Shown here: one piece after another, positions 1 to 64,000 of the stretch
Layout: the number at the start of each line of letters is the position of its first letter
Position numbering within the stretch: the stretch's first letter is position 1
Assembly (NCBI GenBank): GCA_026414605.1
Contig: JAOAIP010000015.1
Location: forward strand, 1-64,000
Length of the DNA stretch: 64,000 bases
Direction of reading: 5' to 3'
DNA from: Bacteroidia bacterium
Lineage (GTDB): Bacteria > Bacteroidota > Bacteroidia > B-17B0 > Aurantibacillaceae
Made by a program: the position numbers and the translations under genes
The notes under the pieces: generated by a model
Told to the model about the DNA's origin: nothing
Databases searched by the model: none
The model's input: only the letters and a program-made list of their open reading frames with translations

Positions 1-120
1 GCAACTTTTTTAGGAAGGAAAGGGACAAAAATAATATCTCTCCATCAGGGTAAAGAGGAGAAAGAATATTTTCTTTCTCCCTTTCCTTGAAAAATATAAT
101 TTTTTTACTCCAAAAGTTGC
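1..120. repeat. Imperfect inverted repeat at window edge
   Basis: The first nine bases, GCAACTTTT, are the exact reverse complement of the last nine (112-120), and an inner 11-base arm at 15-25 pairs exactly with 78-88. The whole could fold into one interrupted hairpin of about 120 bases. No ORF or known element is recognised in it. It could be a small palindromic repeat element or a regulatory hairpin belonging to a gene left of the window. Confidence 0.5.
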
Positions 121-356
121 ATTTATTAGTTGAATTTAGTGTTTTTAAACAAATTTGAAATCAATAATTTACTTCATCATTACAAATGATACTACACCTT
201 TAAAATTAAAAGTGGCAAATTCATTTTTTTGAGATGTTGAATAGGATTTAATTGAGTAAAATTTGAGTATCCATCGATTTTAGTTTTTTAGAATGATTCG
301 CAATTGTTTTTGTTATCTATATAATTTTAGTTCCGTAGGAACAAAAGATATTGTAG
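121..356. other. Intergenic AT-rich stretch, no gene seen
   Basis: No credible coding region was found here. A short palindrome, GTTCCGTAGGAAC type, appears near 330-342 and occurs again at about 400-412 inside the following dispersed repeat. No promoter box of the TAnnTTTG form was found close to the VWA gene start at 645. Confidence 0.4.
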
Positions 357-568
357 CAATGGACTTTAGTCCATTGACCAAAAGGAAAAAACAAAATGAG
401 TTCCGTAGGAACGAATCATTTTTGATGATTAAATATGATCCGATCCGATGGATCTTTGTTGGGTTTAGATTTTATTTCGGACGGACTGAAGTCCGTCCTT
501 ACAATACAAGGGATTCGTGCCTACGGCACTTTTTCTTTATTATAGATACTAACATCTCAAAAAAGAAC
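357..568. repeat. Dispersed palindrome-rich repeat, copy 1
   Basis: About 210 bases that are closely similar to 10795-11005. It is built from several small palindromes: CAATGGACTTTAGTCCATTG at 357-376, GTTCCGTAGGAAC near 400-412, a GGACGGACTGAAGTCCGTCC arm pair near 479-498 and GTGCCTACGGCAC near 517-529. A 100-codon ORF spans it, but its frame is not kept in the second copy, so I treat it as a non-coding interspersed element. Confidence 0.75.
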
Positions 569-644
569 TTGTCAGAAAATGCTTTTTATAGTTGAATCCA
601 AAATTTCTATCTATTTTTAGGCAGTTATTTTACAATTACACAGT

Positions 645-2018
645 ATGTTTCAAACTGCACTCAAATTTATTTTATTAAGTTTATTTATTCAACTTCAATT
701 TTCTTTTGCACAAAAAACCATTAATAGAATACTTTTTATTTTTGATGATTCATATAGTATGTATGCACCTTGGAATACTGAACCTAAAATTAATGTAGCC
801 AAAAGAGTGATGGGAAGATTTATGGATTCTATTCAAAACATCCCCGATTTAGAAATTGCATTAAGATGTTATGGGCATACTACATTTTTTCAACCTGTTA
901 GAAATTGCAAAGATTCAAAGTTAGAAGTACCCTTTGCACCGGCTTCTGTGAATGCACAAAAAATTAAAAAATTCATTAATGGATTAGATCCCAAAGGAAC
1001 AACACCTATTGCTTATTCTATTGCTCAAGCAGAAAAGGACTTTTCAGAATGTTCTAATTGTAGAAACATTATTATTTTAATTACAGATGGAATTGAAGAA
1101 TGCGAAGGTAATCCTTGTGAAGTATCTGCATTGCTACAAAAAAAGGGGATATTTATTAGACCTTTTGTGATAGGCATTGGTCTTGATATGAAATTTGCAG
1201 ACGCATTAGGGTGTATGGGGAAATTTGTAGATGTAAGCAATGAAAATAATTTCTATCCTGTATTAAAAAATGTTCTAACAGAAGCACTTTTAAGAACAAC
1301 CGTACAAGTAAATTTGTTGGACATATACAAAAAGCCCACCGAAACAGATGTTGTAATGAGTTTTTATAATTCAGAAAACAAACAATTACTTTACAATTAT
1401 GTACACACTATCAATAATTATGGTCGTCCTGATACATTAGTAATTGATCCTGATGTTACTTATGATTTAGAAATACATACTATTCCAAAAATAGTGAAAA
1501 AAAACATAAAGATTGAAAAAGGAAAACACAATATTATTTCTATAGATGCACCACAAGGATATTTAAATTTGCAAATTGAAGGAAACATTAATGATTACTT
1601 TCCTACAACAATTGTAAAAAAAGCCAATGATACGACTATATTAAATGTTCAAGATTTTGGAAAAACAGAAAGATATTTAGTAGGAAAATATGATTTGGAG
1701 ATATTAACTTTACCAAGAATTTATTTGAAAAATGTTGAAATAAAACAAAGCCATACCAATACCATCAAAATACCCGCCTCTGGGAGTGTCTTTATTAGCA
1801 AGCCCGCCAAAGGATTTGGCACTATCTTTTTAGACAATGGAAAAACATTAGAATGGGTATGTAATTTAGATTACAATTTAGATATGCAAAATATCTATTT
1901 ACAACCCGGCAAGTACAAATTAGAATTTAGATACGTTCATCAAAAAGAAATGATAAAGACCATTGAAAAATCATTTGAAATAAAGAGTAAAGAATCAGTT
2001 CGTTTGATTTTAAATTAG
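645..2018 (+). CDS. Secreted VWA domain protein
   Basis: A 457-residue protein with a signal peptide at residues 1-23, ending SFAQ. A von Willebrand factor A domain follows directly: the metal-ion site motif DxSxS is D34, S36 and S38 (in FDDSYSM), a GTTPI segment near residue 114 supplies the usual threonine, and ITDGIEEC near 147 supplies the conserved aspartate. Cysteines around these sites may form disulfides. The C-terminal half, about residues 220-457, is beta-rich and resembles repeated small beta domains; I do not recognise a named family there. VWA domains bind protein partners through a divalent metal; the partner here is unknown. It stands alone with a SpoIIE phosphatase gene 77 bases downstream on the same strand that has its own promoter box. 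Confidence 0.8.
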   Translation: MFQTALKFILLSLFIQLQFSFAQKTINRILFIFDDSYSMYAPWNTEPKINVAKRVMGRFMDSIQNIPDLEIALRCYGHTTFFQPVRNCKDSKLEVPFAPASVNAQKIKKFINGLDPKGTTPIAYSIAQAEKDFSECSNCRNIIILITDGIEECEGNPCEVSALLQKKGIFIRPFVIGIGLDMKFADALGCMGKFVDVSNENNFYPVLKNVLTEALLRTTVQVNLLDIYKKPTETDVVMSFYNSENKQLLYNYVHTINNYGRPDTLVIDPDVTYDLEIHTIPKIVKKNIKIEKGKHNIISIDAPQGYLNLQIEGNINDYFPTTIVKKANDTTILNVQDFGKTERYLVGKYDLEILTLPRIYLKNVEIKQSHTNTIKIPASGSVFISKPAKGFGTIFLDNGKTLEWVCNLDYNLDMQNIYLQPGKYKLEFRYVHQKEMIKTIEKSFEIKSKESVRLILN

Positions 2019-2072
2019 TTTTATTTTCTTAATTTAATAATTTATTAACTCTGTTTTCCCTTTATTTTCGTG

Positions 2073-2080
2073 TAAATTTG
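2073..2080 (+). promoter_or_regulatory. Putative -7 box TAAATTTG for SpoIIE gene
   Basis: TAAATTTG matches the Bacteroidota sigma-A -7 consensus TAnnTTTG and lies 15 bases before the ATG at 2096. No clear -33 TTG is visible at the usual spacing. Confidence 0.55.
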
Positions 2081-2095
2081 CGGCGTTAATAAATT

Positions 2096-2878
2096 ATGGA
2101 ATTAAGTAGTACTGATATTAAAAACGAACTTAGCGGATCTCTTGAATACGCGGTGTCTATTCAAAAAGGATTACTGCCCAAAGATAGACATTTCAAAAAA
2201 TTAACTAACGACTACAAGTTAATATTTATCCCTCATTCAAAATTATCCGGAGATTTTTATTGGATTGGTACAAAAAATAATAATCACTACATAGCACTTG
2301 CAGATTGTACAGGACACGGAATACCTGCTTCTTTATTAACTGTAATGGGTATTAGTTTATTAAACTATATTATCTTAGGTAAAGAATATACAGAATTAGG
2401 CGACTATCTAAAAGAACTGGATAAAAAATGGATTGAAACATTTCATCATGAACAAGAAGTAAATTTTAATAATGATTGGATGGAAATTTCTTTAATCAAA
2501 CTTACACAAGATGAAATTGAAATATGTGGTGCAAGACAAAAAGTAATTTTATACAATTCCTCTACCAATGCTATAAAAATTATTGAAGGGGAAAAATATC
2601 CAATCGGCGGATGGCAATTAGAAAGTAATAGAACTTTTAAAACAACAAAAATTCCAAGAGATAAATATAATGAATGCTATCTATTCACAGATGGATTAAC
2701 TGATCAATTTGGCAGTGGTAATAATAAAAAATTTGGTATTCACCGTTTATTAAAATTAATACAAACGCCTTTCTCTACTGTTTCTGATAAAGTTGAATTT
2801 ATTTTAGAATACTTAAATAATTGGAAAGATGGCCAAGAACAAGTAGATGATATTTCCTTGATAGGTATTAAAATTTGA
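2096..2878 (+). CDS. Stand-alone SpoIIE-type PP2C phosphatase
   Basis: A 260-residue cytoplasmic protein consisting almost only of a SpoIIE (PP2C-like) serine/threonine phosphatase domain. Metal-binding motifs are visible in order: GDFYW at 52-56, ADCTGHG at 69-75, YPIGG near 164, FTDGLTDQFG near 202 and a terminal QVDDISLIG. Its layout and sequence closely follow the C-terminal domain of the 1069-residue sensor at 53531-56740, but it has no sensor or membrane segment. The family usually dephosphorylates anti-sigma-factor antagonists or similar partners; no anti-sigma gene is nearby. It ends five bases from the stop of the convergent PKD protein gene. Confidence 0.85.
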   Translation: MELSSTDIKNELSGSLEYAVSIQKGLLPKDRHFKKLTNDYKLIFIPHSKLSGDFYWIGTKNNNHYIALADCTGHGIPASLLTVMGISLLNYIILGKEYTELGDYLKELDKKWIETFHHEQEVNFNNDWMEISLIKLTQDEIEICGARQKVILYNSSTNAIKIIEGEKYPIGGWQLESNRTFKTTKIPRDKYNECYLFTDGLTDQFGSGNNKKFGIHRLLKLIQTPFSTVSDKVEFILEYLNNWKDGQEQVDDISLIGIKI

Positions 2879-2882
2879 GATG

Positions 2883-5800
2883 TTATCTAATTAAAGTTAC
2901 ATTTCCTTTCTTAAAAATTTCTTTTCCATTAGGACATTTGGCTTTCAGATAATACCCAAAAACGCCCACATCAGCAGGACGTCCTTTGTAGTTTCCGTCC
3001 CATCCTTTGTTTTTATCCGTTGTTTCAAACACTAATTCGCCCCATCTATTATACACTGCAAAATACAACTCGTTAATCAAATAACCTCTTACATACAATA
3101 CATCATTATTTCCATCTCCATTAGGTGTAAATGTATTGGGCACAAAGACATCACTTTCTTTGCATTGATCATCAATAACCACCACCAATACTGTGGCTGT
3201 TTTATTACATATTCCATCGCTTACAATGACGGTATATGTTGTATTTTGAGAAGGTGCAGATGTAACTGTATATTGATTGTTAGGAATGACTAAATTAGAA
3301 GGATACCAATTCACAACATTTCCTGATGGTGCTAATAGAACCAACTGTGTAGTTTGCCCTTTTAAGATAGTATCTGGAAGTGCCATAGCTTGAATAGTAG
3401 AACTTGATAATGCAGATACATTCACATTCGTAAATAAAGTATAAACACACGTATCTCCATTGGTATTCAAAGCAAAAATGTCAACTGTATAAGTAGTTGA
3501 GACCGTTGGCGTGGCGACAGGACTTGATATGGTGTAACTATTCAAACTATTTGCAGGCGACCAAACATAAGCAAATCCCCCACTGGCATTAAGAGTATAT
3601 GAGTTTCCTAAACAAATAGTAGTATTGCTACTTACACTCACAGGAAGTGCTTGACCTACGCTAATTACTTTTTGAATACTATCTTTACATCCATAAGCAT
3701 TTTCAACTACTAAATTCACACTATAATTACCACCCGTTGAATAAAAAACTAAAGGATTTGCTTGTGAAGAAACTTGTCCATCCCCAAATTGCCAATGAAA
3801 CTGCGTAACATCAGCACTTGACAAATTTGTAAAATTAACATTTCCACCACAAGGGTTAGTGGAATAAGAAAAATTGGCTGTTGGTTTAGGATGAACGATG
3901 ATGGCTGTAGTTAATGTTTTAGAACAATGCGGATTATATGTAGTATCTGTAATTGTTACAGAATAAATTGTAGATACTGTCGGAGTGGCAATAGGATTAC
4001 TAGAATTTGGATTAGACAAAGAAACTGTAGGAACCCATTGGTATAAATTACCACCACTTGCAAAAAGAGATATACTCTCCCCCATACATATCGTATCTTT
4101 AGGAGACACTAATGGCGAGAAGGATTGTAAATTAAAAGATTGCACAACACTATCTTTGCATCCAAAATTATTTTTTACCACCAATACAGCAGTATAAGTA
4201 CCACTTGTTGTGTTTGTAAAAACAGGATTCGTTAAATTACTCGTATAAGTAGTTGGTAAAAAATACCATTGAAGAGATTGTAAACTGGCAGTTGTTGAAT
4301 AATTAGCATTAAAAAAAGCACTATCACTGCACGAAGCAGTATAAGAAATAGAAGCGGTGATAGGTGGATGAACTTGTACAATAAATGCTGTACTATCTTT
4401 TATTGGACAAAAAATAGAATCTTTGATAACAAGTGTAACAGTATAAGTACCAGGATTAGTATATGTGGCAATAGGATTCATAGATGTAGAAGTAACAACA
4501 CCATTTCCTAAATTCCATTGGTATTGAAAAGTATTAACACAACTATTAAAAAACTGCACAGTTAAAGGAGCACAACCAGTAGTATTAGTGCTCGTAGCCA
4601 TAGGATTTTGAAAATCTATTTTAAAAACACCGTTGTTACAATTAAAAGAATGATTAGGATCTCCAGGAGTATTTGGCCAAGCACCAGGTGTAACAGGAAA
4701 GTCATCTTTACCACCGCACCCCGCACATACCGATTGATAGATATTACCACATTTATCAAAACGAGAAGTACCACCATCTACGTGTTCGTGGCTTATAGGT
4801 CCACCAAAATAAGATCCAAAGGTTAAAGCAGATAAATTCGGATTAAATGACATTAAATAGAAATTGTAACCATCTGTACTTGCTTGTATTGGAGCGGCCA
4901 AGGGCATACCTCCAGTGGCTTGCAAAAAAATGATATTACCCCCCCATCCCGATAAATAAACATTTCCACAACCATCAATAGAAAAAGCAGATGGAGAAAT
5001 ATCCGTTCTCGTTAATGAACTACCAAAAACAGTACTTAAAAGTATATTCGTCAATTGTTGGTCTAAAACCGAAATAAATTGATGTCGTCCTGGATTATTA
5101 TACACGGATCCAATAATAGGCATATTCCCCAATGATTGTCCATACAGATAAATTCTATTGAAAGGATCTCGTCTTACAAAATAGGACTGATCATAATTAT
5201 TTGTACCAATATAAGTACTTCTTAACAAAGACCCTGAAAACGGATCTATTTTTACGACAAAACCATCGGCTTTTCCACCATTATAGGTAGAAGAATATGC
5301 CCCTGTTGTTATTGGGAAATCATTGCTTGTAGTGCCACCAGTTGCATAAACAAAAAGTGAATCTGTTACTTCCAATGAATTTCCACAATCATTATTAGAA
5401 CCCCCAATGAAAGTACTGTAAATTAAGTTACTTAAATTTGTATTAAACACACATAATATGGCATCTTGCTTTCCACCCAGAGTGTTATCAAATGCATTAG
5501 CAGTGGTCGGAAAATCAGGAGATCTTGTAGAACTGAAAATATACACATTATTGTTTTTATCTAACTGTATTTCTCCACGATACTGATCGCCATAATTAAA
5601 CATTAAAGAATCGGGGGGATATTCGGTTACTGTGCCATATCCCGAAGTGTAAGTAGTAATTACATTCGTGTGATTGACACCATCATTTAACGAACCTCCA
5701 ATATAGGTTGAACCTAATAATGTACTGAGCGTGTTATTTAATTTTGCAATATAGATATCTGTTCCATTAACAAAACTGGTTCCATTAAAAACAAAAGTCA

Positions 5801-6911
5801 ATAATGGTCCGCCTGCAAATGAATTATCCCAAGAACTTGCAAGCATAGGAAAATCAGGCGAACTGGTAGCCCCATAAAAATAAACATTATCACTCTCATC
5901 TACGATAATGCTTGTTACAATCTCACTAAAACTTCCTCCAAAGTATGTTGAAGCAATAAGATTTGTTCCTGCATTATTGTATTTTGTAATAACAATATCA
6001 ATTTCAGTATTACTACCCGAAGTACCATTGTATGTAATATCATAAGCACCTAAGGTAGTTGGATAACCAGGACCAAATACAGTGCCTCCACTAATGAGAT
6101 TACCACTCATATCATAAGTAGCCGTCATTCCAAAATTATCAGCAGTAGATCCACTTTGAGCAGCAAAAACCAAAGTAGGATCTATGACCAAATCATAATT
6201 TGGGTTGTATCCATTTGGAAAATGAAAACTTACTATATTTTTTTGAAGACGAAATTCACAAGGAACTTCAATCGTTTTTCCATCAATAATTTGATAAGCA
6301 TAGGGCTTCTTTTCAAACAATTCAAGAAAAGATAATTTTATATGTAGTTCTTTGTTCTTTAAGTAAATCTTATCAATACCATCGTATTTAAGTTGAATAT
6401 CATTTGCATTGCCTGATTTATGAACAATGAATGAATACTTAATACTATTTATCCCCGAAAACAATTCATAATCAATATTAGCATACAGATTTTCTATTAC
6501 GATATGTTGATAGTTCTTTACAAAAGATGCCCACTTTTTAGGATCATTTCCTATAATGAAATTTTCATAATCCTTGCCTTCATTAAATTTTTTTACAACA
6601 ACATTTTTTTGTGCATTAATAAAGTCGACTTTAAAAGCGTGTCCTTTAAATTTTAATTCATTTTCATTTTTTGCCCCTCCAAAGTGAAAACTCCTAAATT
6701 TCTTTTTATCATAAAAATTAAAAGTTAAACTATTTCTTTCAACAAACAAAGCACCTCCATCTAAATTAGCACGAAATAAGATATGATCATCCCATTGACC
6801 TTTGTTTTCAGCAAATTTAATATGATTAGTAATTTGTGGCGTTATTACTCTTTGTGCACTAACATCTTGAAAACACAAAACTATCAACACTATTATAAAA
6901 TAAAAAGGCAT
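2883..6911 (-). CDS. Large secreted SBBP/PKD protein with T9SS type B tail
   Basis: About 1342 residues from the start chosen here. The open frame runs further upstream to 6956, but the ATG at 6911 gives a clean signal peptide (MPFYFIIVLIVLCF... ending SAQ). Residues up to about 250 form an N-terminal beta domain; about 250-760 contain SBBP-type beta-propeller repeats with recurrent STYIGG/FGGS and DFP.T..A motifs; about 770-1240 contain PKD-like and Ig-like repeats with FGDG and GTYTVTLVV signatures; and the end carries the gliding-motility-associated C-terminal domain (FTPNGDGNNDVL, YNRWGELVF, WDGNYKG). Proteins of this build are exported by the type IX secretion system and held at the cell surface, often as adhesins. 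Function beyond that is unknown. Confidence 0.9.
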   Translation of the reverse strand: MPFYFIIVLIVLCFQDVSAQRVITPQITNHIKFAENKGQWDDHILFRANLDGGALFVERNSLTFNFYDKKKFRSFHFGGAKNENELKFKGHAFKVDFINAQKNVVVKKFNEGKDYENFIIGNDPKKWASFVKNYQHIVIENLYANIDYELFSGINSIKYSFIVHKSGNANDIQLKYDGIDKIYLKNKELHIKLSFLELFEKKPYAYQIIDGKTIEVPCEFRLQKNIVSFHFPNGYNPNYDLVIDPTLVFAAQSGSTADNFGMTATYDMSGNLISGGTVFGPGYPTTLGAYDITYNGTSGSNTEIDIVITKYNNAGTNLIASTYFGGSFSEIVTSIIVDESDNVYFYGATSSPDFPMLASSWDNSFAGGPLLTFVFNGTSFVNGTDIYIAKLNNTLSTLLGSTYIGGSLNDGVNHTNVITTYTSGYGTVTEYPPDSLMFNYGDQYRGEIQLDKNNNVYIFSSTRSPDFPTTANAFDNTLGGKQDAILCVFNTNLSNLIYSTFIGGSNNDCGNSLEVTDSLFVYATGGTTSNDFPITTGAYSSTYNGGKADGFVVKIDPFSGSLLRSTYIGTNNYDQSYFVRRDPFNRIYLYGQSLGNMPIIGSVYNNPGRHQFISVLDQQLTNILLSTVFGSSLTRTDISPSAFSIDGCGNVYLSGWGGNIIFLQATGGMPLAAPIQASTDGYNFYLMSFNPNLSALTFGSYFGGPISHEHVDGGTSRFDKCGNIYQSVCAGCGGKDDFPVTPGAWPNTPGDPNHSFNCNNGVFKIDFQNPMATSTNTTGCAPLTVQFFNSCVNTFQYQWNLGNGVVTSTSMNPIATYTNPGTYTVTLVIKDSIFCPIKDSTAFIVQVHPPITASISYTASCSDSAFFNANYSTTASLQSLQWYFLPTTYTSNLTNPVFTNTTSGTYTAVLVVKNNFGCKDSVVQSFNLQSFSPLVSPKDTICMGESISLFASGGNLYQWVPTVSLSNPNSSNPIATPTVSTIYSVTITDTTYNPHCSKTLTTAIIVHPKPTANFSYSTNPCGGNVNFTNLSSADVTQFHWQFGDGQVSSQANPLVFYSTGGNYSVNLVVENAYGCKDSIQKVISVGQALPVSVSSNTTICLGNSYTLNASGGFAYVWSPANSLNSYTISSPVATPTVSTTYTVDIFALNTNGDTCVYTLFTNVNVSALSSSTIQAMALPDTILKGQTTQLVLLAPSGNVVNWYPSNLVIPNNQYTVTSAPSQNTTYTVIVSDGICNKTATVLVVVIDDQCKESDVFVPNTFTPNGDGNNDVLYVRGYLINELYFAVYNRWGELVFETTDKNKGWDGNYKGRPADVGVFGYYLKAKCPNGKEIFKKGNVTLIR

Positions 6912-6992
6912 ATCGTTTTTGTTGTGAAATATAAAAAAACTATTGCTTATCAACAAATACTTTTGAAAATGGTTTTATTTTTAAAATTATCT

Positions 6993-7817
6993 TTACCAAA
7001 CTGTCCAACCTCCTTCTACCAACATATTACTTCCTGTTACATAACTGGAAGCATCGCTTAATAAATAAATCAGTGCAGGGGCTACTTCGTGGTTGTAACT
7101 CATTCTCTGCATAGGACTGAATCGTGAAAAGTTTTTTTCAAATTGTTCTTCGTGATTATTCCATACTCCGTGTGGTGTAATCATATTCACTCGCACACCT
7201 TTATTTGCCCAATAACTCGCTAAATATCTTGATAAGGCATCTATTCCACCTTTGCTTGCAGAATACGCTGCAGGACAACCTAAAGAAGTCCCCTCGTATA
7301 AATTTTGATTAGGGGCTACCACACTATAAGTAGAAGGCATTGTTACAATAGATCCACTCCCCTTTTGTGCCATATAACTTCCAATGACTTGACACAACAA
7401 AAATGTTCCTTTAAGATTTACTTCAATCACTTTGTCCCAATTTTCTTCACATATATTTTCAAATGGATCAAACTTTAAGTGCGATTTATTTTGATGCGCA
7501 CAAACTAATCCATCTATTTTTCCAAATGTTTCTAATGTTTTATCTTTTAATTGAATGACAGATGATTTTTTCTCTACTTCAACAGGAATGGCTATACATT
7601 CTACACCATTTCTTTTTCTTAAATCTTCTGCAAGTTTTTCAGGTTGTGCTTGAGGAATATCTGCAACAACAACATTGCCTCCAAATTGAGCAACGGCTTC
7701 ACAAAATGCCCTTCCAATCAAGCCACACGCCCCAGAGATTACAATTACTTTACCTTTTAAACTAAACTTCTCCTTAAAATCAATCTTTGATGGATCGGTT
7801 GTTCTTTGTATGTTCAT
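6993..7817 (-). CDS. SDR family oxidoreductase
   Basis: A 274-residue short-chain dehydrogenase/reductase. The nucleotide-binding motif is SGACGLIGRAF near residue 29, a variant of TGxxxGxG. The catalytic serine lies in MPSTYS, and YSASK supplies the tyrosine and lysine. The C-terminus has the usual D.SSYVTGSNM.VEGGW segment. The substrate cannot be told; distant relatives reduce sugars or act in surface-sugar pathways. It lies 81 bases upstream of the large T9SS protein gene on the same strand, and its 5' side borders the first deleted IS30 element at 7871. Confidence 0.85.
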   Translation of the reverse strand: MNIQRTTDPSKIDFKEKFSLKGKVIVISGACGLIGRAFCEAVAQFGGNVVVADIPQAQPEKLAEDLRKRNGVECIAIPVEVEKKSSVIQLKDKTLETFGKIDGLVCAHQNKSHLKFDPFENICEENWDKVIEVNLKGTFLLCQVIGSYMAQKGSGSIVTMPSTYSVVAPNQNLYEGTSLGCPAAYSASKGGIDALSRYLASYWANKGVRVNMITPHGVWNNHEEQFEKNFSRFSPMQRMSYNHEVAPALIYLLSDASSYVTGSNMLVEGGWTVW

Positions 7818-7870
7818 AATTAAAAATTTTGAATAATTGTTTTTGCTTTATTAATCGGTGTTTTACCTAG

Positions 7871-8200
7871 GCAGATTCAATCACCAAGTGCATTTTTTTA
7901 TTAGGCATAAAGTTAGCGAAAAAAACTCGTTGGGTGTATTAAATATAAGAGTTTTTCGTGGTCGATTATTCAATAAAGAAATGGCAGAAGGATGTACTTT
8001 TAATTCTTGTGCAATTTCTTTTTGTGTCTTATTACAAAATAATAGAGTGTGAATTTTAATTCTGTCACCTTTGCTTAATTGTTGATATTTGCACCCCATA
8101 GAGGTAATAATTTACCAAACCAAACAAAGGACAAGGGTAAGGTGAGTTTTCTCTCCTGTCTCCTTTATTTGAAAAATGTTTTTTAAAAAATTAGAAAGTT
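7871..8200 (-). mobile_element. Internally deleted IS30-like element, copy A
   Basis: A repeat of about 330 bases that ends at the left with AGATTCAATCACCAAGTGCA, the inverted-repeat terminus. The opposite terminus has lost about 14 bases relative to copies B and C. It contains a 72-codon ORF in which an IS30 helix-turn-helix segment is joined directly to the transposase C-terminal segment. Homologous copies lie at 8906-9248, 9792-10135, 10714-10794 and 50476-50822. No catalytic DDE region remains, so it could move only if a full-length transposase acts in trans. Confidence 0.8.
7881..8099 (-). pseudogene. IS30 transposase remnant, N- and C-terminus fused
   Basis: A 72-residue ORF. Residues 1-41 (MGCKYQQLSKGDRIKI through KTQKEIAQELKVHPSAIS) match the helix-turn-helix N-terminus of IS30 transposases, and the next residues, LLNNRPRKTLIFNTPNEFF, match the extreme C-terminus of the same family. 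The DDE catalytic core of roughly 230 residues is missing. In the other copies one base is lost at the junction, so the second half is read in another frame. It might still make a DNA-binding peptide, but I see no sign that it is used. Confidence 0.75.
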
Positions 8201-8306
8201 CACGGCGTTTTGGTTGTCTATGTCGTTGGTAAAGGTTGCTGCACTCACTACATCATTTACATACTCTAACCTGTTATTCCCCGCATAATAATTATACTTC
8301 AAGTTG
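8196..8306 (-). pseudogene. Rhs core fragment, unit A
   Basis: Read on the minus strand, these bases encode LKYNYYAGNNRLEYVNDVV followed by SAATFTNDIDNQNAVNF. This is the RHS/YD-repeat core signature (YY..GNNRL..V.D...........DI..Q). It is cut off where the deleted IS30 element begins. The box CAAATATA at 8307-8314 (TATATTTG on the minus strand) lies just before it and could be a promoter by chance or by design. No complete rhs gene is in the window. Confidence 0.7.
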
Positions 8307-8360
8307 CAAATATAAAATTTTACTATTCTATCTAGTATGTTTTATCTTATTTTACCAATA

Positions 8361-8396
8361 ACAATCAGGATGTTGTTCGTCATGTCCATACTTTCT
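8361..8396 (-). pseudogene. Orphan copy of the C-terminal tail of the next gene
   Basis: The minus strand reads SRKYGHDEQHPDCYW then stop, nearly identical to SRRYGYDEQHPDCYD, the last residues of the gene at 8426-8872, which lies about 40 bases away. No upstream part of a second gene is present, so this is a leftover of a related gene or a short tandem duplication. Confidence 0.7.
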
Positions 8397-8425
8397 AGAT
8401 GGCAATGTATTGTTTGAGTCGCAAC

Positions 8426-8872
8426 TCAATCATAACAATCAGGATGCTGTTCGTCATATCCATACCTTCTGCTTACAAGTTGCCCCTTAACTATCCACAT
8501 CTTGTAATTACAAATGAAGTATTTTTCAATACTGTCTTTATCATAATTATATTTGATATAAATTGCATAATTCTTATCTACTAAAATCATTCTCTCAACT
8601 ATTTTTAATTTTCCTTTATAATAATCAACTCTCCCAATATAATTATTAGTATCTATTTTACCTACGCTACAAATATAAATATTTATACTATCCTTATTTA
8701 TCTTACTTAAACTATCAAGCCCACAATGATCAAATTCTATATCGTATCTTTTAGTAACTTCACTCTTCATTTCTCGTCGTTCGTTATTTTTATTAATTTT
8801 TGATATGAACCATAAATTTAAAACTGCAACTACAATATTTACTCCTAATAAAATTTTATTACTTTTATTCAT
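8426..8872 (-). CDS. Unknown small membrane-anchored protein (cassette B)
   Basis: A 148-residue protein with one N-terminal hydrophobic segment (about residues 7-24) and then a polar, lysine- and tyrosine-rich domain with several cysteines. I recognise no family. It lies just after the right end of deleted IS30 copy B and before Rhs fragment A in the reading direction, so its position fits an orphan immunity gene of an Rhs toxin system; this is inference from context alone. A duplicate of its last 15 residues lies just downstream. Base composition is as AT-rich as its neighbours. Confidence 0.6.
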   Translation of the reverse strand: MNKSNKILLGVNIVVAVLNLWFISKINKNNERREMKSEVTKRYDIEFDHCGLDSLSKINKDSINIYICSVGKIDTNNYIGRVDYYKGKLKIVERMILVDKNYAIYIKYNYDKDSIEKYFICNYKMWIVKGQLVSRRYGYDEQHPDCYD

Positions 8873-8905
8873 AAGCGATTTACTTTTTGTCTATATATTG
8901 TGGGG

Positions 8906-9248
8906 CAGATTCAATCACCAAGTGCATTTTTTTATTGGGTATAAAATTAGCGAAAAAAACTCGTTGGGTGTATTAAATATAAGAGTTTTTTGTGGTCGGT
9001 TGTCAATAAAGAAACAGCAGAAGGATATACTTTTAATTCTTGTGCAATTTCTTTTTGTGTCTTATTACAAAATAATAGAGTGTGAATTTTAATTCTGTCA
9101 CCTTTGCTTAATTGTTGATATTTGCATCCCATAGGGGTAATAATTTACCAAACCAAACAAAGGACAAGGGTAAGGTGAGTTTTCTCTCCTGTCTCCTTTA
9201 TTTGAAAAATGTTTTTTAAAAAATTACACTTCTTTAGTTGAAAGTTCA
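8906..9248 (-). mobile_element. Internally deleted IS30-like element, copy B
   Basis: About 343 bases with both ends present. The left end reads CAGATTCAATCACCAAGTGC, and the right end, read inwards, is the imperfect match AACTTTCAACTAAAGAAGTG. An ORF at 8947-9132 encodes the IS30 helix-turn-helix segment; it loses frame at the deletion junction and ends after KLLYLIHPTSFFR. The element sits between the small gene at 8426-8872 and an Rhs fragment. Confidence 0.8.
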
Positions 9249-9395
9249 CGGTGTTTGGGGTGTCTATGTCGTTGGTAAAGGTTGCTGCACTCACGAAATC
9301 ATTTACATACTCCAACCTGTTATTCCCTGCATAATAATTATACTTTAAACTATCCGTCACGCTTGCCTCGGCGTATCTTAATAAATTGAGTAAAA
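9243..9395 (-). pseudogene. Rhs core fragment, unit B
   Basis: The minus strand encodes LRYAEASVTDSLKYNYYAGN then NRLEYVNDFVSAATFTNDID, the longest Rhs core piece in the window. The reading frame runs into the deleted IS30 element (TVNFQLKKCNF...), giving a 71-codon ORF at 9145-9360. An in-frame stop lies just upstream of the fragment. It is the best preserved sign that this array derives from an Rhs locus. Confidence 0.75.
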
Positions 9396-9416
9396 TTTAT
9401 TTTTGGAAAATAAAAA

Positions 9417-9779
9417 TCATTCATTTGATTTTGAATTAAATATTTTGTTTGAAATATTAAACTTCCTTAAAACCAAATAAATAAAACTCACAATGATAAA
9501 ACAAAATAACCAAATGATTACAAACCATATAAATGATACCGATAATAGCCAAAAAACAAATTCTGGAGGTACAGGTTCATTTGTATCAACTATCATTTCA
9601 AAACCATACAAAAATCCTAATGGCAATAAAAGGAATTCTCCTATTTCATTCATCTTAATCAACCCTAATAATACTAATGCAAACCTTTCATGTGAAATAA
9701 TCATTATAAGAATTAGTAAATATATAACAACAACTCCTAAACTTAAAAATAATAATCTTTTTTTAATATTTTGGGCCAT
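9417..9779 (-). CDS. Unknown small polytopic membrane protein (cassette C)
   Basis: A 120-residue protein with three or four hydrophobic segments: about residues 10-28, a weaker pair around 33-62, and 78-104 (FVFWLLSVSFIWFVIIW...). A positively charged tail follows. No family is recognised. The ATG at 9779 lies about 13 bases after the end of deleted IS30 copy C, and the gene ends about 20 bases before Rhs fragment B, so the cassette is compact. A membrane immunity protein is possible from context; nothing in the sequence proves it. Confidence 0.55.
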   Translation of the reverse strand: MAQNIKKRLLFLSLGVVVIYLLILIMIISHERFALVLLGLIKMNEIGEFLLLPLGFLYGFEMIVDTNEPVPPEFVFWLLSVSFIWFVIIWLFCFIIVSFIYLVLRKFNISNKIFNSKSNE

Positions 9780-9791
9780 ATTTCGAAAATG

Positions 9792-10135
9792 ACAGATTCA
9801 ATCACCAAGTGCAATTTTTTATTAGGCATAAAATTAGCGAAAAAAACTCGTTGGGGGTATTAAATTTAAAGGTTTTTCATGGTCAGTTGTCAATAAAAAA
9901 ATGGCAGAAGGATGTACTTTTAATTCTTGTGCAATTTCTTTTTGTGTCTTATTACAAAATAATAGAGTGTGAATTTTAATTCTGTCACCTTTGCTTAATT
10001 GTTGATATTTGCATCCCATAGGGGTAATAATTTACCAAACCAAAAAAGGACAAGGGTAAGGTGAGTTTTCTCTCCTGTCTCCTTTATTTGAAAAATGTTT
10101 TTTTAAAAAATTACACTTCTTTAGTTGAAAGTTCA
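9792..10135 (-). mobile_element. Internally deleted IS30-like element, copy C
   Basis: About 344 bases, both termini present, closely similar to copies A, B and E. The helix-turn-helix ORF lies at 9834-10019. The distal terminus reads TATGAACTTTCAACTAAAG on the minus strand and is shared with copy E at 50 kb, which suggests that the outer end of the element includes these bases. Confidence 0.8.
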
Positions 10136-10200
10136 TAGTGTTTTGGTTGTCTATGTCGTTGGTGAAGGTTGTCAATTCACTACATCATTCAAGTTTTCTC
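10136..10200 (-). pseudogene. Rhs core fragment, unit C, degraded
   Basis: The minus strand retains NDVV and then, in a shifted frame, the codons for TNDIDNQN seen in the other two units. About ten bases are missing between the two parts, which breaks the frame. The fragment lies between the lipoprotein gene at 10227 and deleted IS30 copy C. Confidence 0.6.
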
Positions 10201-10226
10201 ATCTTTAATTTTCAATATTATTTAGA

Positions 10227-10694
10227 TTATTCCAAACTAAATGGCTTTTCTCTTATGAGTGAGCATTTCGAAAGTTTAATATATGTCTTCTCATTAAACA
10301 AATCCATTTTATTCAAACCATTCTCAAAATAAAATCTCACTTGAAAGGTATCTTTAAGTATTTCATCATTAGTATAAAACTTAATAAAAAATGTATTCTC
10401 TTTTTGAATTAATATCCATCCTGTATTTCCATGATTTCTCCTCTGCTTTTTTACTAATTTCCAATCTATTTCACCTGTTTCCTTATTTCTAAAAATTCTT
10501 ATTGGCAACCCACATCTATTTTCATCAATAAAATCTATTCCATTATTCAAGTATTCTGTAAACACATCTTGATTTTTGTAATAAATTACTTCAATTAACC
10601 ATTCCGTTCCACTTTCTAAATGCCTATAAACCTTTTGCTTTTTTGAACAAGAATAAGCAAATATAATAATCATTATTAAAAGCCAAACTCTCAT
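10227..10694 (-). CDS. Unknown lipoprotein (cassette D)
   Basis: A 155-residue protein from the ATG at 10694; the frame is open further upstream but that part is the end of the deleted IS30 copy D. The N-terminus MRVWLLIMIIIFAYSCSKKQ is a lipoprotein signal with the cysteine in YSC. The rest is polar, with many aromatic residues, and matches no family I know. The 17 or so bases before the start and the first three codons are nearly identical to those of the gene at 50839, after which the two genes diverge completely. In context it could be an immunity lipoprotein; that is not shown. Confidence 0.6.
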   Translation of the reverse strand: MRVWLLIMIIIFAYSCSKKQKVYRHLESGTEWLIEVIYYKNQDVFTEYLNNGIDFIDENRCGLPIRIFRNKETGEIDWKLVKKQRRNHGNTGWILIQKENTFFIKFYTNDEILKDTFQVRFYFENGLNKMDLFNEKTYIKLSKCSLIREKPFSLE

Positions 10695-10713
10695 TTTTCC
10701 ACTTTTTTTATAG

Positions 10714-10794
10714 ACAGATTCAATCACCAAGTGCAATTTTTTATTAGGCATAAAATTAGCGAAAAAAACTCGTTAGGTGTATTAAATTTAAGAG
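10714..10794 (-). mobile_element. Truncated IS30-like element, copy D
   Basis: Only the terminal 80 bases of the element remain, from CAGATTCAATCACCAAGTGC to the segment encoding the transposase C-terminus. The match stops at 10794, where the dispersed palindromic repeat begins at 10795 without a gap. The helix-turn-helix half is absent. Confidence 0.75.
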
Positions 10795-11005
10795 CAATGG
10801 ACTTTAGTCCGTTGACCATAAGATAGAAACAAAATGAGTTCCGCAAGAACGAATCATTTTTGATAATTAAATATGATCCGAGCCAATGGCTCTTTGTTGG
10901 GTTTGGATTTATTTCGGACGGACTGAAGTCCATCCTTACAATACAAAGGAAGTCGTGCCTACGGCACTTTTTCTTTATCATAAATACTAACACCTTAAAA
11001 AAATT
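10795..11005. repeat. Dispersed palindrome-rich repeat, copy 2
   Basis: About 210 bases closely similar to 357-568, in the same orientation, with the same set of small palindromes (CAATGGACTTTAGTCC, GGACGGACTGAAGTCC, GTGCCTACGGCAC). Its left edge is fused exactly to the truncated IS30 copy D. The remaining bases up to the xth promoter hold no gene. Confidence 0.75.
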
Positions 11006-11085
11006 GCCAGAGTTTTTATCCTATTTGGCTTTATATTTGTAAAAATTACATACAATTAAACACTCATCGTTAATCATTATTTTTC

Positions 11086-11093
11086 TATTTTTG
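11086..11093 (+). promoter_or_regulatory. Putative -7 box TATTTTTG for xth
   Basis: TATTTTTG fits TAnnTTTG and ends 11 bases before the ATG at 11105, so the transcript leader would be only a few bases long. Confidence 0.55.
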
Positions 11094-11104
11094 CACCGAT
11101 TCTT

Positions 11105-11863
11105 ATGAAGATTATTACCTATAATGTCAATGGTCTTAGATCTGCTATTAGCAAAGGATTTTTTGATTGGTTGAAAATTGAAAATCCTGATATTATTGGA
11201 CTTCAAGAAATAAAAGCCCGCCCAGAAGATATAGGCACTTTTGAATTAGAAATGATGGGATATCATCATTATTGGTTTCCTGCACAAAAGCCAGGTTACA
11301 GCGGCGTAGCAGTATTTACAAAAATTAAACCATTAAGCGTTCAATATGGTTGTGAAAATGCTTTGTATGACAAAGAAGGACGTTTTTTAAAATTGGATTT
11401 TGAAGATTTTTCTTTTATTAATGCGTATCATCCAAGTGGAAGTAGCGGACCAGAAAGACAAGATTTTAAAATGCAATGGCTTGAATATTTTTTAGATTAT
11501 GTCAATCAATTGAAAAAAAAGTATCCAAAAATGATTCTCAGTGGCGACTACAATATCTGCCATAAAGAAATAGATATTCATAGCCCCCATAAACACGAGA
11601 ATATGTCAGGATTTTTACCTGAAGAAAGGGCTTGGTTTGACAGATATTTAGAATGTGGCTATACCGATGCTTTTAGAGTATTTAATCAACAAGCACATCA
11701 ATATACTTGGTGGAGTTATAGATCGAATGCACGATCTAAGAATTTAGGTTGGAGAATCGATTATCATATTGTTACAAATGAATTAAAAAAACATTTGAAA
11801 CATTCAAAGATACTTTCGGATGTAGTGCATAGCGATCATTGTCCTGTAGTATTAGAACTCTGA
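11105..11863 (+). CDS. xth: Exodeoxyribonuclease III
   Basis: A 252-residue AP endonuclease/3'-5' exonuclease of the ExoIII family, acting in base excision repair in the cytoplasm. Family motifs are in order: YNVNGLRSA at the N-terminus (metal-binding asparagine), LQEIKA with the metal-binding glutamate near 37, the catalytic GDYN near 150, RIDY near 222 and the terminal SDHCPV with the catalytic Asp-His pair. Length is normal for the family (250-270). It ends three bases before the acceptor stem of tRNA-Pro, so the two may share a transcript. Confidence 0.95.
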   Translation: MKIITYNVNGLRSAISKGFFDWLKIENPDIIGLQEIKARPEDIGTFELEMMGYHHYWFPAQKPGYSGVAVFTKIKPLSVQYGCENALYDKEGRFLKLDFEDFSFINAYHPSGSSGPERQDFKMQWLEYFLDYVNQLKKKYPKMILSGDYNICHKEIDIHSPHKHENMSGFLPEERAWFDRYLECGYTDAFRVFNQQAHQYTWWSYRSNARSKNLGWRIDYHIVTNELKKHLKHSKILSDVVHSDHCPVVLEL

Positions 11864-11865
11864 TA

Positions 11866-11941
11866 CGGGATGTAGCGCAGTTGGTAGCGCACCACGTTCG
11901 GGACGTGGGGGTCGCTGGTTCGAGTCCAGTCATCCCGACCA
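11866..11941 (+). tRNA. tRNA-Pro (anticodon CGG)
   Basis: A full cloverleaf is visible. The acceptor arms CGGGATG and CATCCCG pair, followed by A and an encoded CCA. The D arm is GCGC-AGTTGGTA-GCGC. The anticodon stem CCACG/CGTGG encloses the loop TTCGGGA, giving anticodon CGG. The T arm is CTGG-TTCGAGT-CCAG. It reads codon CCG. Confidence 0.95.
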
Positions 11942-11999
11942 TTGTTTTAGTTATATTATCAAAAGTCCTTCAAGTATTCTGTTATAACAATTGATTGAT

Positions 12000-13076
12000 T
12001 TATTGTGCTACAACATTTTTTTGATTGCTGATAATAGACAATTGTTGTGCAGTTTTTTGTGCTAACTCAATAAAGTAGTGGGCTAACTTATCATTTTTGA
12101 TTACAGATGGAACGCCTTCATCGGCGTTTTCACGAATACTTTGAATAAGTGGTATTTGTGCTAACAATGGTAGTCCCGTTGATTCTGCTAAGGATTTAAT
12201 GCCTTCTTTCCCAAAAATGTAATACTTATGATCGGGTAATTCTTCGGGTGTAAACCAAGCCATATTTTCTACTAATCCTATAATAGGTACATTGATTTGT
12301 GGTAATTGAAATAATCCAATGGCTTTTTTAGCATCGGCAATAGCCACCTTTTGTGGAGTACACACAACAATAGCACCACTCAATGGTATTTGCCCACAAA
12401 GTGTAATTTGAATATCCCCTGTACCTGGAGGTAAATCTACAATCAAATAATCTAACTCGCCCCATACAGTATCATAGAACAACTGTTGTAATGCTTTTGA
12501 AACCATTGGTCCTCGCAAAGCAATGGGCTGATCTTCCTTTGCCATAAAACCAATAGAATTCAACTTTATACCATAAGCCACCACTGGCGCCATTTTTCTT
12601 TGCCCTTCAAACTCAGCAGGACCGGGCATTTCTTCTTCTACACCAAAGATAATGGCTTGAGACGGTCCATAAATATCGGCATCCAATAGACCTACTTTTG
12701 CACCAAGTTGTTGAAGGGCTAAAGCGAGATTAGCAGAAATTGTACTTTTCCCAACTCCACCTTTGCCAGATGCAACGGCTATAATATGTTTGACATCTCT
12801 TAACGTGCTATTTTCTTTGACGATATTGCTTCTAACTTTGGAAGTTACTTCTATTTCTACAATAGCATCTTTGTTGACAAATTCTTTAATAGCATTAATG
12901 CAAGCATTTTTTAATACTTCTTTTAATGGACAAGCAGGAGTAGTAAGTTCTAATTTAAATCTTACTTTATTTCCTTCTATTTCCAAATCCTTGACCATTC
13001 CTAAACTTACAATATCCTTTTTCAAATCAGGATCTTCCACATTTTTGAGTGCTTCTAATATCTCATTTGTGTTCAT
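12000..13076 (-). CDS. mrp: Mrp/ApbC-family iron-sulfur carrier ATPase
   Basis: A 358-residue protein with an N-terminal MIP18/DUF59 domain (about residues 5-80; IVSLGMV, CPL motif) and a ParA-like P-loop ATPase domain. The deviant Walker A is SGKGGVGKST at about 103-112, followed by DADIYGPS and DLPPGTGD. The family loads iron-sulfur clusters onto apoproteins. The CxxC pair that many Mrp proteins carry near residue 270 is absent: the segment reads ENMAWFTPEELPDHKYYIFG. Cluster binding, if any, must use other residues. Transcribed convergently with xth/tRNA-Pro from its own promoter box. Confidence 0.93.
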   Translation of the reverse strand: MNTNEILEALKNVEDPDLKKDIVSLGMVKDLEIEGNKVRFKLELTTPACPLKEVLKNACINAIKEFVNKDAIVEIEVTSKVRSNIVKENSTLRDVKHIIAVASGKGGVGKSTISANLALALQQLGAKVGLLDADIYGPSQAIIFGVEEEMPGPAEFEGQRKMAPVVAYGIKLNSIGFMAKEDQPIALRGPMVSKALQQLFYDTVWGELDYLIVDLPPGTGDIQITLCGQIPLSGAIVVCTPQKVAIADAKKAIGLFQLPQINVPIIGLVENMAWFTPEELPDHKYYIFGKEGIKSLAESTGLPLLAQIPLIQSIRENADEGVPSVIKNDKLAHYFIELAQKTAQQLSIISNQKNVVAQ

Positions 13077-13112
13077 ACGATTAATTTTTATTTGTGATTA
13101 TTTAATAGGGGA

Positions 13113-13120
13113 CAAAAGTA
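13113..13120 (-). promoter_or_regulatory. Putative -7 box TACTTTTG for mrp
   Basis: On the minus strand TACTTTTG fits TAnnTTTG and ends 36 bases before the mrp ATG at 13076. Confidence 0.5.
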
Positions 13121-13287
13121 AGGACTATTTTGCTTGATAATTCTTTTTATTGATTTAAATCTCGCTTTTATTTGGGGAAAATAGAAAGTAAAAATAAAGA
13201 TATTTTGGGCGAATATTTGAGTTTCACTCGTCCGCTTTATTCTTACCTATCTACGATAAATTAGAACGAAAAAATAATGAGATGTAT

Positions 13288-16134
13288 TTATCTTTTCACC
13301 ACTACTTTATTTGTAAACACATTTCCTTCATTATCAGAATAATGAACAATATACACACCTTCTGCTACATTAGAAAAATCAATAGAAAGCACATTGTCAG
13401 AAAGTTTTTGAATAGGTAAAGAAAGAGATTGACCAAAGAGGTTGGTGATTTTGAGTGTGTAAGTATTTTCTATGTGGATAGGCAGTTGAAGATGAACAAG
13501 AGAGGAAGTGGGATTGGGGAAGAGAGTGGAAGTGGCTGCACGTGACGAGTATTGAGTAAAAGAATAAGTGTTTAATGCCCCCTCTGAATTTTCAGGAAGC
13601 GTTTTGGAATCAGAGGGATTGGAAGAGGAGAGTCGTTGAGCAGGTGGACAATCAAAGGGATCAATATATGCTCTGAACGTTGAACCTGCTTTTGCAGAGA
13701 AGCCATCTTTTAGAACAATTTTATTGCCTGCTCTGAAAGTGATGTTGGCATTGGGTCCTACTACAAAATCTCCTACGGCTGTTTTAGGAGTAACGTTTTT
13801 TCCGGCGGTAATTGAATTTCTTGCTTCAAATTGGTCTGCGTCTGAGGGAAGATTTTGGAGAGGATAGGTTTCATTTTGGAGATACAAATCAGCCGGTGCA
13901 ATTTCATTCATAATAAAGTTGATGTTGTCGTCTGTTATTTCTACGTGTTGTTGGTTATTATCGGGGGCGTAGAGAACTTTGAATGGAGTATGTACGGGAT
14001 TTTTCACATAACATATATTAGGATGTGGAATATAGTTGGAATAAGAGCTATTAAATATCCATTGCAAGTTAATATGAGGATTATAAACAGAATGGCCAAA
14101 TTGTTGAAAAGAAAGTGCTTCTACAACACTTTTTTTAATAGATAAGGCACTGATAGTTGGGACAAAACAATGTTTTCCGTCATCTTCTGCATTTCCTCCT
14201 TGAAATACGATGCTTTTATTTCCGCGCCTATAACCCCCAGGTGCATTGTCAATCTTTATACCTACAGCATTATTTGAAATATGTATATATGTTGGCATTC
14301 CTGCTATACAAATTTCAAGTCGGGCATCTACAGAAGTTGAATAATAATCAGTAATAGAGTATGTTTCAGCAAATACTTTTCCTTTAAATGGTAACCCGCT
14401 CCCTTTTATACAACATGTGTTAAGTTCTAACATTTTCGCACCCGCTGAAAAACCAAAAAGATACCCTTTGCTACTTCCATTCGCAATAGCAATGGAATTT
14501 CTTATTTTTTTCGGAAAATAATTATGTGAATTTGAGCCAAAAGGAAAATTTAAATTAGGAGAATAATTGTTTGAAGAGTAACTGCTATTTGTATAGTGAT
14601 AGAGCAACATATTAGTTGCTGCGGGGCTGTTTAGAACTGATTTAGCATCTAATACGTCAGGTGATTTTGTTTCATTTGTTTCAGATAACCATTTAATAAG
14701 TAACTGGTCTCCAAAAGGGATATTAGCCCCATTGTGCGGAGAATCAAATGTTATCCAATCGCGCACCTGATGCTGTTCGGAATTTTGTTCCATTCCTATC
14801 AAAGCCATTCGTGTAATAAGCCCACCCATGCTCGCACCCGCTAAAATAATCTTATGTTTTCCGCTTTTATTCTGGTTTATCCAACGAATAACTTCTTCCA
14901 TAACAGTTGTATTAAAACTTAATGAAAAAGTGCTATACTTAAACTCCACATAAATCACATCAAAACCTTCATTATGTAACTTATTTATGAGTTGTGGGGC
15001 TTTCTTTAAGTTTTCGTAATCTAAATAACCATCTTTATCTAAATCTTTTTCCTTAATACATTGATTACAGGAATTATCTTGAACCGAACATAAACAACTT
15101 TCAATAGCACTTTTACCATCACCATTTTTAATAGTTTCCCAATTTAAACAACCGTAATTATATCTCGTTCCCTTGAGAGAATTATTAAGTATATATGAAG
15201 GGGTTCCTGGATCAAACCCTTCTACTAAGACAAAGGGTTTCTGAATAGTATAGGTTTGATTATTACAACTATAATAAACCGTTACTTTTGCAGTTGGGCA
15301 AGCATTTAAAACATAAACACTAGGTGGTGGAAAAGGTGGAATTTTTGGTATTGATATATTTTGACAATTTTGTTGAACACTAATTTCAGTACTGTATGTT
15401 CCTGCTGATGATGCTATGTTATACGTATTTCCTGATAAATGATCATTACTAAAAAGTTTTAATTGCCACAAGGAAGAATCATTGTTATTTTTTGTCCACA
15501 GTACTTTTAATGTATCCTGTGTATTTAATAAAAAAGGCGTTGTAAAAGGAGATAATATGGTATTATTATGTTTTATATAGACCTTATAAAGGTCAGTAGT
15601 ATCAGAAACTATGGAAAATAAAGGATGAAATAAAAGATACTCATTATTTTCTTCTGATGGAAGTAAAGGTGCAGCAACAAACAATCTTTTGGACTGATAC
15701 ATTTTGGATATATCATTAGTGTTTTCAATAAAATAACCATTTTGAAATAAAATATATCCTGAATCTAATGCAAAATCTGTAAAAGTAGTATAATCAATGG
15801 CTATAATTCCTGAAGGAATGAGTTGATATTGTTCATAAAAGAGTTGCGCAATTAAGAATAGCGAATCAATGTCCCGGATGGCTTGAATACCCTTTTTTTG
15901 TAAATTTTTTCCCCATAATTGATTAACAGTGATATATAATTCACTAAATTCTTTATGCCCAATGATTGATGGCAAATCCTTAGATAAATCCGTTGGAGAA
16001 AATAAAGGATGAGCCCATTTAGAAGAATCTAATTGGGAGAATGGATTTTGACTTTCCTGGGCTTTAATTCCAAAAGAATGGATAATAATTTTTATACAAA
16101 TCAAAAGCCCAAATATTTTTTTATTCCACCACAT
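13288..16134 (-). CDS. Secreted alpha/beta-hydrolase with T9SS type A tail
   Basis: About 948 residues from the ATG at 16134, which gives a signal peptide (MWWNKKIFGLLICI... ending IKAQ); the open frame itself reaches 16236. A serine-hydrolase nucleophile elbow, GASMGG, lies in ILAGASMGGLITRMA near residue 450, within a lipase/PGAP1-like fold segment that also has an acidic calcium-like loop (DLDKDGYLDYENL). A region near 780-830 with TAGKNVTP, FRAGNKIVLKDGF and GSTFRAYID is common just before sorting signals in this phylum. The last 80 residues are a type A sorting domain (LFPNPTSS, ITNLFGQ, GVYIVHY, VVVKR). It is probably a secreted esterase or lipase. Its start overlaps the end of the upstream gene by 14 bases, suggesting an operon. 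Confidence 0.85.
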   Translation of the reverse strand: MWWNKKIFGLLICIKIIIHSFGIKAQESQNPFSQLDSSKWAHPLFSPTDLSKDLPSIIGHKEFSELYITVNQLWGKNLQKKGIQAIRDIDSLFLIAQLFYEQYQLIPSGIIAIDYTTFTDFALDSGYILFQNGYFIENTNDISKMYQSKRLFVAAPLLPSEENNEYLLFHPLFSIVSDTTDLYKVYIKHNNTILSPFTTPFLLNTQDTLKVLWTKNNNDSSLWQLKLFSNDHLSGNTYNIASSAGTYSTEISVQQNCQNISIPKIPPFPPPSVYVLNACPTAKVTVYYSCNNQTYTIQKPFVLVEGFDPGTPSYILNNSLKGTRYNYGCLNWETIKNGDGKSAIESCLCSVQDNSCNQCIKEKDLDKDGYLDYENLKKAPQLINKLHNEGFDVIYVEFKYSTFSLSFNTTVMEEVIRWINQNKSGKHKIILAGASMGGLITRMALIGMEQNSEQHQVRDWITFDSPHNGANIPFGDQLLIKWLSETNETKSPDVLDAKSVLNSPAATNMLLYHYTNSSYSSNNYSPNLNFPFGSNSHNYFPKKIRNSIAIANGSSKGYLFGFSAGAKMLELNTCCIKGSGLPFKGKVFAETYSITDYYSTSVDARLEICIAGMPTYIHISNNAVGIKIDNAPGGYRRGNKSIVFQGGNAEDDGKHCFVPTISALSIKKSVVEALSFQQFGHSVYNPHINLQWIFNSSYSNYIPHPNICYVKNPVHTPFKVLYAPDNNQQHVEITDDNINFIMNEIAPADLYLQNETYPLQNLPSDADQFEARNSITAGKNVTPKTAVGDFVVGPNANITFRAGNKIVLKDGFSAKAGSTFRAYIDPFDCPPAQRLSSSNPSDSKTLPENSEGALNTYSFTQYSSRAATSTLFPNPTSSLVHLQLPIHIENTYTLKITNLFGQSLSLPIQKLSDNVLSIDFSNVAEGVYIVHYSDNEGNVFTNKVVVKR

Positions 16135-16657
16135 ATAATTTAAATTTTCCGCTTGCTGTTGAGTAGTAATAATAGATAGTATCTTTTCCCGTTCCATAAT
16201 CAACAATAACTGTTTGAGCACATACCAAATTGGCATTAAAGTAACCTTCTATCCAATTGTCCTCCCTTTGAGTAATCACCAAAGTACCTTGTTGTGTTGA
16301 AGAAGTAGTAAAGCATCCTATGTTTAAATAATTGGATGAAGGATAGTCTGAAAGTATATATGGCACTTGAACTTTAAGAGAATTATCCTTCAATTGTATT
16401 GAAATAGAGATTGGTACTTTTGATTCATCCTCAAATAATCTTGATACATACTCATAGTCATTCACTGATGTTTTTCTAATTTCTTCATTTTTCAATTTAG
16501 TAGGATATGTATAATATTTCTTATTTCCAAAAATTACTAAAGCCCCTCCATATTTATCATATAATTCATCAGTACCTATTTTCTTTTTCTTCAAAGTGCA
16601 TAAAGAAAAAAGAAGAACTACCAAACCCACACCTATTATTTTTATTTTCCTATTCAT
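16121..16657 (-). CDS. Unknown exported or lipoprotein, 178 residues
   Basis: The N-terminus has a basic start, a hydrophobic stretch (IIGVGLVVLLFSLC) and then a run of lysines. The cysteine at about residue 20 could be lipidated but the preceding FSL is a poor lipobox. The rest is beta-rich with two or three cysteines and matches no family I know. It overlaps the upstream gene by eight bases and the downstream hydrolase gene by 14, so the three are very likely cotranscribed and may act together at the envelope. Confidence 0.65.
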   Translation of the reverse strand: MNRKIKIIGVGLVVLLFSLCTLKKKKIGTDELYDKYGGALVIFGNKKYYTYPTKLKNEEIRKTSVNDYEYVSRLFEDESKVPISISIQLKDNSLKVQVPYILSDYPSSNYLNIGCFTTSSTQQGTLVITQREDNWIEGYFNANLVCAQTVIVDYGTGKDTIYYYYSTASGKFKLYVVE

Positions 16658-17471
16658 TTTTGTTCTTTTTTAGGAATTTCTCCATTGGTTTCTTAACGGA
16701 AAATATTCCATTTATCTCAAATAACCACCCCATGAAATATCCTTTGTTCTGATAAATCAAAGGTATGTAAGTTACAAAATAAGAACACCCCCAGTAAATT
16801 TTTTTATTATTGTTCCTCATTATTCTCACAGAGATAGTGGTTTCAATAGAAGTGTGCTCAAAAACTTCATAATATTCATCTAAGAATGTTCCAGATAACA
16901 CAGCGCCTGAATTTAAAATACTAGCAATTTTTTTTCCGGATACAAATCCTTTTGCTAATCCTATTGAAAAAGAAATGTAAAGGGAATTACTTTTATTATT
17001 ATCCCTTTTTTTATTAAAAATTTTCCACTTATCTACTAAAAGATATTCTCCTGTAACCCCACCAACATAGTGGGTATATCTTGTTTTACTTTCAAAATAA
17101 GGAACAGATGGAATAGGAGGTATGAATAAAAAATAACTTGCATCTAATGCAGTAGAAATGGAATACACTGTCTTTTTATCTACCTGATAAGCGTGGAGAA
17201 TATCAGGAGCGGTATGGTATCCATATAAACCTAATCTTAACTTTGAATTATAAGGATATAGAAATTCAATCTTGTTCATAAAAGACCAACATCCCCAGAA
17301 AAATATATTTCTAAAACCTAAACGGATAATCACATTATTATTTGAGAGTGATTTCTTCCAACCAATACTATCATAGTGAATACTTACATCTTTTCTCACC
17401 TCCTCACTCTGTGAGAATGATAAATTTGTCATTATCAAACATAGTATTACTAATACTATCTTCCTTATCAT
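16650..17471 (-). CDS. Unknown secreted protein, possibly an outer-membrane barrel
   Basis: A 273-residue protein with a signal peptide (MIRKIVLVILCLIMTNLSFS, cleaved near SQS). The mature part alternates polar and aromatic residues (IIRLGFRNIFFWGC, YISFSIGLAKGF, YWGCSYFVTYIPLIY), which fits a small outer-membrane beta-barrel, but no family is recognised. Its start codon lies 18 bases after the stop of the upstream fibre-like gene and its end overlaps the next gene by eight bases. Confidence 0.65.
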   Translation of the reverse strand: MIRKIVLVILCLIMTNLSFSQSEEVRKDVSIHYDSIGWKKSLSNNNVIIRLGFRNIFFWGCWSFMNKIEFLYPYNSKLRLGLYGYHTAPDILHAYQVDKKTVYSISTALDASYFLFIPPIPSVPYFESKTRYTHYVGGVTGEYLLVDKWKIFNKKRDNNKSNSLYISFSIGLAKGFVSGKKIASILNSGAVLSGTFLDEYYEVFEHTSIETTISVRIMRNNNKKIYWGCSYFVTYIPLIYQNKGYFMGWLFEINGIFSVKKPMEKFLKKNKNE

Positions 17472-17489
17472 TTGTTTATTCTTTTTCTT

Positions 17490-19274
17490 TTATCTTTTCT
17501 TTAATTCTTCATTTTCCTTCTTTAACTTCTCTACCTCTTGTTTCAATTTTTCTATTTCCTTATACAATTCAATAATATCCATTGTATTATCTTCTGTGTT
17601 GGCTAAAATGCCTTTCATTACTTGCGAAGTATACATACCTTTTTCTTTTACTTCCTTTTCTGCGGGTATTTCTGGTAAATGTTGATGTTCTGAAATATAC
17701 TTCTCTTTTTCTATCCAACTCATTCGTTTGAAATTCTTGTCTAATCGGTCATCGCACCAACCCGTCATTTCTACCACTACCTCTTTGGCTTTGATATGAC
17801 CATTTACTGCTAAGCGTACATTTGGATCATAACAAGTAAAACCAGTGCCTACACCAATGCCAATTTTTCCATTCACCAACAAATTTCCTCCGCTTGCATT
17901 TCCTAATACCACATCTTTTCCACTCGTATAATTTATCAACAAAGATTGACTTGTTTCCATTCTATGATTACTCCCATCATAAGAAAGTTCTATGTATTCA
18001 TTATTCCATCCAAACTTACCTGCTTTTGCACGAATATTCCCATTTACATCCACTTTTTCAGTAGGTGTATTGGTACCCACTCCTAACTTTCCATATACAT
18101 AAACATCATTATTGGTAATCAAATTTCCTCCTGCTGTTGGACTACCCACAGCAATGTCCTTTCCACAATAATAATTGATCAATAATCCACCATTTCCTCT
18201 ACTCTCTATTAAACTATTTGCCCCATCTGTAATTAACTCTAATGAAGTATTATTGTAATACAATTGCACCCATCCTCCCGGATGAAACACCGGCGATGGT
18301 AACACAGCCGGATTGAAACACGGATTAATCGGTGGCGGGGGATTGCCTACTCTGCCCACTATTACATAATCGGGCGTTGTTCCACTTCCACTAATGTATT
18401 TCATTCCATTTATATTGTCAAACAACAATCCCTGTGTCGCCGTCAAAAGTCCATTAAACTTTGCATTCCCCTGTATGGTCAGTTTATTTTCTAATTTTAC
18501 ATCTCCTTTCACTACTGTGTTACCATAAATGGCTCTGGTGCTGTCCATCATTATGCTATCGGCTCTCATCTTACTAAGTGTGGCTTCTGTCGCTAATACT
18601 TTACTTGTATTTACTTCTGTAATAGCATTTACTTTATCACTAATCACTATACCTCCACCTACATAGATATTATTACTCACTCTCACATCTCCAAAAACAT
18701 CCAACGCAAACAAGGGATTGCTTGTGCCTATACCCACATACCCATAATTGTAAAAGATATTTTGCCCACTGCTTTGCCAAAAAGAAGAAGGAAGTAAATT
18801 TGAAATGCTTGTCCAATTGCCATTTCCTGTGAGCACCTCCTGATTATTCCCTGAAAAATTAAAACGTAGGATATTGCCTTGAGCATCGGTACTTAGTAAT
18901 GCAGTTCCATTCCCTGAAAGTTGAGATACTTTTAAACTACTGCATTGTAACAAACTATCAAAGTAAGCAGCAAAGCGAAACTTACTTTGTCCATTGACAT
19001 CCAACAAATACTGTGGATTTGCAGTGCCAATGCCGATTTTACCATTGGCATCAATGCGAAAGCGTTCTACATTGTTGGTTTTGATGATGAGGGGAGAAGG
19101 ATTAGAAGTACCGAGAAAATCGGATGAATTAGGTGTATTACCATTGGTACGCCACCATTGTTGAGATTGGGCTAAAGCATTACTGACGCTGAAGACAATA
19201 GTGATAAAAGCCGCATTTATCAATGTTTTGCGGGGGGGGGGGGAAAATTTAAACAAAGGAGAAATTGTTTTCAT
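17490..19274 (-). CDS. Secreted fibre-like protein with coiled-coil tail; C12 tract at start
   Basis: About 594 residues from the ATG at 19274. The open frame reaches 19295, but a -7 box lies at 19293-19300, so the shorter start is preferred. A signal sequence runs to NALAQ. The body has several tail-fibre-like repeats of the form GKIGIGT.NP...LDVNG (near residues 80, 190, 400 and 480). The end has the conserved block GWCDDRLDKNF, HQHLPEIP, then a 35-residue heptad-type coiled coil. Proteins of this build are frequent in Bacteroidota and probably trimerise at the surface. A run of twelve C bases (19232-19243) encodes SPPPR early in the signal peptide, so slippage would shift the frame near residue 11. 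It heads a likely four-gene operon. Confidence 0.8.
   Translation of the reverse strand: MKTISPLFKFSPPPRKTLINAAFITIVFSVSNALAQSQQWWRTNGNTPNSSDFLGTSNPSPLIIKTNNVERFRIDANGKIGIGTANPQYLLDVNGQSKFRFAAYFDSLLQCSSLKVSQLSGNGTALLSTDAQGNILRFNFSGNNQEVLTGNGNWTSISNLLPSSFWQSSGQNIFYNYGYVGIGTSNPLFALDVFGDVRVSNNIYVGGGIVISDKVNAITEVNTSKVLATEATLSKMRADSIMMDSTRAIYGNTVVKGDVKLENKLTIQGNAKFNGLLTATQGLLFDNINGMKYISGSGTTPDYVIVGRVGNPPPPINPCFNPAVLPSPVFHPGGWVQLYYNNTSLELITDGANSLIESRGNGGLLINYYCGKDIAVGSPTAGGNLITNNDVYVYGKLGVGTNTPTEKVDVNGNIRAKAGKFGWNNEYIELSYDGSNHRMETSQSLLINYTSGKDVVLGNASGGNLLVNGKIGIGVGTGFTCYDPNVRLAVNGHIKAKEVVVEMTGWCDDRLDKNFKRMSWIEKEKYISEHQHLPEIPAEKEVKEKGMYTSQVMKGILANTEDNTMDIIELYKEIEKLKQEVEKLKKENEELKKR
19232..19243 (-). 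repeat. Homopolymeric C12 tract inside a signal-peptide region
   Basis: Twelve G on the plus strand, twelve C in the coding sense, about 31 bases after the ATG at 19274. It is an exceptionally long G/C run for such an AT-rich region. In its present length the frame is open. Confidence 0.9.
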
Positions 19275-19292
19275 AGATTTAATTTTACACCA

Positions 19293-19300
19293 CAAAGTTA
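19293..19300 (-). promoter_or_regulatory. Putative -7 box TAACTTTG for fibre-protein operon
   Basis: TAACTTTG on the minus strand fits TAnnTTTG. It lies 18 bases before the ATG at 19274 and overlaps the alternative start at 19295, which argues against that longer form. Confidence 0.6.
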
Positions 19301-19361
19301 TAGAAAATTTTTTGAATAGTTAGAAAAATTTTGTAATTTTTAACAATAATTAACTTTTAAC

Positions 19362-19790
19362 TCACCCCCTTTAATTCCCCCTCTCTAAGTTAATTAGAGA
19401 GGGGGAACAATTGGAAAAAGAATTATTCGTATCGCCCCTCTCTTTTTCAAAAGAGAGGGGATGGGGGTGATTAAGAGAAAGTGAATTCCGCTAAGCCCCG
19501 AAGGGGCTTAATGTGAATAGCCACCAACGATAGTTGGTGGGAAATTGCGTGAGGGATGCGGAGGGTGCGGCGAGCGAAGCGAGCCGCAGCACTGCCTCGC
19601 CTTCGTTAGTCATCGTCATCGCGAGCCCTTTTTTAAGAAGGGCGAAGCAATCTCTTATTGAGTGAGTGATAGTCCCATTGAGATTGCTTCACTGTGTTCG
19701 CAATGACGAGCAACTTACTACGTTTGTTCGCAATGACGGATGAAAAAAACTGCTGTGGTGTGTGAGGGGCACGCCCTAATAAAACTAAAA
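19362..19790. repeat. Composite palindromic intergenic repeat, copy 1
   Basis: A gene-free block made of successive hairpins: CCCCCTCTCTAA/TTAGAGAGGGGG at 19377-19405, a CCCCTCTCTTTT pair near 19434-19459, TAAGCCCC-GA-GGGGCTTA near 19493-19511, CCACCAAC/GTTGGTGG near 19523-19542, GCGGC/GCCGC near 19567-19588, and a large TCGTCAT..GAAGCAATCTC / GAGATTGCTTC..ATGACGA pair at about 19614-19710. The same order recurs at 45213-45737. It is locally GC-rich. Hairpins of this kind may end transcription of both flanking minus-strand genes, but they behave mainly as interspersed repeats. Confidence 0.8.
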
Positions 19791-19802
19791 CAAAAACACT
19801 GA

Positions 19803-22800
19803 TTAAAAATCGGTAGCAATAGAGAAGTAATTAATACGAGGTTGTATTTTCCAGTCGTCTATTCCCCAAGAAAAATCCAATCGCATAAAGTAACCAAAAA
19901 TTTTTCCACGAACACCTACTCCGAATGCCCCTACGATGGGATTTTTGTAATTGTAGATAGTAATTACAAATGGATTGTAATAATAACTGTTTTTGTTGAT
20001 TGTGTTTTCTTCACTTAATGGATTCCATCCATACCAAGCACCGCCAACATCGGCAAAAACAATACCTTGAAAGGTTCTCCAAAATTCGGACTTGATGTCT
20101 CTAAATAAATAACGGATAAAGGGAGAACGTAACTCGCTGTTGAATACAACAAAGTTATTTCCATTTCGGATATTTTGCTTAAAGCCACGCATATTGGTAG
20201 CCAATGTTTGAAATTGATATTCGTTAGAATGGATAACATTAATAGTATTGTCAAATCTGGGTGTAAACCAATTATCTACACCGCCGAGATAGTAAATAAG
20301 TTTGTCTGTACCGAGCGAACCACCATAAGCCGCACGATTGCACCAATAGAGATATTTATGAATACGCCAATAGTTGCGAATATCAAAACCAAAGGTAATG
20401 AGATTGTGAGTAGTGTTTTCAATTTTTTGCATATATTCTATCCAGGTTTTTCCACGCCATCCTTCGTACAAGTTAATGTCTCTGTATCGGCTGTCGTCGT
20501 AAATGAGTTCAATTTTTCCTCCCGTGTATCTGTCTGTTTGATTGGGCTTTGGCAAGGCATCGTTGCTAATGGATAAAAACACTGCCATATCACTGCGGTA
20601 TTGAAGTGATGGGCGAATAGAAAGAACTTCATTAATGGGATATTTTAATGTATAACGGGCATTGTATGAGATGACTTTAGCATAGTTTCCATAAAAGTCG
20701 GCAATTTTCACGAACATTTGACGATGTACTAAAAATTGGTGGTCATATAAATTTTTCCTGTATTCGTAGCCGAGTAAAAATTCATTATCCAGAGTTCCGC
20801 CAATTCTAAAACCTGCAATGATGTTTTGATTTTCAAACAAATCGCTTAATCCAATTTTAGTGATGAAATTAAGACCGGGATTTAAATAAACAGGAGAATA
20901 TCCACCTGTGAATCGTTGATAGGTGGGGAATAAAAAACTATTATTTAACTGCGTTAAAACGTGGTCAGCATAAAAAGTGGTGTAGTAATTTTGTTGGATA
21001 GGAAAAGAATAATTGCCCGAAACAACGGATGAGGAGGAGGATTTGATGGGACTTGCAGGAGTAGATGCTTTTTTGTTTGATGTATCTGTATTTGCGGTAG
21101 GTTTAGTAGTAGCGTTATCATCAAAAGAGTAATTTTCAAAGTCAATGCCTTTTTTTTGGGATGAAGATTTTTCAGTATTTGAAGGCGAAGAGGAAGATGC
21201 ATTATCAGTAGGAAGTATGGAGAAATTTTTTTCTTTAATAACAGGATTGATTAAAGAATTTCTTGCATAAGAACGCATCCAAGTAGGTTTTAGTTTTTTT
21301 TCTTCGGTATAATTATTTATAGAGGAACGCATCAATTGTAGATTTTCATTGTAATTTTTAGTAAAGCGAGGATTAAATAAAATGGTAAAATAAAAATTGT
21401 TAGGAGTGAGTTGGGCATCACGAATATAAAAATTGACATTTGATACAGGATAGGTGTGATAAAAATATTGATATGTAATAGAAGTATCGGCGGTTAAAAT
21501 AGAACTATCGGGCTTTGCATAAAACACATTGATAAAACCATTTTCATCACTTAAAAAATAAAATTCTTTTGGATTTTGAAAGGAAGCAAGAGGTCGGTAT
21601 TCATTGATATTGGGCGTGCGAGTAACACGAATGAGTAAATTTGATTTTTGGGGATAGTCGGTATAAAAAATATCTTTGAAGGGATAATAAATTTTGAAGT
21701 ATCTTTTGTTTTGGTTAGATGCTTCTTTTATCAAAGTATCGTTGGTGCGATTGCTTGAAAATGCAATGCCTTTGTCTTTATTGATAAACACAGGGTCTTC
21801 ATCGTCATAAATATCGTCGGTGATTTGTTCTACACCGCCATTATTGATAGTGTAAACAAAAATATCGGATTGTCCTTTGCCTTGTTTGATAGCACTCATT
21901 ACTAATTTTTTCCCATCACTGCTGTAACTCATACTCATAATTTTTTCAAAGCCCGTAATAGGTTTCTTGAATTCTTCATTATTTTGAAAATCAAAACTAT
22001 GAAAGTATAAAACATTTTTGTATTCATAGATGGCTAATAAAATATCGGCTTTTGGATGCCAAGCAATTAAAGGATAAAATTTATCTTTTTCTCTTTCTAA
22101 TTTTGGATATAATTTTAATAATCTTTTTCTTGTTTTTGTTTCTACATCATAGATATACAATTTTTTTTGACCAAGATATTCGGTAACATATGCTATTTTT
22201 TTCTCGTCATTATTGATAAGTAGTTTTTCGGTATATTCTCTTTTTTTACGTTTAGTGATGATAACCGCAGAAGAGTCGTGTCCTTTGCGGGTATTGTCTT
22301 TTGTTTTGAAATAATGTTTGTTGTATGTATCTAACATTTCAAAGAACACATCATTGACTGAATTACCAAGAATAAAGATAAAAGCATCATCGGGGTTTCG
22401 GTTGATTTTGGTGAGATAAATGATATTTGGAATACTGGCTTCTCCGTAAATATCTGCTACATAATACCATAATGAATGGCCTGCTATGAGAGCGGCTTTA
22501 CCTTCCATTGTTTTAATGTCGGTAATAGTATTTGACCGCATCAATTCAAGTAATTCTAAATCGTTTTTGACTGTCCAACCTTCTGCCATAAACTTGGCTA
22601 ATCCTTTGATATACCAATCGGGCAAAGTAATAGTGGCGTTGTTTTTGATAGCATCTTTGGCAGAACCGCTATAGATGTATTTATTAATCATCCATTCTGT
22701 AATGGCATAACGCAAATCCTGTTTTAATTTTTCTAAACTGCCATCAAAATATACAAATACTTTATCCCCAATGATTTTTGTATTCCCCGCTACATTGTTC

Positions 22801-23135
22801 ATTTCATCGTATTGCAAGCCGATATTAGATTGATAAAAATCGTGGATGTTATTGTAAACAATAACAGATAATTTATCTTCTAATTGATAGTCCAATCGCT
22901 TTTCAAGAGAGGTAATGATGAAAGGTAATTGAGCATACACATATTTAGCAATGTCTTGTCCGCCTTGATAGGTAAATACTTTGTATTTGTCTGCATCAAA
23001 GTAAGTCCAATCAAAATTTTGATATTGCACACGGTTTTTTCCAAATTCCATAATAGAACCGTAATAAAATTGTGCTTTTATGGATAAAACACTAAAACAA
23101 AATATGCAAAAGACAATGAAGCAAATATGTTTCAC
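19803..23135 (-). CDS. Fusion of peptidase-MA-like, TolB-like propeller and outer-membrane barrel
   Basis: About 1110 residues. I place the start at the GTG at 23135 because a -7 box lies at 23156-23163 and because VKHICFIVFCIFCFSVLSIK then forms a normal signal peptide ending KAQ; the open frame reaches 23219. Residues about 25-290 resemble the peptidase-MA-like fold (an FDWTYFDADKYKVF start, then SLEKRLDYQLEDKLSVIVYN), but no HExxH zinc motif occurs anywhere. Residues about 300-620 contain TolB/WD-like propeller repeats (MSYSSDGKKLVMSAI, DEDPVFINKDKGIAFSSNR). A low-complexity serine/threonine linker near 670-730 precedes a C-terminal beta-barrel of the surface-antigen type (GGKIELIYDDSRY, ending FSIATDF). 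It is probably an outer-membrane protein with a large periplasmic or surface part; its function is unknown. Confidence 0.8.
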   Translation of the reverse strand: MKHICFIVFCIFCFSVLSIKAQFYYGSIMEFGKNRVQYQNFDWTYFDADKYKVFTYQGGQDIAKYVYAQLPFIITSLEKRLDYQLEDKLSVIVYNNIHDFYQSNIGLQYDEMNNVAGNTKIIGDKVFVYFDGSLEKLKQDLRYAITEWMINKYIYSGSAKDAIKNNATITLPDWYIKGLAKFMAEGWTVKNDLELLELMRSNTITDIKTMEGKAALIAGHSLWYYVADIYGEASIPNIIYLTKINRNPDDAFIFILGNSVNDVFFEMLDTYNKHYFKTKDNTRKGHDSSAVIITKRKKREYTEKLLINNDEKKIAYVTEYLGQKKLYIYDVETKTRKRLLKLYPKLEREKDKFYPLIAWHPKADILLAIYEYKNVLYFHSFDFQNNEEFKKPITGFEKIMSMSYSSDGKKLVMSAIKQGKGQSDIFVYTINNGGVEQITDDIYDDEDPVFINKDKGIAFSSNRTNDTLIKEASNQNKRYFKIYYPFKDIFYTDYPQKSNLLIRVTRTPNINEYRPLASFQNPKEFYFLSDENGFINVFYAKPDSSILTADTSITYQYFYHTYPVSNVNFYIRDAQLTPNNFYFTILFNPRFTKNYNENLQLMRSSINNYTEEKKLKPTWMRSYARNSLINPVIKEKNFSILPTDNASSSSPSNTEKSSSQKKGIDFENYSFDDNATTKPTANTDTSNKKASTPASPIKSSSSSVVSGNYSFPIQQNYYTTFYADHVLTQLNNSFLFPTYQRFTGGYSPVYLNPGLNFITKIGLSDLFENQNIIAGFRIGGTLDNEFLLGYEYRKNLYDHQFLVHRQMFVKIADFYGNYAKVISYNARYTLKYPINEVLSIRPSLQYRSDMAVFLSISNDALPKPNQTDRYTGGKIELIYDDSRYRDINLYEGWRGKTWIEYMQKIENTTHNLITFGFDIRNYWRIHKYLYWCNRAAYGGSLGTDKLIYYLGGVDNWFTPRFDNTINVIHSNEYQFQTLATNMRGFKQNIRNGNNFVVFNSELRSPFIRYLFRDIKSEFWRTFQGIVFADVGGAWYGWNPLSEENTINKNSYYYNPFVITIYNYKNPIVGAFGVGVRGKIFGYFMRLDFSWGIDDWKIQPRINYFSIATDF

Positions 23136-23155
23136 AACTCTACTTTTTGAACTGA

Positions 23156-23163
23156 CAAAGATA
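23156..23163 (-). promoter_or_regulatory. Putative -7 box TATCTTTG deciding a GTG start
   Basis: TATCTTTG on the minus strand fits TAnnTTTG. The longer reading of the gene would begin upstream of this box, so the GTG at 23135, 20 bases downstream, is the better start. Confidence 0.55.
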
Positions 23164-23296
23164 CGATATTTTTTGATGTTTTTGTAGATGCCGATACTTT
23201 GCTTTAGTTTTGTGTGCAATATTTCTTAAATTTAATGCATACGGATGACAGAGATTTTTTCTTTTTTACTTTTGAACTTTCAATTAATAATTATTT

Positions 23297-24502
23297 ATGA
23301 ATGTTTTATTGATTGCACATAAAAATCCCTTTCCTCCTAATGATGGTGGGAATATGGGTATTTATACAATGATAGATGGTTTATTATTAAATGGGCTGAC
23401 ACTTGATGTGCTTTTGATGAATCCTATCAAATTATTTAAGCCCTTGAATTTGAATTTAGTTCCGTCTAATATTCATAAAATTGAAGCCGTTACAATTAAT
23501 ACCAATCCTAACATCTTTGCTGCGTTGATGAATTTATTTCAAAAAGAGTCCTATTTTATTACACGATTTTATAATCAACAATTTGAAAAGAAATTAATAG
23601 AATTTTTGAGTAAAAATAATTATGATATAATTCAGTTAGAAAGTATTTTTTCAGCGGTTTATTTGCCAATAATTAAGAAGTATTCCAAAGCAAAGATTGT
23701 TTTAAGTGCACATAATATTGAATACCAAATATGGCAAAGGGTTTTACAACACGAGTCAAATCTTATAAAAAAATGGTATTTGCAATTACAATCCAAGCGA
23801 TTAAAAGAATTTGAACACAAAGTATTTGAAGAAGTAGATGGAATTACAGCAGTTACAGAGTTAGACAAAGCATACATACAATCCTTATATCCACAGAAAA
23901 AAATTGTAGTTACACCTAATGGAATGGATGTGGAAAAGTTTAAATTAGTTCCTTTTGAACAACAAGACTTGAATACTATTTTTTACCTTGGGTCATTAGA
24001 TTGGATACCTAATCAACAATCTGTAGTATGGTTTTTAAACCAAGTGTGGCCCTTGGTGTTGCAGAAAAAGCCGCAATTACAGCTCATTATTGCAGGTAAA
24101 AATATCCCTGATTGGTTAATGAGTAGAAAAGATCCAAACACTCGTTTTTATTCTAATGTGCCTGACACAAGAGAATTGTATGATAAGTATGCTATAACCA
24201 TAGTCCCTTTGTTGGCAGGAAGTGGTATTCGTGTGCGAATTATTGAAGGAATGGCTTATGGCAAATGCATAGTATCTACACGAATAGGATCAGAAGGTAT
24301 TCCTTATGAACATCAAAAAAATATTGTGATTGCCGATACACCTGAAGAATTTGCACAAGCCATTATTGATTTGAATGAACATCCTGAAAAAGTGAGAGAA
24401 ATACAAAGAAACGCCCGACAAACTGCAGAACAATTTTATGATAGGAAAAATGTGTATTTGCCACTTGTTAGGATGTATAACGAGTTGGTCAATGCAACAT
24501 AA
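23297..24502 (+). CDS. Glycosyltransferase family 4 protein
   Basis: A 401-residue GT-B glycosyltransferase. The N-terminal domain starts with VLLIAHKNPFPPNDGG, the glycine-rich loop that receives the acceptor. The middle has the SAHNIEYQ and VTPNGMD segments, and the C-terminal donor-binding domain has PLLAGSGIRVRIIEGMAYG near residues 307-325, with the glutamate that contacts the sugar nucleotide, followed by VSTRIGSEGI. Such enzymes build surface polysaccharide or glycolipid. It is a single gene on the plus strand, divergent from the barrel-fusion gene; no other glycan genes are adjacent, so the sugar is unknown. Confidence 0.9.
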   Translation: MNVLLIAHKNPFPPNDGGNMGIYTMIDGLLLNGLTLDVLLMNPIKLFKPLNLNLVPSNIHKIEAVTINTNPNIFAALMNLFQKESYFITRFYNQQFEKKLIEFLSKNNYDIIQLESIFSAVYLPIIKKYSKAKIVLSAHNIEYQIWQRVLQHESNLIKKWYLQLQSKRLKEFEHKVFEEVDGITAVTELDKAYIQSLYPQKKIVVTPNGMDVEKFKLVPFEQQDLNTIFYLGSLDWIPNQQSVVWFLNQVWPLVLQKKPQLQLIIAGKNIPDWLMSRKDPNTRFYSNVPDTRELYDKYAITIVPLLAGSGIRVRIIEGMAYGKCIVSTRIGSEGIPYEHQKNIVIADTPEEFAQAIIDLNEHPEKVREIQRNARQTAEQFYDRKNVYLPLVRMYNELVNAT

Positions 24503-24558
24503 TTTGAGTTATTGAAAAACATTATCAATGATAAATGATTCTAACCTATCTTTATTTA

Positions 24559-25020
24559 TCAAAACAAAATCCCTTTTAGTTGAGTATAGAAAAACTTCAT
24601 TAAAATATACAATACCAGAAACCAAAAGAGAATAAAGAAATTGAGATAAAGAATTACTTTTCTCTTATCTTTGAAAAATTTTTCTCCTAAAAATGCACCA
24701 AGTGGAATAGACAACAAAATAGGTGAAAGCAAAGCAATTCCTGTTAATCCAAATTTGTTTTTTATTTTAATAATAAAGCGATTGCGTTTGGTAAATAACT
24801 TTTCAGGTTTGTTGAAATATCTATTTCTAATTTTATTCCACCATTGAATGATGTAATAACTCAAATAAGTATACACTACACTTCCTACAAAGCCCGAACC
24901 TACTGAGTAAATAAAAGAGTAAAAAAAATCAAAGCGAAAATAAACAACAATAGCAGGCATTCCCATTTTGAAAAAAGTAGCACACAAAATCAGCAAGGGA
25001 AAGAGTGTCCAATCTATCAT
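24559..25020 (-). CDS. Small integral membrane protein
   Basis: A 153-residue protein from the ATG at 25020, with about four hydrophobic segments (near residues 5-20, 30-55, 95-115 and 125-145) and a basic loop between the second and third. The segment GLTGIALLSPILLSIPLGAFLG resembles the SPxxSIPxGAFxG pattern of small multidrug-export-like (COG2426-type) proteins, but the match is weak and I do not name it. The ATG begins one base after the stop of the M16 peptidase gene, so translation is probably coupled. Confidence 0.65.
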   Translation of the reverse strand: MIDWTLFPLLILCATFFKMGMPAIVVYFRFDFFYSFIYSVGSGFVGSVVYTYLSYYIIQWWNKIRNRYFNKPEKLFTKRNRFIIKIKNKFGLTGIALLSPILLSIPLGAFLGEKFFKDKRKVILYLNFFILFWFLVLYILMKFFYTQLKGILF

Positions 25021-25021
25021 A

Positions 25022-28000
25022 CTAATATCCAAAAATCTCTTCTAAACTCACTTTCTTTATTTCGCCATATTGTTTTAATACATTCATATCCAATTTTGCT
25101 TCGTCGCCAATAATAGCAATGTTTCTGGGCTTTTTGCGAATATAGTTTTTATGAAAATTCCAAATATCATTAAAGTTCATTTTTTGTACTTTTTCAAAAA
25201 TATCTTTGCGAATATCGTAGGTCAATCCTAATTTTTTTGCCTTGATATATTCAAAGAACACATTGCTTTTAATAATTCTTTCTGTGCGAATTTGTTGAAT
25301 AATGCCCTCTTTTGCAGCATCAAAAGAAGTTTGATTGTAAGGGATAGAGTCCAGTAAAAAATGAATAGCATCTAAGGCATCTTTGAGTTTGTCGGCTTGT
25401 GTGCCTATGTATGCACGAGTAATGAAAGGATATTTTGCATTATAGGGTGAAGTTACATTAGCATTAGCAGCATACGCCAATGCTTTGGATTCTCTGATTT
25501 CTTGAAACACAACACCACTCATATTTCCACCAAAATACTCATTAAATAATTTTACAGAAGGAATAAGTTTGCTATCAAAATCGGCGGCTTTGCTCACAAT
25601 GGATAATTCTGCTTGTTGCATTGCATAAGGTGTATAAAAAATACTTTTCCCTTTGCTTAAAATTTCTGTAGGATAAATTTTTACATCTCCACTTGATAAT
25701 GTTTTAAGGGGTAAATAGTGCCGTTGATTGAATGTTTTAATAATGTCTTCTGATTTTTGAGGACCATAGTAAAAGATTTGATGAGGATAAGCATTTAAAT
25801 CTTTGATAAGTTGGGTTAAATTTTCTTTTGAAACTTCTTTTAATTGTTGATTCGTTAATACATCGTTTCGCATATTTTTTGAACCATAGGTGGCATACGC
25901 TGTTAATTGTTGTAATATGAAGTTTTTGTCTTTCTTTAAATCTTCTCTTTCTTTGATGTAGTCATTGATAAACTCTTTGAAAGTACTTTCATCTATTTGG
26001 GGTGTTTTTAAAATTTCTTCTAATATAGCAATGGCTTTATCTGCATTTTCAGATAATCCTGAAAGGAAAATGTACGCTGTAGCATCTGGGATTGAAAGAT
26101 AAAAGTATAAATTACATCCTAATTTGTATAAGGTTTTTTGAATTTCTTCTGCTTTTTTTGTTTCAGATGCAGGAAATCTATTTAAGTAGTCAAATGCAAT
26201 GTTGTATTTTTTTAAATCTTCTGAACTGAGTTGATAATAGTAAATTAATTCAAACAATTCATTTTCAGTATTTTTATTATAAAGTAATTCTAAACTTCTG
26301 GTAGCAGAAGCAGTAGGTATAGTTAAATTATACGATTTAATATCCTTTTTAAAATCCAAGTATTTAGGTGCAATGGCTTGTGGCTTTCTGCTCATAATCT
26401 CCTTTGCAAATGCAGATGTATTTTGTCTATCTAATTCAACAGGTGTAATTTCGGGCTTTGTAACTTTTACATTTTGATTAGTTCCTGTTTTTTTATAGAC
26501 AACAACATAATTATTATCTTTGAGATATTCTTTGGCAAAGTGTATAATATCTTCTTTTTTGATTTTTTTTAATTCATTGATTTGATGCACAATTTGATAT
26601 AAAGGCACATCTCTTGTAAATGCAGTAAATAAAGTAAATGCACGAGAAGCATTATCTTCTAAAATACTTTGAAGTTCTAATTTTTTATTAGTGATAATGT
26701 CATTTAATAATTGTTCATCAAAATCACCATTTTGAAGTTTATGAATTTCATCTAATAATATTTTTTCTACTTCTTCTAAAGATTGTCCTTCTTTGGGTTC
26801 TGCATAGAGTGATAAATAACTGTAATCTTTCATTCCTTCGGTAAATGCATAACTATTGAGTACTTTTTGTTTTGCATTTACATTCAAATCTATAAGACCT
26901 GATTTGCCATTGTAAAGTATGCTTGAAATTAAAGTGAGATACAAATTATCTTTAGATGCTGCACCATCGGCTTTCCAAGCCATAAACAATTTTTCTGATT
27001 TTGGACCATAAACAGTTTTAGCAATTCTTTGATTTAAATTAGGTGAGGTAAATTGAACAGGTGTTACTGGTTTTGAAGGCATACTACCAAATCGAGCAAA
27101 AATTTGACGAATAACGCTATCCGGATTAAAATCACCACACATTATGATAGCCATATTGTTTGGAACATAATATCTTTCGTAATATCTTTTAATCTCTTTT
27201 AATGAAGGATTTTTCAAGTGTTCTATTGTTCCGATAGTAGTTTGTGTTCCATAAGGATGGTTAGGGAATAATTCTCTGTAAAGGACTTCGTATGCTTGTC
27301 TTTCGTCACTATCCAAGGTTCTATTTTTCTCTTCATAAACGGCTTCTAATTCAGTATGAAATAAGCGGAATACAGGGTTTCTAAAACGTTCTGCTTCAAT
27401 ATCCAACCAAGTATTAATTTGATTGGCAGGAATTTCGTTAATATACACTGTTTCATCTTCTGAAGTAAAAGCATTAGTACCTTGTGCTCCAATAGAAGCT
27501 GTCATTTTATCGTATTCATTGGCAATGGCATATTTGGCGGCAATAAAAGAGATACTATCTATTTGATGATAAATTTTTTTCCGTTCTTTTTCATCAGTAG
27601 TTTTTCTATAAACTTCAAACAATTCTTCAATTTTATTTAAAAGTGGTTTTTCTGCTTCATAATTTTTGGTACCAAACTTATCAGTTCCTTTAAATAGCAT
27701 ATGCTCTAAATAATGGGCAAGTCCTGTGGCATCAGCAGGATCGTATTTGCTACCGGCTTTTACGGCAATCATTGTAAATACTTTGGGTTGAACATGATAT
27801 GGCGATAGATAAACTTTTAGTCCATTAGGAAATGTGTAAACTCTGGTGTGAAAAGGATCGCCAGGCACTGAGTCGTACTTGAATATTGATTCTAATGCCG
27901 TTTTAATTTGTTGAGCAGTTTTATTTAATTGTGCTTGAAAACCGGTTGTTCTTGGGTTTTGTTGAGCCAATAAAGATAAGGTGCAAATTGAGAGGATACC

Positions 28001-28024
28001 TACTAAAAACAATTGCTTTTTCAT
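25022..28024 (-). CDS. M16 family zinc metallopeptidase, two-domain form
   Basis: A 1000-residue pitrilysin-like protein with a signal peptide (residues 1-20, ending SLLA-QQ), so it acts in the periplasm or at the envelope. The inverted zinc motif HYLEH is at residues 104-108, with the third ligand expected among the glutamates of ELEAVYEEKNR around 225-232. The second half (from about residue 560) is the non-catalytic M16 repeat, in which the HxxEH motif is missing but the segments SGVVFQEIRESKALAYA and RAYIGTQ persist. Both halves on one chain form the usual clamshell that degrades peptides. It is followed by the small membrane protein gene with one base between them. Confidence 0.92.
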   Translation of the reverse strand: MKKQLFLVGILSICTLSLLAQQNPRTTGFQAQLNKTAQQIKTALESIFKYDSVPGDPFHTRVYTFPNGLKVYLSPYHVQPKVFTMIAVKAGSKYDPADATGLAHYLEHMLFKGTDKFGTKNYEAEKPLLNKIEELFEVYRKTTDEKERKKIYHQIDSISFIAAKYAIANEYDKMTASIGAQGTNAFTSEDETVYINEIPANQINTWLDIEAERFRNPVFRLFHTELEAVYEEKNRTLDSDERQAYEVLYRELFPNHPYGTQTTIGTIEHLKNPSLKEIKRYYERYYVPNNMAIIMCGDFNPDSVIRQIFARFGSMPSKPVTPVQFTSPNLNQRIAKTVYGPKSEKLFMAWKADGAASKDNLYLTLISSILYNGKSGLIDLNVNAKQKVLNSYAFTEGMKDYSYLSLYAEPKEGQSLEEVEKILLDEIHKLQNGDFDEQLLNDIITNKKLELQSILEDNASRAFTLFTAFTRDVPLYQIVHQINELKKIKKEDIIHFAKEYLKDNNYVVVYKKTGTNQNVKVTKPEITPVELDRQNTSAFAKEIMSRKPQAIAPKYLDFKKDIKSYNLTIPTASATRSLELLYNKNTENELFELIYYYQLSSEDLKKYNIAFDYLNRFPASETKKAEEIQKTLYKLGCNLYFYLSIPDATAYIFLSGLSENADKAIAILEEILKTPQIDESTFKEFINDYIKEREDLKKDKNFILQQLTAYATYGSKNMRNDVLTNQQLKEVSKENLTQLIKDLNAYPHQIFYYGPQKSEDIIKTFNQRHYLPLKTLSSGDVKIYPTEILSKGKSIFYTPYAMQQAELSIVSKAADFDSKLIPSVKLFNEYFGGNMSGVVFQEIRESKALAYAANANVTSPYNAKYPFITRAYIGTQADKLKDALDAIHFLLDSIPYNQTSFDAAKEGIIQQIRTERIIKSNVFFEYIKAKKLGLTYDIRKDIFEKVQKMNFNDIWNFHKNYIRKKPRNIAIIGDEAKLDMNVLKQYGEIKKVSLEEIFGY

Positions 28025-28152
28025 AATAAATGTTTTTAAATGTTGTTTTTTATTTAATTTGATTTACTAAGATGATACTAAATTTTCAAATAAACTTATT
28101 CTTGTCTATATGTTGTTATCATTAATCACTGTGATTTACAATTAGTTTATTA

Positions 28153-29826
28153 TCATTTAAACTCTAAATTCAATCGCACTCGTAATTCTTCTAATAATGG
28201 ATTTTGATTGATTAATGCTGTATATCTTTTTTCTGTAATGTTTTGTACACCTGAGTTATTAGAAATAGATGTATTTGTTTTTTTGTTATCTTCTTTTGGT
28301 ATATTCGGATTAGTTTGGTCAGAAGTAGATTCAGTGTATTTGATAGAAGTGTCTTTTATTTCATCTTTAATGATATTTTCAGTATATTCATTTTGTGGTA
28401 AAGAAGAAGATTGGGTTGGAAGTTCTGTTTTTACTGAAGATGAAGAATTAGATATAGTTTCTGATGTAGATGCAAAAGATGGTGAAATTTCAGTTTGGGT
28501 TTTAAATTCTGTGTGTTTTAATTCATAATTGGTTTCTGATGTGTTTGTGTTTTGTTTGAAAGAAGAAATAGATGCTGTGGTTTTTACAATTACTTGATTC
28601 AATATTGGTTTTTCCGAAACTTTGACACCTTTGGTTTCTTTTGAAGAGGTAGAGACATTAGGATTTTGAGATGGAGAAGGTTCATTTAAGTTTTTTTTTT
28701 CAGCATCAGCAAGAGATTGTGAAAGATGAGCTATTTGCAACAAATGAATTTCTAAATGCAATCGCTGATGCCGTGAAGAACGGAAGTTAATATCAGCTTT
28801 ATTTAAGATACTTAATGCATTCAATAAAAAACGTTCATTACACTTTCTACTTTGTTGAAGAATGGCTTCTCTTGCAGAATCAGACATATCCATAAGGATA
28901 GTCGTTTGAGGATCTTTGGCTAACAATAAATATCTTAAATGATCAATAAGCCCTACTAATACATTTTGTGGATCAAAACCTTTTGTAAGAATAGAATCCA
29001 AAAGTAATAATATCTGTGTATGATCTTGATTCAAAAACGCTTCCGTGAGTTGAAAATAATAATCATAATCTAAAACGTGCAAATTTTCAATTACGGCTTG
29101 TTTGGTGATATTTCCTTGAGTAAACGCCGCCATTTGATCATAAATACTACAAGCATCACGCAAACCACCATCTGCTTTTTCTGCAATAATTCTCAATGCT
29201 TCTAACTCATATTGATGATTTTCTTTAACAGCAATTTTTTCAAGGTATCTTGTTATGTCTTCCGTTTTAATTCGGTTAAAATTAAATACTTGACAACGTG
29301 ATAAAATGGTAGGCAAAACTTTGTTCTTTTCAGTGGTTGCTAAAATAAATTTAGCATAAGGAGGTGGCTCTTCTAATGTCTTTAAGAATGCATTGAATGC
29401 GGCAGTAGAAAGCATATGCACCTCATCAATGATATAAACTTTGTATTTTCCAAGTTGAGGCGGATATCTCACTTGATCTATTAATTGCCGAATGTCTTCA
29501 ACAGAGTTATTAGAAGCAGCGTCTAATTCATAGATATTAAAGGAAGTATTACTATTAAATGCTTTACAAGATGCACACTCATTACATGCTTCACCATTAG
29601 GTTGCAAATTCAAACAATTAATGGTTTTTGCAAATACTCGGGCACAGGTTGTTTTCCCAACACCTCTTGGTCCAAAAAACAAATAGGCCTGTGCTATTTT
29701 TTGAGTAAGAATGGCGTTTTTGAGCGTATTTGTTACATGTTCTTGCCCTACAATGGTTTCAAAACTTTGAGGTCTGTACTTTCTTGCAGATACAATGTAA
29801 GTCGTATTATTTGAAGTATTTTCCAT
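28153..29826 (-). CDS. dnaX: DNA polymerase III subunit gamma/tau
   Basis: A 557-residue clamp-loader ATPase of the replisome. Walker A is FGPRGVGKTT near residue 50, the zinc-binding cysteines are in CLNLQPNGEACNECASC near 71-87, Walker B is IIDEVHML near 135, and the sensor motif LSRCQVFNF lies near 180. The AAA+ part ends at about residue 360. The C-terminal 190 residues are low-complexity (Ser/Thr/Asn/Glu) and end in a short conserved-looking tail (NPLLEELRVRLNLEFK), shorter than in many bacteria. No A-run of the kind that allows frameshifting to a gamma form was noticed. Confidence 0.95.
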   Translation of the reverse strand: MENTSNNTTYIVSARKYRPQSFETIVGQEHVTNTLKNAILTQKIAQAYLFFGPRGVGKTTCARVFAKTINCLNLQPNGEACNECASCKAFNSNTSFNIYELDAASNNSVEDIRQLIDQVRYPPQLGKYKVYIIDEVHMLSTAAFNAFLKTLEEPPPYAKFILATTEKNKVLPTILSRCQVFNFNRIKTEDITRYLEKIAVKENHQYELEALRIIAEKADGGLRDACSIYDQMAAFTQGNITKQAVIENLHVLDYDYYFQLTEAFLNQDHTQILLLLDSILTKGFDPQNVLVGLIDHLRYLLLAKDPQTTILMDMSDSAREAILQQSRKCNERFLLNALSILNKADINFRSSRHQRLHLEIHLLQIAHLSQSLADAEKKNLNEPSPSQNPNVSTSSKETKGVKVSEKPILNQVIVKTTASISSFKQNTNTSETNYELKHTEFKTQTEISPSFASTSETISNSSSSVKTELPTQSSSLPQNEYTENIIKDEIKDTSIKYTESTSDQTNPNIPKEDNKKTNTSISNNSGVQNITEKRYTALINQNPLLEELRVRLNLEFK

Positions 29827-29852
29827 AAATAATTAAAAGCAATTTTGGAAAG

Positions 29853-29860
29853 CAAAGGTA
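29853..29860 (-). promoter_or_regulatory. Putative -7 box TACCTTTG for dnaX
   Basis: TACCTTTG on the minus strand fits TAnnTTTG and ends 26 bases before the dnaX ATG. Confidence 0.55.
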
Positions 29861-29971
29861 AGGAATTTTATTTCAATAAGTTTAAAAGTTTAATTTTTGT
29901 AAAGAATGGATAAACGTCAGAATCTTTTAATTTTCTATATTTTTCTCAATTGCAATTCTTACAAAGAATTT

Positions 29972-30487
29972 TTATTTCATTGTATCGGTATTTTCAGAAT
30001 CGAGAAACATACTGTTTATATCTCTATCAAAGACGTATATTCCCATTTTGTCATTTCCTATAAGTTTAAGTTTATCATTAATTTGTTTAGCCATTGCCTC
30101 TTCTTCTAATTGTTCACTAACATACCATTGCAAGAAATGATGTGTTGTAAAATCCTTTTCTTTCAGAGATAATTCTACTAATTTGTTGATTTCGTTAGTA
30201 ACATATACTTCGTGTTCTAAAATACTTTGAAAAACTTCTAATAAGTTCTTATATGTTTCTTTAGGTTGTTTAATGGCTGGAATTACAGCAACACCGTCTC
30301 TTTCATTTACAAATCTTATAAGTTTAAGCATATGCAAACGTTCTTCATCAGAATGCTTGTATAAAAATTGAGCAACACCGTGATACCCTGTTTTTTCAGC
30401 CCAAGAAGCCATAGATAAATAAATGTGTGAAGATTCTGCTTCCAATGCAATTTGCTCATTTAATGCTTGATTGATGTTTTTTTTCAT
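29972..30487 (-). CDS. ftnA: Non-heme ferritin
   Basis: A 171-residue ferritin. Ferroxidase ligands are visible at E16 (in ALEAESSHIY), Y23, E49 and H52 (in DEERLHM), with further glutamates in the third and fourth helices (ILEHEVYV; EEEAMA). No Bfr-type heme methionine is evident. It oxidises ferrous iron and stores it in a 24-subunit shell in the cytoplasm. Length is normal. It is divergent from gdhA and has its own promoter box. Confidence 0.93.
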   Translation of the reverse strand: MKKNINQALNEQIALEAESSHIYLSMASWAEKTGYHGVAQFLYKHSDEERLHMLKLIRFVNERDGVAVIPAIKQPKETYKNLLEVFQSILEHEVYVTNEINKLVELSLKEKDFTTHHFLQWYVSEQLEEEAMAKQINDKLKLIGNDKMGIYVFDRDINSMFLDSENTDTMK

Positions 30488-30501
30488 AATTTTTTTGGCA
30501 A

Positions 30502-30509
30502 CAAATTTA
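30502..30509 (-). promoter_or_regulatory. Putative -7 box TAAATTTG for ferritin
   Basis: TAAATTTG on the minus strand fits TAnnTTTG and lies 14 bases before the ferritin ATG at 30487. Confidence 0.55.
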
Positions 30510-30606
30510 CATTATTTGATCTGTATAGAGATGAAAATTTTTACTATTTTTTTGATAGTATAAATATTTTGATGTTAATTTGCGGACTAAATTAAATTAT
30601 TGTTTT

Positions 30607-31872
30607 ATGAGTACAACCACTCAAGCCGCTCATGAAAGTATGTACGAAGCGGTATTGGCTCGCCTAAATGCAGCAGCCCAAATTATCAATTTACCAGAAA
30701 GTGTAACCGAAGTTTTAAGACACCCTCAAAAAGAAGTTAAAGTAAGTTTGCCAATTGTAATGGATAATGGAAAAATTCAAGTATTTGATGGGTATAGAGT
30801 TGTTCATAGTACACATTTAGGACCATCAAAGGGAGGTATTCGTTACGCTATGGATGTAAATGAAGATGAGGTAAGAGCATTGGCGGCGTGGATGACGTTC
30901 AAATGTGCAGTAGCCGATTTGCCTTATGGCGGGGCAAAAGGAGGTATCAAGTGCAATCCTCGTCAAATGAGCGAGGGCGAATTAGAACGTTTATCTCGTG
31001 CCTATGCCAAAGCCATGAAAGATGTTTTTGGTGTTAATAAAGATATCCCTGCACCTGATATGGGTACCAGCGGACGAGAAATGGCTTGGATACTGGATGA
31101 ATTTAATAAAGTTACTGGTGAAGATTCACCAGGTGTTATTACAGGAAAACCCGTTGGTTTGGGTGGATCTCTTGGAAGAGAGGCAGCCACAGGACGCGGT
31201 GTGATGGTAAATGCTCTTCAAGCAATGGCTAAACTTAACATCCACCCCAAATCTGCTACGGCTGTTGTTCAAGGATTTGGTAATGTAGGATCACACGCGG
31301 CTCGTTTGTTAGCAGAACAAGGAATTAAAATAATAGCCATATCCGATGCTTCGGGTGGATATTATGACGAAAAAGGCATTGACATACAAGATGCATTAAA
31401 TTATACTGCAAAAAACAATAAATCATTAGAAGGATACAGCAAAGCCACTAAAATTACAAATGAAGAATTGTTAACCTTAAAGTGTGATGTATTAGTACCT
31501 GCGGCTCTTCAAAATGTTATATCTGAAGATATTGCTCAAAAAGTAAATTGCAAAATCATTATAGAAGGTGCTAATGGACCAACTTATCCCGAGGCAGATC
31601 CTATTTTGAATAGTAAAGGAATCATTGTAGTGCCTGATATTTTAGCCAACAGTGGAGGCGTTACAGTTTCATATTTTGAGTGGGTTCAAAATAAAATGGG
31701 CTATTATTGGTCAGAAGAAGAAGTAAATCAAAAGCACGATGAAAAAATGAAAACCGCTTTTGAAAAAGTATGGCAAAACGCCCAAAAATACAAAATCAGC
31801 ATGCGTATTGCTGCATACATCACTGCTCTTGAAAAAATTCAACTGGGCATCAAAATGAAAGGGCATTTCTAA
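30607..31872 (+). CDS. gdhA: Glu/Leu/Phe/Val-type dehydrogenase (glutamate dehydrogenase)
   Basis: A 421-residue enzyme from the ATG at 30607; the frame is open nine codons further up from a TTG, but that part lies at the probable promoter. The substrate site is seen in SKGGIRYA, the catalytic lysine in PYGGAKGGI, and the catalytic aspartate in PAPDMGTS. The Rossmann motif is GFGNVGS near residue 222. It interconverts glutamate and 2-oxoglutarate. The cofactor cannot be decided with confidence; the sequence looks closest to the 420-residue hexameric NAD-type enzymes. A small unknown gene follows after 19 bases, probably cotranscribed. Confidence 0.92.
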   Translation: MSTTTQAAHESMYEAVLARLNAAAQIINLPESVTEVLRHPQKEVKVSLPIVMDNGKIQVFDGYRVVHSTHLGPSKGGIRYAMDVNEDEVRALAAWMTFKCAVADLPYGGAKGGIKCNPRQMSEGELERLSRAYAKAMKDVFGVNKDIPAPDMGTSGREMAWILDEFNKVTGEDSPGVITGKPVGLGGSLGREAATGRGVMVNALQAMAKLNIHPKSATAVVQGFGNVGSHAARLLAEQGIKIIAISDASGGYYDEKGIDIQDALNYTAKNNKSLEGYSKATKITNEELLTLKCDVLVPAALQNVISEDIAQKVNCKIIIEGANGPTYPEADPILNSKGIIVVPDILANSGGVTVSYFEWVQNKMGYYWSEEEVNQKHDEKMKTAFEKVWQNAQKYKISMRIAAYITALEKIQLGIKMKGHF

Positions 31873-31891
31873 ACACTAAAAAAATTAAACC

Positions 31892-32239
31892 ATGACAGAA
31901 GTTCATTTAATAGACATTGATTACATTGAGCAAAATACAGAGGAGTTGCCATTTAAATACAAACCCGATGTTCCAAAATTAAAATTGTATGGCAACTTGC
32001 TCATTGCTGAAACAGAAGAAGAAACAAAAGGCGTTCTATTCTTAACCCAAAAACAATTGTACCAAATAGTCGGGGGAAAAGGTATAGAGATTGTTACAGA
32101 CGAGGATAGATGGTATGTAAAACATCCTCTTAATAAAGAACAAATTAAACAAGTGGGATTAGTTACTATTAATGCTGAATTTATAGGTACGATTGGTGAG
32201 GATATAAAATGCTACGAGGTAATTGAAGTTCAACAATAG
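31892..32239 (+). CDS. Unknown 115-residue cytoplasmic protein
   Basis: No signal peptide or membrane segment. The sequence is acidic with alternating beta-like segments (KLKLYGNLLIAE, GVLFLTQKQLYQIV, AEFIGTIGEDIKCYEVIEV). I recognise no family. It lies 19 bases after gdhA and just before a strong terminator, so it forms the end of that transcript; its role might be connected with gdhA, but nothing in the sequence says how. Confidence 0.65.
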   Translation: MTEVHLIDIDYIEQNTEELPFKYKPDVPKLKLYGNLLIAETEEETKGVLFLTQKQLYQIVGGKGIEIVTDEDRWYVKHPLNKEQIKQVGLVTINAEFIGTIGEDIKCYEVIEVQQ

Positions 32240-32266
32240 TTGTTGTAAATAAAGATAAGATTTTTT

Positions 32267-32310
32267 AAGAAAGAAATGAGGATAATACCTCGTTTCTTTC
32301 TTTCTTTTTT
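32267..32310 (+). terminator. Rho-independent terminator after the gdhA unit
   Basis: A 15-base stem (AAGAAAGAAATGAGG with CCTCGTTTCTTTCTT, one wobble pair) encloses a six-base loop and is followed by TCTTTTTT. Confidence 0.85.
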
Positions 32311-32357
32311 AAATGCTTTTTAACCTGTATATTGATTTTTTTCAACTCTACATATTG

Positions 32358-32365
32358 TATATTTG
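32358..32365 (+). promoter_or_regulatory. Putative -7 box TATATTTG for aldehyde dehydrogenase
   Basis: TATATTTG matches TAnnTTTG exactly and ends only six bases before the ATG at 32372, so the message would be leaderless or nearly so. It also rules out the TTG start at 32363, which lies inside the box. Confidence 0.6.
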
Positions 32366-32371
32366 CCCATT

Positions 32372-33793
32372 ATGAAAACATATCCACTATACTTAGCAGG
32401 CAAATTTGTAGATTCTCAAAACTATCTTTCTGTAATAAATCCTTTTTCTCAAGAACCCATTGGTCAAATATCATTAGCCAATGAAGAAATTTTAAATACC
32501 GCCATTCAAAAAGCACACGATGCTTTGGCTAAAACACGACACCTTTCTTCTTATCAAAAATTTCAGATATTAAGTCAAATTGCATCAGAAATTGAAAAAA
32601 GAAAAGAAGAATTTGCTCAAACCATAGCATTAGAATCTGCGAAGCCCTACAAGTATGCCTTAGCAGAAGTTCTTAGGGCAATTCAAACCTTTACAATAGC
32701 AGCAGAAGAAAGCAAACGCATTCCTTATGAATATTTTGATGTAGATACTACTCCCGAACAATTACCAAGAGAAGCATTGGTAAAACGTTTCCCTGTTGGT
32801 GTGATATTAGCCATTACGCCATTTAATTTTCCACTTAATTTAGTAGCCCATAAAATCGCTCCCGCGATTGCGGCAGGATGTCCTTTTATTCTAAAACCTG
32901 CTTCTGCTACTCCCATTACTGCCTTAAAGTTAGCCGAAATTATTCAAAACACTTCTTGGCCCAAAGAAGCCGCATCTGTTTTACCTACCTCATCCCATCT
33001 TATTGAAAAATATCTTACACATCCTCTTATTGCCAAAATATCTTTTACTGGATCGCCTGATGTAGGTTGGAAAATCAAGTCCATTGCATCTTCTAAAAAA
33101 GTAACCCTTGAATTAGGTGGAAATGCAGCAACTATCATAACATCTTCTGCATCTATTGAAAACATTATAGACCATTGCTCTGCGGCTGCATTTGCCTATA
33201 GCGGACAAATTTGTATTCATACACAACGTTTTTTTGTACATCCACAACATTTTCAAAAGTTTTCTGAACTATTAGTTCAAAAAGCCCAAACCTTGCGTTT
33301 CGGAGATCCTCTTGATAAAATGACCGACATCTCCGTAATGATTGATGAAGCGTCTGCTATTCGTACGGAACAATGGATTAATGAAGCCATTCAAAAAGGG
33401 GCACATTATCTTCTTAAAGGCAAAAGAGAAAAAAATTATCACTCCCCCACCATCCTAACAAACACCAATTCATCAATGAAAGTTCACTCCGAAGAAGTAT
33501 TTGCCCCCGTAGTATGTATTGAAAAATACAATGGAGATATTCAAGATGCCGTAACTAAAGTAAATGATTCTAAATATGGATTGCAATGTGGTGTTTTTAC
33601 AAATGATATAAAAGAATTGCAGTATTGTTTTGAAAATATAGAATGCGGGGCTGTCATACATAATGCAGCGTCTATTTTAAGATTAGATGCAATGCCTTAT
33701 GGCGGAATAAAACAAAGTGGATTTGGTAGAGAAGGCGTAAAATATGCTATCCTTGAGATGACCGAACCAAAATTATTATTAAAAGAAAAATAA
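32372..33793 (+). CDS. Aldehyde dehydrogenase family protein
   Basis: A 473-residue NAD(P)-dependent aldehyde dehydrogenase. Conserved segments in order: ITPFNFPLN with the catalytic asparagine near 148, KPAS with the cofactor-binding lysine near 174, FTGSPDVG near 225, LELGGN with the catalytic glutamate near 247, GQICIHTQR with the nucleophilic cysteine near 281, and EEVFAPVV near 374. The tail YGGIKQSGFGREG is also usual. Substrate unknown. It is followed after 23 bases by an alpha/beta hydrolase gene on the same strand, probably one transcript. Confidence 0.92.
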   Translation: MKTYPLYLAGKFVDSQNYLSVINPFSQEPIGQISLANEEILNTAIQKAHDALAKTRHLSSYQKFQILSQIASEIEKRKEEFAQTIALESAKPYKYALAEVLRAIQTFTIAAEESKRIPYEYFDVDTTPEQLPREALVKRFPVGVILAITPFNFPLNLVAHKIAPAIAAGCPFILKPASATPITALKLAEIIQNTSWPKEAASVLPTSSHLIEKYLTHPLIAKISFTGSPDVGWKIKSIASSKKVTLELGGNAATIITSSASIENIIDHCSAAAFAYSGQICIHTQRFFVHPQHFQKFSELLVQKAQTLRFGDPLDKMTDISVMIDEASAIRTEQWINEAIQKGAHYLLKGKREKNYHSPTILTNTNSSMKVHSEEVFAPVVCIEKYNGDIQDAVTKVNDSKYGLQCGVFTNDIKELQYCFENIECGAVIHNAASILRLDAMPYGGIKQSGFGREGVKYAILEMTEPKLLLKEK

Positions 33794-33816
33794 ATTAACC
33801 CATTATTTCAAAATAT

Positions 33817-34584
33817 ATGAACTTACATTTTAGAAAATATGGTGAAGGACAAGCACTCATTATCCTTCACGGCCTTTTTGGACAAAGTGATAATTGGAAT
33901 ACGATTGCTAAAAAATTAGCAGAAAATAATTTATCTGTTTACACTGTAGATCTCAGAAATCACGGACTTTCCCCACATAGTGATGAAATGAATTATCCAC
34001 TGATGGCTGAAGATGTAAAATCATTGATGGATACAGAACATATTCAATCGCCTATTTTAATGGGACATAGCATGGGCGGCAAAGTGAGTATGTGGGTAGA
34101 TTATTTATTCCCCAATTTATTAAAAAAACTAATCGTTGTAGATATAGCCCCAAAAGCATATTTACCTGGTCATACCGATGTATTTAATGCCCTCAACGCC
34201 ATTGATTTTAATGTTATCAAAACAAGAAAAGAAGCAGAGATAGTTTTAAAAAAACATCTTACCAATGAAGCAGTTATTCAATTTTTATTAAAAAATATCT
34301 ATTGGGAAACATCCGAAAAATTAAACTGGAGATTTAATTTGAAATCTATTCAAACTCATTATGAAGAGATATTAAAACCACTACCAACCTATTCTTCACC
34401 TACAAATACTTTATTTATCCGTGGCGAAAAATCACCTTATATTACTAATGATGATTGGAAAGATATCATTAAAATTTATCCAAATGCCCATTTAGTAACT
34501 ATCCCCAATGCAGGACATTGGGTACACGCAGAACAACCCGCTTTATTTATAGATACTATTTTGAATTTTATTAAGTATAATTAA
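33817..34584 (+). CDS. Alpha/beta-fold hydrolase, YbfF-like
   Basis: A 255-residue cytoplasmic hydrolase. HGLFGQSDNW near residue 19 supplies the oxyanion hole, GHSMGGK near 81-87 holds the nucleophilic serine, DLRNHGLSPHS is the segment typical of the YbfF/acyl-CoA-esterase-like group, and the catalytic histidine is in NAGHWVHAE near 232. It probably cleaves short acyl esters. It follows the aldehyde dehydrogenase gene by 23 bases. Confidence 0.88.
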   Translation: MNLHFRKYGEGQALIILHGLFGQSDNWNTIAKKLAENNLSVYTVDLRNHGLSPHSDEMNYPLMAEDVKSLMDTEHIQSPILMGHSMGGKVSMWVDYLFPNLLKKLIVVDIAPKAYLPGHTDVFNALNAIDFNVIKTRKEAEIVLKKHLTNEAVIQFLLKNIYWETSEKLNWRFNLKSIQTHYEEILKPLPTYSSPTNTLFIRGEKSPYITNDDWKDIIKIYPNAHLVTIPNAGHWVHAEQPALFIDTILNFIKYN

Positions 34585-34772
34585 AAACACTATTTATCCA
34601 AAATGTTTTTTGATACCGTATGAAAAATATAAATGATAGCAATGGTAAGCAGAGATGAAAAAAGTAGGGGAAAGTACCTTTTCAAACCCTAAAATTTAAA
34701 AATTTAATTTATTGATAATCAATGTTTTAATTTTTTATTGCCAATTATCATGGACAATAGTGATTTTTTTAT

Positions 34773-34780
34773 TATACTTG
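34773..34780 (+). promoter_or_regulatory. Possible -7 box TATACTTG
   Basis: TATACTTG differs from TAnnTTTG at one base and lies 20 bases before the ATG at 34801. The 215 bases between the hydrolase gene and this start show no other feature. Confidence 0.35.
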
Positions 34781-34800
34781 CTACCTAAAACAATAACACT

Positions 34801-36228
34801 ATGAAAAAGAAATTAATCATCTTGGGAAGTGCCATTTATGTAGTGGGTTATATGAATGCTCAAACTACATTCACTGCCTTAAAAACAAAAATGCAGGCAT
34901 TCACTAACACTATTCAAAATCAAAAAAGTCATAATTTTAATCAAATTAGTTCAACAGGATATTATTTACCATCTGTTGAAGTTCATTATATGTTTGATAC
35001 CGTTGCAAACAATTGGAAAGCACCGCACGATTCTGTAACTATTTCTTACTATTCAGGTTGGCCTAATGAAGGAAAAGTAAATGAAAAAATACATCACGGT
35101 TATGATAGTTTTACAAATTCTTGGAACCCTCAAAATAAAGAGTATAATAATTACAATAATAATGGGTTATTAATTGCAAAGCGAAACTACTATTTTTCAT
35201 CACCTAATTGGCAACCTAGTTATAGAGATTCAATAGTTTATAATTCTAACAACAAACCTATTGAAGAAATGGGGCAAAATTGGGACAATGTTAGCAATAA
35301 TTGGGGCAATATAACCACTAAAACGACTTACACCTATAATTCAAATAACAAACTTATTGCCGAAGAGCATTTTCAATGGGATTGGATAACTAACACGCTT
35401 ACACCATTTTCTAAAACTACCTATTCATACAATGCTGCAATGCAACCAACCTTAGAATTGGGTATGAATTGGGACAATGCCACCTCTACATATATGAATA
35501 ATTATCAAAATGTCTATAAATATGATTCTAATGGAAAGATTAACCTTGCTTATATGCTTTCCTATAATTCATCTTCAAATTCGTGGGATACAACCGTAAG
35601 AATAGTGAATATTATTTGGTACAAATGGTACAGCTCTGATATTGAAGATATTAACAATAAAAATCTTATTAGTAACTTTGAGTTCCAAGTAAGAACAGGT
35701 CCAGGTGTTTATTTGCCTACTTTTAAAGTAAGTCATACCTATGATCCTATTGATGATAGAATACTTACTAATGACAATTATTCATGGGATACAGGTACCA
35801 ATTCTTGGAAAAAACAAAATGGATCCCAGCAATATCAATATACAAGGGACGCATCGCATAATAATATGGTAATAGAATCTATTGAAAAAGATTGGTACAA
35901 TCACTTAAATGCATACAGAAACTACTATAAAATATCTTATAGAAATCCCCAATATATGACTTCTGTAAAAAATTTTGATAATTCTATAAATGGTTATCTC
36001 ATCTATCCTAATCCATCTTCTGATCAATTATACATCTCAATAAACAATATGCCTTCTAACGAAGAACTGCAAGTTAAAATTTCTAACTTACAAGGTCAAG
36101 AAATTATCTATCAAAAACTTTTGAATCACCAATCCTTAAATGTATCCGACTTGTCTAATGATATCTATATTTTACAAATTCAAACTTCCAATGGTAAAAA
36201 TGCTCAAACTAAATTTGTAAAAAATTAA
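34801..36228 (+). CDS. T9SS type A cargo with repeated WD..TN.W units
   Basis: A 475-residue protein with a signal peptide (residues 1-20, ending YMNAQ). The middle consists of imperfect 35-45-residue repeats built round motifs such as NWDNVSNNW, FQWDWITNT, NWDNATSTY and YSWDTGTNSW, alternating with Y.YNSNNK segments that recall YD repeats. The final 75 residues are a type A sorting domain (YLIYPNPSSDQ, ISNLQGQ, YILQI, KFVKN). It is secreted to the cell surface by the type IX system; a specific function cannot be given. It is followed by a strong terminator. Confidence 0.85.
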   Translation: MKKKLIILGSAIYVVGYMNAQTTFTALKTKMQAFTNTIQNQKSHNFNQISSTGYYLPSVEVHYMFDTVANNWKAPHDSVTISYYSGWPNEGKVNEKIHHGYDSFTNSWNPQNKEYNNYNNNGLLIAKRNYYFSSPNWQPSYRDSIVYNSNNKPIEEMGQNWDNVSNNWGNITTKTTYTYNSNNKLIAEEHFQWDWITNTLTPFSKTTYSYNAAMQPTLELGMNWDNATSTYMNNYQNVYKYDSNGKINLAYMLSYNSSSNSWDTTVRIVNIIWYKWYSSDIEDINNKNLISNFEFQVRTGPGVYLPTFKVSHTYDPIDDRILTNDNYSWDTGTNSWKKQNGSQQYQYTRDASHNNMVIESIEKDWYNHLNAYRNYYKISYRNPQYMTSVKNFDNSINGYLIYPNPSSDQLYISINNMPSNEELQVKISNLQGQEIIYQKLLNHQSLNVSDLSNDIYILQIQTSNGKNAQTKFVKN

Positions 36229-36262
36229 GATTAATCTTCCATAACTATCTTTTGCTTCTCCT

Positions 36263-36298
36263 AAAAATCCCATCTTAAAGTGAAAGATGGGATTTTTT
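36263..36298 (+). terminator. Rho-independent terminator
   Basis: A 14-base perfect stem (AAAAATCCCATCTT with AAGATGGGATTTTT) ends in a T run, just after the T9SS cargo gene. Confidence 0.88.
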
Positions 36299-36320
36299 AT
36301 TTTTGATGTAAAAAAATAAT

Positions 36321-36328
36321 TACTTTTG
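36321..36328 (+). promoter_or_regulatory. Putative -7 box TACTTTTG for HU gene
   Basis: TACTTTTG fits TAnnTTTG and ends 32 bases before the ATG at 36361. A TTTTG lies 15 bases upstream of it, slightly closer than the usual -33 spacing. Confidence 0.5.
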
Positions 36329-36360
36329 CCGCCTTACTAATTATTAAAAATCATATAGTT

Positions 36361-36678
36361 ATGGAAACGAAATGGACAAAGGCAGATATTGTTAATGAAA
36401 TTGCTCAAAAAACTAAAATGCGTGATGATGATGTTCAACTCATCGTTGAAGAATTTATGAAAATCATTAATCGTGCTCTTACCAAAGGACAAAATGTATA
36501 CCTCAGAGGTTTCGGTACTTTTTATTTGAAAAAAAGAGCACAAAAAATTGCTCGCAATGTAAAAGCCAATACCCCCGTAGTAGTGCCCGAACATTATATT
36601 CCTGCTTACAAGCCATCCAAACTTTTAGCAGAAAAAGTCAAAAAATTAAAAGTAACACCAAGTTCTTCTAAGAAATAA
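36361..36678 (+). CDS. HU/IHF-family DNA-binding protein
   Basis: A 105-residue histone-like protein. The N-terminal dimerisation helices are followed by the GFGTFYLKKRA strand motif near residue 50 and a beta-arm with RNVKANTPVVVPE, where HU usually has RNPxTG. A basic tail (KKLKVTPSSSKK) extends past the usual 90 residues. It binds and bends DNA as a dimer. The TPR gene starts five bases after its stop, so the two are cotranscribed. Confidence 0.92.
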   Translation: METKWTKADIVNEIAQKTKMRDDDVQLIVEEFMKIINRALTKGQNVYLRGFGTFYLKKRAQKIARNVKANTPVVVPEHYIPAYKPSKLLAEKVKKLKVTPSSSKK

Positions 36679-36683
36679 TTCCA

Positions 36684-37496
36684 ATGCCAGATATTAAAAA
36701 AATAAGCCCACTACAAGTTCTGATTATTCTTATTTTCTTTTCAATCATTATTCTCTTACTTTTTTTGCCTAAAAGTAAATCAAAAGAAAAACCAATACTC
36801 AATGTATCGCCTATAGATACTTCTTTGATCATAGACCTAAATTTTTATGCACAACAAAAGAAAGATATTGATAGCGTTATTAAATTGTATCAAAACAAAA
36901 AACTTTCTATTGATGAAATTATAACTATTTTTCAAAAACAAAGACAACCAGCTCTTGTAGCGTATTTTGAAGAATTAAAATATCTTCAATCGCCAATAGA
37001 TACTACTTGGTTTTATTTAGGAAAAAATTATTACAACGCTTTAGGATTTATTTCCAATCCATCAGAAGCAGATCCTCTTATTGCATCTGCTGCCCGTTGT
37101 TTTAATAAAGCCATACTTTTGAATGATAAAAATACAAACGCTCGCATTATGTTGGCATCTTGCTATGTTCAGACCAACAATCCTATGCTGGGAGTAAAAA
37201 TTTTAAAAGAAATTGAAAAAACAGATAGCAACAATGTACTTTTACAAACCCAATTGGCTGAATTTTCATTGCGTTCAAATCAATTAGACAAAGCCATTCA
37301 ACGGTATCAAAAAGCACTTCAACTGGATAGCACTAAAATAGAAATTTACGCATATCTCTCTGAAATTTATTTGCAAAAAAAAGATACTTTGCAAAGTTTA
37401 TATTTTCTTCGTAAATTTGCCGCCCGAATTTCTGATACGACCTTAAAAAATAGTATCAACCATTATATTTCTTCTATTGAAAATCATAAAAAATAA
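36684..37496 (+). CDS. Membrane-anchored TPR protein
   Basis: A 270-residue protein with one membrane segment (about residues 10-28, LQVLIILIFFSIIILLLF) and then tetratricopeptide repeats: about 130-165 (AARCFNKAILLNDKNTNA), 166-200 and 200-232 (LDKAIQRYQKALQLDSTK). The soluble part is periplasmic if the anchor is of the usual N-in type. TPR domains scaffold protein contacts; the partner is unknown. It lies between HU and a tiny basic-protein gene on one strand. Confidence 0.8.
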   Translation: MPDIKKISPLQVLIILIFFSIIILLLFLPKSKSKEKPILNVSPIDTSLIIDLNFYAQQKKDIDSVIKLYQNKKLSIDEIITIFQKQRQPALVAYFEELKYLQSPIDTTWFYLGKNYYNALGFISNPSEADPLIASAARCFNKAILLNDKNTNARIMLASCYVQTNNPMLGVKILKEIEKTDSNNVLLQTQLAEFSLRSNQLDKAIQRYQKALQLDSTKIEIYAYLSEIYLQKKDTLQSLYFLRKFAARISDTTLKNSINHYISSIENHKK

Positions 37497-37526
37497 TTCT
37501 TAATCATTAACTTAAAACCCAAAATT

Positions 37527-37622
37527 ATGCCTTGCGGAAAAAAGAGAAAAAGACACAAAATGGCTACTCACAAACGTAAAAAACGTTTAAGAAAAAATCG
37601 TCATAAGAAAAAAAATCGTTAA
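37527..37622 (+). CDS. Tiny, highly basic 31-residue protein upstream of rng
   Basis: The ORF reads MPCGKKRKRHKMATHKRKKR then LRKNRHKKKNR, about 60 percent Lys/Arg/His with no acidic residue. Such a composition is that of a ribosomal or other RNA-binding protein. I recall similar short basic proteins next to ribonuclease G genes in this phylum, and a Bacteroidota-specific ribosomal protein named bL38 has been described from a cryo-EM structure; whether this is that protein I cannot say. It starts 30 bases after the TPR gene and is followed by two hairpins before rng. Confidence 0.75.
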   Translation: MPCGKKRKRHKMATHKRKKRLRKNRHKKKNR

Positions 37623-37629
37623 TTCCATT

Positions 37630-37664
37630 ATTATTTTCCTTGGCATCTGTCCTTGGAAAATAAT
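37630..37664 (+). promoter_or_regulatory. Hairpin between basic-protein gene and rng
   Basis: ATTATTTTCC pairs exactly with GGAAAATAAT across a 15-base loop. There is no T run after it, so it is more likely an mRNA structure or processing site than a terminator. Confidence 0.5.
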
Positions 37665-37701
37665 GCAAGTATTTTGTAAAATCTGCTTTCCATTAGAAAG
37701 T

Positions 37702-37738
37702 CATTCTTCTTCAAAAAAGAAGAATGCTTTTTATTTTT
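37702..37738 (+). terminator. Terminator-like hairpin just before rng
   Basis: CATTCTTCTT pairs with AAGAAGAATG round a five-base loop and is followed by CTTTTTATTTTT. It ends 15 bases before the rng ATG, so it could act as an attenuator or as the end of the upstream transcript. Confidence 0.7.
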
Positions 37739-37752
37739 AAATTATTATAGCC

Positions 37753-39303
37753 ATGGCTTATGAGTTAATTGTCAATTCAAATAAAGGAGAAATACTAATC
37801 GCATTACTTCAAGATAAAAAATTAGTTGAGTTACATAAAGAAAAATCAAATAATCAATTTTCAGTTGGAGATATTTATCTTGGAAAAGTAAGTCGGGTAA
37901 TGAAGGGCTTAAATGCTGCCTTTGTAGACGTTGGATATGAAAAAGACGCTTTTTTGCATTATCTTGATTTAGGGCCTCAATTTCGGTCTTTATGCAAATA
38001 TGTAGAAGATGTCAAAAAAGGCAGGCAAAACGATCCTAATTTAATGTACTTTAAAAATGAACCAGATATCAATAAAGATGGGAAAATTGATGAAGTAGTA
38101 AAGCCCAACATGCCCATTCTTGTTCAAATTGCAAAAGAACCAATTAGTGCCAAAGGTCCAAGAATCACATCTGAATTGTCTATTCCCGGTCGCTATTTAG
38201 TCATCACACCTTTTAATGATAGAGTAACTATTTCTTCCAAAATTAAAGACGAAGCAGAACGCGACCGTCTTATCAACTCTGTTAGAGAAATTAAACCCAA
38301 AAATTTTGGCGTTATCATTAGAACTGCCGCAGAAGGTAAATCCCTCACTGAAATTGAAAACGACTTAAAAGATCTTTTTGGAAAATGGGAACATATTTTT
38401 CAAGAACTCAAAAATGCACAACCCCCACACAAAGTTCTTGGTGAAGTAGATAGAGTAAGTGCTCTTCTTCGTGATTTGTTAAATGAAGAATTTACAGCCA
38501 TTTATGTCAATGACCAAAATCTCTTCAACGAAATATCACAATATGTTCAAACCATTGCACCTCACAAGAAAGATATTGTCAAATTTTATGATAGCAAATT
38601 ACCTATCTTTGATGTTTTTGGAGTAGAAAAACAAATCAAATCCCTTTTTGGAAAAACAGTTTATTTAAAAAGTGGAGCATATTTAATTATAGAACATACC
38701 GAAGCCCTACACGTATTTGATGTAAATAGTGGGAATAGAGCCAAGTCAAATGCTTCACAAGAAGAAAATGCTCTGGAAGTCAATCTGGAAGCCGCTGAAG
38801 AAATCGCTCGTCAACTAAGATTAAGAGATATGGGGGGCATTATTGTTATTGATTTTATTGATATGTACAATGCCGATAATCGTCAATTATTGTACAATCG
38901 CCTCAAAGAATTAATGAAAACAGACCGTGCTAAACACACCATTTTACCCCCGAGCAAATTTGGATTAGTTCAAATTACGCGTCAGCGACTTCGTCCCGAA
39001 GTAAATATAGAAGTATTAGAAGTTTGCCCCAGTTGTTCGGGCACAGGAAAAATTCAGCCCAGCGTATTATTTGTTGACCAAATAGAAAAAACATTGCACT
39101 ATATTATCACAGATTTAAAAGAGAAAAACATTACGATTGCCGTTCATCCTTATATTGAAGCATATCTTACAAAAGGAATTTGGAACAAACTCAATCAATG
39201 GCGATGGAAATACAAACAATGGATTAAAATACTTCCAATGGATAGTTATGGATTTATGGAGTACCGCTTTTTCAATCAAATAGGAGAGGAAATTATTGTT
39301 TAA
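37753..39303 (+). CDS. rng: Ribonuclease E/G family endoribonuclease
   Basis: A 516-residue RNase G-type protein, with no long RNase E-like C-terminal scaffold. The S1 RNA-binding domain lies at about residues 35-130 (VGDIYLGKVSRVMKGLNAAFVD) and contains an insertion with an acidic DINKDGKID loop. The catalytic region has IPGRYLV, FDVNSGNRA and GGIIVIDFIDM near 375-385, giving the two metal-binding aspartates, and the zinc-link cysteines are in CPSCSGTG near 423-430. It processes rRNA and starts mRNA decay. A strong hairpin lies directly before its start, and RNase E/G messages are often self-regulated. Confidence 0.93.
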   Translation: MAYELIVNSNKGEILIALLQDKKLVELHKEKSNNQFSVGDIYLGKVSRVMKGLNAAFVDVGYEKDAFLHYLDLGPQFRSLCKYVEDVKKGRQNDPNLMYFKNEPDINKDGKIDEVVKPNMPILVQIAKEPISAKGPRITSELSIPGRYLVITPFNDRVTISSKIKDEAERDRLINSVREIKPKNFGVIIRTAAEGKSLTEIENDLKDLFGKWEHIFQELKNAQPPHKVLGEVDRVSALLRDLLNEEFTAIYVNDQNLFNEISQYVQTIAPHKKDIVKFYDSKLPIFDVFGVEKQIKSLFGKTVYLKSGAYLIIEHTEALHVFDVNSGNRAKSNASQEENALEVNLEAAEEIARQLRLRDMGGIIVIDFIDMYNADNRQLLYNRLKELMKTDRAKHTILPPSKFGLVQITRQRLRPEVNIEVLEVCPSCSGTGKIQPSVLFVDQIEKTLHYIITDLKEKNITIAVHPYIEAYLTKGIWNKLNQWRWKYKQWIKILPMDSYGFMEYRFFNQIGEEIIV

Positions 39304-39662
39304 TCAATCTATTAATTGCGTGAAGTTAATGGTTAGTAATAAGTCAAAAGATGAAAGCGAAAGGTTCCTTAGGAACTTGATAACTCACACCCTTTTATTC
39401 TCCCTCTCTAATCAAGTAAGAGAGGAGGACAAAGGAAAGTATGTTCATCATATCCCCCTTCTCTTTTTCATTAAAAAAGAAGAGATCGGAAATGAAGTGA
39501 CACAGCCGCTTTGACTAATTCTAACAATAAGTAGCCCTAAAAGGGCGAAATACAATAACACTGGGTGAAGATCTCTGATAAATCACAAAACTATTTCAAG
39601 CCCTGAAAGGGCGATACTTTAAACTCGCAAATATTTTCACAAAATTATTTTAAACAAAAAAT
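39304..39662. repeat. Gene-free block of short palindromes
   Basis: Contains AGGTTCCTTAGGAACTT near 39362-39378, a CCCTCTCTAATC/GTAAGAGAGG arm pair near 39402-39427, a CTTCTCTTTTT/AAAGAAGAGA pair near 39459-39485, and two copies of a GCCCT(A/G)AAAGGGC palindrome near 39532-39546 and 39602-39615. The first part is a diverged relative of the blocks at 19362 and 45213. The open frame at 39296-39514 crosses these palindromes and is not a gene. Confidence 0.65.
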
Positions 39663-40781
39663 ATGAAACCTTCTTCAAAATTAAAAGTGATTAAGAAAAA
39701 AAATAAAAAGTCCATAGAACAACAAAAGGCAGAGAAAATCAAAAAATTTAATCCCAATGATGCTGCCCTTTTTGATGGGATATTTGGATTGCCTTTTAAT
39801 GCAGAAGAAAGTGAAACCATTCTTATACCTGTTCCTTGGGAAGTAACCGTCAGTTATCATTCTGGCACAGCCAAAGGACCAGAAGCCATCTTAAAAGCAT
39901 CTTATCAAGTAGATTTATTTGATCCGTTCCTTAATGATGCATGGAAATTCGGTATTTATCTTGACAAAATAAAAACCTCTTTTGTACAAAAAAGCAAATC
40001 TTTTAGATCAAAAGCAGAACGTTACTTTAAACTGCTTGATAAAAAAACGGCACAAGCAGAAAAACAAAAAAAATCCTTATCCAAAGAAATAAATACGGCT
40101 TGCGAATGGATGAACAATCAAGTATATGCTTTATCTACGGCATATTTACATCAAAATAAATTAGTGGGTTTAATAGGCGGAGATCATTCTACCCCATTTG
40201 GATTTATTCAAGCATTATCGGATTATTATGGATTCTTTTCGATTCTACAAATAGATGCCCACGCCGATTTACGAAATAGTTATCAAGGATTTAAATACTC
40301 TCATGCCTCTATTATGTACAATGTGGTAAATCAAATTCATACGCTTGAAAAACTCGTGCAAGTAGGCATTCGTGATTATTGTGAAGAAGAATATCAATTG
40401 ATACAAACACATCCAAAAATAAAAACCTTTTTTGACAAAGACATAAAAAACACAATGTTTAGAGGCGATTCGTGGGATAGAGTATGCAATAGAATAATTA
40501 AAGAGTTAGGTGACAAAGTGTATATTAGTTTTGATATTGATGGGTTAGACCCCAAATTATGCCCTAATACAGGAACGCCTGTAGCAGGCGGATTAGATGC
40601 AGAACAGGTACTTTATTTATTCGAAAAAATTGTATTAAGCGGTAAGACCATTATTGGATTTGACTTAAATGAAGTAGCACCTGCCAAAGATAACGATTGG
40701 GATGCCAATGTTGCATCTCGTATTTTATACAGAATGATAAATATTGCACAGAGAAGTCGTCAAAAAAATAAAACACAATAA
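39663..40781 (+). CDS. Agmatinase/arginase-like ureohydrolase
   Basis: A 372-residue metalloenzyme of the arginase superfamily. The dimanganese ligands are visible: GGDHS near residue 171, DAHADLR near 199 and SFDIDGLDP near 291-299. PWEVTVSYHSGTAKGPEAI near 57-75 is the usual agmatinase N-terminal segment. A lysine-rich extension of about 30 residues precedes the domain, and a coiled, lysine-rich insertion lies near 112-145, which makes it longer than typical agmatinases (about 300). It hydrolyses a guanidino compound to urea; agmatine is the likeliest substrate, but formimidoylglutamate or arginine cannot be excluded. Confidence 0.85.
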   Translation: MKPSSKLKVIKKKNKKSIEQQKAEKIKKFNPNDAALFDGIFGLPFNAEESETILIPVPWEVTVSYHSGTAKGPEAILKASYQVDLFDPFLNDAWKFGIYLDKIKTSFVQKSKSFRSKAERYFKLLDKKTAQAEKQKKSLSKEINTACEWMNNQVYALSTAYLHQNKLVGLIGGDHSTPFGFIQALSDYYGFFSILQIDAHADLRNSYQGFKYSHASIMYNVVNQIHTLEKLVQVGIRDYCEEEYQLIQTHPKIKTFFDKDIKNTMFRGDSWDRVCNRIIKELGDKVYISFDIDGLDPKLCPNTGTPVAGGLDAEQVLYLFEKIVLSGKTIIGFDLNEVAPAKDNDWDANVASRILYRMINIAQRSRQKNKTQ

Positions 40782-40840
40782 TTTTTATTAGATATTCGTT
40801 TAATACAAAAATAAATTCTCTTACTCATTGAAAAATCATT

Positions 40841-40871
40841 TTGTAAAAGCAAATAAAATTATACATATTTG
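40841..40871 (+). promoter_or_regulatory. Putative promoter of the TonB-energising operon
   Basis: TTG at 40841-40843 and CATATTTG at 40864-40871 (one base off TAnnTTTG) are separated by 20 bases, close to the -33/-7 arrangement of Bacteroidota. The ExbB-like gene starts 36 bases downstream. Confidence 0.5.
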
Positions 40872-40907
40872 CCCCACTTCAAAAACTAAACTAAAAACCC
40901 AAAAACT

Positions 40908-41717
40908 ATGAGCAGAAAAAAAACATCAGGCGGCTTTTCATTTGCCGTAGCTTCATTAGCCATTGCCATTTGTATTGGAATCGGTATTTTTGTATACATA
41001 TTTATTTTAGGAAATCCCAATAACTTTGATGCAGAAGGACATCCAAAACCAGGCAACATCTTAGGAATTATGTACAAAGGGGGCTTCATTGTGCCTATTC
41101 TTATTGGAGTATTACTCACTGTGATCACCTTTGCATTAGAGAGATTTATTACTATCCAAAAAGCATTAGGAAAAGAACCTGCTGATAAATTCATTGAAAA
41201 AATAAAAAACCTTTTAGCAGATCATAAATACGAAGAAATTTTAGAAGCATGCGACAAACAAGGCGGTTCCTTAGCCAACGTAATTCATGAAGGTGTTTCT
41301 AAACTTATTTATGTAAAAAATGACAACAGAATGGATAAAGAAGCCAAAGTGGCTGCCATTCAAAAGGCCATTGAAGAAGCCATTGCATTAGAACTACCTA
41401 TGCTCACCAAAAATATGGTGGTAATATCTACTTGTGCTTCTATTGGGGTGTTAGTCGGTCTTATCGGTACTGTATTTGGTATGATTAGAGCATTTGCCGC
41501 ATTAGCTACCGCAGGAGCGCCCGATACTTCTGCATTAGCAACAGGTATCTCCGAAGCTCTTGTGAATACTGCTATAGGTATTATGTCTTCTACATTAGCA
41601 ATTATTTTCTACAACTTATTCAACAATAGAGTTGACCAACTAACTTATGCAATGGATGAAGCAGGATTCACAATTGTTCAAGAATTTCAATCCTTAGAAT
41701 CAGGAGTAACTGCATAA
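40908..41717 (+). CDS. exbB: ExbB/MotA/TolQ-type proton channel
   Basis: A 269-residue inner-membrane protein. Membrane segments lie at about residues 12-35, 55-75, 165-190 and 210-232. The MotA/TolQ/ExbB signature region includes GVLVGLIGTVFGMIRAFAAL and GISEALVNTAIGIMSS. With the ExbD proteins it uses the proton gradient to drive TonB and so powers uptake through outer-membrane receptors. It is the first gene of a five-gene operon that ends with tonB. Confidence 0.93.
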   Translation: MSRKKTSGGFSFAVASLAIAICIGIGIFVYIFILGNPNNFDAEGHPKPGNILGIMYKGGFIVPILIGVLLTVITFALERFITIQKALGKEPADKFIEKIKNLLADHKYEEILEACDKQGGSLANVIHEGVSKLIYVKNDNRMDKEAKVAAIQKAIEEAIALELPMLTKNMVVISTCASIGVLVGLIGTVFGMIRAFAALATAGAPDTSALATGISEALVNTAIGIMSSTLAIIFYNLFNNRVDQLTYAMDEAGFTIVQEFQSLESGVTA

Positions 41718-41771
41718 GGTATTGTTTAAAAATAGAATACTATTATACATCAATCTTTTAGATAAAAAACT

Positions 41772-42434
41772 ATGCCAAAAGTTAGTTTAAAAAAACCTTC
41801 CCCATCATTGGATATGACCCCAATGGTGGATTTGGCGTTTCTTTTGGTAACTTTCTTTATGCTTACGGCTTCTTTTAGAGAAGCAGAGCCCGTAGTGATA
41901 GATCCACCCGGATCGCATTCTGATAAGTTGCTTCCTGAAAATTACATCCTTGTAAGTATAGATGCTTCAGGACGTCCTTTCTTCGGAATTTCTAATGCAC
42001 AAGCCAAAGCCAAAACACTGGAGAGAATGTTGCAAAAATACAATGTGCAGTTGACCGAAAAACAAAAAAAAGAATTTATGAAACTCTCGGTATTTGGCGT
42101 AGATATTAAAGAACTTCCTCGCTATTTGGATATGACAGATGCCGAAAGACAAAAATACAAAACAGCCGGAATACCAAACGATTCTCTTAATCCACAATTA
42201 AAAGAATGGATTTTATATGCCGCTCAAGAAGCCAATGCTGTTTATTTAGAAGCCAAAGAAGCCGCTAAAAGCAAAGGACAGGATTTCAAAATGGAAAAAC
42301 CAAGATATGCCATTAAAGCAGATCAAAAAACAAAATACATTTCTGTAAAAAAAGTGATAGACACTTTTACAGATATAAAAATTTATAGATTTAACCTAAT
42401 TACCTCCTACGAAGGGGGATCTAAAAAAGAATAA
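41772..42434 (+). CDS. exbD: ExbD/TolR-type protein 1
   Basis: A 220-residue biopolymer transporter. The membrane segment contains the proton-carrying aspartate in MTPMVDLAFLLVTFFML (about residues 15-31). The periplasmic part is about 80 residues longer than in classic ExbD (about 140) and has an inserted helical, lysine-rich stretch around residues 70-160. It is followed after three bases by a second exbD gene with the same signature; the two may form a heteromeric complex or serve different partners. Confidence 0.9.
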   Translation: MPKVSLKKPSPSLDMTPMVDLAFLLVTFFMLTASFREAEPVVIDPPGSHSDKLLPENYILVSIDASGRPFFGISNAQAKAKTLERMLQKYNVQLTEKQKKEFMKLSVFGVDIKELPRYLDMTDAERQKYKTAGIPNDSLNPQLKEWILYAAQEANAVYLEAKEAAKSKGQDFKMEKPRYAIKADQKTKYISVKKVIDTFTDIKIYRFNLITSYEGGSKKE

Positions 42435-42437
42435 TCT

Positions 42438-43079
42438 ATGGCTGAAATTGCAGAAGAAGGTGGTGGCGGACATGGGAAAGGCAAAAAGAGAGGAAAGAAA
42501 CCGTCTGCCCGTATAGATATGACCCCAATGGTCGACTTAGCGTTCTTACTCCTAACGTTTTTTGTGCTTACATCTACTTTTAGTAAGCCCAAAACAATGG
42601 AAATCAATTATCCCGCTAAGCCCGAACCAACGGACAATATAAAACCACCCGAAGTAAAAAATGGTTTAACACTCATCCTTACCAAGGATAGAATTTTTTA
42701 TTACAAAGGCGAATTTATCTTACCTAATGACCCCAAAGGAAGACCTGCTACTCAATTAGAAGAAACTGACTTTAGCATTAATGGATTACATAAATTATTA
42801 GTAGATTTAAACAAATCGGCTATTGAAGAAATTAAAGTTTTAGAAGAAAAAGCCAAACGAAAAGAAATACCAGATACAACATTCAAACGCTTAGTAATGG
42901 AGGCAAAAGGCAAAAAAGAAGCACTTACAGTTCTTATTAAAACCGATGATCAAGCCACTTACAAAAACTTTATTGACGTAGTAGATGAACTTAATTTAGC
43001 AATGGTAGGAAAATATGTAACCGTAGATATGATGCCCCAAGAATATGAATTATTAAAACAAAAATTAGGAAATCAATAA
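42438..43079 (+). CDS. exbD: ExbD/TolR-type protein 2
   Basis: A 213-residue paralogue of the gene before it. After a basic, glycine-rich N-terminus (EEGGGGHGKGKKRGKK) comes IDMTPMVDLAFLLLTFFVLT with the conserved aspartate. The periplasmic domain again carries a long charged insertion (about residues 110-155) and ends in a normal ExbD fold (VLIKTDDQATYKNFIDVVDEL). It starts three bases after the first exbD. Confidence 0.9.
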   Translation: MAEIAEEGGGGHGKGKKRGKKPSARIDMTPMVDLAFLLLTFFVLTSTFSKPKTMEINYPAKPEPTDNIKPPEVKNGLTLILTKDRIFYYKGEFILPNDPKGRPATQLEETDFSINGLHKLLVDLNKSAIEEIKVLEEKAKRKEIPDTTFKRLVMEAKGKKEALTVLIKTDDQATYKNFIDVVDELNLAMVGKYVTVDMMPQEYELLKQKLGNQ

Positions 43080-43117
43080 ATAGTTTTTACGTATAATGAT
43101 AAAAAGTACTTCAAAAA

Positions 43118-43471
43118 ATGCCTTACGCTATACCCATAAAACTTTATGAAGAACTTGAAAACGCCGTAGGACGCGATAAAGCAAGAATTATTGCTGAATC
43201 TCTCGAAGAATCTATTAAAAATACCTTCAAAGAAGAACAACTAAAAACAGAAATAAAAGTTAAAGAAGATTTAAAAAATGAATTAGTAACTAAAGTAGAA
43301 TTTGATCTTAAAATAGATAACCTTAAAAAAGAAATAGAATTAGTTCGAAAAGAAATTGATTTAGTCCGAAAAGAAAACAGAATATTTTATATCACAATTA
43401 TATTCTTAATGATAATACTAAACCCAGACGCAAGAGAATTTTTATTCAAATTATTTACTTTTTACAAATAA
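43118..43471 (+). CDS. Coiled-coil protein with C-terminal membrane anchor
   Basis: A 117-residue protein. Residues 1-45 look like a small helical domain (IKLYEELENAVGRDKARIIAESLEE), about 45-90 form a heptad-type coiled coil (KKEIELVRKEIDLVRKE), and about 92-108 (FYITIIFLMIILN) form one membrane segment. The layout resembles the DUF1640/CCDC90-like group. It sits between exbD and tonB with 38 and 15 bases of spacing. It may be a structural partner of the energising complex or a gene inserted into the operon; I cannot tell which. Confidence 0.7.
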   Translation: MPYAIPIKLYEELENAVGRDKARIIAESLEESIKNTFKEEQLKTEIKVKEDLKNELVTKVEFDLKIDNLKKEIELVRKEIDLVRKENRIFYITIIFLMIILNPDAREFLFKLFTFYK

Positions 43472-43486
43472 ATAAAAAATTAAATT

Positions 43487-44308
43487 ATGCTATCAGTAAA
43501 TGATTGGTACAATATAGTGGCGGATGTTCGAAATGAAATGGTATTTCAAGGTAGAAACAAAAATTATGGTGCCTACCAATTGCGTAAAGAATATACTCGA
43601 ACACTTACTATCATTGTACTTTCTATGGTAGGAGCAGCGCTATTGGCTTATGGAATCAAGGTCTTTATTGATAACTACCATCCAAAGGAAGAAGATTTAG
43701 CCAATACTAAAATAGACATTACTCAAATTGACCTTACCCCACCTCAGTTGGACAAAAATGAACCACCTCCACCACCTCCACCACCTCCACCACCAGTGAT
43801 GGAAACTATCAAGTTTGTACCCCCTGTGATTAAAGAAGATGCAAACGAAGAAGAACCTCCTCCTCCACAAGAAAAAGTCAGTGAAACTAATGTAGGCACT
43901 CAAACCCAAGAGGGAAGTGGTGACGATGTTATTCAAGTTCCTGACGAAGGAGGAAATGGAAATGGCGTTATTGAAGAAAAAGCACCAGAAATTTTTACTG
44001 TCGTGCAAGAAATGCCCGAGTTTCCAGGTGGTGCGGTTGAAATGATGAAGTATATTCAAAAAAACATAGTATATCCTCCATCTGCAAGAGAAGCCGGAAT
44101 TGGCGGAAAATGTTTTTTAAGATTTGTAGTGAATGAAGATGGCAAAATATCTAATGTAGAGATATTAAAAGGCGTTCCTGGTTGCCCCGAATGTGATAAA
44201 GAAGCTATTAGAGTAGTTAAATCAATGCCTGCTTGGAAACCTGGAAAACAAAATGGTAAGGAAGTAAAAGTATATTTTCAATTACCTGTTAATTTTGTTA
44301 TTAAATAG
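43487..44308 (+). CDS. tonB: TonB family energy transducer
   Basis: A 273-residue TonB. The N-terminus carries the Bacteroidota motif GRNKNYGAYQLRKEY, then a membrane segment at about residues 38-60. A proline-rich stretch with a run of ten prolines (about 93-104) spans the periplasm, and the C-terminal domain (about 185-273) shows FPGGAVEMMKYI, YPPSAREAGIGGKCFLRFVV and PAWKPGKQNGKEVKV. It couples the inner-membrane ExbB/ExbD motor to outer-membrane receptors. Last of the five-gene operon; rsmE follows after 29 bases. Confidence 0.93.
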   Translation: MLSVNDWYNIVADVRNEMVFQGRNKNYGAYQLRKEYTRTLTIIVLSMVGAALLAYGIKVFIDNYHPKEEDLANTKIDITQIDLTPPQLDKNEPPPPPPPPPPPVMETIKFVPPVIKEDANEEEPPPPQEKVSETNVGTQTQEGSGDDVIQVPDEGGNGNGVIEEKAPEIFTVVQEMPEFPGGAVEMMKYIQKNIVYPPSAREAGIGGKCFLRFVVNEDGKISNVEILKGVPGCPECDKEAIRVVKSMPAWKPGKQNGKEVKVYFQLPVNFVIK

Positions 44309-44337
44309 GTTTCTGTTATTTTTAATAATAAAGAGTA

Positions 44338-45072
44338 TTGCACTACTTTTTTGGAAATATCATTAAAGATTCTCATCAAGTTATTTTAGTTGAAGAAGAA
44401 GCCCATCATTGTGCAGTTGTTTTGAGATTAAAAGAAGGTGAACAAATTGGTGTATTAAATAAAAAAGGAACTGTTTATATTGCAGAATTAGTATCTGTTC
44501 ATAAAAAACAATGTATTGGGAAAATCATTTCTGAAAATGAAGTTTTACCCCCTAAAATAAAATTTCATCTTGTTGTTTCTCCGCCCAAAAACAATGAACG
44601 TTTAGAATGGTTAGTAGAAAAAGCAGTAGAATTACAAGTAGAATCCTTTCATTTTATTTTTTCGGATAGATGTGTTCGTAAGCAGTTGAACCTTGATAGA
44701 ATGAGCAAAATACGTGATGCTGCAATGAAACAAAGTATTAATCCATATTCTGCAGAAATATACTCTTACAATAATTTGAAGACCTTGATTAATATGCTTT
44801 CAAATGATGCAAACACCGAATACTTTTTGTTACATTGTTTGGAAAATAAGGAAAAGCAGTTATTGCGTCCTGAGTTGTTGCTACAAATAGAAAAGTCACA
44901 TATACAAAATGTTTATGCATTTATTGGTCCAGAAGGAGATTGGACAATAGATGAAATTCAAATGATAAAAGAAAACTTGAAAAATGTGAGAGAAATAGAT
45001 TTAGGTAAAATTCGGCTAAGAACTGAAACGGCGGCTATTTACTTAGCATCCGTAATGAAATTGTTGTATTAG
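44338..45072 (+). CDS. rsmE: 16S rRNA (uracil-1498 N3)-methyltransferase
   Basis: A 244-residue SPOUT methyltransferase. The start is a TTG at 44338, because the family begins M-H-(L/Y)-F just as here and no upstream ATG exists. The N-terminal PUA-like domain has HHCAVVLRLKEGEQIGVLN, the middle has SPPKNNERLEWLVEKAVELQV, and the C-terminal knot has IGPEGDWTIDEI near 197 (the family usually has GPEGG) and LRTETAAIYLAS. It methylates U1498 of 16S rRNA in the mature small subunit. It may be read through from tonB, 29 bases upstream. Confidence 0.93.
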   Translation: MHYFFGNIIKDSHQVILVEEEAHHCAVVLRLKEGEQIGVLNKKGTVYIAELVSVHKKQCIGKIISENEVLPPKIKFHLVVSPPKNNERLEWLVEKAVELQVESFHFIFSDRCVRKQLNLDRMSKIRDAAMKQSINPYSAEIYSYNNLKTLINMLSNDANTEYFLLHCLENKEKQLLRPELLLQIEKSHIQNVYAFIGPEGDWTIDEIQMIKENLKNVREIDLGKIRLRTETAAIYLASVMKLLY

Positions 45073-45212
45073 TTTTTTTTGATAAATTCGAGCTTATCAA
45101 ATTTATTAGTAGAAAGTGGAAAGTGATAAAGAATAATGTTTTTGATAAATATTGGGTGTTTTAAATTTTTTAAGGATAATTACTTTCAACTTTTGACTAA
45201 ATTTTGCGTGAT

Positions 45213-45737
45213 TTACTCACCCCCTTTTTATTCCCCCTCTCTAATTGAATTAGAGAGGGGGAATAATAGTAAAAAAATTATTCGTATCGCCCCTCTCTTT
45301 TGAAAAAGAGATTTGAAAAAGAGAGGGGAAGGGGGTGATTAAGAGAAAGTGAATTCTGCTAAGCCCCGAAGGGGCTTAATGTGAATAGCCACCAACGATA
45401 GTTGGTGGGAAATTGCGTGAGGGATGCGGAGGGTGCGGTTCGCTTCGCTCACCGCCGGCACTGCCTCGCCTTCGTTAGTCATTGTCATTGCGAAGGGCGA
45501 AGCCCGAAGCAATCTCGTGTAGAGTAGTGGGAATTCTTATTGAGATTGCTTCACCTCGTTCGCAATGACGATAAGGCGAGGATTGCCGAAGCGATAGCGA
45601 AGCCCGTAGCAGCCCGCCCCGAGCCCGCCACAGTCATATGAAAACATTTAAACGACATTTTTTGTCGTTTTGAAACAATGGAATGAGAGTATTAGCAATG
45701 GTTGAAACTACTGTGGTGGCGAGGGGCACGCCCTAAA
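45213..45737. repeat. Composite palindromic intergenic repeat, copy 2
   Basis: A block matching 19362-19790 segment for segment. It contains CCCCCTCTCTAATT/AATTAGAGAGGGGG at about 45233-45261, a CCCCTCTCTTT arm set near 45291-45329 with a short internal duplication, TAAGCCCCGAAGGGGCTTA near 45360-45378, CCACCAACGATAGTTGGTGG near 45389-45408, and a TCATTGCGAAGG..GAAGCAATCTC / GAGATTGCTTC..GCAATGACGA pair near 45485-45572. It has extra hairpins not in copy 1, including AAACGACA-TTTTT-TGTCGTTT near 45651-45670. The stretch from about 45345 to 45437 is almost identical to copy 1. No gene lies in 45073-45773. Confidence 0.8.
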
Positions 45738-45773
45738 AATAGTAATATCACAATAAAATTTTGTAATACATAT

Positions 45774-46238
45774 ATGAATAGAGAGGAAGTGTTAAGTAAA
45801 ATAACGAAATGGTGCTCTTATCAAGACCGTTCAGAGTTTGAAACGGTTAAAAAATTATTGTCTTATGGACTTTCAAAAAAGGAAATTGATGAGGTTATTC
45901 AATATTTACAAAAAGAAAATTATTTAAATGAAAGAAGATTTGTGCAGTCCTTTGTCAATGGCAAATTGCATTTAAAAAAATGGGGAGTTGAAAAAATTAA
46001 GTATTATTTGATTAGCAAACATTATGTTGATCCTGCTTTGATAGAAGAAGTTTTTAAGGAAATAAATTATTATGAATATCTTGAAACATTGAAACAAATT
46101 GTATTAAAGAAAAAATCATTATTAGAAAAAAAAGAAAAAGACAATCAATTACTAAAGAAAAAAATTATCAACTTTGCCCTTTCAAAAGGATTTTCTTATT
46201 GGGATATTCTTAAAGTTATTCAAGAATTAAATTTTTAA
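45774..46238 (+). CDS. recX: Regulatory protein RecX
   Basis: A 154-residue all-helical protein from the ATG at 45774; the open frame upstream crosses the intergenic repeat and is not coding. The three-helix repeats are visible: WCSYQDRSEFETVKKLLSYG, then YLNERRFVQSFVNGKLHLKKWG near 55-76, then YVDPALIEEVF near 85-95, and a C-terminal LLKKKIINFALSKGFSYWDI. RecX proteins bind RecA filaments and limit strand exchange. recA is not in this window. The downstream SDR gene starts four bases after the stop. Confidence 0.88.
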   Translation: MNREEVLSKITKWCSYQDRSEFETVKKLLSYGLSKKEIDEVIQYLQKENYLNERRFVQSFVNGKLHLKKWGVEKIKYYLISKHYVDPALIEEVFKEINYYEYLETLKQIVLKKKSLLEKKEKDNQLLKKKIINFALSKGFSYWDILKVIQELNF

Positions 46239-46242
46239 TATT

Positions 46243-47031
46243 ATGCAAATATCATTACAAGGAAAAAGAGCGTTTGTTTGTGGGGCTACGCAAGGTATTG
46301 GAAAAGCCATTGCTATTCAATTTGCTAAATCAGGAGCATCTGTTACATTATGTGCTCGTAATGAAAAAGCATTAAAAGAAGTCGTCAATGAATTAGACCA
46401 ATCACATCACCAAGAACATTCGTATTTGTGTGCAGATTTTTCTAAGCCCGATGAATTAAAAAAACTGGTTGAAGCATATACGCGTAATTTTCCCATTGTA
46501 CATATTTTGGTAAATAATACGGGAGGTCCTAATCCAGGAAGTATTGTACAAGCCACGTCCGATGAGTTTTTGAAAGCATTTCAAATGCATTTAATGTGTA
46601 ATCATATTTTAGTGCAAACTTTTTTGCCATCTATGATAAATTCTAAATATGGCAGAATTATTAATATCATTTCTACATCTGTAAAGCAACCTTTGCCTAA
46701 TCTTGGTGTGTCTAATACTATTCGTGCAGCAGTGGCGAATTGGTCAAAAACATTAGCCAATGAGGTTGCCATTTATGGAATCACTGTAAATAATATCTTG
46801 CCAGGGGCTACAAATACTCAACGATTACAACAAATCATACAACAAAAAGCATTGAAAAATAATGTAAGCCCCAGTATTGTAGAAGAAGAAATGAAAAAAG
46901 AAATTCCAATGAAACGCTTTGCTCAACCAGAAGAACCTGCTTATTTAGCCACTTTTTTGGCATCTCCTTTGGCTGCCTATATCACAGGAACTAATATTCC
47001 TGTAGATGGTGGTAGAACAGGATGTTTATAA
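46243..47031 (+). CDS. SDR family oxidoreductase with atypical active site
   Basis: A 262-residue Rossmann-fold protein. The cofactor motif CGATQGIGKAIA is normal (TGxxxGIG), as are NNTGGP and the C-terminal SPLAAYITGTNIPVDGGR. At the catalytic site the serine is present (IISTSVKQP), but the usual YxxxK is replaced by SNTIRAAVANW. This change is known in one SDR subgroup annotated loosely as ketoacyl-ACP reductase-like. It may have a different proton donor or not be a dehydrogenase. It lies between recX and gldD with tight spacing. Confidence 0.85.
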   Translation: MQISLQGKRAFVCGATQGIGKAIAIQFAKSGASVTLCARNEKALKEVVNELDQSHHQEHSYLCADFSKPDELKKLVEAYTRNFPIVHILVNNTGGPNPGSIVQATSDEFLKAFQMHLMCNHILVQTFLPSMINSKYGRIINIISTSVKQPLPNLGVSNTIRAAVANWSKTLANEVAIYGITVNNILPGATNTQRLQQIIQQKALKNNVSPSIVEEEMKKEIPMKRFAQPEEPAYLATFLASPLAAYITGTNIPVDGGRTGCL

Positions 47032-47054
47032 GTCAACTCATTCAACTCTATTTT

Positions 47055-47657
47055 ATGAAGGCATTTCGTTTTTTAGTATTAATAGTGTCAATGATTTTAT
47101 TTTATCAATGTGCCACGGATGAAGATGATGAGAACTATGTCCCAAAACCAAGGGGCTATTATAGAATTGCTTTTCCTGAAAAGAAATATCAATCGTATGA
47201 TAGTATATGTCCTTATCAATTTGAGTATCCTGTGTATGGTAAAATTGAAAAAGACCCACATCCTATGGCAGAGCCGTGTTGGATAAACATACAATTTCCA
47301 TACTTTAAAGCGACATTGCATATTAGTTATAAAGATATGAAAGGTAAATCCATAGCACAACTGATAGAAGATAGCCGTGGCTTAGCCATTAAACATCAAA
47401 TAAAGTCAACAGGAATGGATGAAACAGTAGTACTTAGAGATAGTGCACGAGTGTATGGTTTAATTTATGACATTGAGGGCAATACAGCATCATCTTTACA
47501 ATTTTATGTAACAGATAGTACCAAGCATTTTATTCGTGGGGCATTGTATTTTAATGTTCGCCCAAATATTGATTCTGTAAAAATTGTGCTTCAGTTTTTG
47601 AGACAAGATGTATTACATCTCATTCAAACTTTGCGTTGGAAAGAATATAAAAAGTGA
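47055..47657 (+). CDS. gldD: Gliding motility lipoprotein GldD
   Basis: A 200-residue lipoprotein from the ATG at 47055; the longer frame from 47022 overlaps the SDR gene and lacks a signal. The signal peptide ends LFYQC, with the cysteine at about residue 19. The mature N-terminus shows PRGYYRIAFPEKKY followed by CPYQFEYP, the recognisable GldD start. GldD is one of the envelope proteins needed for gliding and for type IX secretion in Flavobacterium. No other gld or spr genes are present here. Confidence 0.9.
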   Translation: MKAFRFLVLIVSMILFYQCATDEDDENYVPKPRGYYRIAFPEKKYQSYDSICPYQFEYPVYGKIEKDPHPMAEPCWINIQFPYFKATLHISYKDMKGKSIAQLIEDSRGLAIKHQIKSTGMDETVVLRDSARVYGLIYDIEGNTASSLQFYVTDSTKHFIRGALYFNVRPNIDSVKIVLQFLRQDVLHLIQTLRWKEYKK

Positions 47658-47713
47658 AAACGATTTTTGTTGTAAATTAAAATTTGTTTTTTCAAATTGG
47701 TCAGATAATCCAA

Positions 47714-50383
47714 TCAATTCATCATTACAACATTGCTTAATATCTTTTTAGCGTCTTGGATAGCAGCGTTTAAGCCCTCTTTATTAGTACCTCCGGCTTG
47801 TGCAAAATGAGGTTGTCCGCCGCCCCCTCCATTAATATGCTTGGCTAATTCACGAATGATTTGTGAAGCATTTAATTGATGTGTCTTGACTATTTCTGGA
47901 TGAATGATTAAAGATAAATAAACTTTTTCTTTTTGAGGATGGGCTAATAATCCAATGAAATTTTTTACTTCGTTATTCAATTCAAACAATATGTTTTTCA
48001 CTTCTTCAGGACTTTCTAAATCAATACTTTCAATTAAGATATTTAAATCTTTTTGTGCTTGAATTTTATGCTTTAATTCTCGCTTGATAAATTGTGCTTG
48101 AACTTTCAATGTTTGTTGAATTTGTTTTTTCAATTCTTTATTTTCTTCCAATACATCGGCTACTTTTTTATCTACATCTTTATTGACTTTCAATGTGTCT
48201 TTAATGAACTTCATTTGATGGTGTAATTGTTGAGTGTATTCAAGGGCTTTTAATCCTGTGATGGCTTCTATTCTTCTCACTCCTGCCGACGATGCTTCTT
48301 CAGAAACAATTTTGAACAAACCAATATCGCCTGTTCTGCTAACGTGTGTACCTCCACATAATTCTATAGAGTATTCTTTATCAAAAATAACTACTCTTAC
48401 AATATCTTCGTATTTTTCGCCAAACAATGCCATTGCTCCCATTTTTTTAGCATCATCAATTGGCATATAAAGTATCTGAACAGGGATATTTTCTAATATC
48501 TTATGATTGACTATTTTTTCAATTTCTATGATTTGATCATCTGTAAGTTTTGCAAAATGAGAAAAATCAAAGCGAAGATAATCTGCATTTACTAAACTTC
48601 CTTTTTGCTCAACGTGTGTTCCTAATACCTTTCTGAGTGCCGCTTGTAATAAATGCGTAGCCGAATGATTTCTGGCAGTGGCTAATCGTTTTTCTGTATC
48701 TACTATTGCAATAACTGGCAAGTGAATATCTGATGGTAATTTTTCTACATAATGAATGATATTACCCATTTCCTTTTTGGTATCTATTACTCTGATTTTT
48801 TCTCCTGATGCTTCATTTCCAAATATAAGAATACCCGTATCTCCTACCTGTCCCCCCCCTTCTGCATAAAAAGGCGTTTCGGCTAAAACAATTTGATATA
48901 AAGATTTATTTTTGACTTTGACACTTCTGTATTTTAAAACCTTTGTATTTGTTTTTAAGGTATCATAACCTACAAATTTATTTTCACTATCAGAAAGTAT
49001 CACCCAATCTTGTGTCTCAATAGATGTAGCAAGGCGAGATCTATTTTTTTGTTCTTCCAGATATTTTTGAAATTCTTTTTCATCTACAGACAATTCATTT
49101 TCTCTTGCAATCAATTGCGTCAAATCATAAGGAAAACCGTACGTATCGTATAGTTCAAAAGCGACTTTTCCGGGAATTATTTGTTTATTTTCATTTTTTA
49201 ATTCTGTAATAATAGCATCCAATCGTTTTAATCCATTGTCTAATGTTTTCAAGAAATTATGTTCTTCTTCTTTAATGCTATTTTCAATAAGAAATTGCTG
49301 ATGTTTTAATTCTGGGAACGCTTCGCCCATTTGATGAACCAATGTAGGCACGAGTTTGAAAATCATTGGTTCTTTTTGATGCAGATATTGAAATGCGTAA
49401 CGAATAGCCCGTCTTAAAATACGACGAATGACGTAGCCCGATCCTGTGTTTGAAGGCAATTGTCCATCTGCTATAGCAAAGGCAATCGCCCTTATGTGAT
49501 CGGCAATAACACGAATGGCAATGTTGATCTTTCTTTGTTGCAGATCTTGTTCTTTTGAAAAATCATAATGAAAGCCCGTGAGTTGTTCAATTTTTTGAAT
49601 GATTGGAGAAAACACATCGGTGTCATACGTGCTTTGTTTACCTTGTAAAACCATACACAATCGCTCAAAGCCCATTCCTGTATCAACGTGATTTTTGGGA
49701 AGAGGAACTAATTTTCCATCGGCTTTTCTCTCGTATTGCATAAATACGAGATTCCAAATTTCAATAACTTGTGGATGACCTGTATTAACTAATGAATAGC
49801 CATCTACTTTTTGTCTTTCTTCATCGCTGCGGATATCACAGTGAATTTCGGTACAAGGACCACAAGGTCCCGTATCTCCCATTTCCCAAAAGTTATCTTT
49901 TTTACTTCCTTTTAGGATACGGTTTTCAGGGACATAAAGTTTCCATATCTCATAACTTTCATTATCAAAAGGGATATTTTCTTGCTTATCACCTTCAAAG
50001 ACCGTTACATACAATCGGTCTTTAGGAATTTTGTATACTTCGGTTAATAATTCCCAAGCCCATTGGATGGCTTCTTTTTTGAAGTAGTCACCAAAACTCC
50101 AATTACCAAGCATTTCAAAGAAGGTATGGTGATATGTATCAAATCCAACATCTTCTAAATCGTTGTGTTTCCCGCTTACACGAAGGCATTTTTGAGTATC
50201 TGCCACACGAGGATATTTGATTTCGGCATTACCGAGAAACCACTCTTTGAATGGTGCCATTCCACTATTGATAAACATTAATGTTGGATCGTTTTTTACG
50301 ACCATTGGTGCAGAGGGTACAATTTGATGCCCTTTTGATTGAAAAAATTTTAAAAAGGTAGATCTTACTTTTTGACTATTCAT
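47714..50383 (-). CDS. alaS: Alanyl-tRNA synthetase
   Basis: An 889-residue class II synthetase. The N-terminal catalytic core begins RSTFLKFFQSKGHQIVPSAP and includes GMAPFKEWFLG and HVDTGMGFERL. The editing domain has HSATHLLQAAL near 572 and CGGTHVSRTGD near 674, giving the zinc/editing residues HxxxH and C...H. The C-terminal C-Ala domain contains HINGGGGGQPHFAQAGG. It charges tRNA-Ala and edits Ser/Gly errors. The length and all motifs are normal. A run of eight C at about 48851-48858 encodes conserved glycines of the editing domain. Confidence 0.96.
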   Translation of the reverse strand: MNSQKVRSTFLKFFQSKGHQIVPSAPMVVKNDPTLMFINSGMAPFKEWFLGNAEIKYPRVADTQKCLRVSGKHNDLEDVGFDTYHHTFFEMLGNWSFGDYFKKEAIQWAWELLTEVYKIPKDRLYVTVFEGDKQENIPFDNESYEIWKLYVPENRILKGSKKDNFWEMGDTGPCGPCTEIHCDIRSDEERQKVDGYSLVNTGHPQVIEIWNLVFMQYERKADGKLVPLPKNHVDTGMGFERLCMVLQGKQSTYDTDVFSPIIQKIEQLTGFHYDFSKEQDLQQRKINIAIRVIADHIRAIAFAIADGQLPSNTGSGYVIRRILRRAIRYAFQYLHQKEPMIFKLVPTLVHQMGEAFPELKHQQFLIENSIKEEEHNFLKTLDNGLKRLDAIITELKNENKQIIPGKVAFELYDTYGFPYDLTQLIARENELSVDEKEFQKYLEEQKNRSRLATSIETQDWVILSDSENKFVGYDTLKTNTKVLKYRSVKVKNKSLYQIVLAETPFYAEGGGQVGDTGILIFGNEASGEKIRVIDTKKEMGNIIHYVEKLPSDIHLPVIAIVDTEKRLATARNHSATHLLQAALRKVLGTHVEQKGSLVNADYLRFDFSHFAKLTDDQIIEIEKIVNHKILENIPVQILYMPIDDAKKMGAMALFGEKYEDIVRVVIFDKEYSIELCGGTHVSRTGDIGLFKIVSEEASSAGVRRIEAITGLKALEYTQQLHHQMKFIKDTLKVNKDVDKKVADVLEENKELKKQIQQTLKVQAQFIKRELKHKIQAQKDLNILIESIDLESPEEVKNILFELNNEVKNFIGLLAHPQKEKVYLSLIIHPEIVKTHQLNASQIIRELAKHINGGGGGQPHFAQAGGTNKEGLNAAIQDAKKILSNVVMMN

Positions 50384-50412
50384 AAATGATTCTATTAAAG
50401 AAAAAAGAGGGA

Positions 50413-50420
50413 CAAATTTA
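50413..50420 (-). promoter_or_regulatory. Putative -7 box TAAATTTG for alaS
   Basis: TAAATTTG on the minus strand fits TAnnTTTG and ends 29 bases before the alaS ATG at 50383. Confidence 0.55.
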
Positions 50421-50475
50421 CATTAAATAATTTATCAGAGAAGTATTAAAATTTGGCAAATTTCTTTTTTGATGT

Positions 50476-50822
50476 ATGAACTTTCAACTAAGAAGTGTAA
50501 TTTTTTAAAAAAACATTTTTCAAACAAAGGAGGCAGGAGAGAAAACTCACCTTACCCTTGTCCTCTGTTTGGTTTTGTAAACTATTACTCATCTGGGATG
50601 CAAATATCAACAATTAAGCAAAGATGACAGAATTAAAATTCACACTCTATTATTTTGTAATAAGACACAAAAAGAAATTGCACAAGAATTAAAAGTACAT
50701 CCTTCTGCTGTTTCTTTATTGACAACCGACCACGAAAAACTCTTATATTTAATACCCCAATGAGTTTTTTTCACTAACTTTATGCCTAATAAAAAAATTG
50801 CGATTGGTGGTTGAATCTGTCT
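50476..50822 (+). mobile_element. Internally deleted IS30-like element, copy E
   Basis: About 347 bases, plus-strand orientation, 40 kb from the other four copies. It starts TATGAACTTTCAACTAAGAAG and ends GGTTGAATCTGTC. The IS30 helix-turn-helix part reads GCAAATATCAACAATTAAGC onwards; it carries an early change at the start codon (CTGGGATGC instead of CTATGGGATGC) and the same junction frameshift as copies B and C. No Rhs fragment precedes it. A lipoprotein gene starts 17 bases after its end. Confidence 0.8.
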
Positions 50823-50838
50823 ATAAAAAAGTAGAAAA

Positions 50839-51362
50839 ATGAGAGTTTTCCTTAATTTTTCTGAATATTCTTTACTAAAAATTTTACTATTAAAAGTATT
50901 ACTAGTATGTTTTTCCTTTTGCACAGAGAATAATTCACAAAATTCAATAGAACCAAATTCAAGAGACAGTATTAAAGAAAGAAAGAAAGAAAGAATTTTA
51001 TCGATGAAAAAGTATTATTTTTTGATTACACAAAAAAACTTTTTGGGGAAATTCCCGCTAATAATAGAATAAATGTTATATTATGCGAGCAATTTAACGA
51101 TACTTTGAAGATAATGTTAGATACAATGCTTATTGCAGAAGGTTATTTTAAAACCAATGAGTCCACTAGTACTGTTATAGATCAAGATATTATAATTCCC
51201 AGAGATATTGCTAAAAATAAAAAATTATTGTTTTTAAACAATAAAAATGAGATATTATGTGTTATAGAATTAAGGAAAGTAAAAAATCAATATCTCTATA
51301 TATCGAAATTAGGTAAATTTTGGAGATATGAATCTTATGAAGAACCATTGCCAATTGAATAA
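50839..51362 (+). pseudogene. Lipoprotein gene split at an (AAAG)5 repeat (cassette E)
   Basis: The first frame encodes a lipoprotein-like N-terminus (MRVFLNFSEYSLLKILLLKV, then LLVCFSFC with the putative lipid cysteine) and runs to a stop at 51070-51072. The rest of a protein (KLFGEIPANNRINVILCE, through FWRYESYEEPLPIE) continues in another frame, open from just inside the (AAAG)5 repeat at 50974-50993. With six or three AAAG units the two parts would join to one protein of about 175 or 171 residues. No family is recognised. Start region and leader match those of the lipoprotein at 10227-10694. It may be a phase-variable gene in the off state or simply a broken gene. Confidence 0.65.
50974..50993 (+). 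repeat. Tetranucleotide repeat (AAAG)5
   Basis: Five tandem AAAG units lie inside the split lipoprotein gene, exactly where the reading frame changes. One added unit, or two lost, would restore a single frame. Confidence 0.9.
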
Positions 51363-51548
51363 AAGCAAAAATTTTCAAAGTGTATATAATTTTATTTTTT
51401 TTGAAAATGTAATATGTTTATCATAAGTGTGAGTATGTGTTTGGTAAGAAAAATTATAAATTGAGTGATTGGTTGGGGAATGTGCGGATTATAGCCGATG
51501 AAACTGGGGACATAAATGTGTAGTTTTGTTTTTTTCTCCAAAACCCAA

Positions 51549-52232
51549 TTACTCTTTTTTCTCATATTTGTATCTATAATAACATTCTAATACTCTTTGA
51601 TACAAATCATAGCCATCGTGTGAAAGGATATAATAATCACTTAAATAAAAATTACAAAATTTGCGAAGTGCTTCTAAATCAACATTAGCATCGCCTGTGA
51701 GTTGATATAATATCTGAGGATTGAGTTTTTTTTGAACTTGTTCTTGTATAAAAATGTCTTCAAAAATTTTTGAGAGTTTTTGAATTTCTCTACCTTTTTT
51801 GCTAAATTGCATATACAAAGCAGTGATGGGACTGGATACAACATCAATAACAGGTATTTGTGATTTTTCAATAACTCTTTTCATATAATCTTTTTCATAG
51901 TTTTCATATTTAAGTACAGTAACATTTACAGGTTTTAGAGTATAGATGTTTTTTTTCATAATAATTTTATATCTCAAAGAAGGTAAAAGAGATACAGGAA
52001 TATATTTTTTTATAAATCCAGTATAGGAAAAAAGCAGCGTGTCGTTGGTGTTTGCTTTTACAACAAAATGTCCATTGACATCGCTTACAGTTCCAAAATT
52101 AGTATTTTTATTAATAACATAAACAAAGGGCATTATTTTAGTAGTGTCTTCTTCAAATACCCATCCTTCTATGGTGTTTTGAGCCATTCCATAAAATTGC
52201 AAAACAATAAGTATTACTAAATATCTTGTCAT
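51549..52232 (-). CDS. CarboxypepD_reg-like domain protein
   Basis: A 227-residue secreted protein with a signal peptide (MTRYLVILIVLQFYGMA-QNT). Residues about 20-95 form a carboxypeptidase-regulatory-like Ig domain: IEGWVFEEDTTKIMPFVYV, FGTVSDVNGHFVVKA, LLFSYTGF. This is the plug-preceding domain of TonB-dependent receptors, but here no receptor barrel follows. The C-terminal 110 residues are charged and helical, with the pattern often seen in this group (PITALYMQFSKKGREIQKL). Role unknown; it is a single gene with its own promoter box. Confidence 0.8.
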   Translation of the reverse strand: MTRYLVILIVLQFYGMAQNTIEGWVFEEDTTKIMPFVYVINKNTNFGTVSDVNGHFVVKANTNDTLLFSYTGFIKKYIPVSLLPSLRYKIIMKKNIYTLKPVNVTVLKYENYEKDYMKRVIEKSQIPVIDVVSSPITALYMQFSKKGREIQKLSKIFEDIFIQEQVQKKLNPQILYQLTGDANVDLEALRKFCNFYLSDYYILSHDGYDLYQRVLECYYRYKYEKKE

Positions 52233-52247
52233 ATTGTATTATTCGTA

Positions 52248-52255
52248 CAAAGGTA
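52248..52255 (-). promoter_or_regulatory. Putative -7 box TACCTTTG
   Basis: TACCTTTG on the minus strand fits TAnnTTTG and ends 15 bases before the ATG at 52232. Confidence 0.55.
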
Positions 52256-52385
52256 ATGAATCTCTATTTTACAATAAAAAAGGGGAATATTCTTATACTA
52301 TTTTAACACCTTTAAAATTCAAACATAAATAATACATTACTTGAAAAATTTTTCCCTAATTTTAAAATACAACTAATTTTAATCA

Positions 52386-53420
52386 TCAATATTGTTGAAA
52401 GAAATGTTCTTCAACATTAAATGTGGAATTAGAACCAATTTTTTCATAATTTTTTTCTAACCATTCATCAGCTACTTTTCTACCTTCTTCTTTTAGTTTT
52501 TTCAGGAACTGCAAAGAAGTATTTAATTTACTACTATATCCTAATTTACTTAAAACATTATACCCTGATATAACGTGAATAAAAATTTCTCTATTGACTT
52601 TTCCATCTGCTTTAAGTATGCCGTTTCTAATCAATTCATTTCTGTAATGTATAAACCGCATTTCATTGATTAAACTGCTATTAAAAGATATTTCATTTAC
52701 TCTATCTGCAATATCTCTTGCAGTAGTAGGTAGATGGTGGATATTAATAGAATTAATTTTAATCAAAACTATATCTTGAGAAGTTGTATTATTAATCATT
52801 ACTGAAAGAGGAGGATTACCCATATATCCACCGTCCCAATAGTAGTCATCACCAATTTTTACGGCTTGAAATAAGAAAGGCAAACAAGAAGATGCCAAAA
52901 CGGCATCAAGTGTAATTTCCTTGTTGGTAAAAATTTTTGATCTATTGGTTTTTACATTAGTAGCACAAATAAAGAGTTTCTTTTTGTTATACTGATGTAA
53001 TTCTTCAAAATCCACTAATTCATTGAGTATTCCTCTTAATGGATTATAATTAAAAGGATTAAAAGTATAAGGGGAAACATATTGTGTCAAAGTATTGAAA
53101 AAAATATAGCCAGGAGAATTGTAAATATCTCCGCCTGATAAAAAAGCATCAAAGGGAGAAGGTTTTAAGAATACACTTCCGTGCAAAGCAATTTTTTCCC
53201 ACAATTTATTTAGGAGTTCTTTGGCTTTAAGAGGTCCCCCTATGTGTAGTCCATACGCACATACTACGGCATTTATTGCTCCTGCACTTGTTCCCGACAT
53301 TGCTTCTACTTCCAATTCATCAACTTCTAACAATCTATCTAAAACACCCCAAGTAAAAGCCCCGTGAGCACCGCCACCTTGTAAAGCCAATGTTACTTTT
53401 TTATTGGAACGATTTGTCAT
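52386..53420 (-). CDS. Patatin-like phospholipase
   Basis: A 344-residue protein without a signal peptide. The catalytic dyad and oxyanion hole are complete: GGGAHGAF near residue 15-22, the nucleophile in GTSAG near 43-47, and the aspartate in DGGYMGNPP near 196. It should hydrolyse acyl esters of phospholipids at the cytoplasmic side. It belongs to the RssA/YchK-like bacterial patatins. It is the gene downstream of the sensor-phosphatase at 53531, 110 bases away, on the same strand. Confidence 0.9.
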   Translation of the reverse strand: MTNRSNKKVTLALQGGGAHGAFTWGVLDRLLEVDELEVEAMSGTSAGAINAVVCAYGLHIGGPLKAKELLNKLWEKIALHGSVFLKPSPFDAFLSGGDIYNSPGYIFFNTLTQYVSPYTFNPFNYNPLRGILNELVDFEELHQYNKKKLFICATNVKTNRSKIFTNKEITLDAVLASSCLPFLFQAVKIGDDYYWDGGYMGNPPLSVMINNTTSQDIVLIKINSINIHHLPTTARDIADRVNEISFNSSLINEMRFIHYRNELIRNGILKADGKVNREIFIHVISGYNVLSKLGYSSKLNTSLQFLKKLKEEGRKVADEWLEKNYEKIGSNSTFNVEEHFFQQY

Positions 53421-53530
53421 AATTTTTATATTGATTTTTTACCACAAAGAAAAGAATTAAAACTGAACAAGATAAAAAGTTTTTAGACAAACAAAGGATT
53501 TTAGTGTATTAAATGACAGTTATTATCTCT

Positions 53531-56500
53531 TTAAATGATTGTAATACCTATTATTAGTACATCATCTACTTGGTCATAATTACCTTTCCAATGTAAAAAG
53601 AATTGTGTTAAAATTTGTTTTTGTTCTTCTATGGGTTTTAAATGTATTTCTTGTAAAAGTTGAATAAATCGTTTCATCATCATTTTTCGTCCTTTATCTC
53701 CTCCAAATTGATCTGCATATCCATCAGAAAACAAATATACTGTATCCCCTTTTTCTAATTTGAATGTATGCAAAGTAAAGTTTCTATCTGCATCTATTTG
53801 TACTCCACCAATAGGATATTTATCTCCATCTATTTTTTGTACTTCTCCATTAACTTTGATGATAATTAACGGTCTATATGCACCTGCCCATTCTATTGTT
53901 CCATCTTTGTATAAATGTACAATAGAAGCGTCCATTCCATCATTTGTTTGAATATCTCCTTGTCCTTGTTTGAGAGCGACTTGTACGCCCTTGTTCATTT
54001 CGTTAAGAATCAAATTGGGTTGAGTGATATTTTTTTCAATCACAATTTGATTCAACAAGTTGTTTCCAATCATACTCATCAATGCACCAGGAACGCCGTG
54101 TCCTGTACAATCCACAGCGGCTACTATCACGGAAGGATTTTGGTCTTTTTGAGTAACTTGATATACCCAATAAAAGTCACCACTTACAATATCTTTGGGC
54201 ATATACAAAATAAAAGCATTGGGCAATACCGATTGAACATATTTATCAGTGGGCAAAATGGCTTGTTGAATTCTTTTGGCATATTCAATGCTGCTGACTA
54301 TCTCTTGATTTTTGTTGGCTAATTCTTTAGTACGTTCTTGCACTTTTTCTTCTAATTCTTTATTGCGTTTTTTAATTTGATACGTACGATATTGATTAAA
54401 TCCAAAAATGCCACCAAATACTAATATGGTAGAAGTTATAATGAACCAAGAAGTTTTCCAAAATGGCGGAATGACTTTGATATAGATGTATTGTGGAACG
54501 GTATTCCATACACCATCCGTGTTGGTGGCTAATATCTCTAATTTATAAGTGCCACCCGGCAATCCTGTATAAGAAATATAACGAACATCGGTGGGTTCAG
54601 AATATTCATCGTCATATCCTACAAGTTTGTATTTGTATAATATCTTATCAGTCGCCAAAGGATCTACGGCTTTTACTTCTATTTGAAAATTGTTTTGCTT
54701 CCAATCTATTTCAAAATATTTTTTCAGAATGATATTTGTATCGCTTGGATAATCTTTTCCTCCTCTCTTAAATGCAGTTACATATACAGGCACAGATAAA
54801 TAAGAGGGGCGAATCTTGAATGGATTAAAGATATCTATTCCATTTACACCACCATAAACGAGATAGCCATTTTTTAATGCACAGAAGCCATTTTGATTGT
54901 ATTCATAATTTATTAAACCATCAATGTAAGAGTAATTGTAAAACAATTTTAAGTTGGGATTATTTCTGTTTTTTAATACCATTTTTGTAATATCATTCAA
55001 GGTGCTCATCCATAAATTATTTTCTTTGTCTAAATAAATAGTAAGAATAGTAGAACTTTTGGAATTTCCTAATTCATAATAGAATTGTGATTTTTTTTGA
55101 TGCTTGTCATAAATAGTTAATCCATTATCTGTGGCAATGTATAAAGAGTTAGAATCTTCTACTATCTGATACACAAGATCATTGCTTAATAAGTTATCTT
55201 TTTCACTTAATTGTAAAAGTATTTCTCCTTGTTTATTTACTTTGAATAATCCTTTATTTGTAGAAATCCAATAACTATTTGAATCAATACCTTTTCTTAT
55301 ACTAAAAATAGTGTAATTAGTAAAATGTTTAACTTCATTAAGTATTTTTGTTTTAATGTTCCATTTGAATAATCCACTTTCAACAGTTCCTATCCATAAA
55401 GTATCTTCATTTAAGTATAAAGATAAGACATCTCTAATATCATCAGTGGGAATAATTTGTGATACTTTATTAGTTGTGATATCTAATTCAAATAAACCAT
55501 TTCCATAAGTTCCAATAAAAAATCTATTCTTTTCTTTTAAAGGAAAAATACAAGTTATTACAGCGTTCTTAAAAAATTGACTATACTCTTTTTCAATATT
55601 AGCATCAATGATATTGTAAGAAAAAAGTTTACCTTCACCGCCTACTAATATCTTTCCCGTGCTATATTCATAAATAGCATAAACATTACCTATTTTTTTA
55701 TTGATATCTTTTGGAACAATGTTATTAAATCTTTGTATGGAATAAGGAATAATGAAAAGCCCTTTTGCAGCATCAATAAGTATTAAGTTATTATCTATGT
55801 TATAACTTTTTTTTATATTTATTTTTTCTTTTGTTTGAACTTCTTCTAATGAAAATTTTAGTGGGTCATATTCGTATAAACCATTATCTGTTCCAATAAA
55901 TAATTTATTTTTTATAGCACTTATACAATTTACTTTAGAAATAATTTTTGATTTATTTTTGATTACAAATGGTTCGCCAATGATTTCTAATGATGATTCA
56001 TCAAACTTTACTACTCCGTATTTTTCAAACACTACATAAATACTGCTTCCATAATGGATAATGTCCTTGCCTCCTCTATATTTTTTCTCATCAAGATCAT
56101 AAGTTTTTTTAATTACAGATTGCAATGTATCAATTTCATACAAAGTGAAATTTGTTTCTACTATAAAAAAATGATTTTTAGTAAATAAGATCTTAACATC
56201 CGATGATAACTCATAATTTAAATTTTCTTTGTTATTTATACCATATTTTTTTAATTTTTTATTTTGCCAATTAAACTCATACAAGCCATCCTTTGCTGCA
56301 ATGAATAAAGATTTATTTAATACATAAATGGTATATACTGATTTTCCACTAAATAACTTAGCTAATGTATCATATTGTGAGAGGTACTTGTCTTTCAAAT
56401 AATCATACAATACAACTCCACCATTAAAAGCAATTAAAATATATTGATCTATTTGCTTAATATCATTTATCATTGTATTTGCAATTAAAAAAGAGTTATC

Positions 56501-56740
56501 GTCTATACTTTTTTTGATTTTTTCTACTTCATAGCCATCGTATTTGCACAATCCATTATTTGTACCTATCCAATAAAATCCATAACTGTCCTTAAAAACA
56601 CAAGTAACAGCATTAGAAGGCAGCCCGTCTTTGGATGTGATGTTTATCCAATTTTCATCTTGAGAAAATAGAATAGGACTATTTGTAATGAAAAACAAAA
56701 TAAAACAATAGAGAATATTATTTTTACTCAAAATTTTCAT
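53531..56740 (-). CDS. Propeller sensor with SpoIIE phosphatase output
   Basis: A 1069-residue membrane protein. A signal peptide (ending SPILFSQ) is followed by a two-component-regulator-type seven-bladed propeller pair up to about residue 650 (repeated motifs such as GLPSNAVTCVFKDSYGFYWI, LWIGTVESGLFKWN, NLWMST). A Y_Y_Y domain covers about 660-760 (YKYKLVGYDDEYSEP, YTGLPGGTYKLEI). One membrane segment lies at about 772-792, then a coiled coil (KKRNKELEEKVQERTKEL), then a SpoIIE phosphatase from about 815 with SGDFYW, VDCTGHGVPGALM, YPIGG, FSDGYADQFGG and VDDVLIIGI. It probably senses a periplasmic ligand and dephosphorylates a cytoplasmic target; neither is known. Confidence 0.92.
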   Translation of the reverse strand: MKILSKNNILYCFILFFITNSPILFSQDENWINITSKDGLPSNAVTCVFKDSYGFYWIGTNNGLCKYDGYEVEKIKKSIDDNSFLIANTMINDIKQIDQYILIAFNGGVVLYDYLKDKYLSQYDTLAKLFSGKSVYTIYVLNKSLFIAAKDGLYEFNWQNKKLKKYGINNKENLNYELSSDVKILFTKNHFFIVETNFTLYEIDTLQSVIKKTYDLDEKKYRGGKDIIHYGSSIYVVFEKYGVVKFDESSLEIIGEPFVIKNKSKIISKVNCISAIKNKLFIGTDNGLYEYDPLKFSLEEVQTKEKINIKKSYNIDNNLILIDAAKGLFIIPYSIQRFNNIVPKDINKKIGNVYAIYEYSTGKILVGGEGKLFSYNIIDANIEKEYSQFFKNAVITCIFPLKEKNRFFIGTYGNGLFELDITTNKVSQIIPTDDIRDVLSLYLNEDTLWIGTVESGLFKWNIKTKILNEVKHFTNYTIFSIRKGIDSNSYWISTNKGLFKVNKQGEILLQLSEKDNLLSNDLVYQIVEDSNSLYIATDNGLTIYDKHQKKSQFYYELGNSKSSTILTIYLDKENNLWMSTLNDITKMVLKNRNNPNLKLFYNYSYIDGLINYEYNQNGFCALKNGYLVYGGVNGIDIFNPFKIRPSYLSVPVYVTAFKRGGKDYPSDTNIILKKYFEIDWKQNNFQIEVKAVDPLATDKILYKYKLVGYDDEYSEPTDVRYISYTGLPGGTYKLEILATNTDGVWNTVPQYIYIKVIPPFWKTSWFIITSTILVFGGIFGFNQYRTYQIKKRNKELEEKVQERTKELANKNQEIVSSIEYAKRIQQAILPTDKYVQSVLPNAFILYMPKDIVSGDFYWVYQVTQKDQNPSVIVAAVDCTGHGVPGALMSMIGNNLLNQIVIEKNITQPNLILNEMNKGVQVALKQGQGDIQTNDGMDASIVHLYKDGTIEWAGAYRPLIIIKVNGEVQKIDGDKYPIGGVQIDADRNFTLHTFKLEKGDTVYLFSDGYADQFGGDKGRKMMMKRFIQLLQEIHLKPIEEQKQILTQFFLHWKGNYDQVDDVLIIGITII

Positions 56741-56757
56741 TCAGAAAATGGTATGCA

Positions 56758-56765
56758 CAAATTTA
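56758..56765 (-). promoter_or_regulatory. Putative -7 box TAAATTTG for sensor-phosphatase
   Basis: TAAATTTG on the minus strand fits TAnnTTTG and ends 17 bases before the ATG at 56740. It lies between the epimerase stop and this start, so the sensor gene need not depend on epimerase transcription. Confidence 0.55.
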
Positions 56766-56777
56766 CAATATTTTTCT

Positions 56778-57752
56778 TTAATAGTATTTTGGTACTAAAT
56801 AATTTTGAACATAATCTTGAATGGCATCTTCAAGCGTTGTAAATGGTTCTGTATATCCTTGTTGAATCAATTTATTCATTTTGGCCTCTGTAAAATATTG
56901 ATACTTATCCCTAATGTCTATTGGTGTATCTATAAATTCTATATTTTCAGGCAGACATAGTGCCTTAAAAACACTTCTTGCTAAATCCAAAAATGTTCTT
57001 GCTTTCCCTGTTCCTAAATTATAAATTCCACTTTTGATGGGTTGTGAATACATAAAATAAATTACTTTAACTACATCTTTGATATAAACAAAATCCCTTA
57101 ACTGTTCACCATCCTTAAAATCAGGTCTATGAGAACGAAATAATTTGACTTTTCCTGTTTGCTTAATTTGATGATAAGAATGAAATACTACCGAAGCCAT
57201 TCTTCCTTTGTGGTATTCATTTGGACCAAATACATTAAAAAATTTCAAGCCCGCCCAAAAAGGGGGTTTTTTAGTTTGTTCCATTACCCATAAATCAAAT
57301 TTATGTTTGCTCCATCCATAAGGATTTAATGGTTTTAATAAAGAAAGTTTGGACTCATCATCATCATATCCATTTTCGCCAGCCCCATAAGTAGCCGCAG
57401 AAGATGCATAAATCAAGGGAATTTGATTCTCTACGCAAATTTGCCATATCAATTTTGAATACTGGATATTTAATCTTTCAAATACCGACTCATCAAATTC
57501 TGTAGTATCTGTTCTTGCTCCTAAATGTATAATAGCATTTACCTTTTTCTTTTCTTTTTCAACAACATTTTGAAACCACTTAAAAAAATCATCTCTATGA
57601 ACTTTTTCAATATACTGTTTGTCTCTTAAATTCTTGTCTTTATCAGCACGTGAAAAATCATCTACAACCACAATATCTTTATGCCCTTTTTGATTAAAAT
57701 AAGATACCACACAACTCCCAATAAAACCTGCCGATCCTGTTACAATAATCAT
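56778..57752 (-). CDS. hldD: ADP-glyceromanno-heptose 6-epimerase
   Basis: A 324-residue NAD(P)-binding sugar epimerase. TGSAGFIGSCV at the N-terminus is the GxxGxxG cofactor site, followed by DDFSRADKDKNL, the segment that marks HldD/RfaD enzymes. The catalytic residues are in ASSAATYG near 116-123 and YGWSKHKFD, the YxxxK pair, near 145. GLKFFNVFGPNEYHKGRMAS and FRSHRPDFKDGEQLRDFVYI are further family segments. It converts ADP-D-glycero- to ADP-L-glycero-manno-heptose for the LPS core. No other heptose gene is in the window. Confidence 0.92.
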   Translation of the reverse strand: MIIVTGSAGFIGSCVVSYFNQKGHKDIVVVDDFSRADKDKNLRDKQYIEKVHRDDFFKWFQNVVEKEKKKVNAIIHLGARTDTTEFDESVFERLNIQYSKLIWQICVENQIPLIYASSAATYGAGENGYDDDESKLSLLKPLNPYGWSKHKFDLWVMEQTKKPPFWAGLKFFNVFGPNEYHKGRMASVVFHSYHQIKQTGKVKLFRSHRPDFKDGEQLRDFVYIKDVVKVIYFMYSQPIKSGIYNLGTGKARTFLDLARSVFKALCLPENIEFIDTPIDIRDKYQYFTEAKMNKLIQQGYTEPFTTLEDAIQDYVQNYLVPKYY

Positions 57753-57917
57753 ATTTTTTTGTGGCTAATATACCGAAAAATAATTTGTGATTTGAGATTG
57801 AGTTATTAGAAAACGAATGATAAGATTAAAATGGATAACTTGTATTATGTATGTTCTATTAATTTTTTGACAATAGAAATAATTTTAACCTTATCATATA
57901 GATACAAGTATTTTTAT

Positions 57918-57925
57918 TATTTTTG
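57918..57925 (+). promoter_or_regulatory. Putative -7 box TATTTTTG
   Basis: TATTTTTG fits TAnnTTTG and ends 17 bases before the ATG at 57943. Confidence 0.5.
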
Positions 57926-57942
57926 CCACAAAATAAAATTTT

Positions 57943-60540
57943 ATGAGAGCATCAAGATGTTTATTAGTGTTTTTTCTCAGCATAATTTATACTTTCAACT
58001 TTGCTCAATTAAGAATTAATGAAGTGATGGTTTCAAATGTATCAGGGGCAACAGATTATTATGGTAAAAAAAGCGATTGGGTAGAATTGTACAACAAAGG
58101 AACCTTGCCTATTAACTTGAGTGGTTATTATTTGAGTAATTCTCCTTCTAATTTGTATATGTATCCTCTTCCTAATGTAACTATTAAACCCGATAGTTTT
58201 TTAATTATATGGCTCACAGGTAGAAATATCAAAGCCCCTAATGGCGAATACCATGCTAACTTTACTATTGAACAATGCAAAAATCAATGGTTGATTTTAT
58301 CATTAGCAGGAGTTGTCAAAGATTCGCTTAAAATTCGTAAGACCATGGCAAATCACTCACGTGGAAAATATCCCGATGGGGTATTAGGTTGGAAATTATT
58401 TACTACGCCCACTTTTAGTGCCCCTAATTCTTCTACCTATTATATTGATTATGCTCCAACACCAACATTTACTCCCGCCGCAGGATTTAGTAATCCTGGT
58501 CAAGTGGATATTACAGTGTATGATACCACGCTCTTTAAAATTCTTTTTACTCAAGATGGCAGTGACCCAAAGCCAGGCGCAGCCCCCAATTATACAGTAG
58601 GTTTAGGAGGCACTACCCAAGTATATGATCCTATTGCTACCCCCTTAAATCCTGGGGTTACTACAGTTTATAGAGCCATTGTTGTTCCTGTAAATTCATA
58701 TTCTACGGCATATTTACCAAGTTTTATAGAAACCAATACTTACTTTATTGGTGAAAGCATAGATCCTAATTTTGGTGTAGTATCTATTGCTATGGATACA
58801 GGCAGTGCAAGTTTTTTTAATACTGCTATATCTCAAACAGTTCATATTGAGTACTTTGATAAACAAAAACAAGTAAGTGAAGGATATACTACTATTAAAC
58901 AGCCAATCAACGATCCTTGGATAAGTAAACAAAAAGGCGTAGATTTTATATTTTTTGATGAATATGGCAATGGATGTGCATTAGAAGGTCAGGTATTTAA
59001 TAACACTAATTTAGGCGTATCTACAAGAACCTTCTTTCCTGCTATTGAATTAAAAAATGAAACAAAAGATAATTTTAGCCCTTATAATACCCTCACTATT
59101 ACACCGATGGGCGCTCATATGCGAGATATGTTTGCGCAAACCTATGCATTAAAAAATAATTTGAACATGGATGCTATGCACTTCAAACCTGTGGTAGCAT
59201 TTATAAATGGCAAGTATAATGGAATTTATGAATTATCTGAATTGCCCGATGTTTATTATGCAGAATATTACAAAAATGTCAAAAAAGATTCGGTGGATAT
59301 ATTAGCAAGACATGCTGCCGATATTATTGTTAGCGGTTCTGATACAGGATGGGTTACACCTGTCGGCAATGCAGGGATTACCAATTATATCAAGTATTAT
59401 CCAATGAGCGTTAATATCCCCTTTTACAAAAATGCTACCTCCCGTCTTGATACGAACTCTCTCATTGACTTTATCATCTATAATAATGTTATTGTTAATA
59501 TTGATTTAATGAATGAAAATAACTCGTGGTGGAGAGGTAGAAGTGGAAACAATGTAAATCTCACCAAATGGCGTTATTTTACCTGGAATATGCCTAATAT
59601 CTATGGATTATGTATGGGACCTTCTACTTTTTCAAACTGTACTATGCAAGTATCCGGTTGTGAATATGATAAATATTACAATGCTTCTTCTCCCCCTTAT
59701 CAACTTCATTCGTATTTATTAAACAAATTAAGGATTCAAAATCCTGGATTTAAAAATACCTATTTGACTCGTTATATGGATTTATTAAATACTACTTTAA
59801 AGTGCGAGAATTTAAAAAGTCATGCCAATTACATTAAATCCTTACTTTCTACAGAAATGAACAATCATTGTAATCAATGGTCAGTTAATTATAGCGATTG
59901 GCAAGCCAATGTAGATACCTTCATTACACGAATACAAAACAGATGCGATACTATTTACAGCAAATTCAAATCCTGTTATGGATTAAATGGACCTCATTAT
60001 ATTACTGTAGATGTTTATCCTTCTGGCGCTGGTTATGTGTATTTGAACACTATTTTGCTGAAACAATTTACTTGGACCGGAAAATACTTTGCTCCATTAA
60101 CACTTTCATTCAAAGCCATTCCTGCCGATACTAATTATGTATTTGATCATTGGGAAAATCAAAATACATCTGTACACACTTTAATACCTAATTATAAAGA
60201 TACAGCCGTAACATTAAATCTTAAAGCCAATGACAAAATCACTGCTGTATTTTATGACAAACGAACAGATGCTTTATTCCCAACAGGATTTACCCCCAAT
60301 AATGATGGAAACAATGACTATTTTGGACCTGTCAATCCAAGATTTTTCAAAAACTATGAACTTCATGTATACAATAGATGGGGCGAAGAGATATTTTCAT
60401 CAACTAACCCTTTTGATTATTGGGATGGTAAATACAAAGGAAAAGAAGTTGAACCCGGCGTTTATGCTTATGTTGCAAGATATAAAAACATATTAAATGA
60501 AGAAAAAGTGGCGAAGGGAAATATTACCCTCATTCGGTAA
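57943..60540 (+). CDS. Secreted LTD/CotH-like protein with T9SS type B tail
   Basis: An 865-residue protein with a signal peptide (residues 1-22, ending NFAQ). A lamin-tail domain lies at about 23-125 (LRINEVMVSN, SDWVELYNKG, INLSGYYLSN). A chitobiase/beta-hexosaminidase C-terminal-like segment follows near 160-250 (ILFTQDGSDPKPG). A CotH-kinase-like domain lies at about 330-650 (MHFKPVVAFINGKYNGIYEL, DMNEN..WW pattern). A short beta domain precedes the type B sorting domain at about 780-865 (FTPNNDGNNDYF, VYNRWGEEIF, WDGKYKG, KGNITLIR). It is exported by the type IX system. CotH-like domains may phosphorylate secreted proteins, but the active-site residues were not checked in detail. Confidence 0.85.
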   Translation: MRASRCLLVFFLSIIYTFNFAQLRINEVMVSNVSGATDYYGKKSDWVELYNKGTLPINLSGYYLSNSPSNLYMYPLPNVTIKPDSFLIIWLTGRNIKAPNGEYHANFTIEQCKNQWLILSLAGVVKDSLKIRKTMANHSRGKYPDGVLGWKLFTTPTFSAPNSSTYYIDYAPTPTFTPAAGFSNPGQVDITVYDTTLFKILFTQDGSDPKPGAAPNYTVGLGGTTQVYDPIATPLNPGVTTVYRAIVVPVNSYSTAYLPSFIETNTYFIGESIDPNFGVVSIAMDTGSASFFNTAISQTVHIEYFDKQKQVSEGYTTIKQPINDPWISKQKGVDFIFFDEYGNGCALEGQVFNNTNLGVSTRTFFPAIELKNETKDNFSPYNTLTITPMGAHMRDMFAQTYALKNNLNMDAMHFKPVVAFINGKYNGIYELSELPDVYYAEYYKNVKKDSVDILARHAADIIVSGSDTGWVTPVGNAGITNYIKYYPMSVNIPFYKNATSRLDTNSLIDFIIYNNVIVNIDLMNENNSWWRGRSGNNVNLTKWRYFTWNMPNIYGLCMGPSTFSNCTMQVSGCEYDKYYNASSPPYQLHSYLLNKLRIQNPGFKNTYLTRYMDLLNTTLKCENLKSHANYIKSLLSTEMNNHCNQWSVNYSDWQANVDTFITRIQNRCDTIYSKFKSCYGLNGPHYITVDVYPSGAGYVYLNTILLKQFTWTGKYFAPLTLSFKAIPADTNYVFDHWENQNTSVHTLIPNYKDTAVTLNLKANDKITAVFYDKRTDALFPTGFTPNNDGNNDYFGPVNPRFFKNYELHVYNRWGEEIFSSTNPFDYWDGKYKGKEVEPGVYAYVARYKNILNEEKVAKGNITLIR

Positions 60541-60568
60541 ATAACAATAATCAACCATTTACAAAATA

Positions 60569-60605
60569 ATTTTGCCTTTTACATAGTTATTTTACCTTTT
60601 ACATA
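60569..60605 (+). promoter_or_regulatory. Two direct repeats 20 bases apart upstream of a T9SS gene
   Basis: ATTTTGCCTTTTACATA at 60569-60585 and ATTTTACCTTTTACATA at 60589-60605 differ by one base and are spaced two helical turns apart. They lie about 50 bases upstream of the -7 box at 60656, a good place for an activator site. No regulator is known. Confidence 0.45.
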
Positions 60606-60655
60606 AAAATAATTAAAAAATAATCTTTTAATAATTCTATATAAAACAATTTACT

Positions 60656-60663
60656 TATATTTG
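60656..60663 (+). promoter_or_regulatory. Putative -7 box TATATTTG
   Basis: TATATTTG matches TAnnTTTG exactly, 27 bases before the ATG at 60691. It covers the TTG at 60661 that would give a longer ORF, which is therefore rejected as the start. Confidence 0.6.
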
Positions 60664-60690
60664 CACGCAAAACCATTAAAAATTATAATT

Positions 60691-62808
60691 ATGAAAAAAC
60701 ATGTCTTATTAGCATCTATGCTAATGGTAGGTGTTGGGGTTTATGCCCAAAACGGAAAAATTCGCCCTACCAACGCCAGACCAGTAAATATGGCGGAAAG
60801 AGAAATGAGAAAACTCTCTTTGAATGAGGAGAATGCTCCTAAAACCAATGGACAAAGACACTCTGCTGTTCGTCCAAGTAACTTACGTAACAAATCCAAT
60901 AATAATGTTCCTCACATTGCTACTGTATCTGCTACAAGATTCAGTGGGTCAATGAATGTTTTTGGGGTTCTTACTTCTACTCAAAAGCCCTTACAGTACA
61001 ATTCTGACATTGACATTGTTACTTTTGTACACCGTAAAAGTTATTTTTTTACAACTGCCCCAGTAAGTAATTCGGGTTCCATTATTACTTCTTGGTCGTT
61101 AAACCGTGGTACAACTTGGGACTCTACTTGTATTTGGGCAGATGGTACTAATGCAGGAAGATACCCACAAGGTGGCATTTACAACCCTCCAGGAAATACC
61201 AATGTGAACAATATCTACTTTGTAGGCACTGGTCCTACTGTTGGTTCAAGTTGGACTGGCAATTTTTTTGCAAGTAAGTCCTATACCGCCTCAGTTGGTG
61301 GAAACAATACTGCATTACCTGCACCAAATACTCAATTCATTCCTCATGTTTACCAAAACAGCAATCAAGTATTTGTTAGAAACTATTTCACATACACTAC
61401 TGATGGCGTTGTGAGATCTGCAGGTACTATTTTTGATGATTATGCTAATTTAAAAAATCCTAGAGGTACGGCTATTATGAAAGGGACTTTTAATGCTGGA
61501 TCTTTTACATGGAATTTGGACTCTCTTATTTTCCCTGTTGAATTAATGAGCGATGGATCAAAAGCATTGTATTATAATCCTTATATGGCTTGGAGTAATG
61601 ATGGTACAATTGGTTATGTTGTTATGCTTGGTATGCGTCAAGGATCTACGGGTAGGTCAAGAGGTCTTCAACCAATTGTTTACAAAACCACTAATAGTGG
61701 TACTACTTGGACTATAATTCCACCATTTGATTTTACTACATTAGAAGAAGTTCATAAAAGGTTGTTCATTCCAGCCAAAAATCTTACAGGTCAAAATTCT
61801 ACAGATACTATCCCTTTCTTTTCACCAGGAGAAGGTATTGATGTTACTGTAGACAATCTCGGCCGTTTACACTTAGTAGCCACAATCGCGAATGCATATA
61901 GTATTCATCCAGATTCAGTGTTTTATACCTATTCATTTAATAGTGGTGGTGGTTGTGGTGCACAAAACTATAATTTCTATTATGGTTCTACAACAACACA
62001 TCCAACCATTATGGATTTTGTTTTAAATGGTAATAATACATGGAATGGTATATTAGTGGATTCTATGGCTACAGAAGGCACATCCGGAGGAAATAATACT
62101 TGCAGTCAATGGGATGCAAATAGTATAGATATAGATGCTAGAATTCAAGTATCTAGAAATGATGTTGGAGATAAAATTTTCTATTCTTGGACTGAAACGG
62201 ATACTACAGTAACAGGACACCACTTTAATGTATATCCCAACTTGTATATGAAAGGTTATGATGTAAGTACTGATAAGGTTACTGCCAAAACACCTGTAAT
62301 TGGTACTTCTGCAACTACTCCTACTATTGCTCAATCTGGCATTTTCTTCCATTATATGTCTCCAAGATCCATTAATGTAGGTGGTGGTACTTATGAAATT
62401 CCATTTACTTTTAGTGGTGATCCTACATTCGGATCTTCTCCAGCATATGTTGATCATTACTATGTAAGTGGTGCTCAATTTACAATGACTGACTTTTCTA
62501 CTCCTGCTACTCCTTTATCTAGTAAAAACAATTCTGGATCTATAAGCAAAAATAACACAATCAATGCCTCTGTATATCCTAATCCAACCAATGCTACTAC
62601 TCAATTAGTTGTTAACTTGGATAAAGCATCTGATATTCATGTTGAAGTTATGAATACTCTTGGTCAAGTAATTAACAAAATGGACATTAAGGGCAATGCC
62701 GGTCAACATGTAATTAATGTTGATTTATCAAACGAAAATGCCGGTGTATATTTCTATAGCATTACTACTAATGTAGGTAAAGCCAACGGTAAGATTGTTA
62801 AAGAATAA
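60691..62808 (+). CDS. Secreted T9SS type A cargo, 705 residues
   Basis: The ATG at 60691 gives a normal signal peptide (MKKHVLLASMLMVGVGVYAQ). The mature N-terminus is basic and low in structure (about 21-85). The middle, about 95-590, looks like a sialidase-type beta-propeller: ITSWSLNRGTTWDST and YKTTNSGTTWTIIPP resemble Asp-box/BNR repeats, and FYSWTETDTT another blade. The last 80 residues are a type A sorting domain (VYPNPTNATTQ, VMNTLGQV, GVYFYSITT, GKIVKE). No catalytic sialidase residues were identified, so enzymatic function is not claimed. Own promoter and a strong terminator, so it is a single-gene unit, and the promoter suggests good expression. Confidence 0.85.
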   Translation: MKKHVLLASMLMVGVGVYAQNGKIRPTNARPVNMAEREMRKLSLNEENAPKTNGQRHSAVRPSNLRNKSNNNVPHIATVSATRFSGSMNVFGVLTSTQKPLQYNSDIDIVTFVHRKSYFFTTAPVSNSGSIITSWSLNRGTTWDSTCIWADGTNAGRYPQGGIYNPPGNTNVNNIYFVGTGPTVGSSWTGNFFASKSYTASVGGNNTALPAPNTQFIPHVYQNSNQVFVRNYFTYTTDGVVRSAGTIFDDYANLKNPRGTAIMKGTFNAGSFTWNLDSLIFPVELMSDGSKALYYNPYMAWSNDGTIGYVVMLGMRQGSTGRSRGLQPIVYKTTNSGTTWTIIPPFDFTTLEEVHKRLFIPAKNLTGQNSTDTIPFFSPGEGIDVTVDNLGRLHLVATIANAYSIHPDSVFYTYSFNSGGGCGAQNYNFYYGSTTTHPTIMDFVLNGNNTWNGILVDSMATEGTSGGNNTCSQWDANSIDIDARIQVSRNDVGDKIFYSWTETDTTVTGHHFNVYPNLYMKGYDVSTDKVTAKTPVIGTSATTPTIAQSGIFFHYMSPRSINVGGGTYEIPFTFSGDPTFGSSPAYVDHYYVSGAQFTMTDFSTPATPLSSKNNSGSISKNNTINASVYPNPTNATTQLVVNLDKASDIHVEVMNTLGQVINKMDIKGNAGQHVINVDLSNENAGVYFYSITTNVGKANGKIVKE

Positions 62809-62828
62809 TTCTGTATAGATAATCAAAT

Positions 62829-62865
62829 AAAAAGCCCTTCTGTCAATGACAGAAGGGCTTTTTTA
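62829..62865. terminator. Strong bidirectional terminator
   Basis: AAAAAGCCCTTCTG pairs exactly with CAGAAGGGCTTTTT, with A and T runs on either side, between the convergent T9SS cargo and cbs genes, so it can serve both strands. Confidence 0.92.
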
Positions 62866-62914
62866 TTTCTACGAATTTTATTATTTTGAAATCTTTTATG
62901 TAAAAAACTATAAT

Positions 62915-64000
62915 CTAAACATTATTATTTTGGCTTACGGACTGAATGATATCGTATTTTGTAATAATATGATAATCGCCGAGCATATCGCGAGTAAGTA
63001 CGGCATTATTATCTTTGGTAATGTATTGGGCTATCTCATCAATGGTAGCATATAAATCTACAATTGGAAAAGCTGCCTGCATCAAATCTTTTACACGGGC
63101 ATTTTTCAGTTCAGGTTGATTGATGATTTGTTGGTATAAGTAATTATCATTTAGAGATCCCACAAACTGATTGTTTTCAATGACAGGTATTTGTGAGATA
63201 TCGTATTTTTGAAAGAGTAAAAGAGCGTCTTTAATACTTTGATGGGCTTGAATTGTAATTAACTTTAAATGTTTATGTCCTTGAATAAGGTCAATGGCTT
63301 TGGGCTTAGAAAAAGATAAAAATCCTCTTTCTCGCATCCAGTCATCATTAAACATTTTTGCAAGATAACGAGAACCGTGGTCGTGAAAAATGATTACTAC
63401 AAAACTATTTTCGTCAAAGAAGTGTTTCATTTGTAGGACGCCAGCCATAGCAGCGCCTGCACTATTTCCTGCGAAAATCCCTTCTTCACGAGCAATACGC
63501 CGTGTCATTATAGCAGCATCTTTGTCGGTTACTTTTTCAAAATGATCTATGATATTAAAATCCACATTTTTTGGTAAAAAATCTTCACCGATTCCTTCTG
63601 TGATGTAGGGATAAATTTCGTTTTTATCAAAAATTCCTGTTTCCTTGTATTTTTTGAATACAGATCCGTAGGTATCTATGCCTAATACTTTGATATTAGG
63701 ATTTTGTTCTTTTAAGAATTTGCCCGTGCCACTGATGGTTCCGCCTGTTCCTACGCCAACAACTAAATGCGTAACTTTTCCTTGTGTTTGTTCCCAAATT
63801 TCAGGCCCTGTTTGTTCATAATGTGCTTGAGAATTGCTTAGATTATCATACTGATTAGGTTTCCAAGCATTAGGAATTTCTTTGGCTAACCTTGAAGATA
63901 CTGAGTAATAAGATTTCGGATCTTCGGGTTCTACATCAGTTGGACATACAATTACCTCTGCTCCAAATGCTCTCAGAGCATCAATTTTTTCTTTACTTTG
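62915..64000 (-). CDS. cbs: Cystathionine beta-synthase, partial at right edge
   Basis: The frame runs without a stop from the window end to 62915, giving the last 361 residues; the N-terminus with the PLP lysine lies outside. An internal ATG at 63565 is not the start, because family sequence continues above it. The PLP-phosphate loop is visible in GVGTGGTISGTG, with SGT, and NSAGAAMAG follows. The end carries two CBS (Bateman) repeats: about LITIQAHQSIKDALLLFQKY with PVIENNQFVG, and the final MQAAFPIVDLYATIDEIAQY segment. It makes cystathionine from serine and homocysteine, or cysteine from related substrates. Confidence 0.9.
   Translation of the reverse strand, partial: QSKEKIDALRAFGAEVIVCPTDVEPEDPKSYYSVSSRLAKEIPNAWKPNQYDNLSNSQAHYEQTGPEIWEQTQGKVTHLVVGVGTGGTISGTGKFLKEQNPNIKVLGIDTYGSVFKKYKETGIFDKNEIYPYITEGIGEDFLPKNVDFNIIDHFEKVTDKDAAIMTRRIAREEGIFAGNSAGAAMAGVLQMKHFFDENSFVVIIFHDHGSRYLAKMFNDDWMRERGFLSFSKPKAIDLIQGHKHLKLITIQAHQSIKDALLLFQKYDISQIPVIENNQFVGSLNDNYLYQQIINQPELKNARVKDLMQAAFPIVDLYATIDEIAQYITKDNNAVLTRDMLGDYHIITKYDIIQSVSQNNNV

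What the first reader, a model, noticed from the sequence alone, without database searches (positions are those of the whole stretch)
50839..51362. Lipoprotein gene apparently switched by a tetranucleotide repeat
The frame changes exactly inside (AAAG)5. Upstream the frame encodes a lipoprotein signal; downstream a plausible 120-residue domain is open in another frame from within the repeat. Six units (or three) would join both into one protein. Tetranucleotide repeats in coding regions are classic phase-variation switches in Haemophilus and Neisseria, and are seldom discussed in Bacteroidota. It follows a deleted IS30 element, as do the cassettes near 8-10 kb, so a possible immunity-like or surface protein would be phase-variable.
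Basis: partly seen in the sequence, partly recalled or inferred. Interest (0 to 1): 0.66.

Follow-up and report, generated by a model that had tools for sequence, protein, structure and literature searches.

The report
Repeat-broken orphan immunity-like gene in Rhs debris
In an uncultured Bacteroidota genome, a small secreted-protein gene that looks like a leftover 'antidote' from a toxin locus is split at a run of AAAG repeats, so copying slips there could switch it on or off, though nothing available here shows that it actually switches.

Summary
(AAAG)5.5 at 50974-50995 lies where the reading frame changes by -1. It is the only tetranucleotide array of five or more units in 2.42 of the 2.48 Mb of this assembly (about 0.01 expected per 1.2 Mb). 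A coding model puts the frame change after 50974, most probably at the repeat. The gene follows an IS30-family deletion remnant and is followed on the same strand by an Rhs core remnant (51419-51523). Four other IS30-remnant / small orphan gene / Rhs-fragment units have the same order, so the best reading is an orphan Rhs immunity-like gene, now out of frame. The five-unit tract just meets a published phase-variation cut-off, but no homologue, strain or read set was available to show another tract length. Switching is mechanistically plausible and unproven; one-off decay is the main rival. The 'lipoprotein' label is weak: no canonical lipobox. In passing, a much stronger phase-variable family turned up: poly-C tracts at the 5' end of three secreted-type paralogues here (one in frame, two out) and of five homologues in a sister species.

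The parts
50477..50822 (+). IS30-family deletion remnant (both terminal inverted repeats, internal part missing)
   Evidence: 92-93% identical to copies at 7861-8193, 8906-9248, 9791-10137 (-); 15-17 matching places in own genome, none in 3 same-genus genomes; ends TTCAACtaagAAGTGcAATTTTTT and its inverse
50596..50763 (+). N-terminal helix-turn-helix piece of the IS30-type transposase, 55 codons then TGA, start codon lost
   Evidence: sequence; the sister copy 7902-8099 (-) matches HTH_38 above its cut-off
50839..51072 (+). Upstream ORF (77 aa): hydrophobic N-terminus, then polar linker running into the repeat; stops 25 codons after it
   Evidence: start supported by the 5' flank shared with the intact gene 10230-10694 (-); coding model frame 1 best; no canonical lipobox
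50974..50995 (+). (AAAG)5.5 tetranucleotide repeat, probable site of the frame change
50976..51362 (+). Downstream frame: 128 open codons, about 120-residue domain, no start of its own before 51105
   Evidence: frame 0 strongly coding after 51033; no homologue
51033..51039 (+). A_AAA_AAC heptamer in the upstream frame (rival: programmed -1 frameshift site)
   Evidence: downstream RNA structure unexceptional, z -1.35
51419..51523 (+). Rhs core remnant YHKCEYVFGKKNYKLSDWLGNVRIIADETGDINV*
   Evidence: 64-68% identical over 22 residues to the two Rhs cores of contig C53, which match Rhs_assc_core just below its cut-off
7861..10794 (-). Sister units: IS30 remnant / small orphan gene / Rhs-type fragment, repeated (orphan genes 10230-10694, 9420-9779, 8429-8872)

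Best explanation
This is an orphan immunity-like gene left in the debris of an Rhs polymorphic-toxin locus and bounded upstream by an IS30 remnant. It once encoded (or in sister cells encodes) one protein with an N-terminal membrane or secretion signal, a basic KERKKE linker built by the AAAG repeat, and a roughly 120-residue exported domain. In the sequenced state five units put the domain out of frame, so translation stops 25 codons after the repeat (OFF). Replication slippage at the repeat is the most likely cause of the break and could reverse it, which makes the gene a candidate contingency locus. Shown: the repeat, the frame break, coding signal in both halves, the IS30 and Rhs context. 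Inferred: the immunity role, slippage as the cause, reversibility.
For: Only >=5-unit tetranucleotide array in 2.42 Mb and it coincides with the frame change. The downstream 128 codons are open and coding-like. Order IS30 remnant / small gene / Rhs fragment is shared with three units at 8-10 kb and with contig C13, whose fragment passes the YD-repeat cut-off. On contig C53 Rhs C-terminal regions are each followed by a putative lipoprotein gene, as expected of immunity genes. The same lineage carries clear slippage-type tracts in another family. Tetranucleotide tracts of >=5 units are counted as phase-variable in Neisseria (PMC5953494).
Against: No second tract length, read data or homologue. 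Five units is the minimum of the published cut-off, so the switching rate should be low. The tract is not repeated in the sister orphan genes. The immunity role rests on position alone; no immunity family matched.
Confidence: 0.5

Rival explanations
1. Simple decay: an orphan gene in a dying Rhs locus lost a repeat unit (or suffered another indel) once and is a young pseudogene. The repeat is a mutation hot spot, not a selected switch.
For: The surroundings are debris: a deleted IS30 element with a mutated start, a 34-residue Rhs remnant, no toxin partner. Only five units; no homologue that keeps a tract.
Against: No second lesion in 128 downstream codons, which still look coding; the break coincides with the only such array in the genome.
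Confidence: 0.38
2. Programmed -1 ribosomal frameshifting: ribosomes slip at A_AAA_AAC (51033-51039) and make a low level of the joined protein from the sequence as it stands; the repeat is incidental.
For: The heptamer is in the right frame and gives the right shift; the in-frame motif occurs in 32 codons by chance with probability about 0.017 (four A-rich variants together about 0.1).
Against: The frame-0 signal already matches at least as well before the heptamer; P(break at 51031-51042) 0.14. Downstream RNA structure is ordinary, 22 of 200 shuffles fold as well.
Confidence: 0.06
3. Consensus or assembly error: the gene is intact in the organism and the five-unit state is an artefact.
For: The window is part of a 76-contig draft assembly and reads could not be seen.
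Against: A 22-nt array is shorter than any standard read, so a four-base consensus error is unlikely (general knowledge).
Confidence: 0.06

Closest known systems
Tetranucleotide-repeat contingency loci of Haemophilus influenzae and Neisseria (PMC2651432, PMC5953494)
   Same: Perfect tetranucleotide array inside a coding region, near the 5' end of a gene for an exported protein, at the point where the frame changes
   Different: Only five units; a single locus in the genome; no length variation known; the gene is immunity-like rather than a surface-structure or methyltransferase gene; Bacteroidota
Orphan immunity genes of Rhs loci, e.g. Serratia marcescens Db10 (PMC10539506)
   Same: Small gene without its toxin next to Rhs sequence on the same strand
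   Different: Here the Rhs part is a short remnant, the partner toxin is unknown, and the gene is out of frame
Heterogeneous polyimmunity loci and rAID arrays of Bacteroidota (PMC3482391, PMC12247911)
   Same: Several unrelated small genes in the same orientation without toxins, in Bacteroidota
   Different: Units are separated by IS30 remnants and Rhs fragments, no recombinase association was seen, and no known immunity family matched

Membership tests
SSR-mediated translational phase variation | Perfect short-unit array in or before a coding region, longer than chance and above a mutability cut-off | tested here: met
   22 nt, five full units; expectation about 0.01 per 1.2 Mb; cut-off >=5 for tetranucleotides
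SSR-mediated translational phase variation | Unit number decides whether the two halves share a frame | tested here: met
   Frames 1 and 0 meet at the array; unit length not a multiple of three
SSR-mediated translational phase variation | Variation in unit number within a population or between strains | not testable with these tools
   No reads; no homologous locus in 87 family genomes, species-representative contigs or viral contigs
Rhs-associated orphan immunity gene | Small gene adjacent to Rhs core or C-terminal sequence, same strand, without its toxin | tested here: met
   Rhs core remnant 51419-51523 downstream; same order in four other units
Rhs-associated orphan immunity gene | Homology to a known immunity protein or neutralisation of a cognate toxin | tested here: inconclusive
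   No family match; neutralisation is a bench test
Bacterial lipoprotein | Lipobox with a small residue before the cysteine | tested here: not met
   ..LLVCFSFC, F or V at -1; the sister gene 10230-10694 does have AYSC
IS30-family element | Terminal inverted repeats and an IS30-type transposase | tested here: inconclusive
   TIRs and an N-terminal HTH_38 piece present; catalytic part deleted and no intact copy found among the matches in the assembly, so the family assignment rests on the HTH and the ends

The most novel reading that the evidence does not exclude
An orphan Rhs immunity protein in Bacteroidota is switched on and off by tetranucleotide slippage, so that only part of a clonal population carries protection against one toxin: phase-variable immunity in interbacterial competition.
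Probability: 0.2. Interest if true: 0.65.

Novelty: new member of a known kind. Interest (0 to 1): 0.42.

Why it matters
If reads show mixed tract lengths, this would be a tetranucleotide contingency gene in Bacteroidota, where such loci are little described (my searches of the held papers found none), and one acting on an immunity-like gene rather than a surface antigen. If not, it is still a clear example of an IS30-bounded graveyard of orphan genes from an Rhs locus.

Tried and rejected
Homologues of the 128-aa domain: none in the 87-genome family/order set, species-representative contigs, IMG/VR, plasmids, phages, PHROGs, NCBIfam or PADLOC; a 37% hit in G085 at E 0.003 lies inside a 459-aa frame and is taken as chance. 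Pfam PND (E 0.005, below cut-off) and PDB 2hiy (E 0.15) rejected as chance. AlphaFold2 without an alignment gave pLDDT 42, so no fold search was run. Synteny: the CarboxypepD_reg-like neighbour (51549-52232) and alaS have homologues in sister genomes but were not seen side by side in the loci fetched, so there was no counterpart locus to compare. The same AAAG 20-mer among 20 relatives occurs only in G044, intergenic before a uvrB-like gene, unrelated. Programmed frameshifting kept as a minor rival.

Full report
What is there. The window is contig C35 of a 2.48-Mb, 76-contig genome with 32% GC in the window. Relatives that carry the neighbouring gene are MAGs titled Bacteroidia or Bacteroidetes bacterium. 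The array AAAG x5.5 lies at 50974-50995. ORF 50839-51072 runs through it. A second frame, shifted by -1, is open from 50976 to the stop at 51360 and has no start codon before 51105.

Is it more than chance? I read 2.416 of 2.485 Mb of the genome in stretches. Only two tetranucleotide arrays of >=16 nt exist: this one and an (AAAG)4 inside an S12 gene. A composition model expects 0.011 arrays of >=20 nt per 1.2 Mb. A 3-periodic model trained on 970 long ORFs gives the upstream part to frame 1 (log-odds -4 against -25 and -33). It gives everything after 51073 to frame 0 (+13 against -77 and -88). The 37 nt after the repeat fit both frames and the next 40 nt fit only frame 0. The break therefore most likely lies between 50974 and about 51040, with the repeat the single most probable place even on a flat prior.

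Context. Upstream is a 346-bp IS30-family remnant: both inverted ends and the N-terminal HTH of the transposase (HTH_38 in a sister copy) but no catalytic part. It is 92-93% identical to three copies at 7.9-10.1 kb. A right-end copy at 10.7 kb shares, in addition, about 28 nt reaching into the start of an intact lipoprotein-type gene (10230-10694), which supports 50839 as the true start. Downstream, on the same strand, 51419-51523 encodes a 34-residue Rhs core remnant. It resembles the cores on contig C53, where two Rhs C-terminal regions, the first with a CHAP domain, are each followed by a putative lipoprotein gene. The three small genes at 8-10 kb are each followed by a piece of Rhs-type sequence and flanked by IS30 remnants. 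Contig C13 repeats the order, with a YD repeat above its cut-off. I therefore read the gene as an orphan immunity-like gene in Rhs debris. No sequence homologue was found to confirm this.

Mechanism. The simplest account is gain or loss of repeat units by slippage, leaving the gene OFF in the assembled sequence. Five units just meet the cut-off used for Neisseria phasomes (PMC5953494), and in H. influenzae tetranucleotide tracts above three units are already unexpected (PMC2651432). Mutability rises with unit number (PMC5953494), so this tract should be slow. Whether it is a maintained switch or a one-off loss cannot be decided without reads or sister alleles. A -1 frameshift heptamer, A_AAA_AAC at 51033-51039, is a minor rival. 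The hydrophobic N-terminus lacks a canonical lipobox, so 'lipoprotein' is not established.

Side result. The repeat survey exposed a stronger case. Three paralogous proteins of about 560-600 residues with signal-peptide-like starts carry a poly-C tract a few codons after their ATG: window 19232-19243 (C12, in frame), contig C30 4219-4228 (C10, out of frame) and contig C45 1110-1121 (C12, out of frame). In the sister genome G043 all five TTTNC9 sites fall at the expected start of homologues of this family, four of them on one contig. Conservation of the tract across species, and mixed frames within one genome, are what a selected contingency family should show. It suggests that this lineage uses slippage switches, and it makes the AAAG case somewhat more credible without proving it.

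Noticed in passing
window 17493-19274 (-), tract 19232-19243; L111 2447-4255 (tract 4219-4228); L123 1090-2778 (tract 1110-1121): Three secreted-type paralogues with poly-C tracts of 12, 10 and 12 just after the start codon, one in frame and two out of frame; a sister genome (G043) has five such tracts, all at the expected starts of homologues. A strong candidate phase-variable family in Bacteroidota.
   Followed up: partly
window 7861-10794; L068 443-1527; L067, L070, L077, L080, L083, L066, L079, L176: IS30-type ends lie within about 100 bp of the start of a small membrane or signal-peptide gene in most copies, on either side of the element; a promoter or recombination role of the ends was not tested.
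   Followed up: partly
L065 (contig C53, 5018 bp): Two truncated Rhs cores, each with its own C-terminal region (the first with a CHAP domain) followed by a putative lipoprotein gene: a tandem Rhs toxin/immunity array cut by the contig ends.
   Followed up: partly
L104 4324-4339: (AAAG)4 inside an S12 ribosomal protein gene, in frame; the only other tetranucleotide array of >=16 nt found.
   Followed up: no
L079, L084, L095, L103, L121, L144 and others: Sixteen arrays with 7-nt units, most of them variants of AAAGTTG/AAAGTGG, are scattered through the genome; position relative to genes and function were not examined.
   Followed up: no
L209 2992-3009: An 18-nt poly-T run, far longer than any other A/T run in the genome (next longest 11); not examined.
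   Followed up: no
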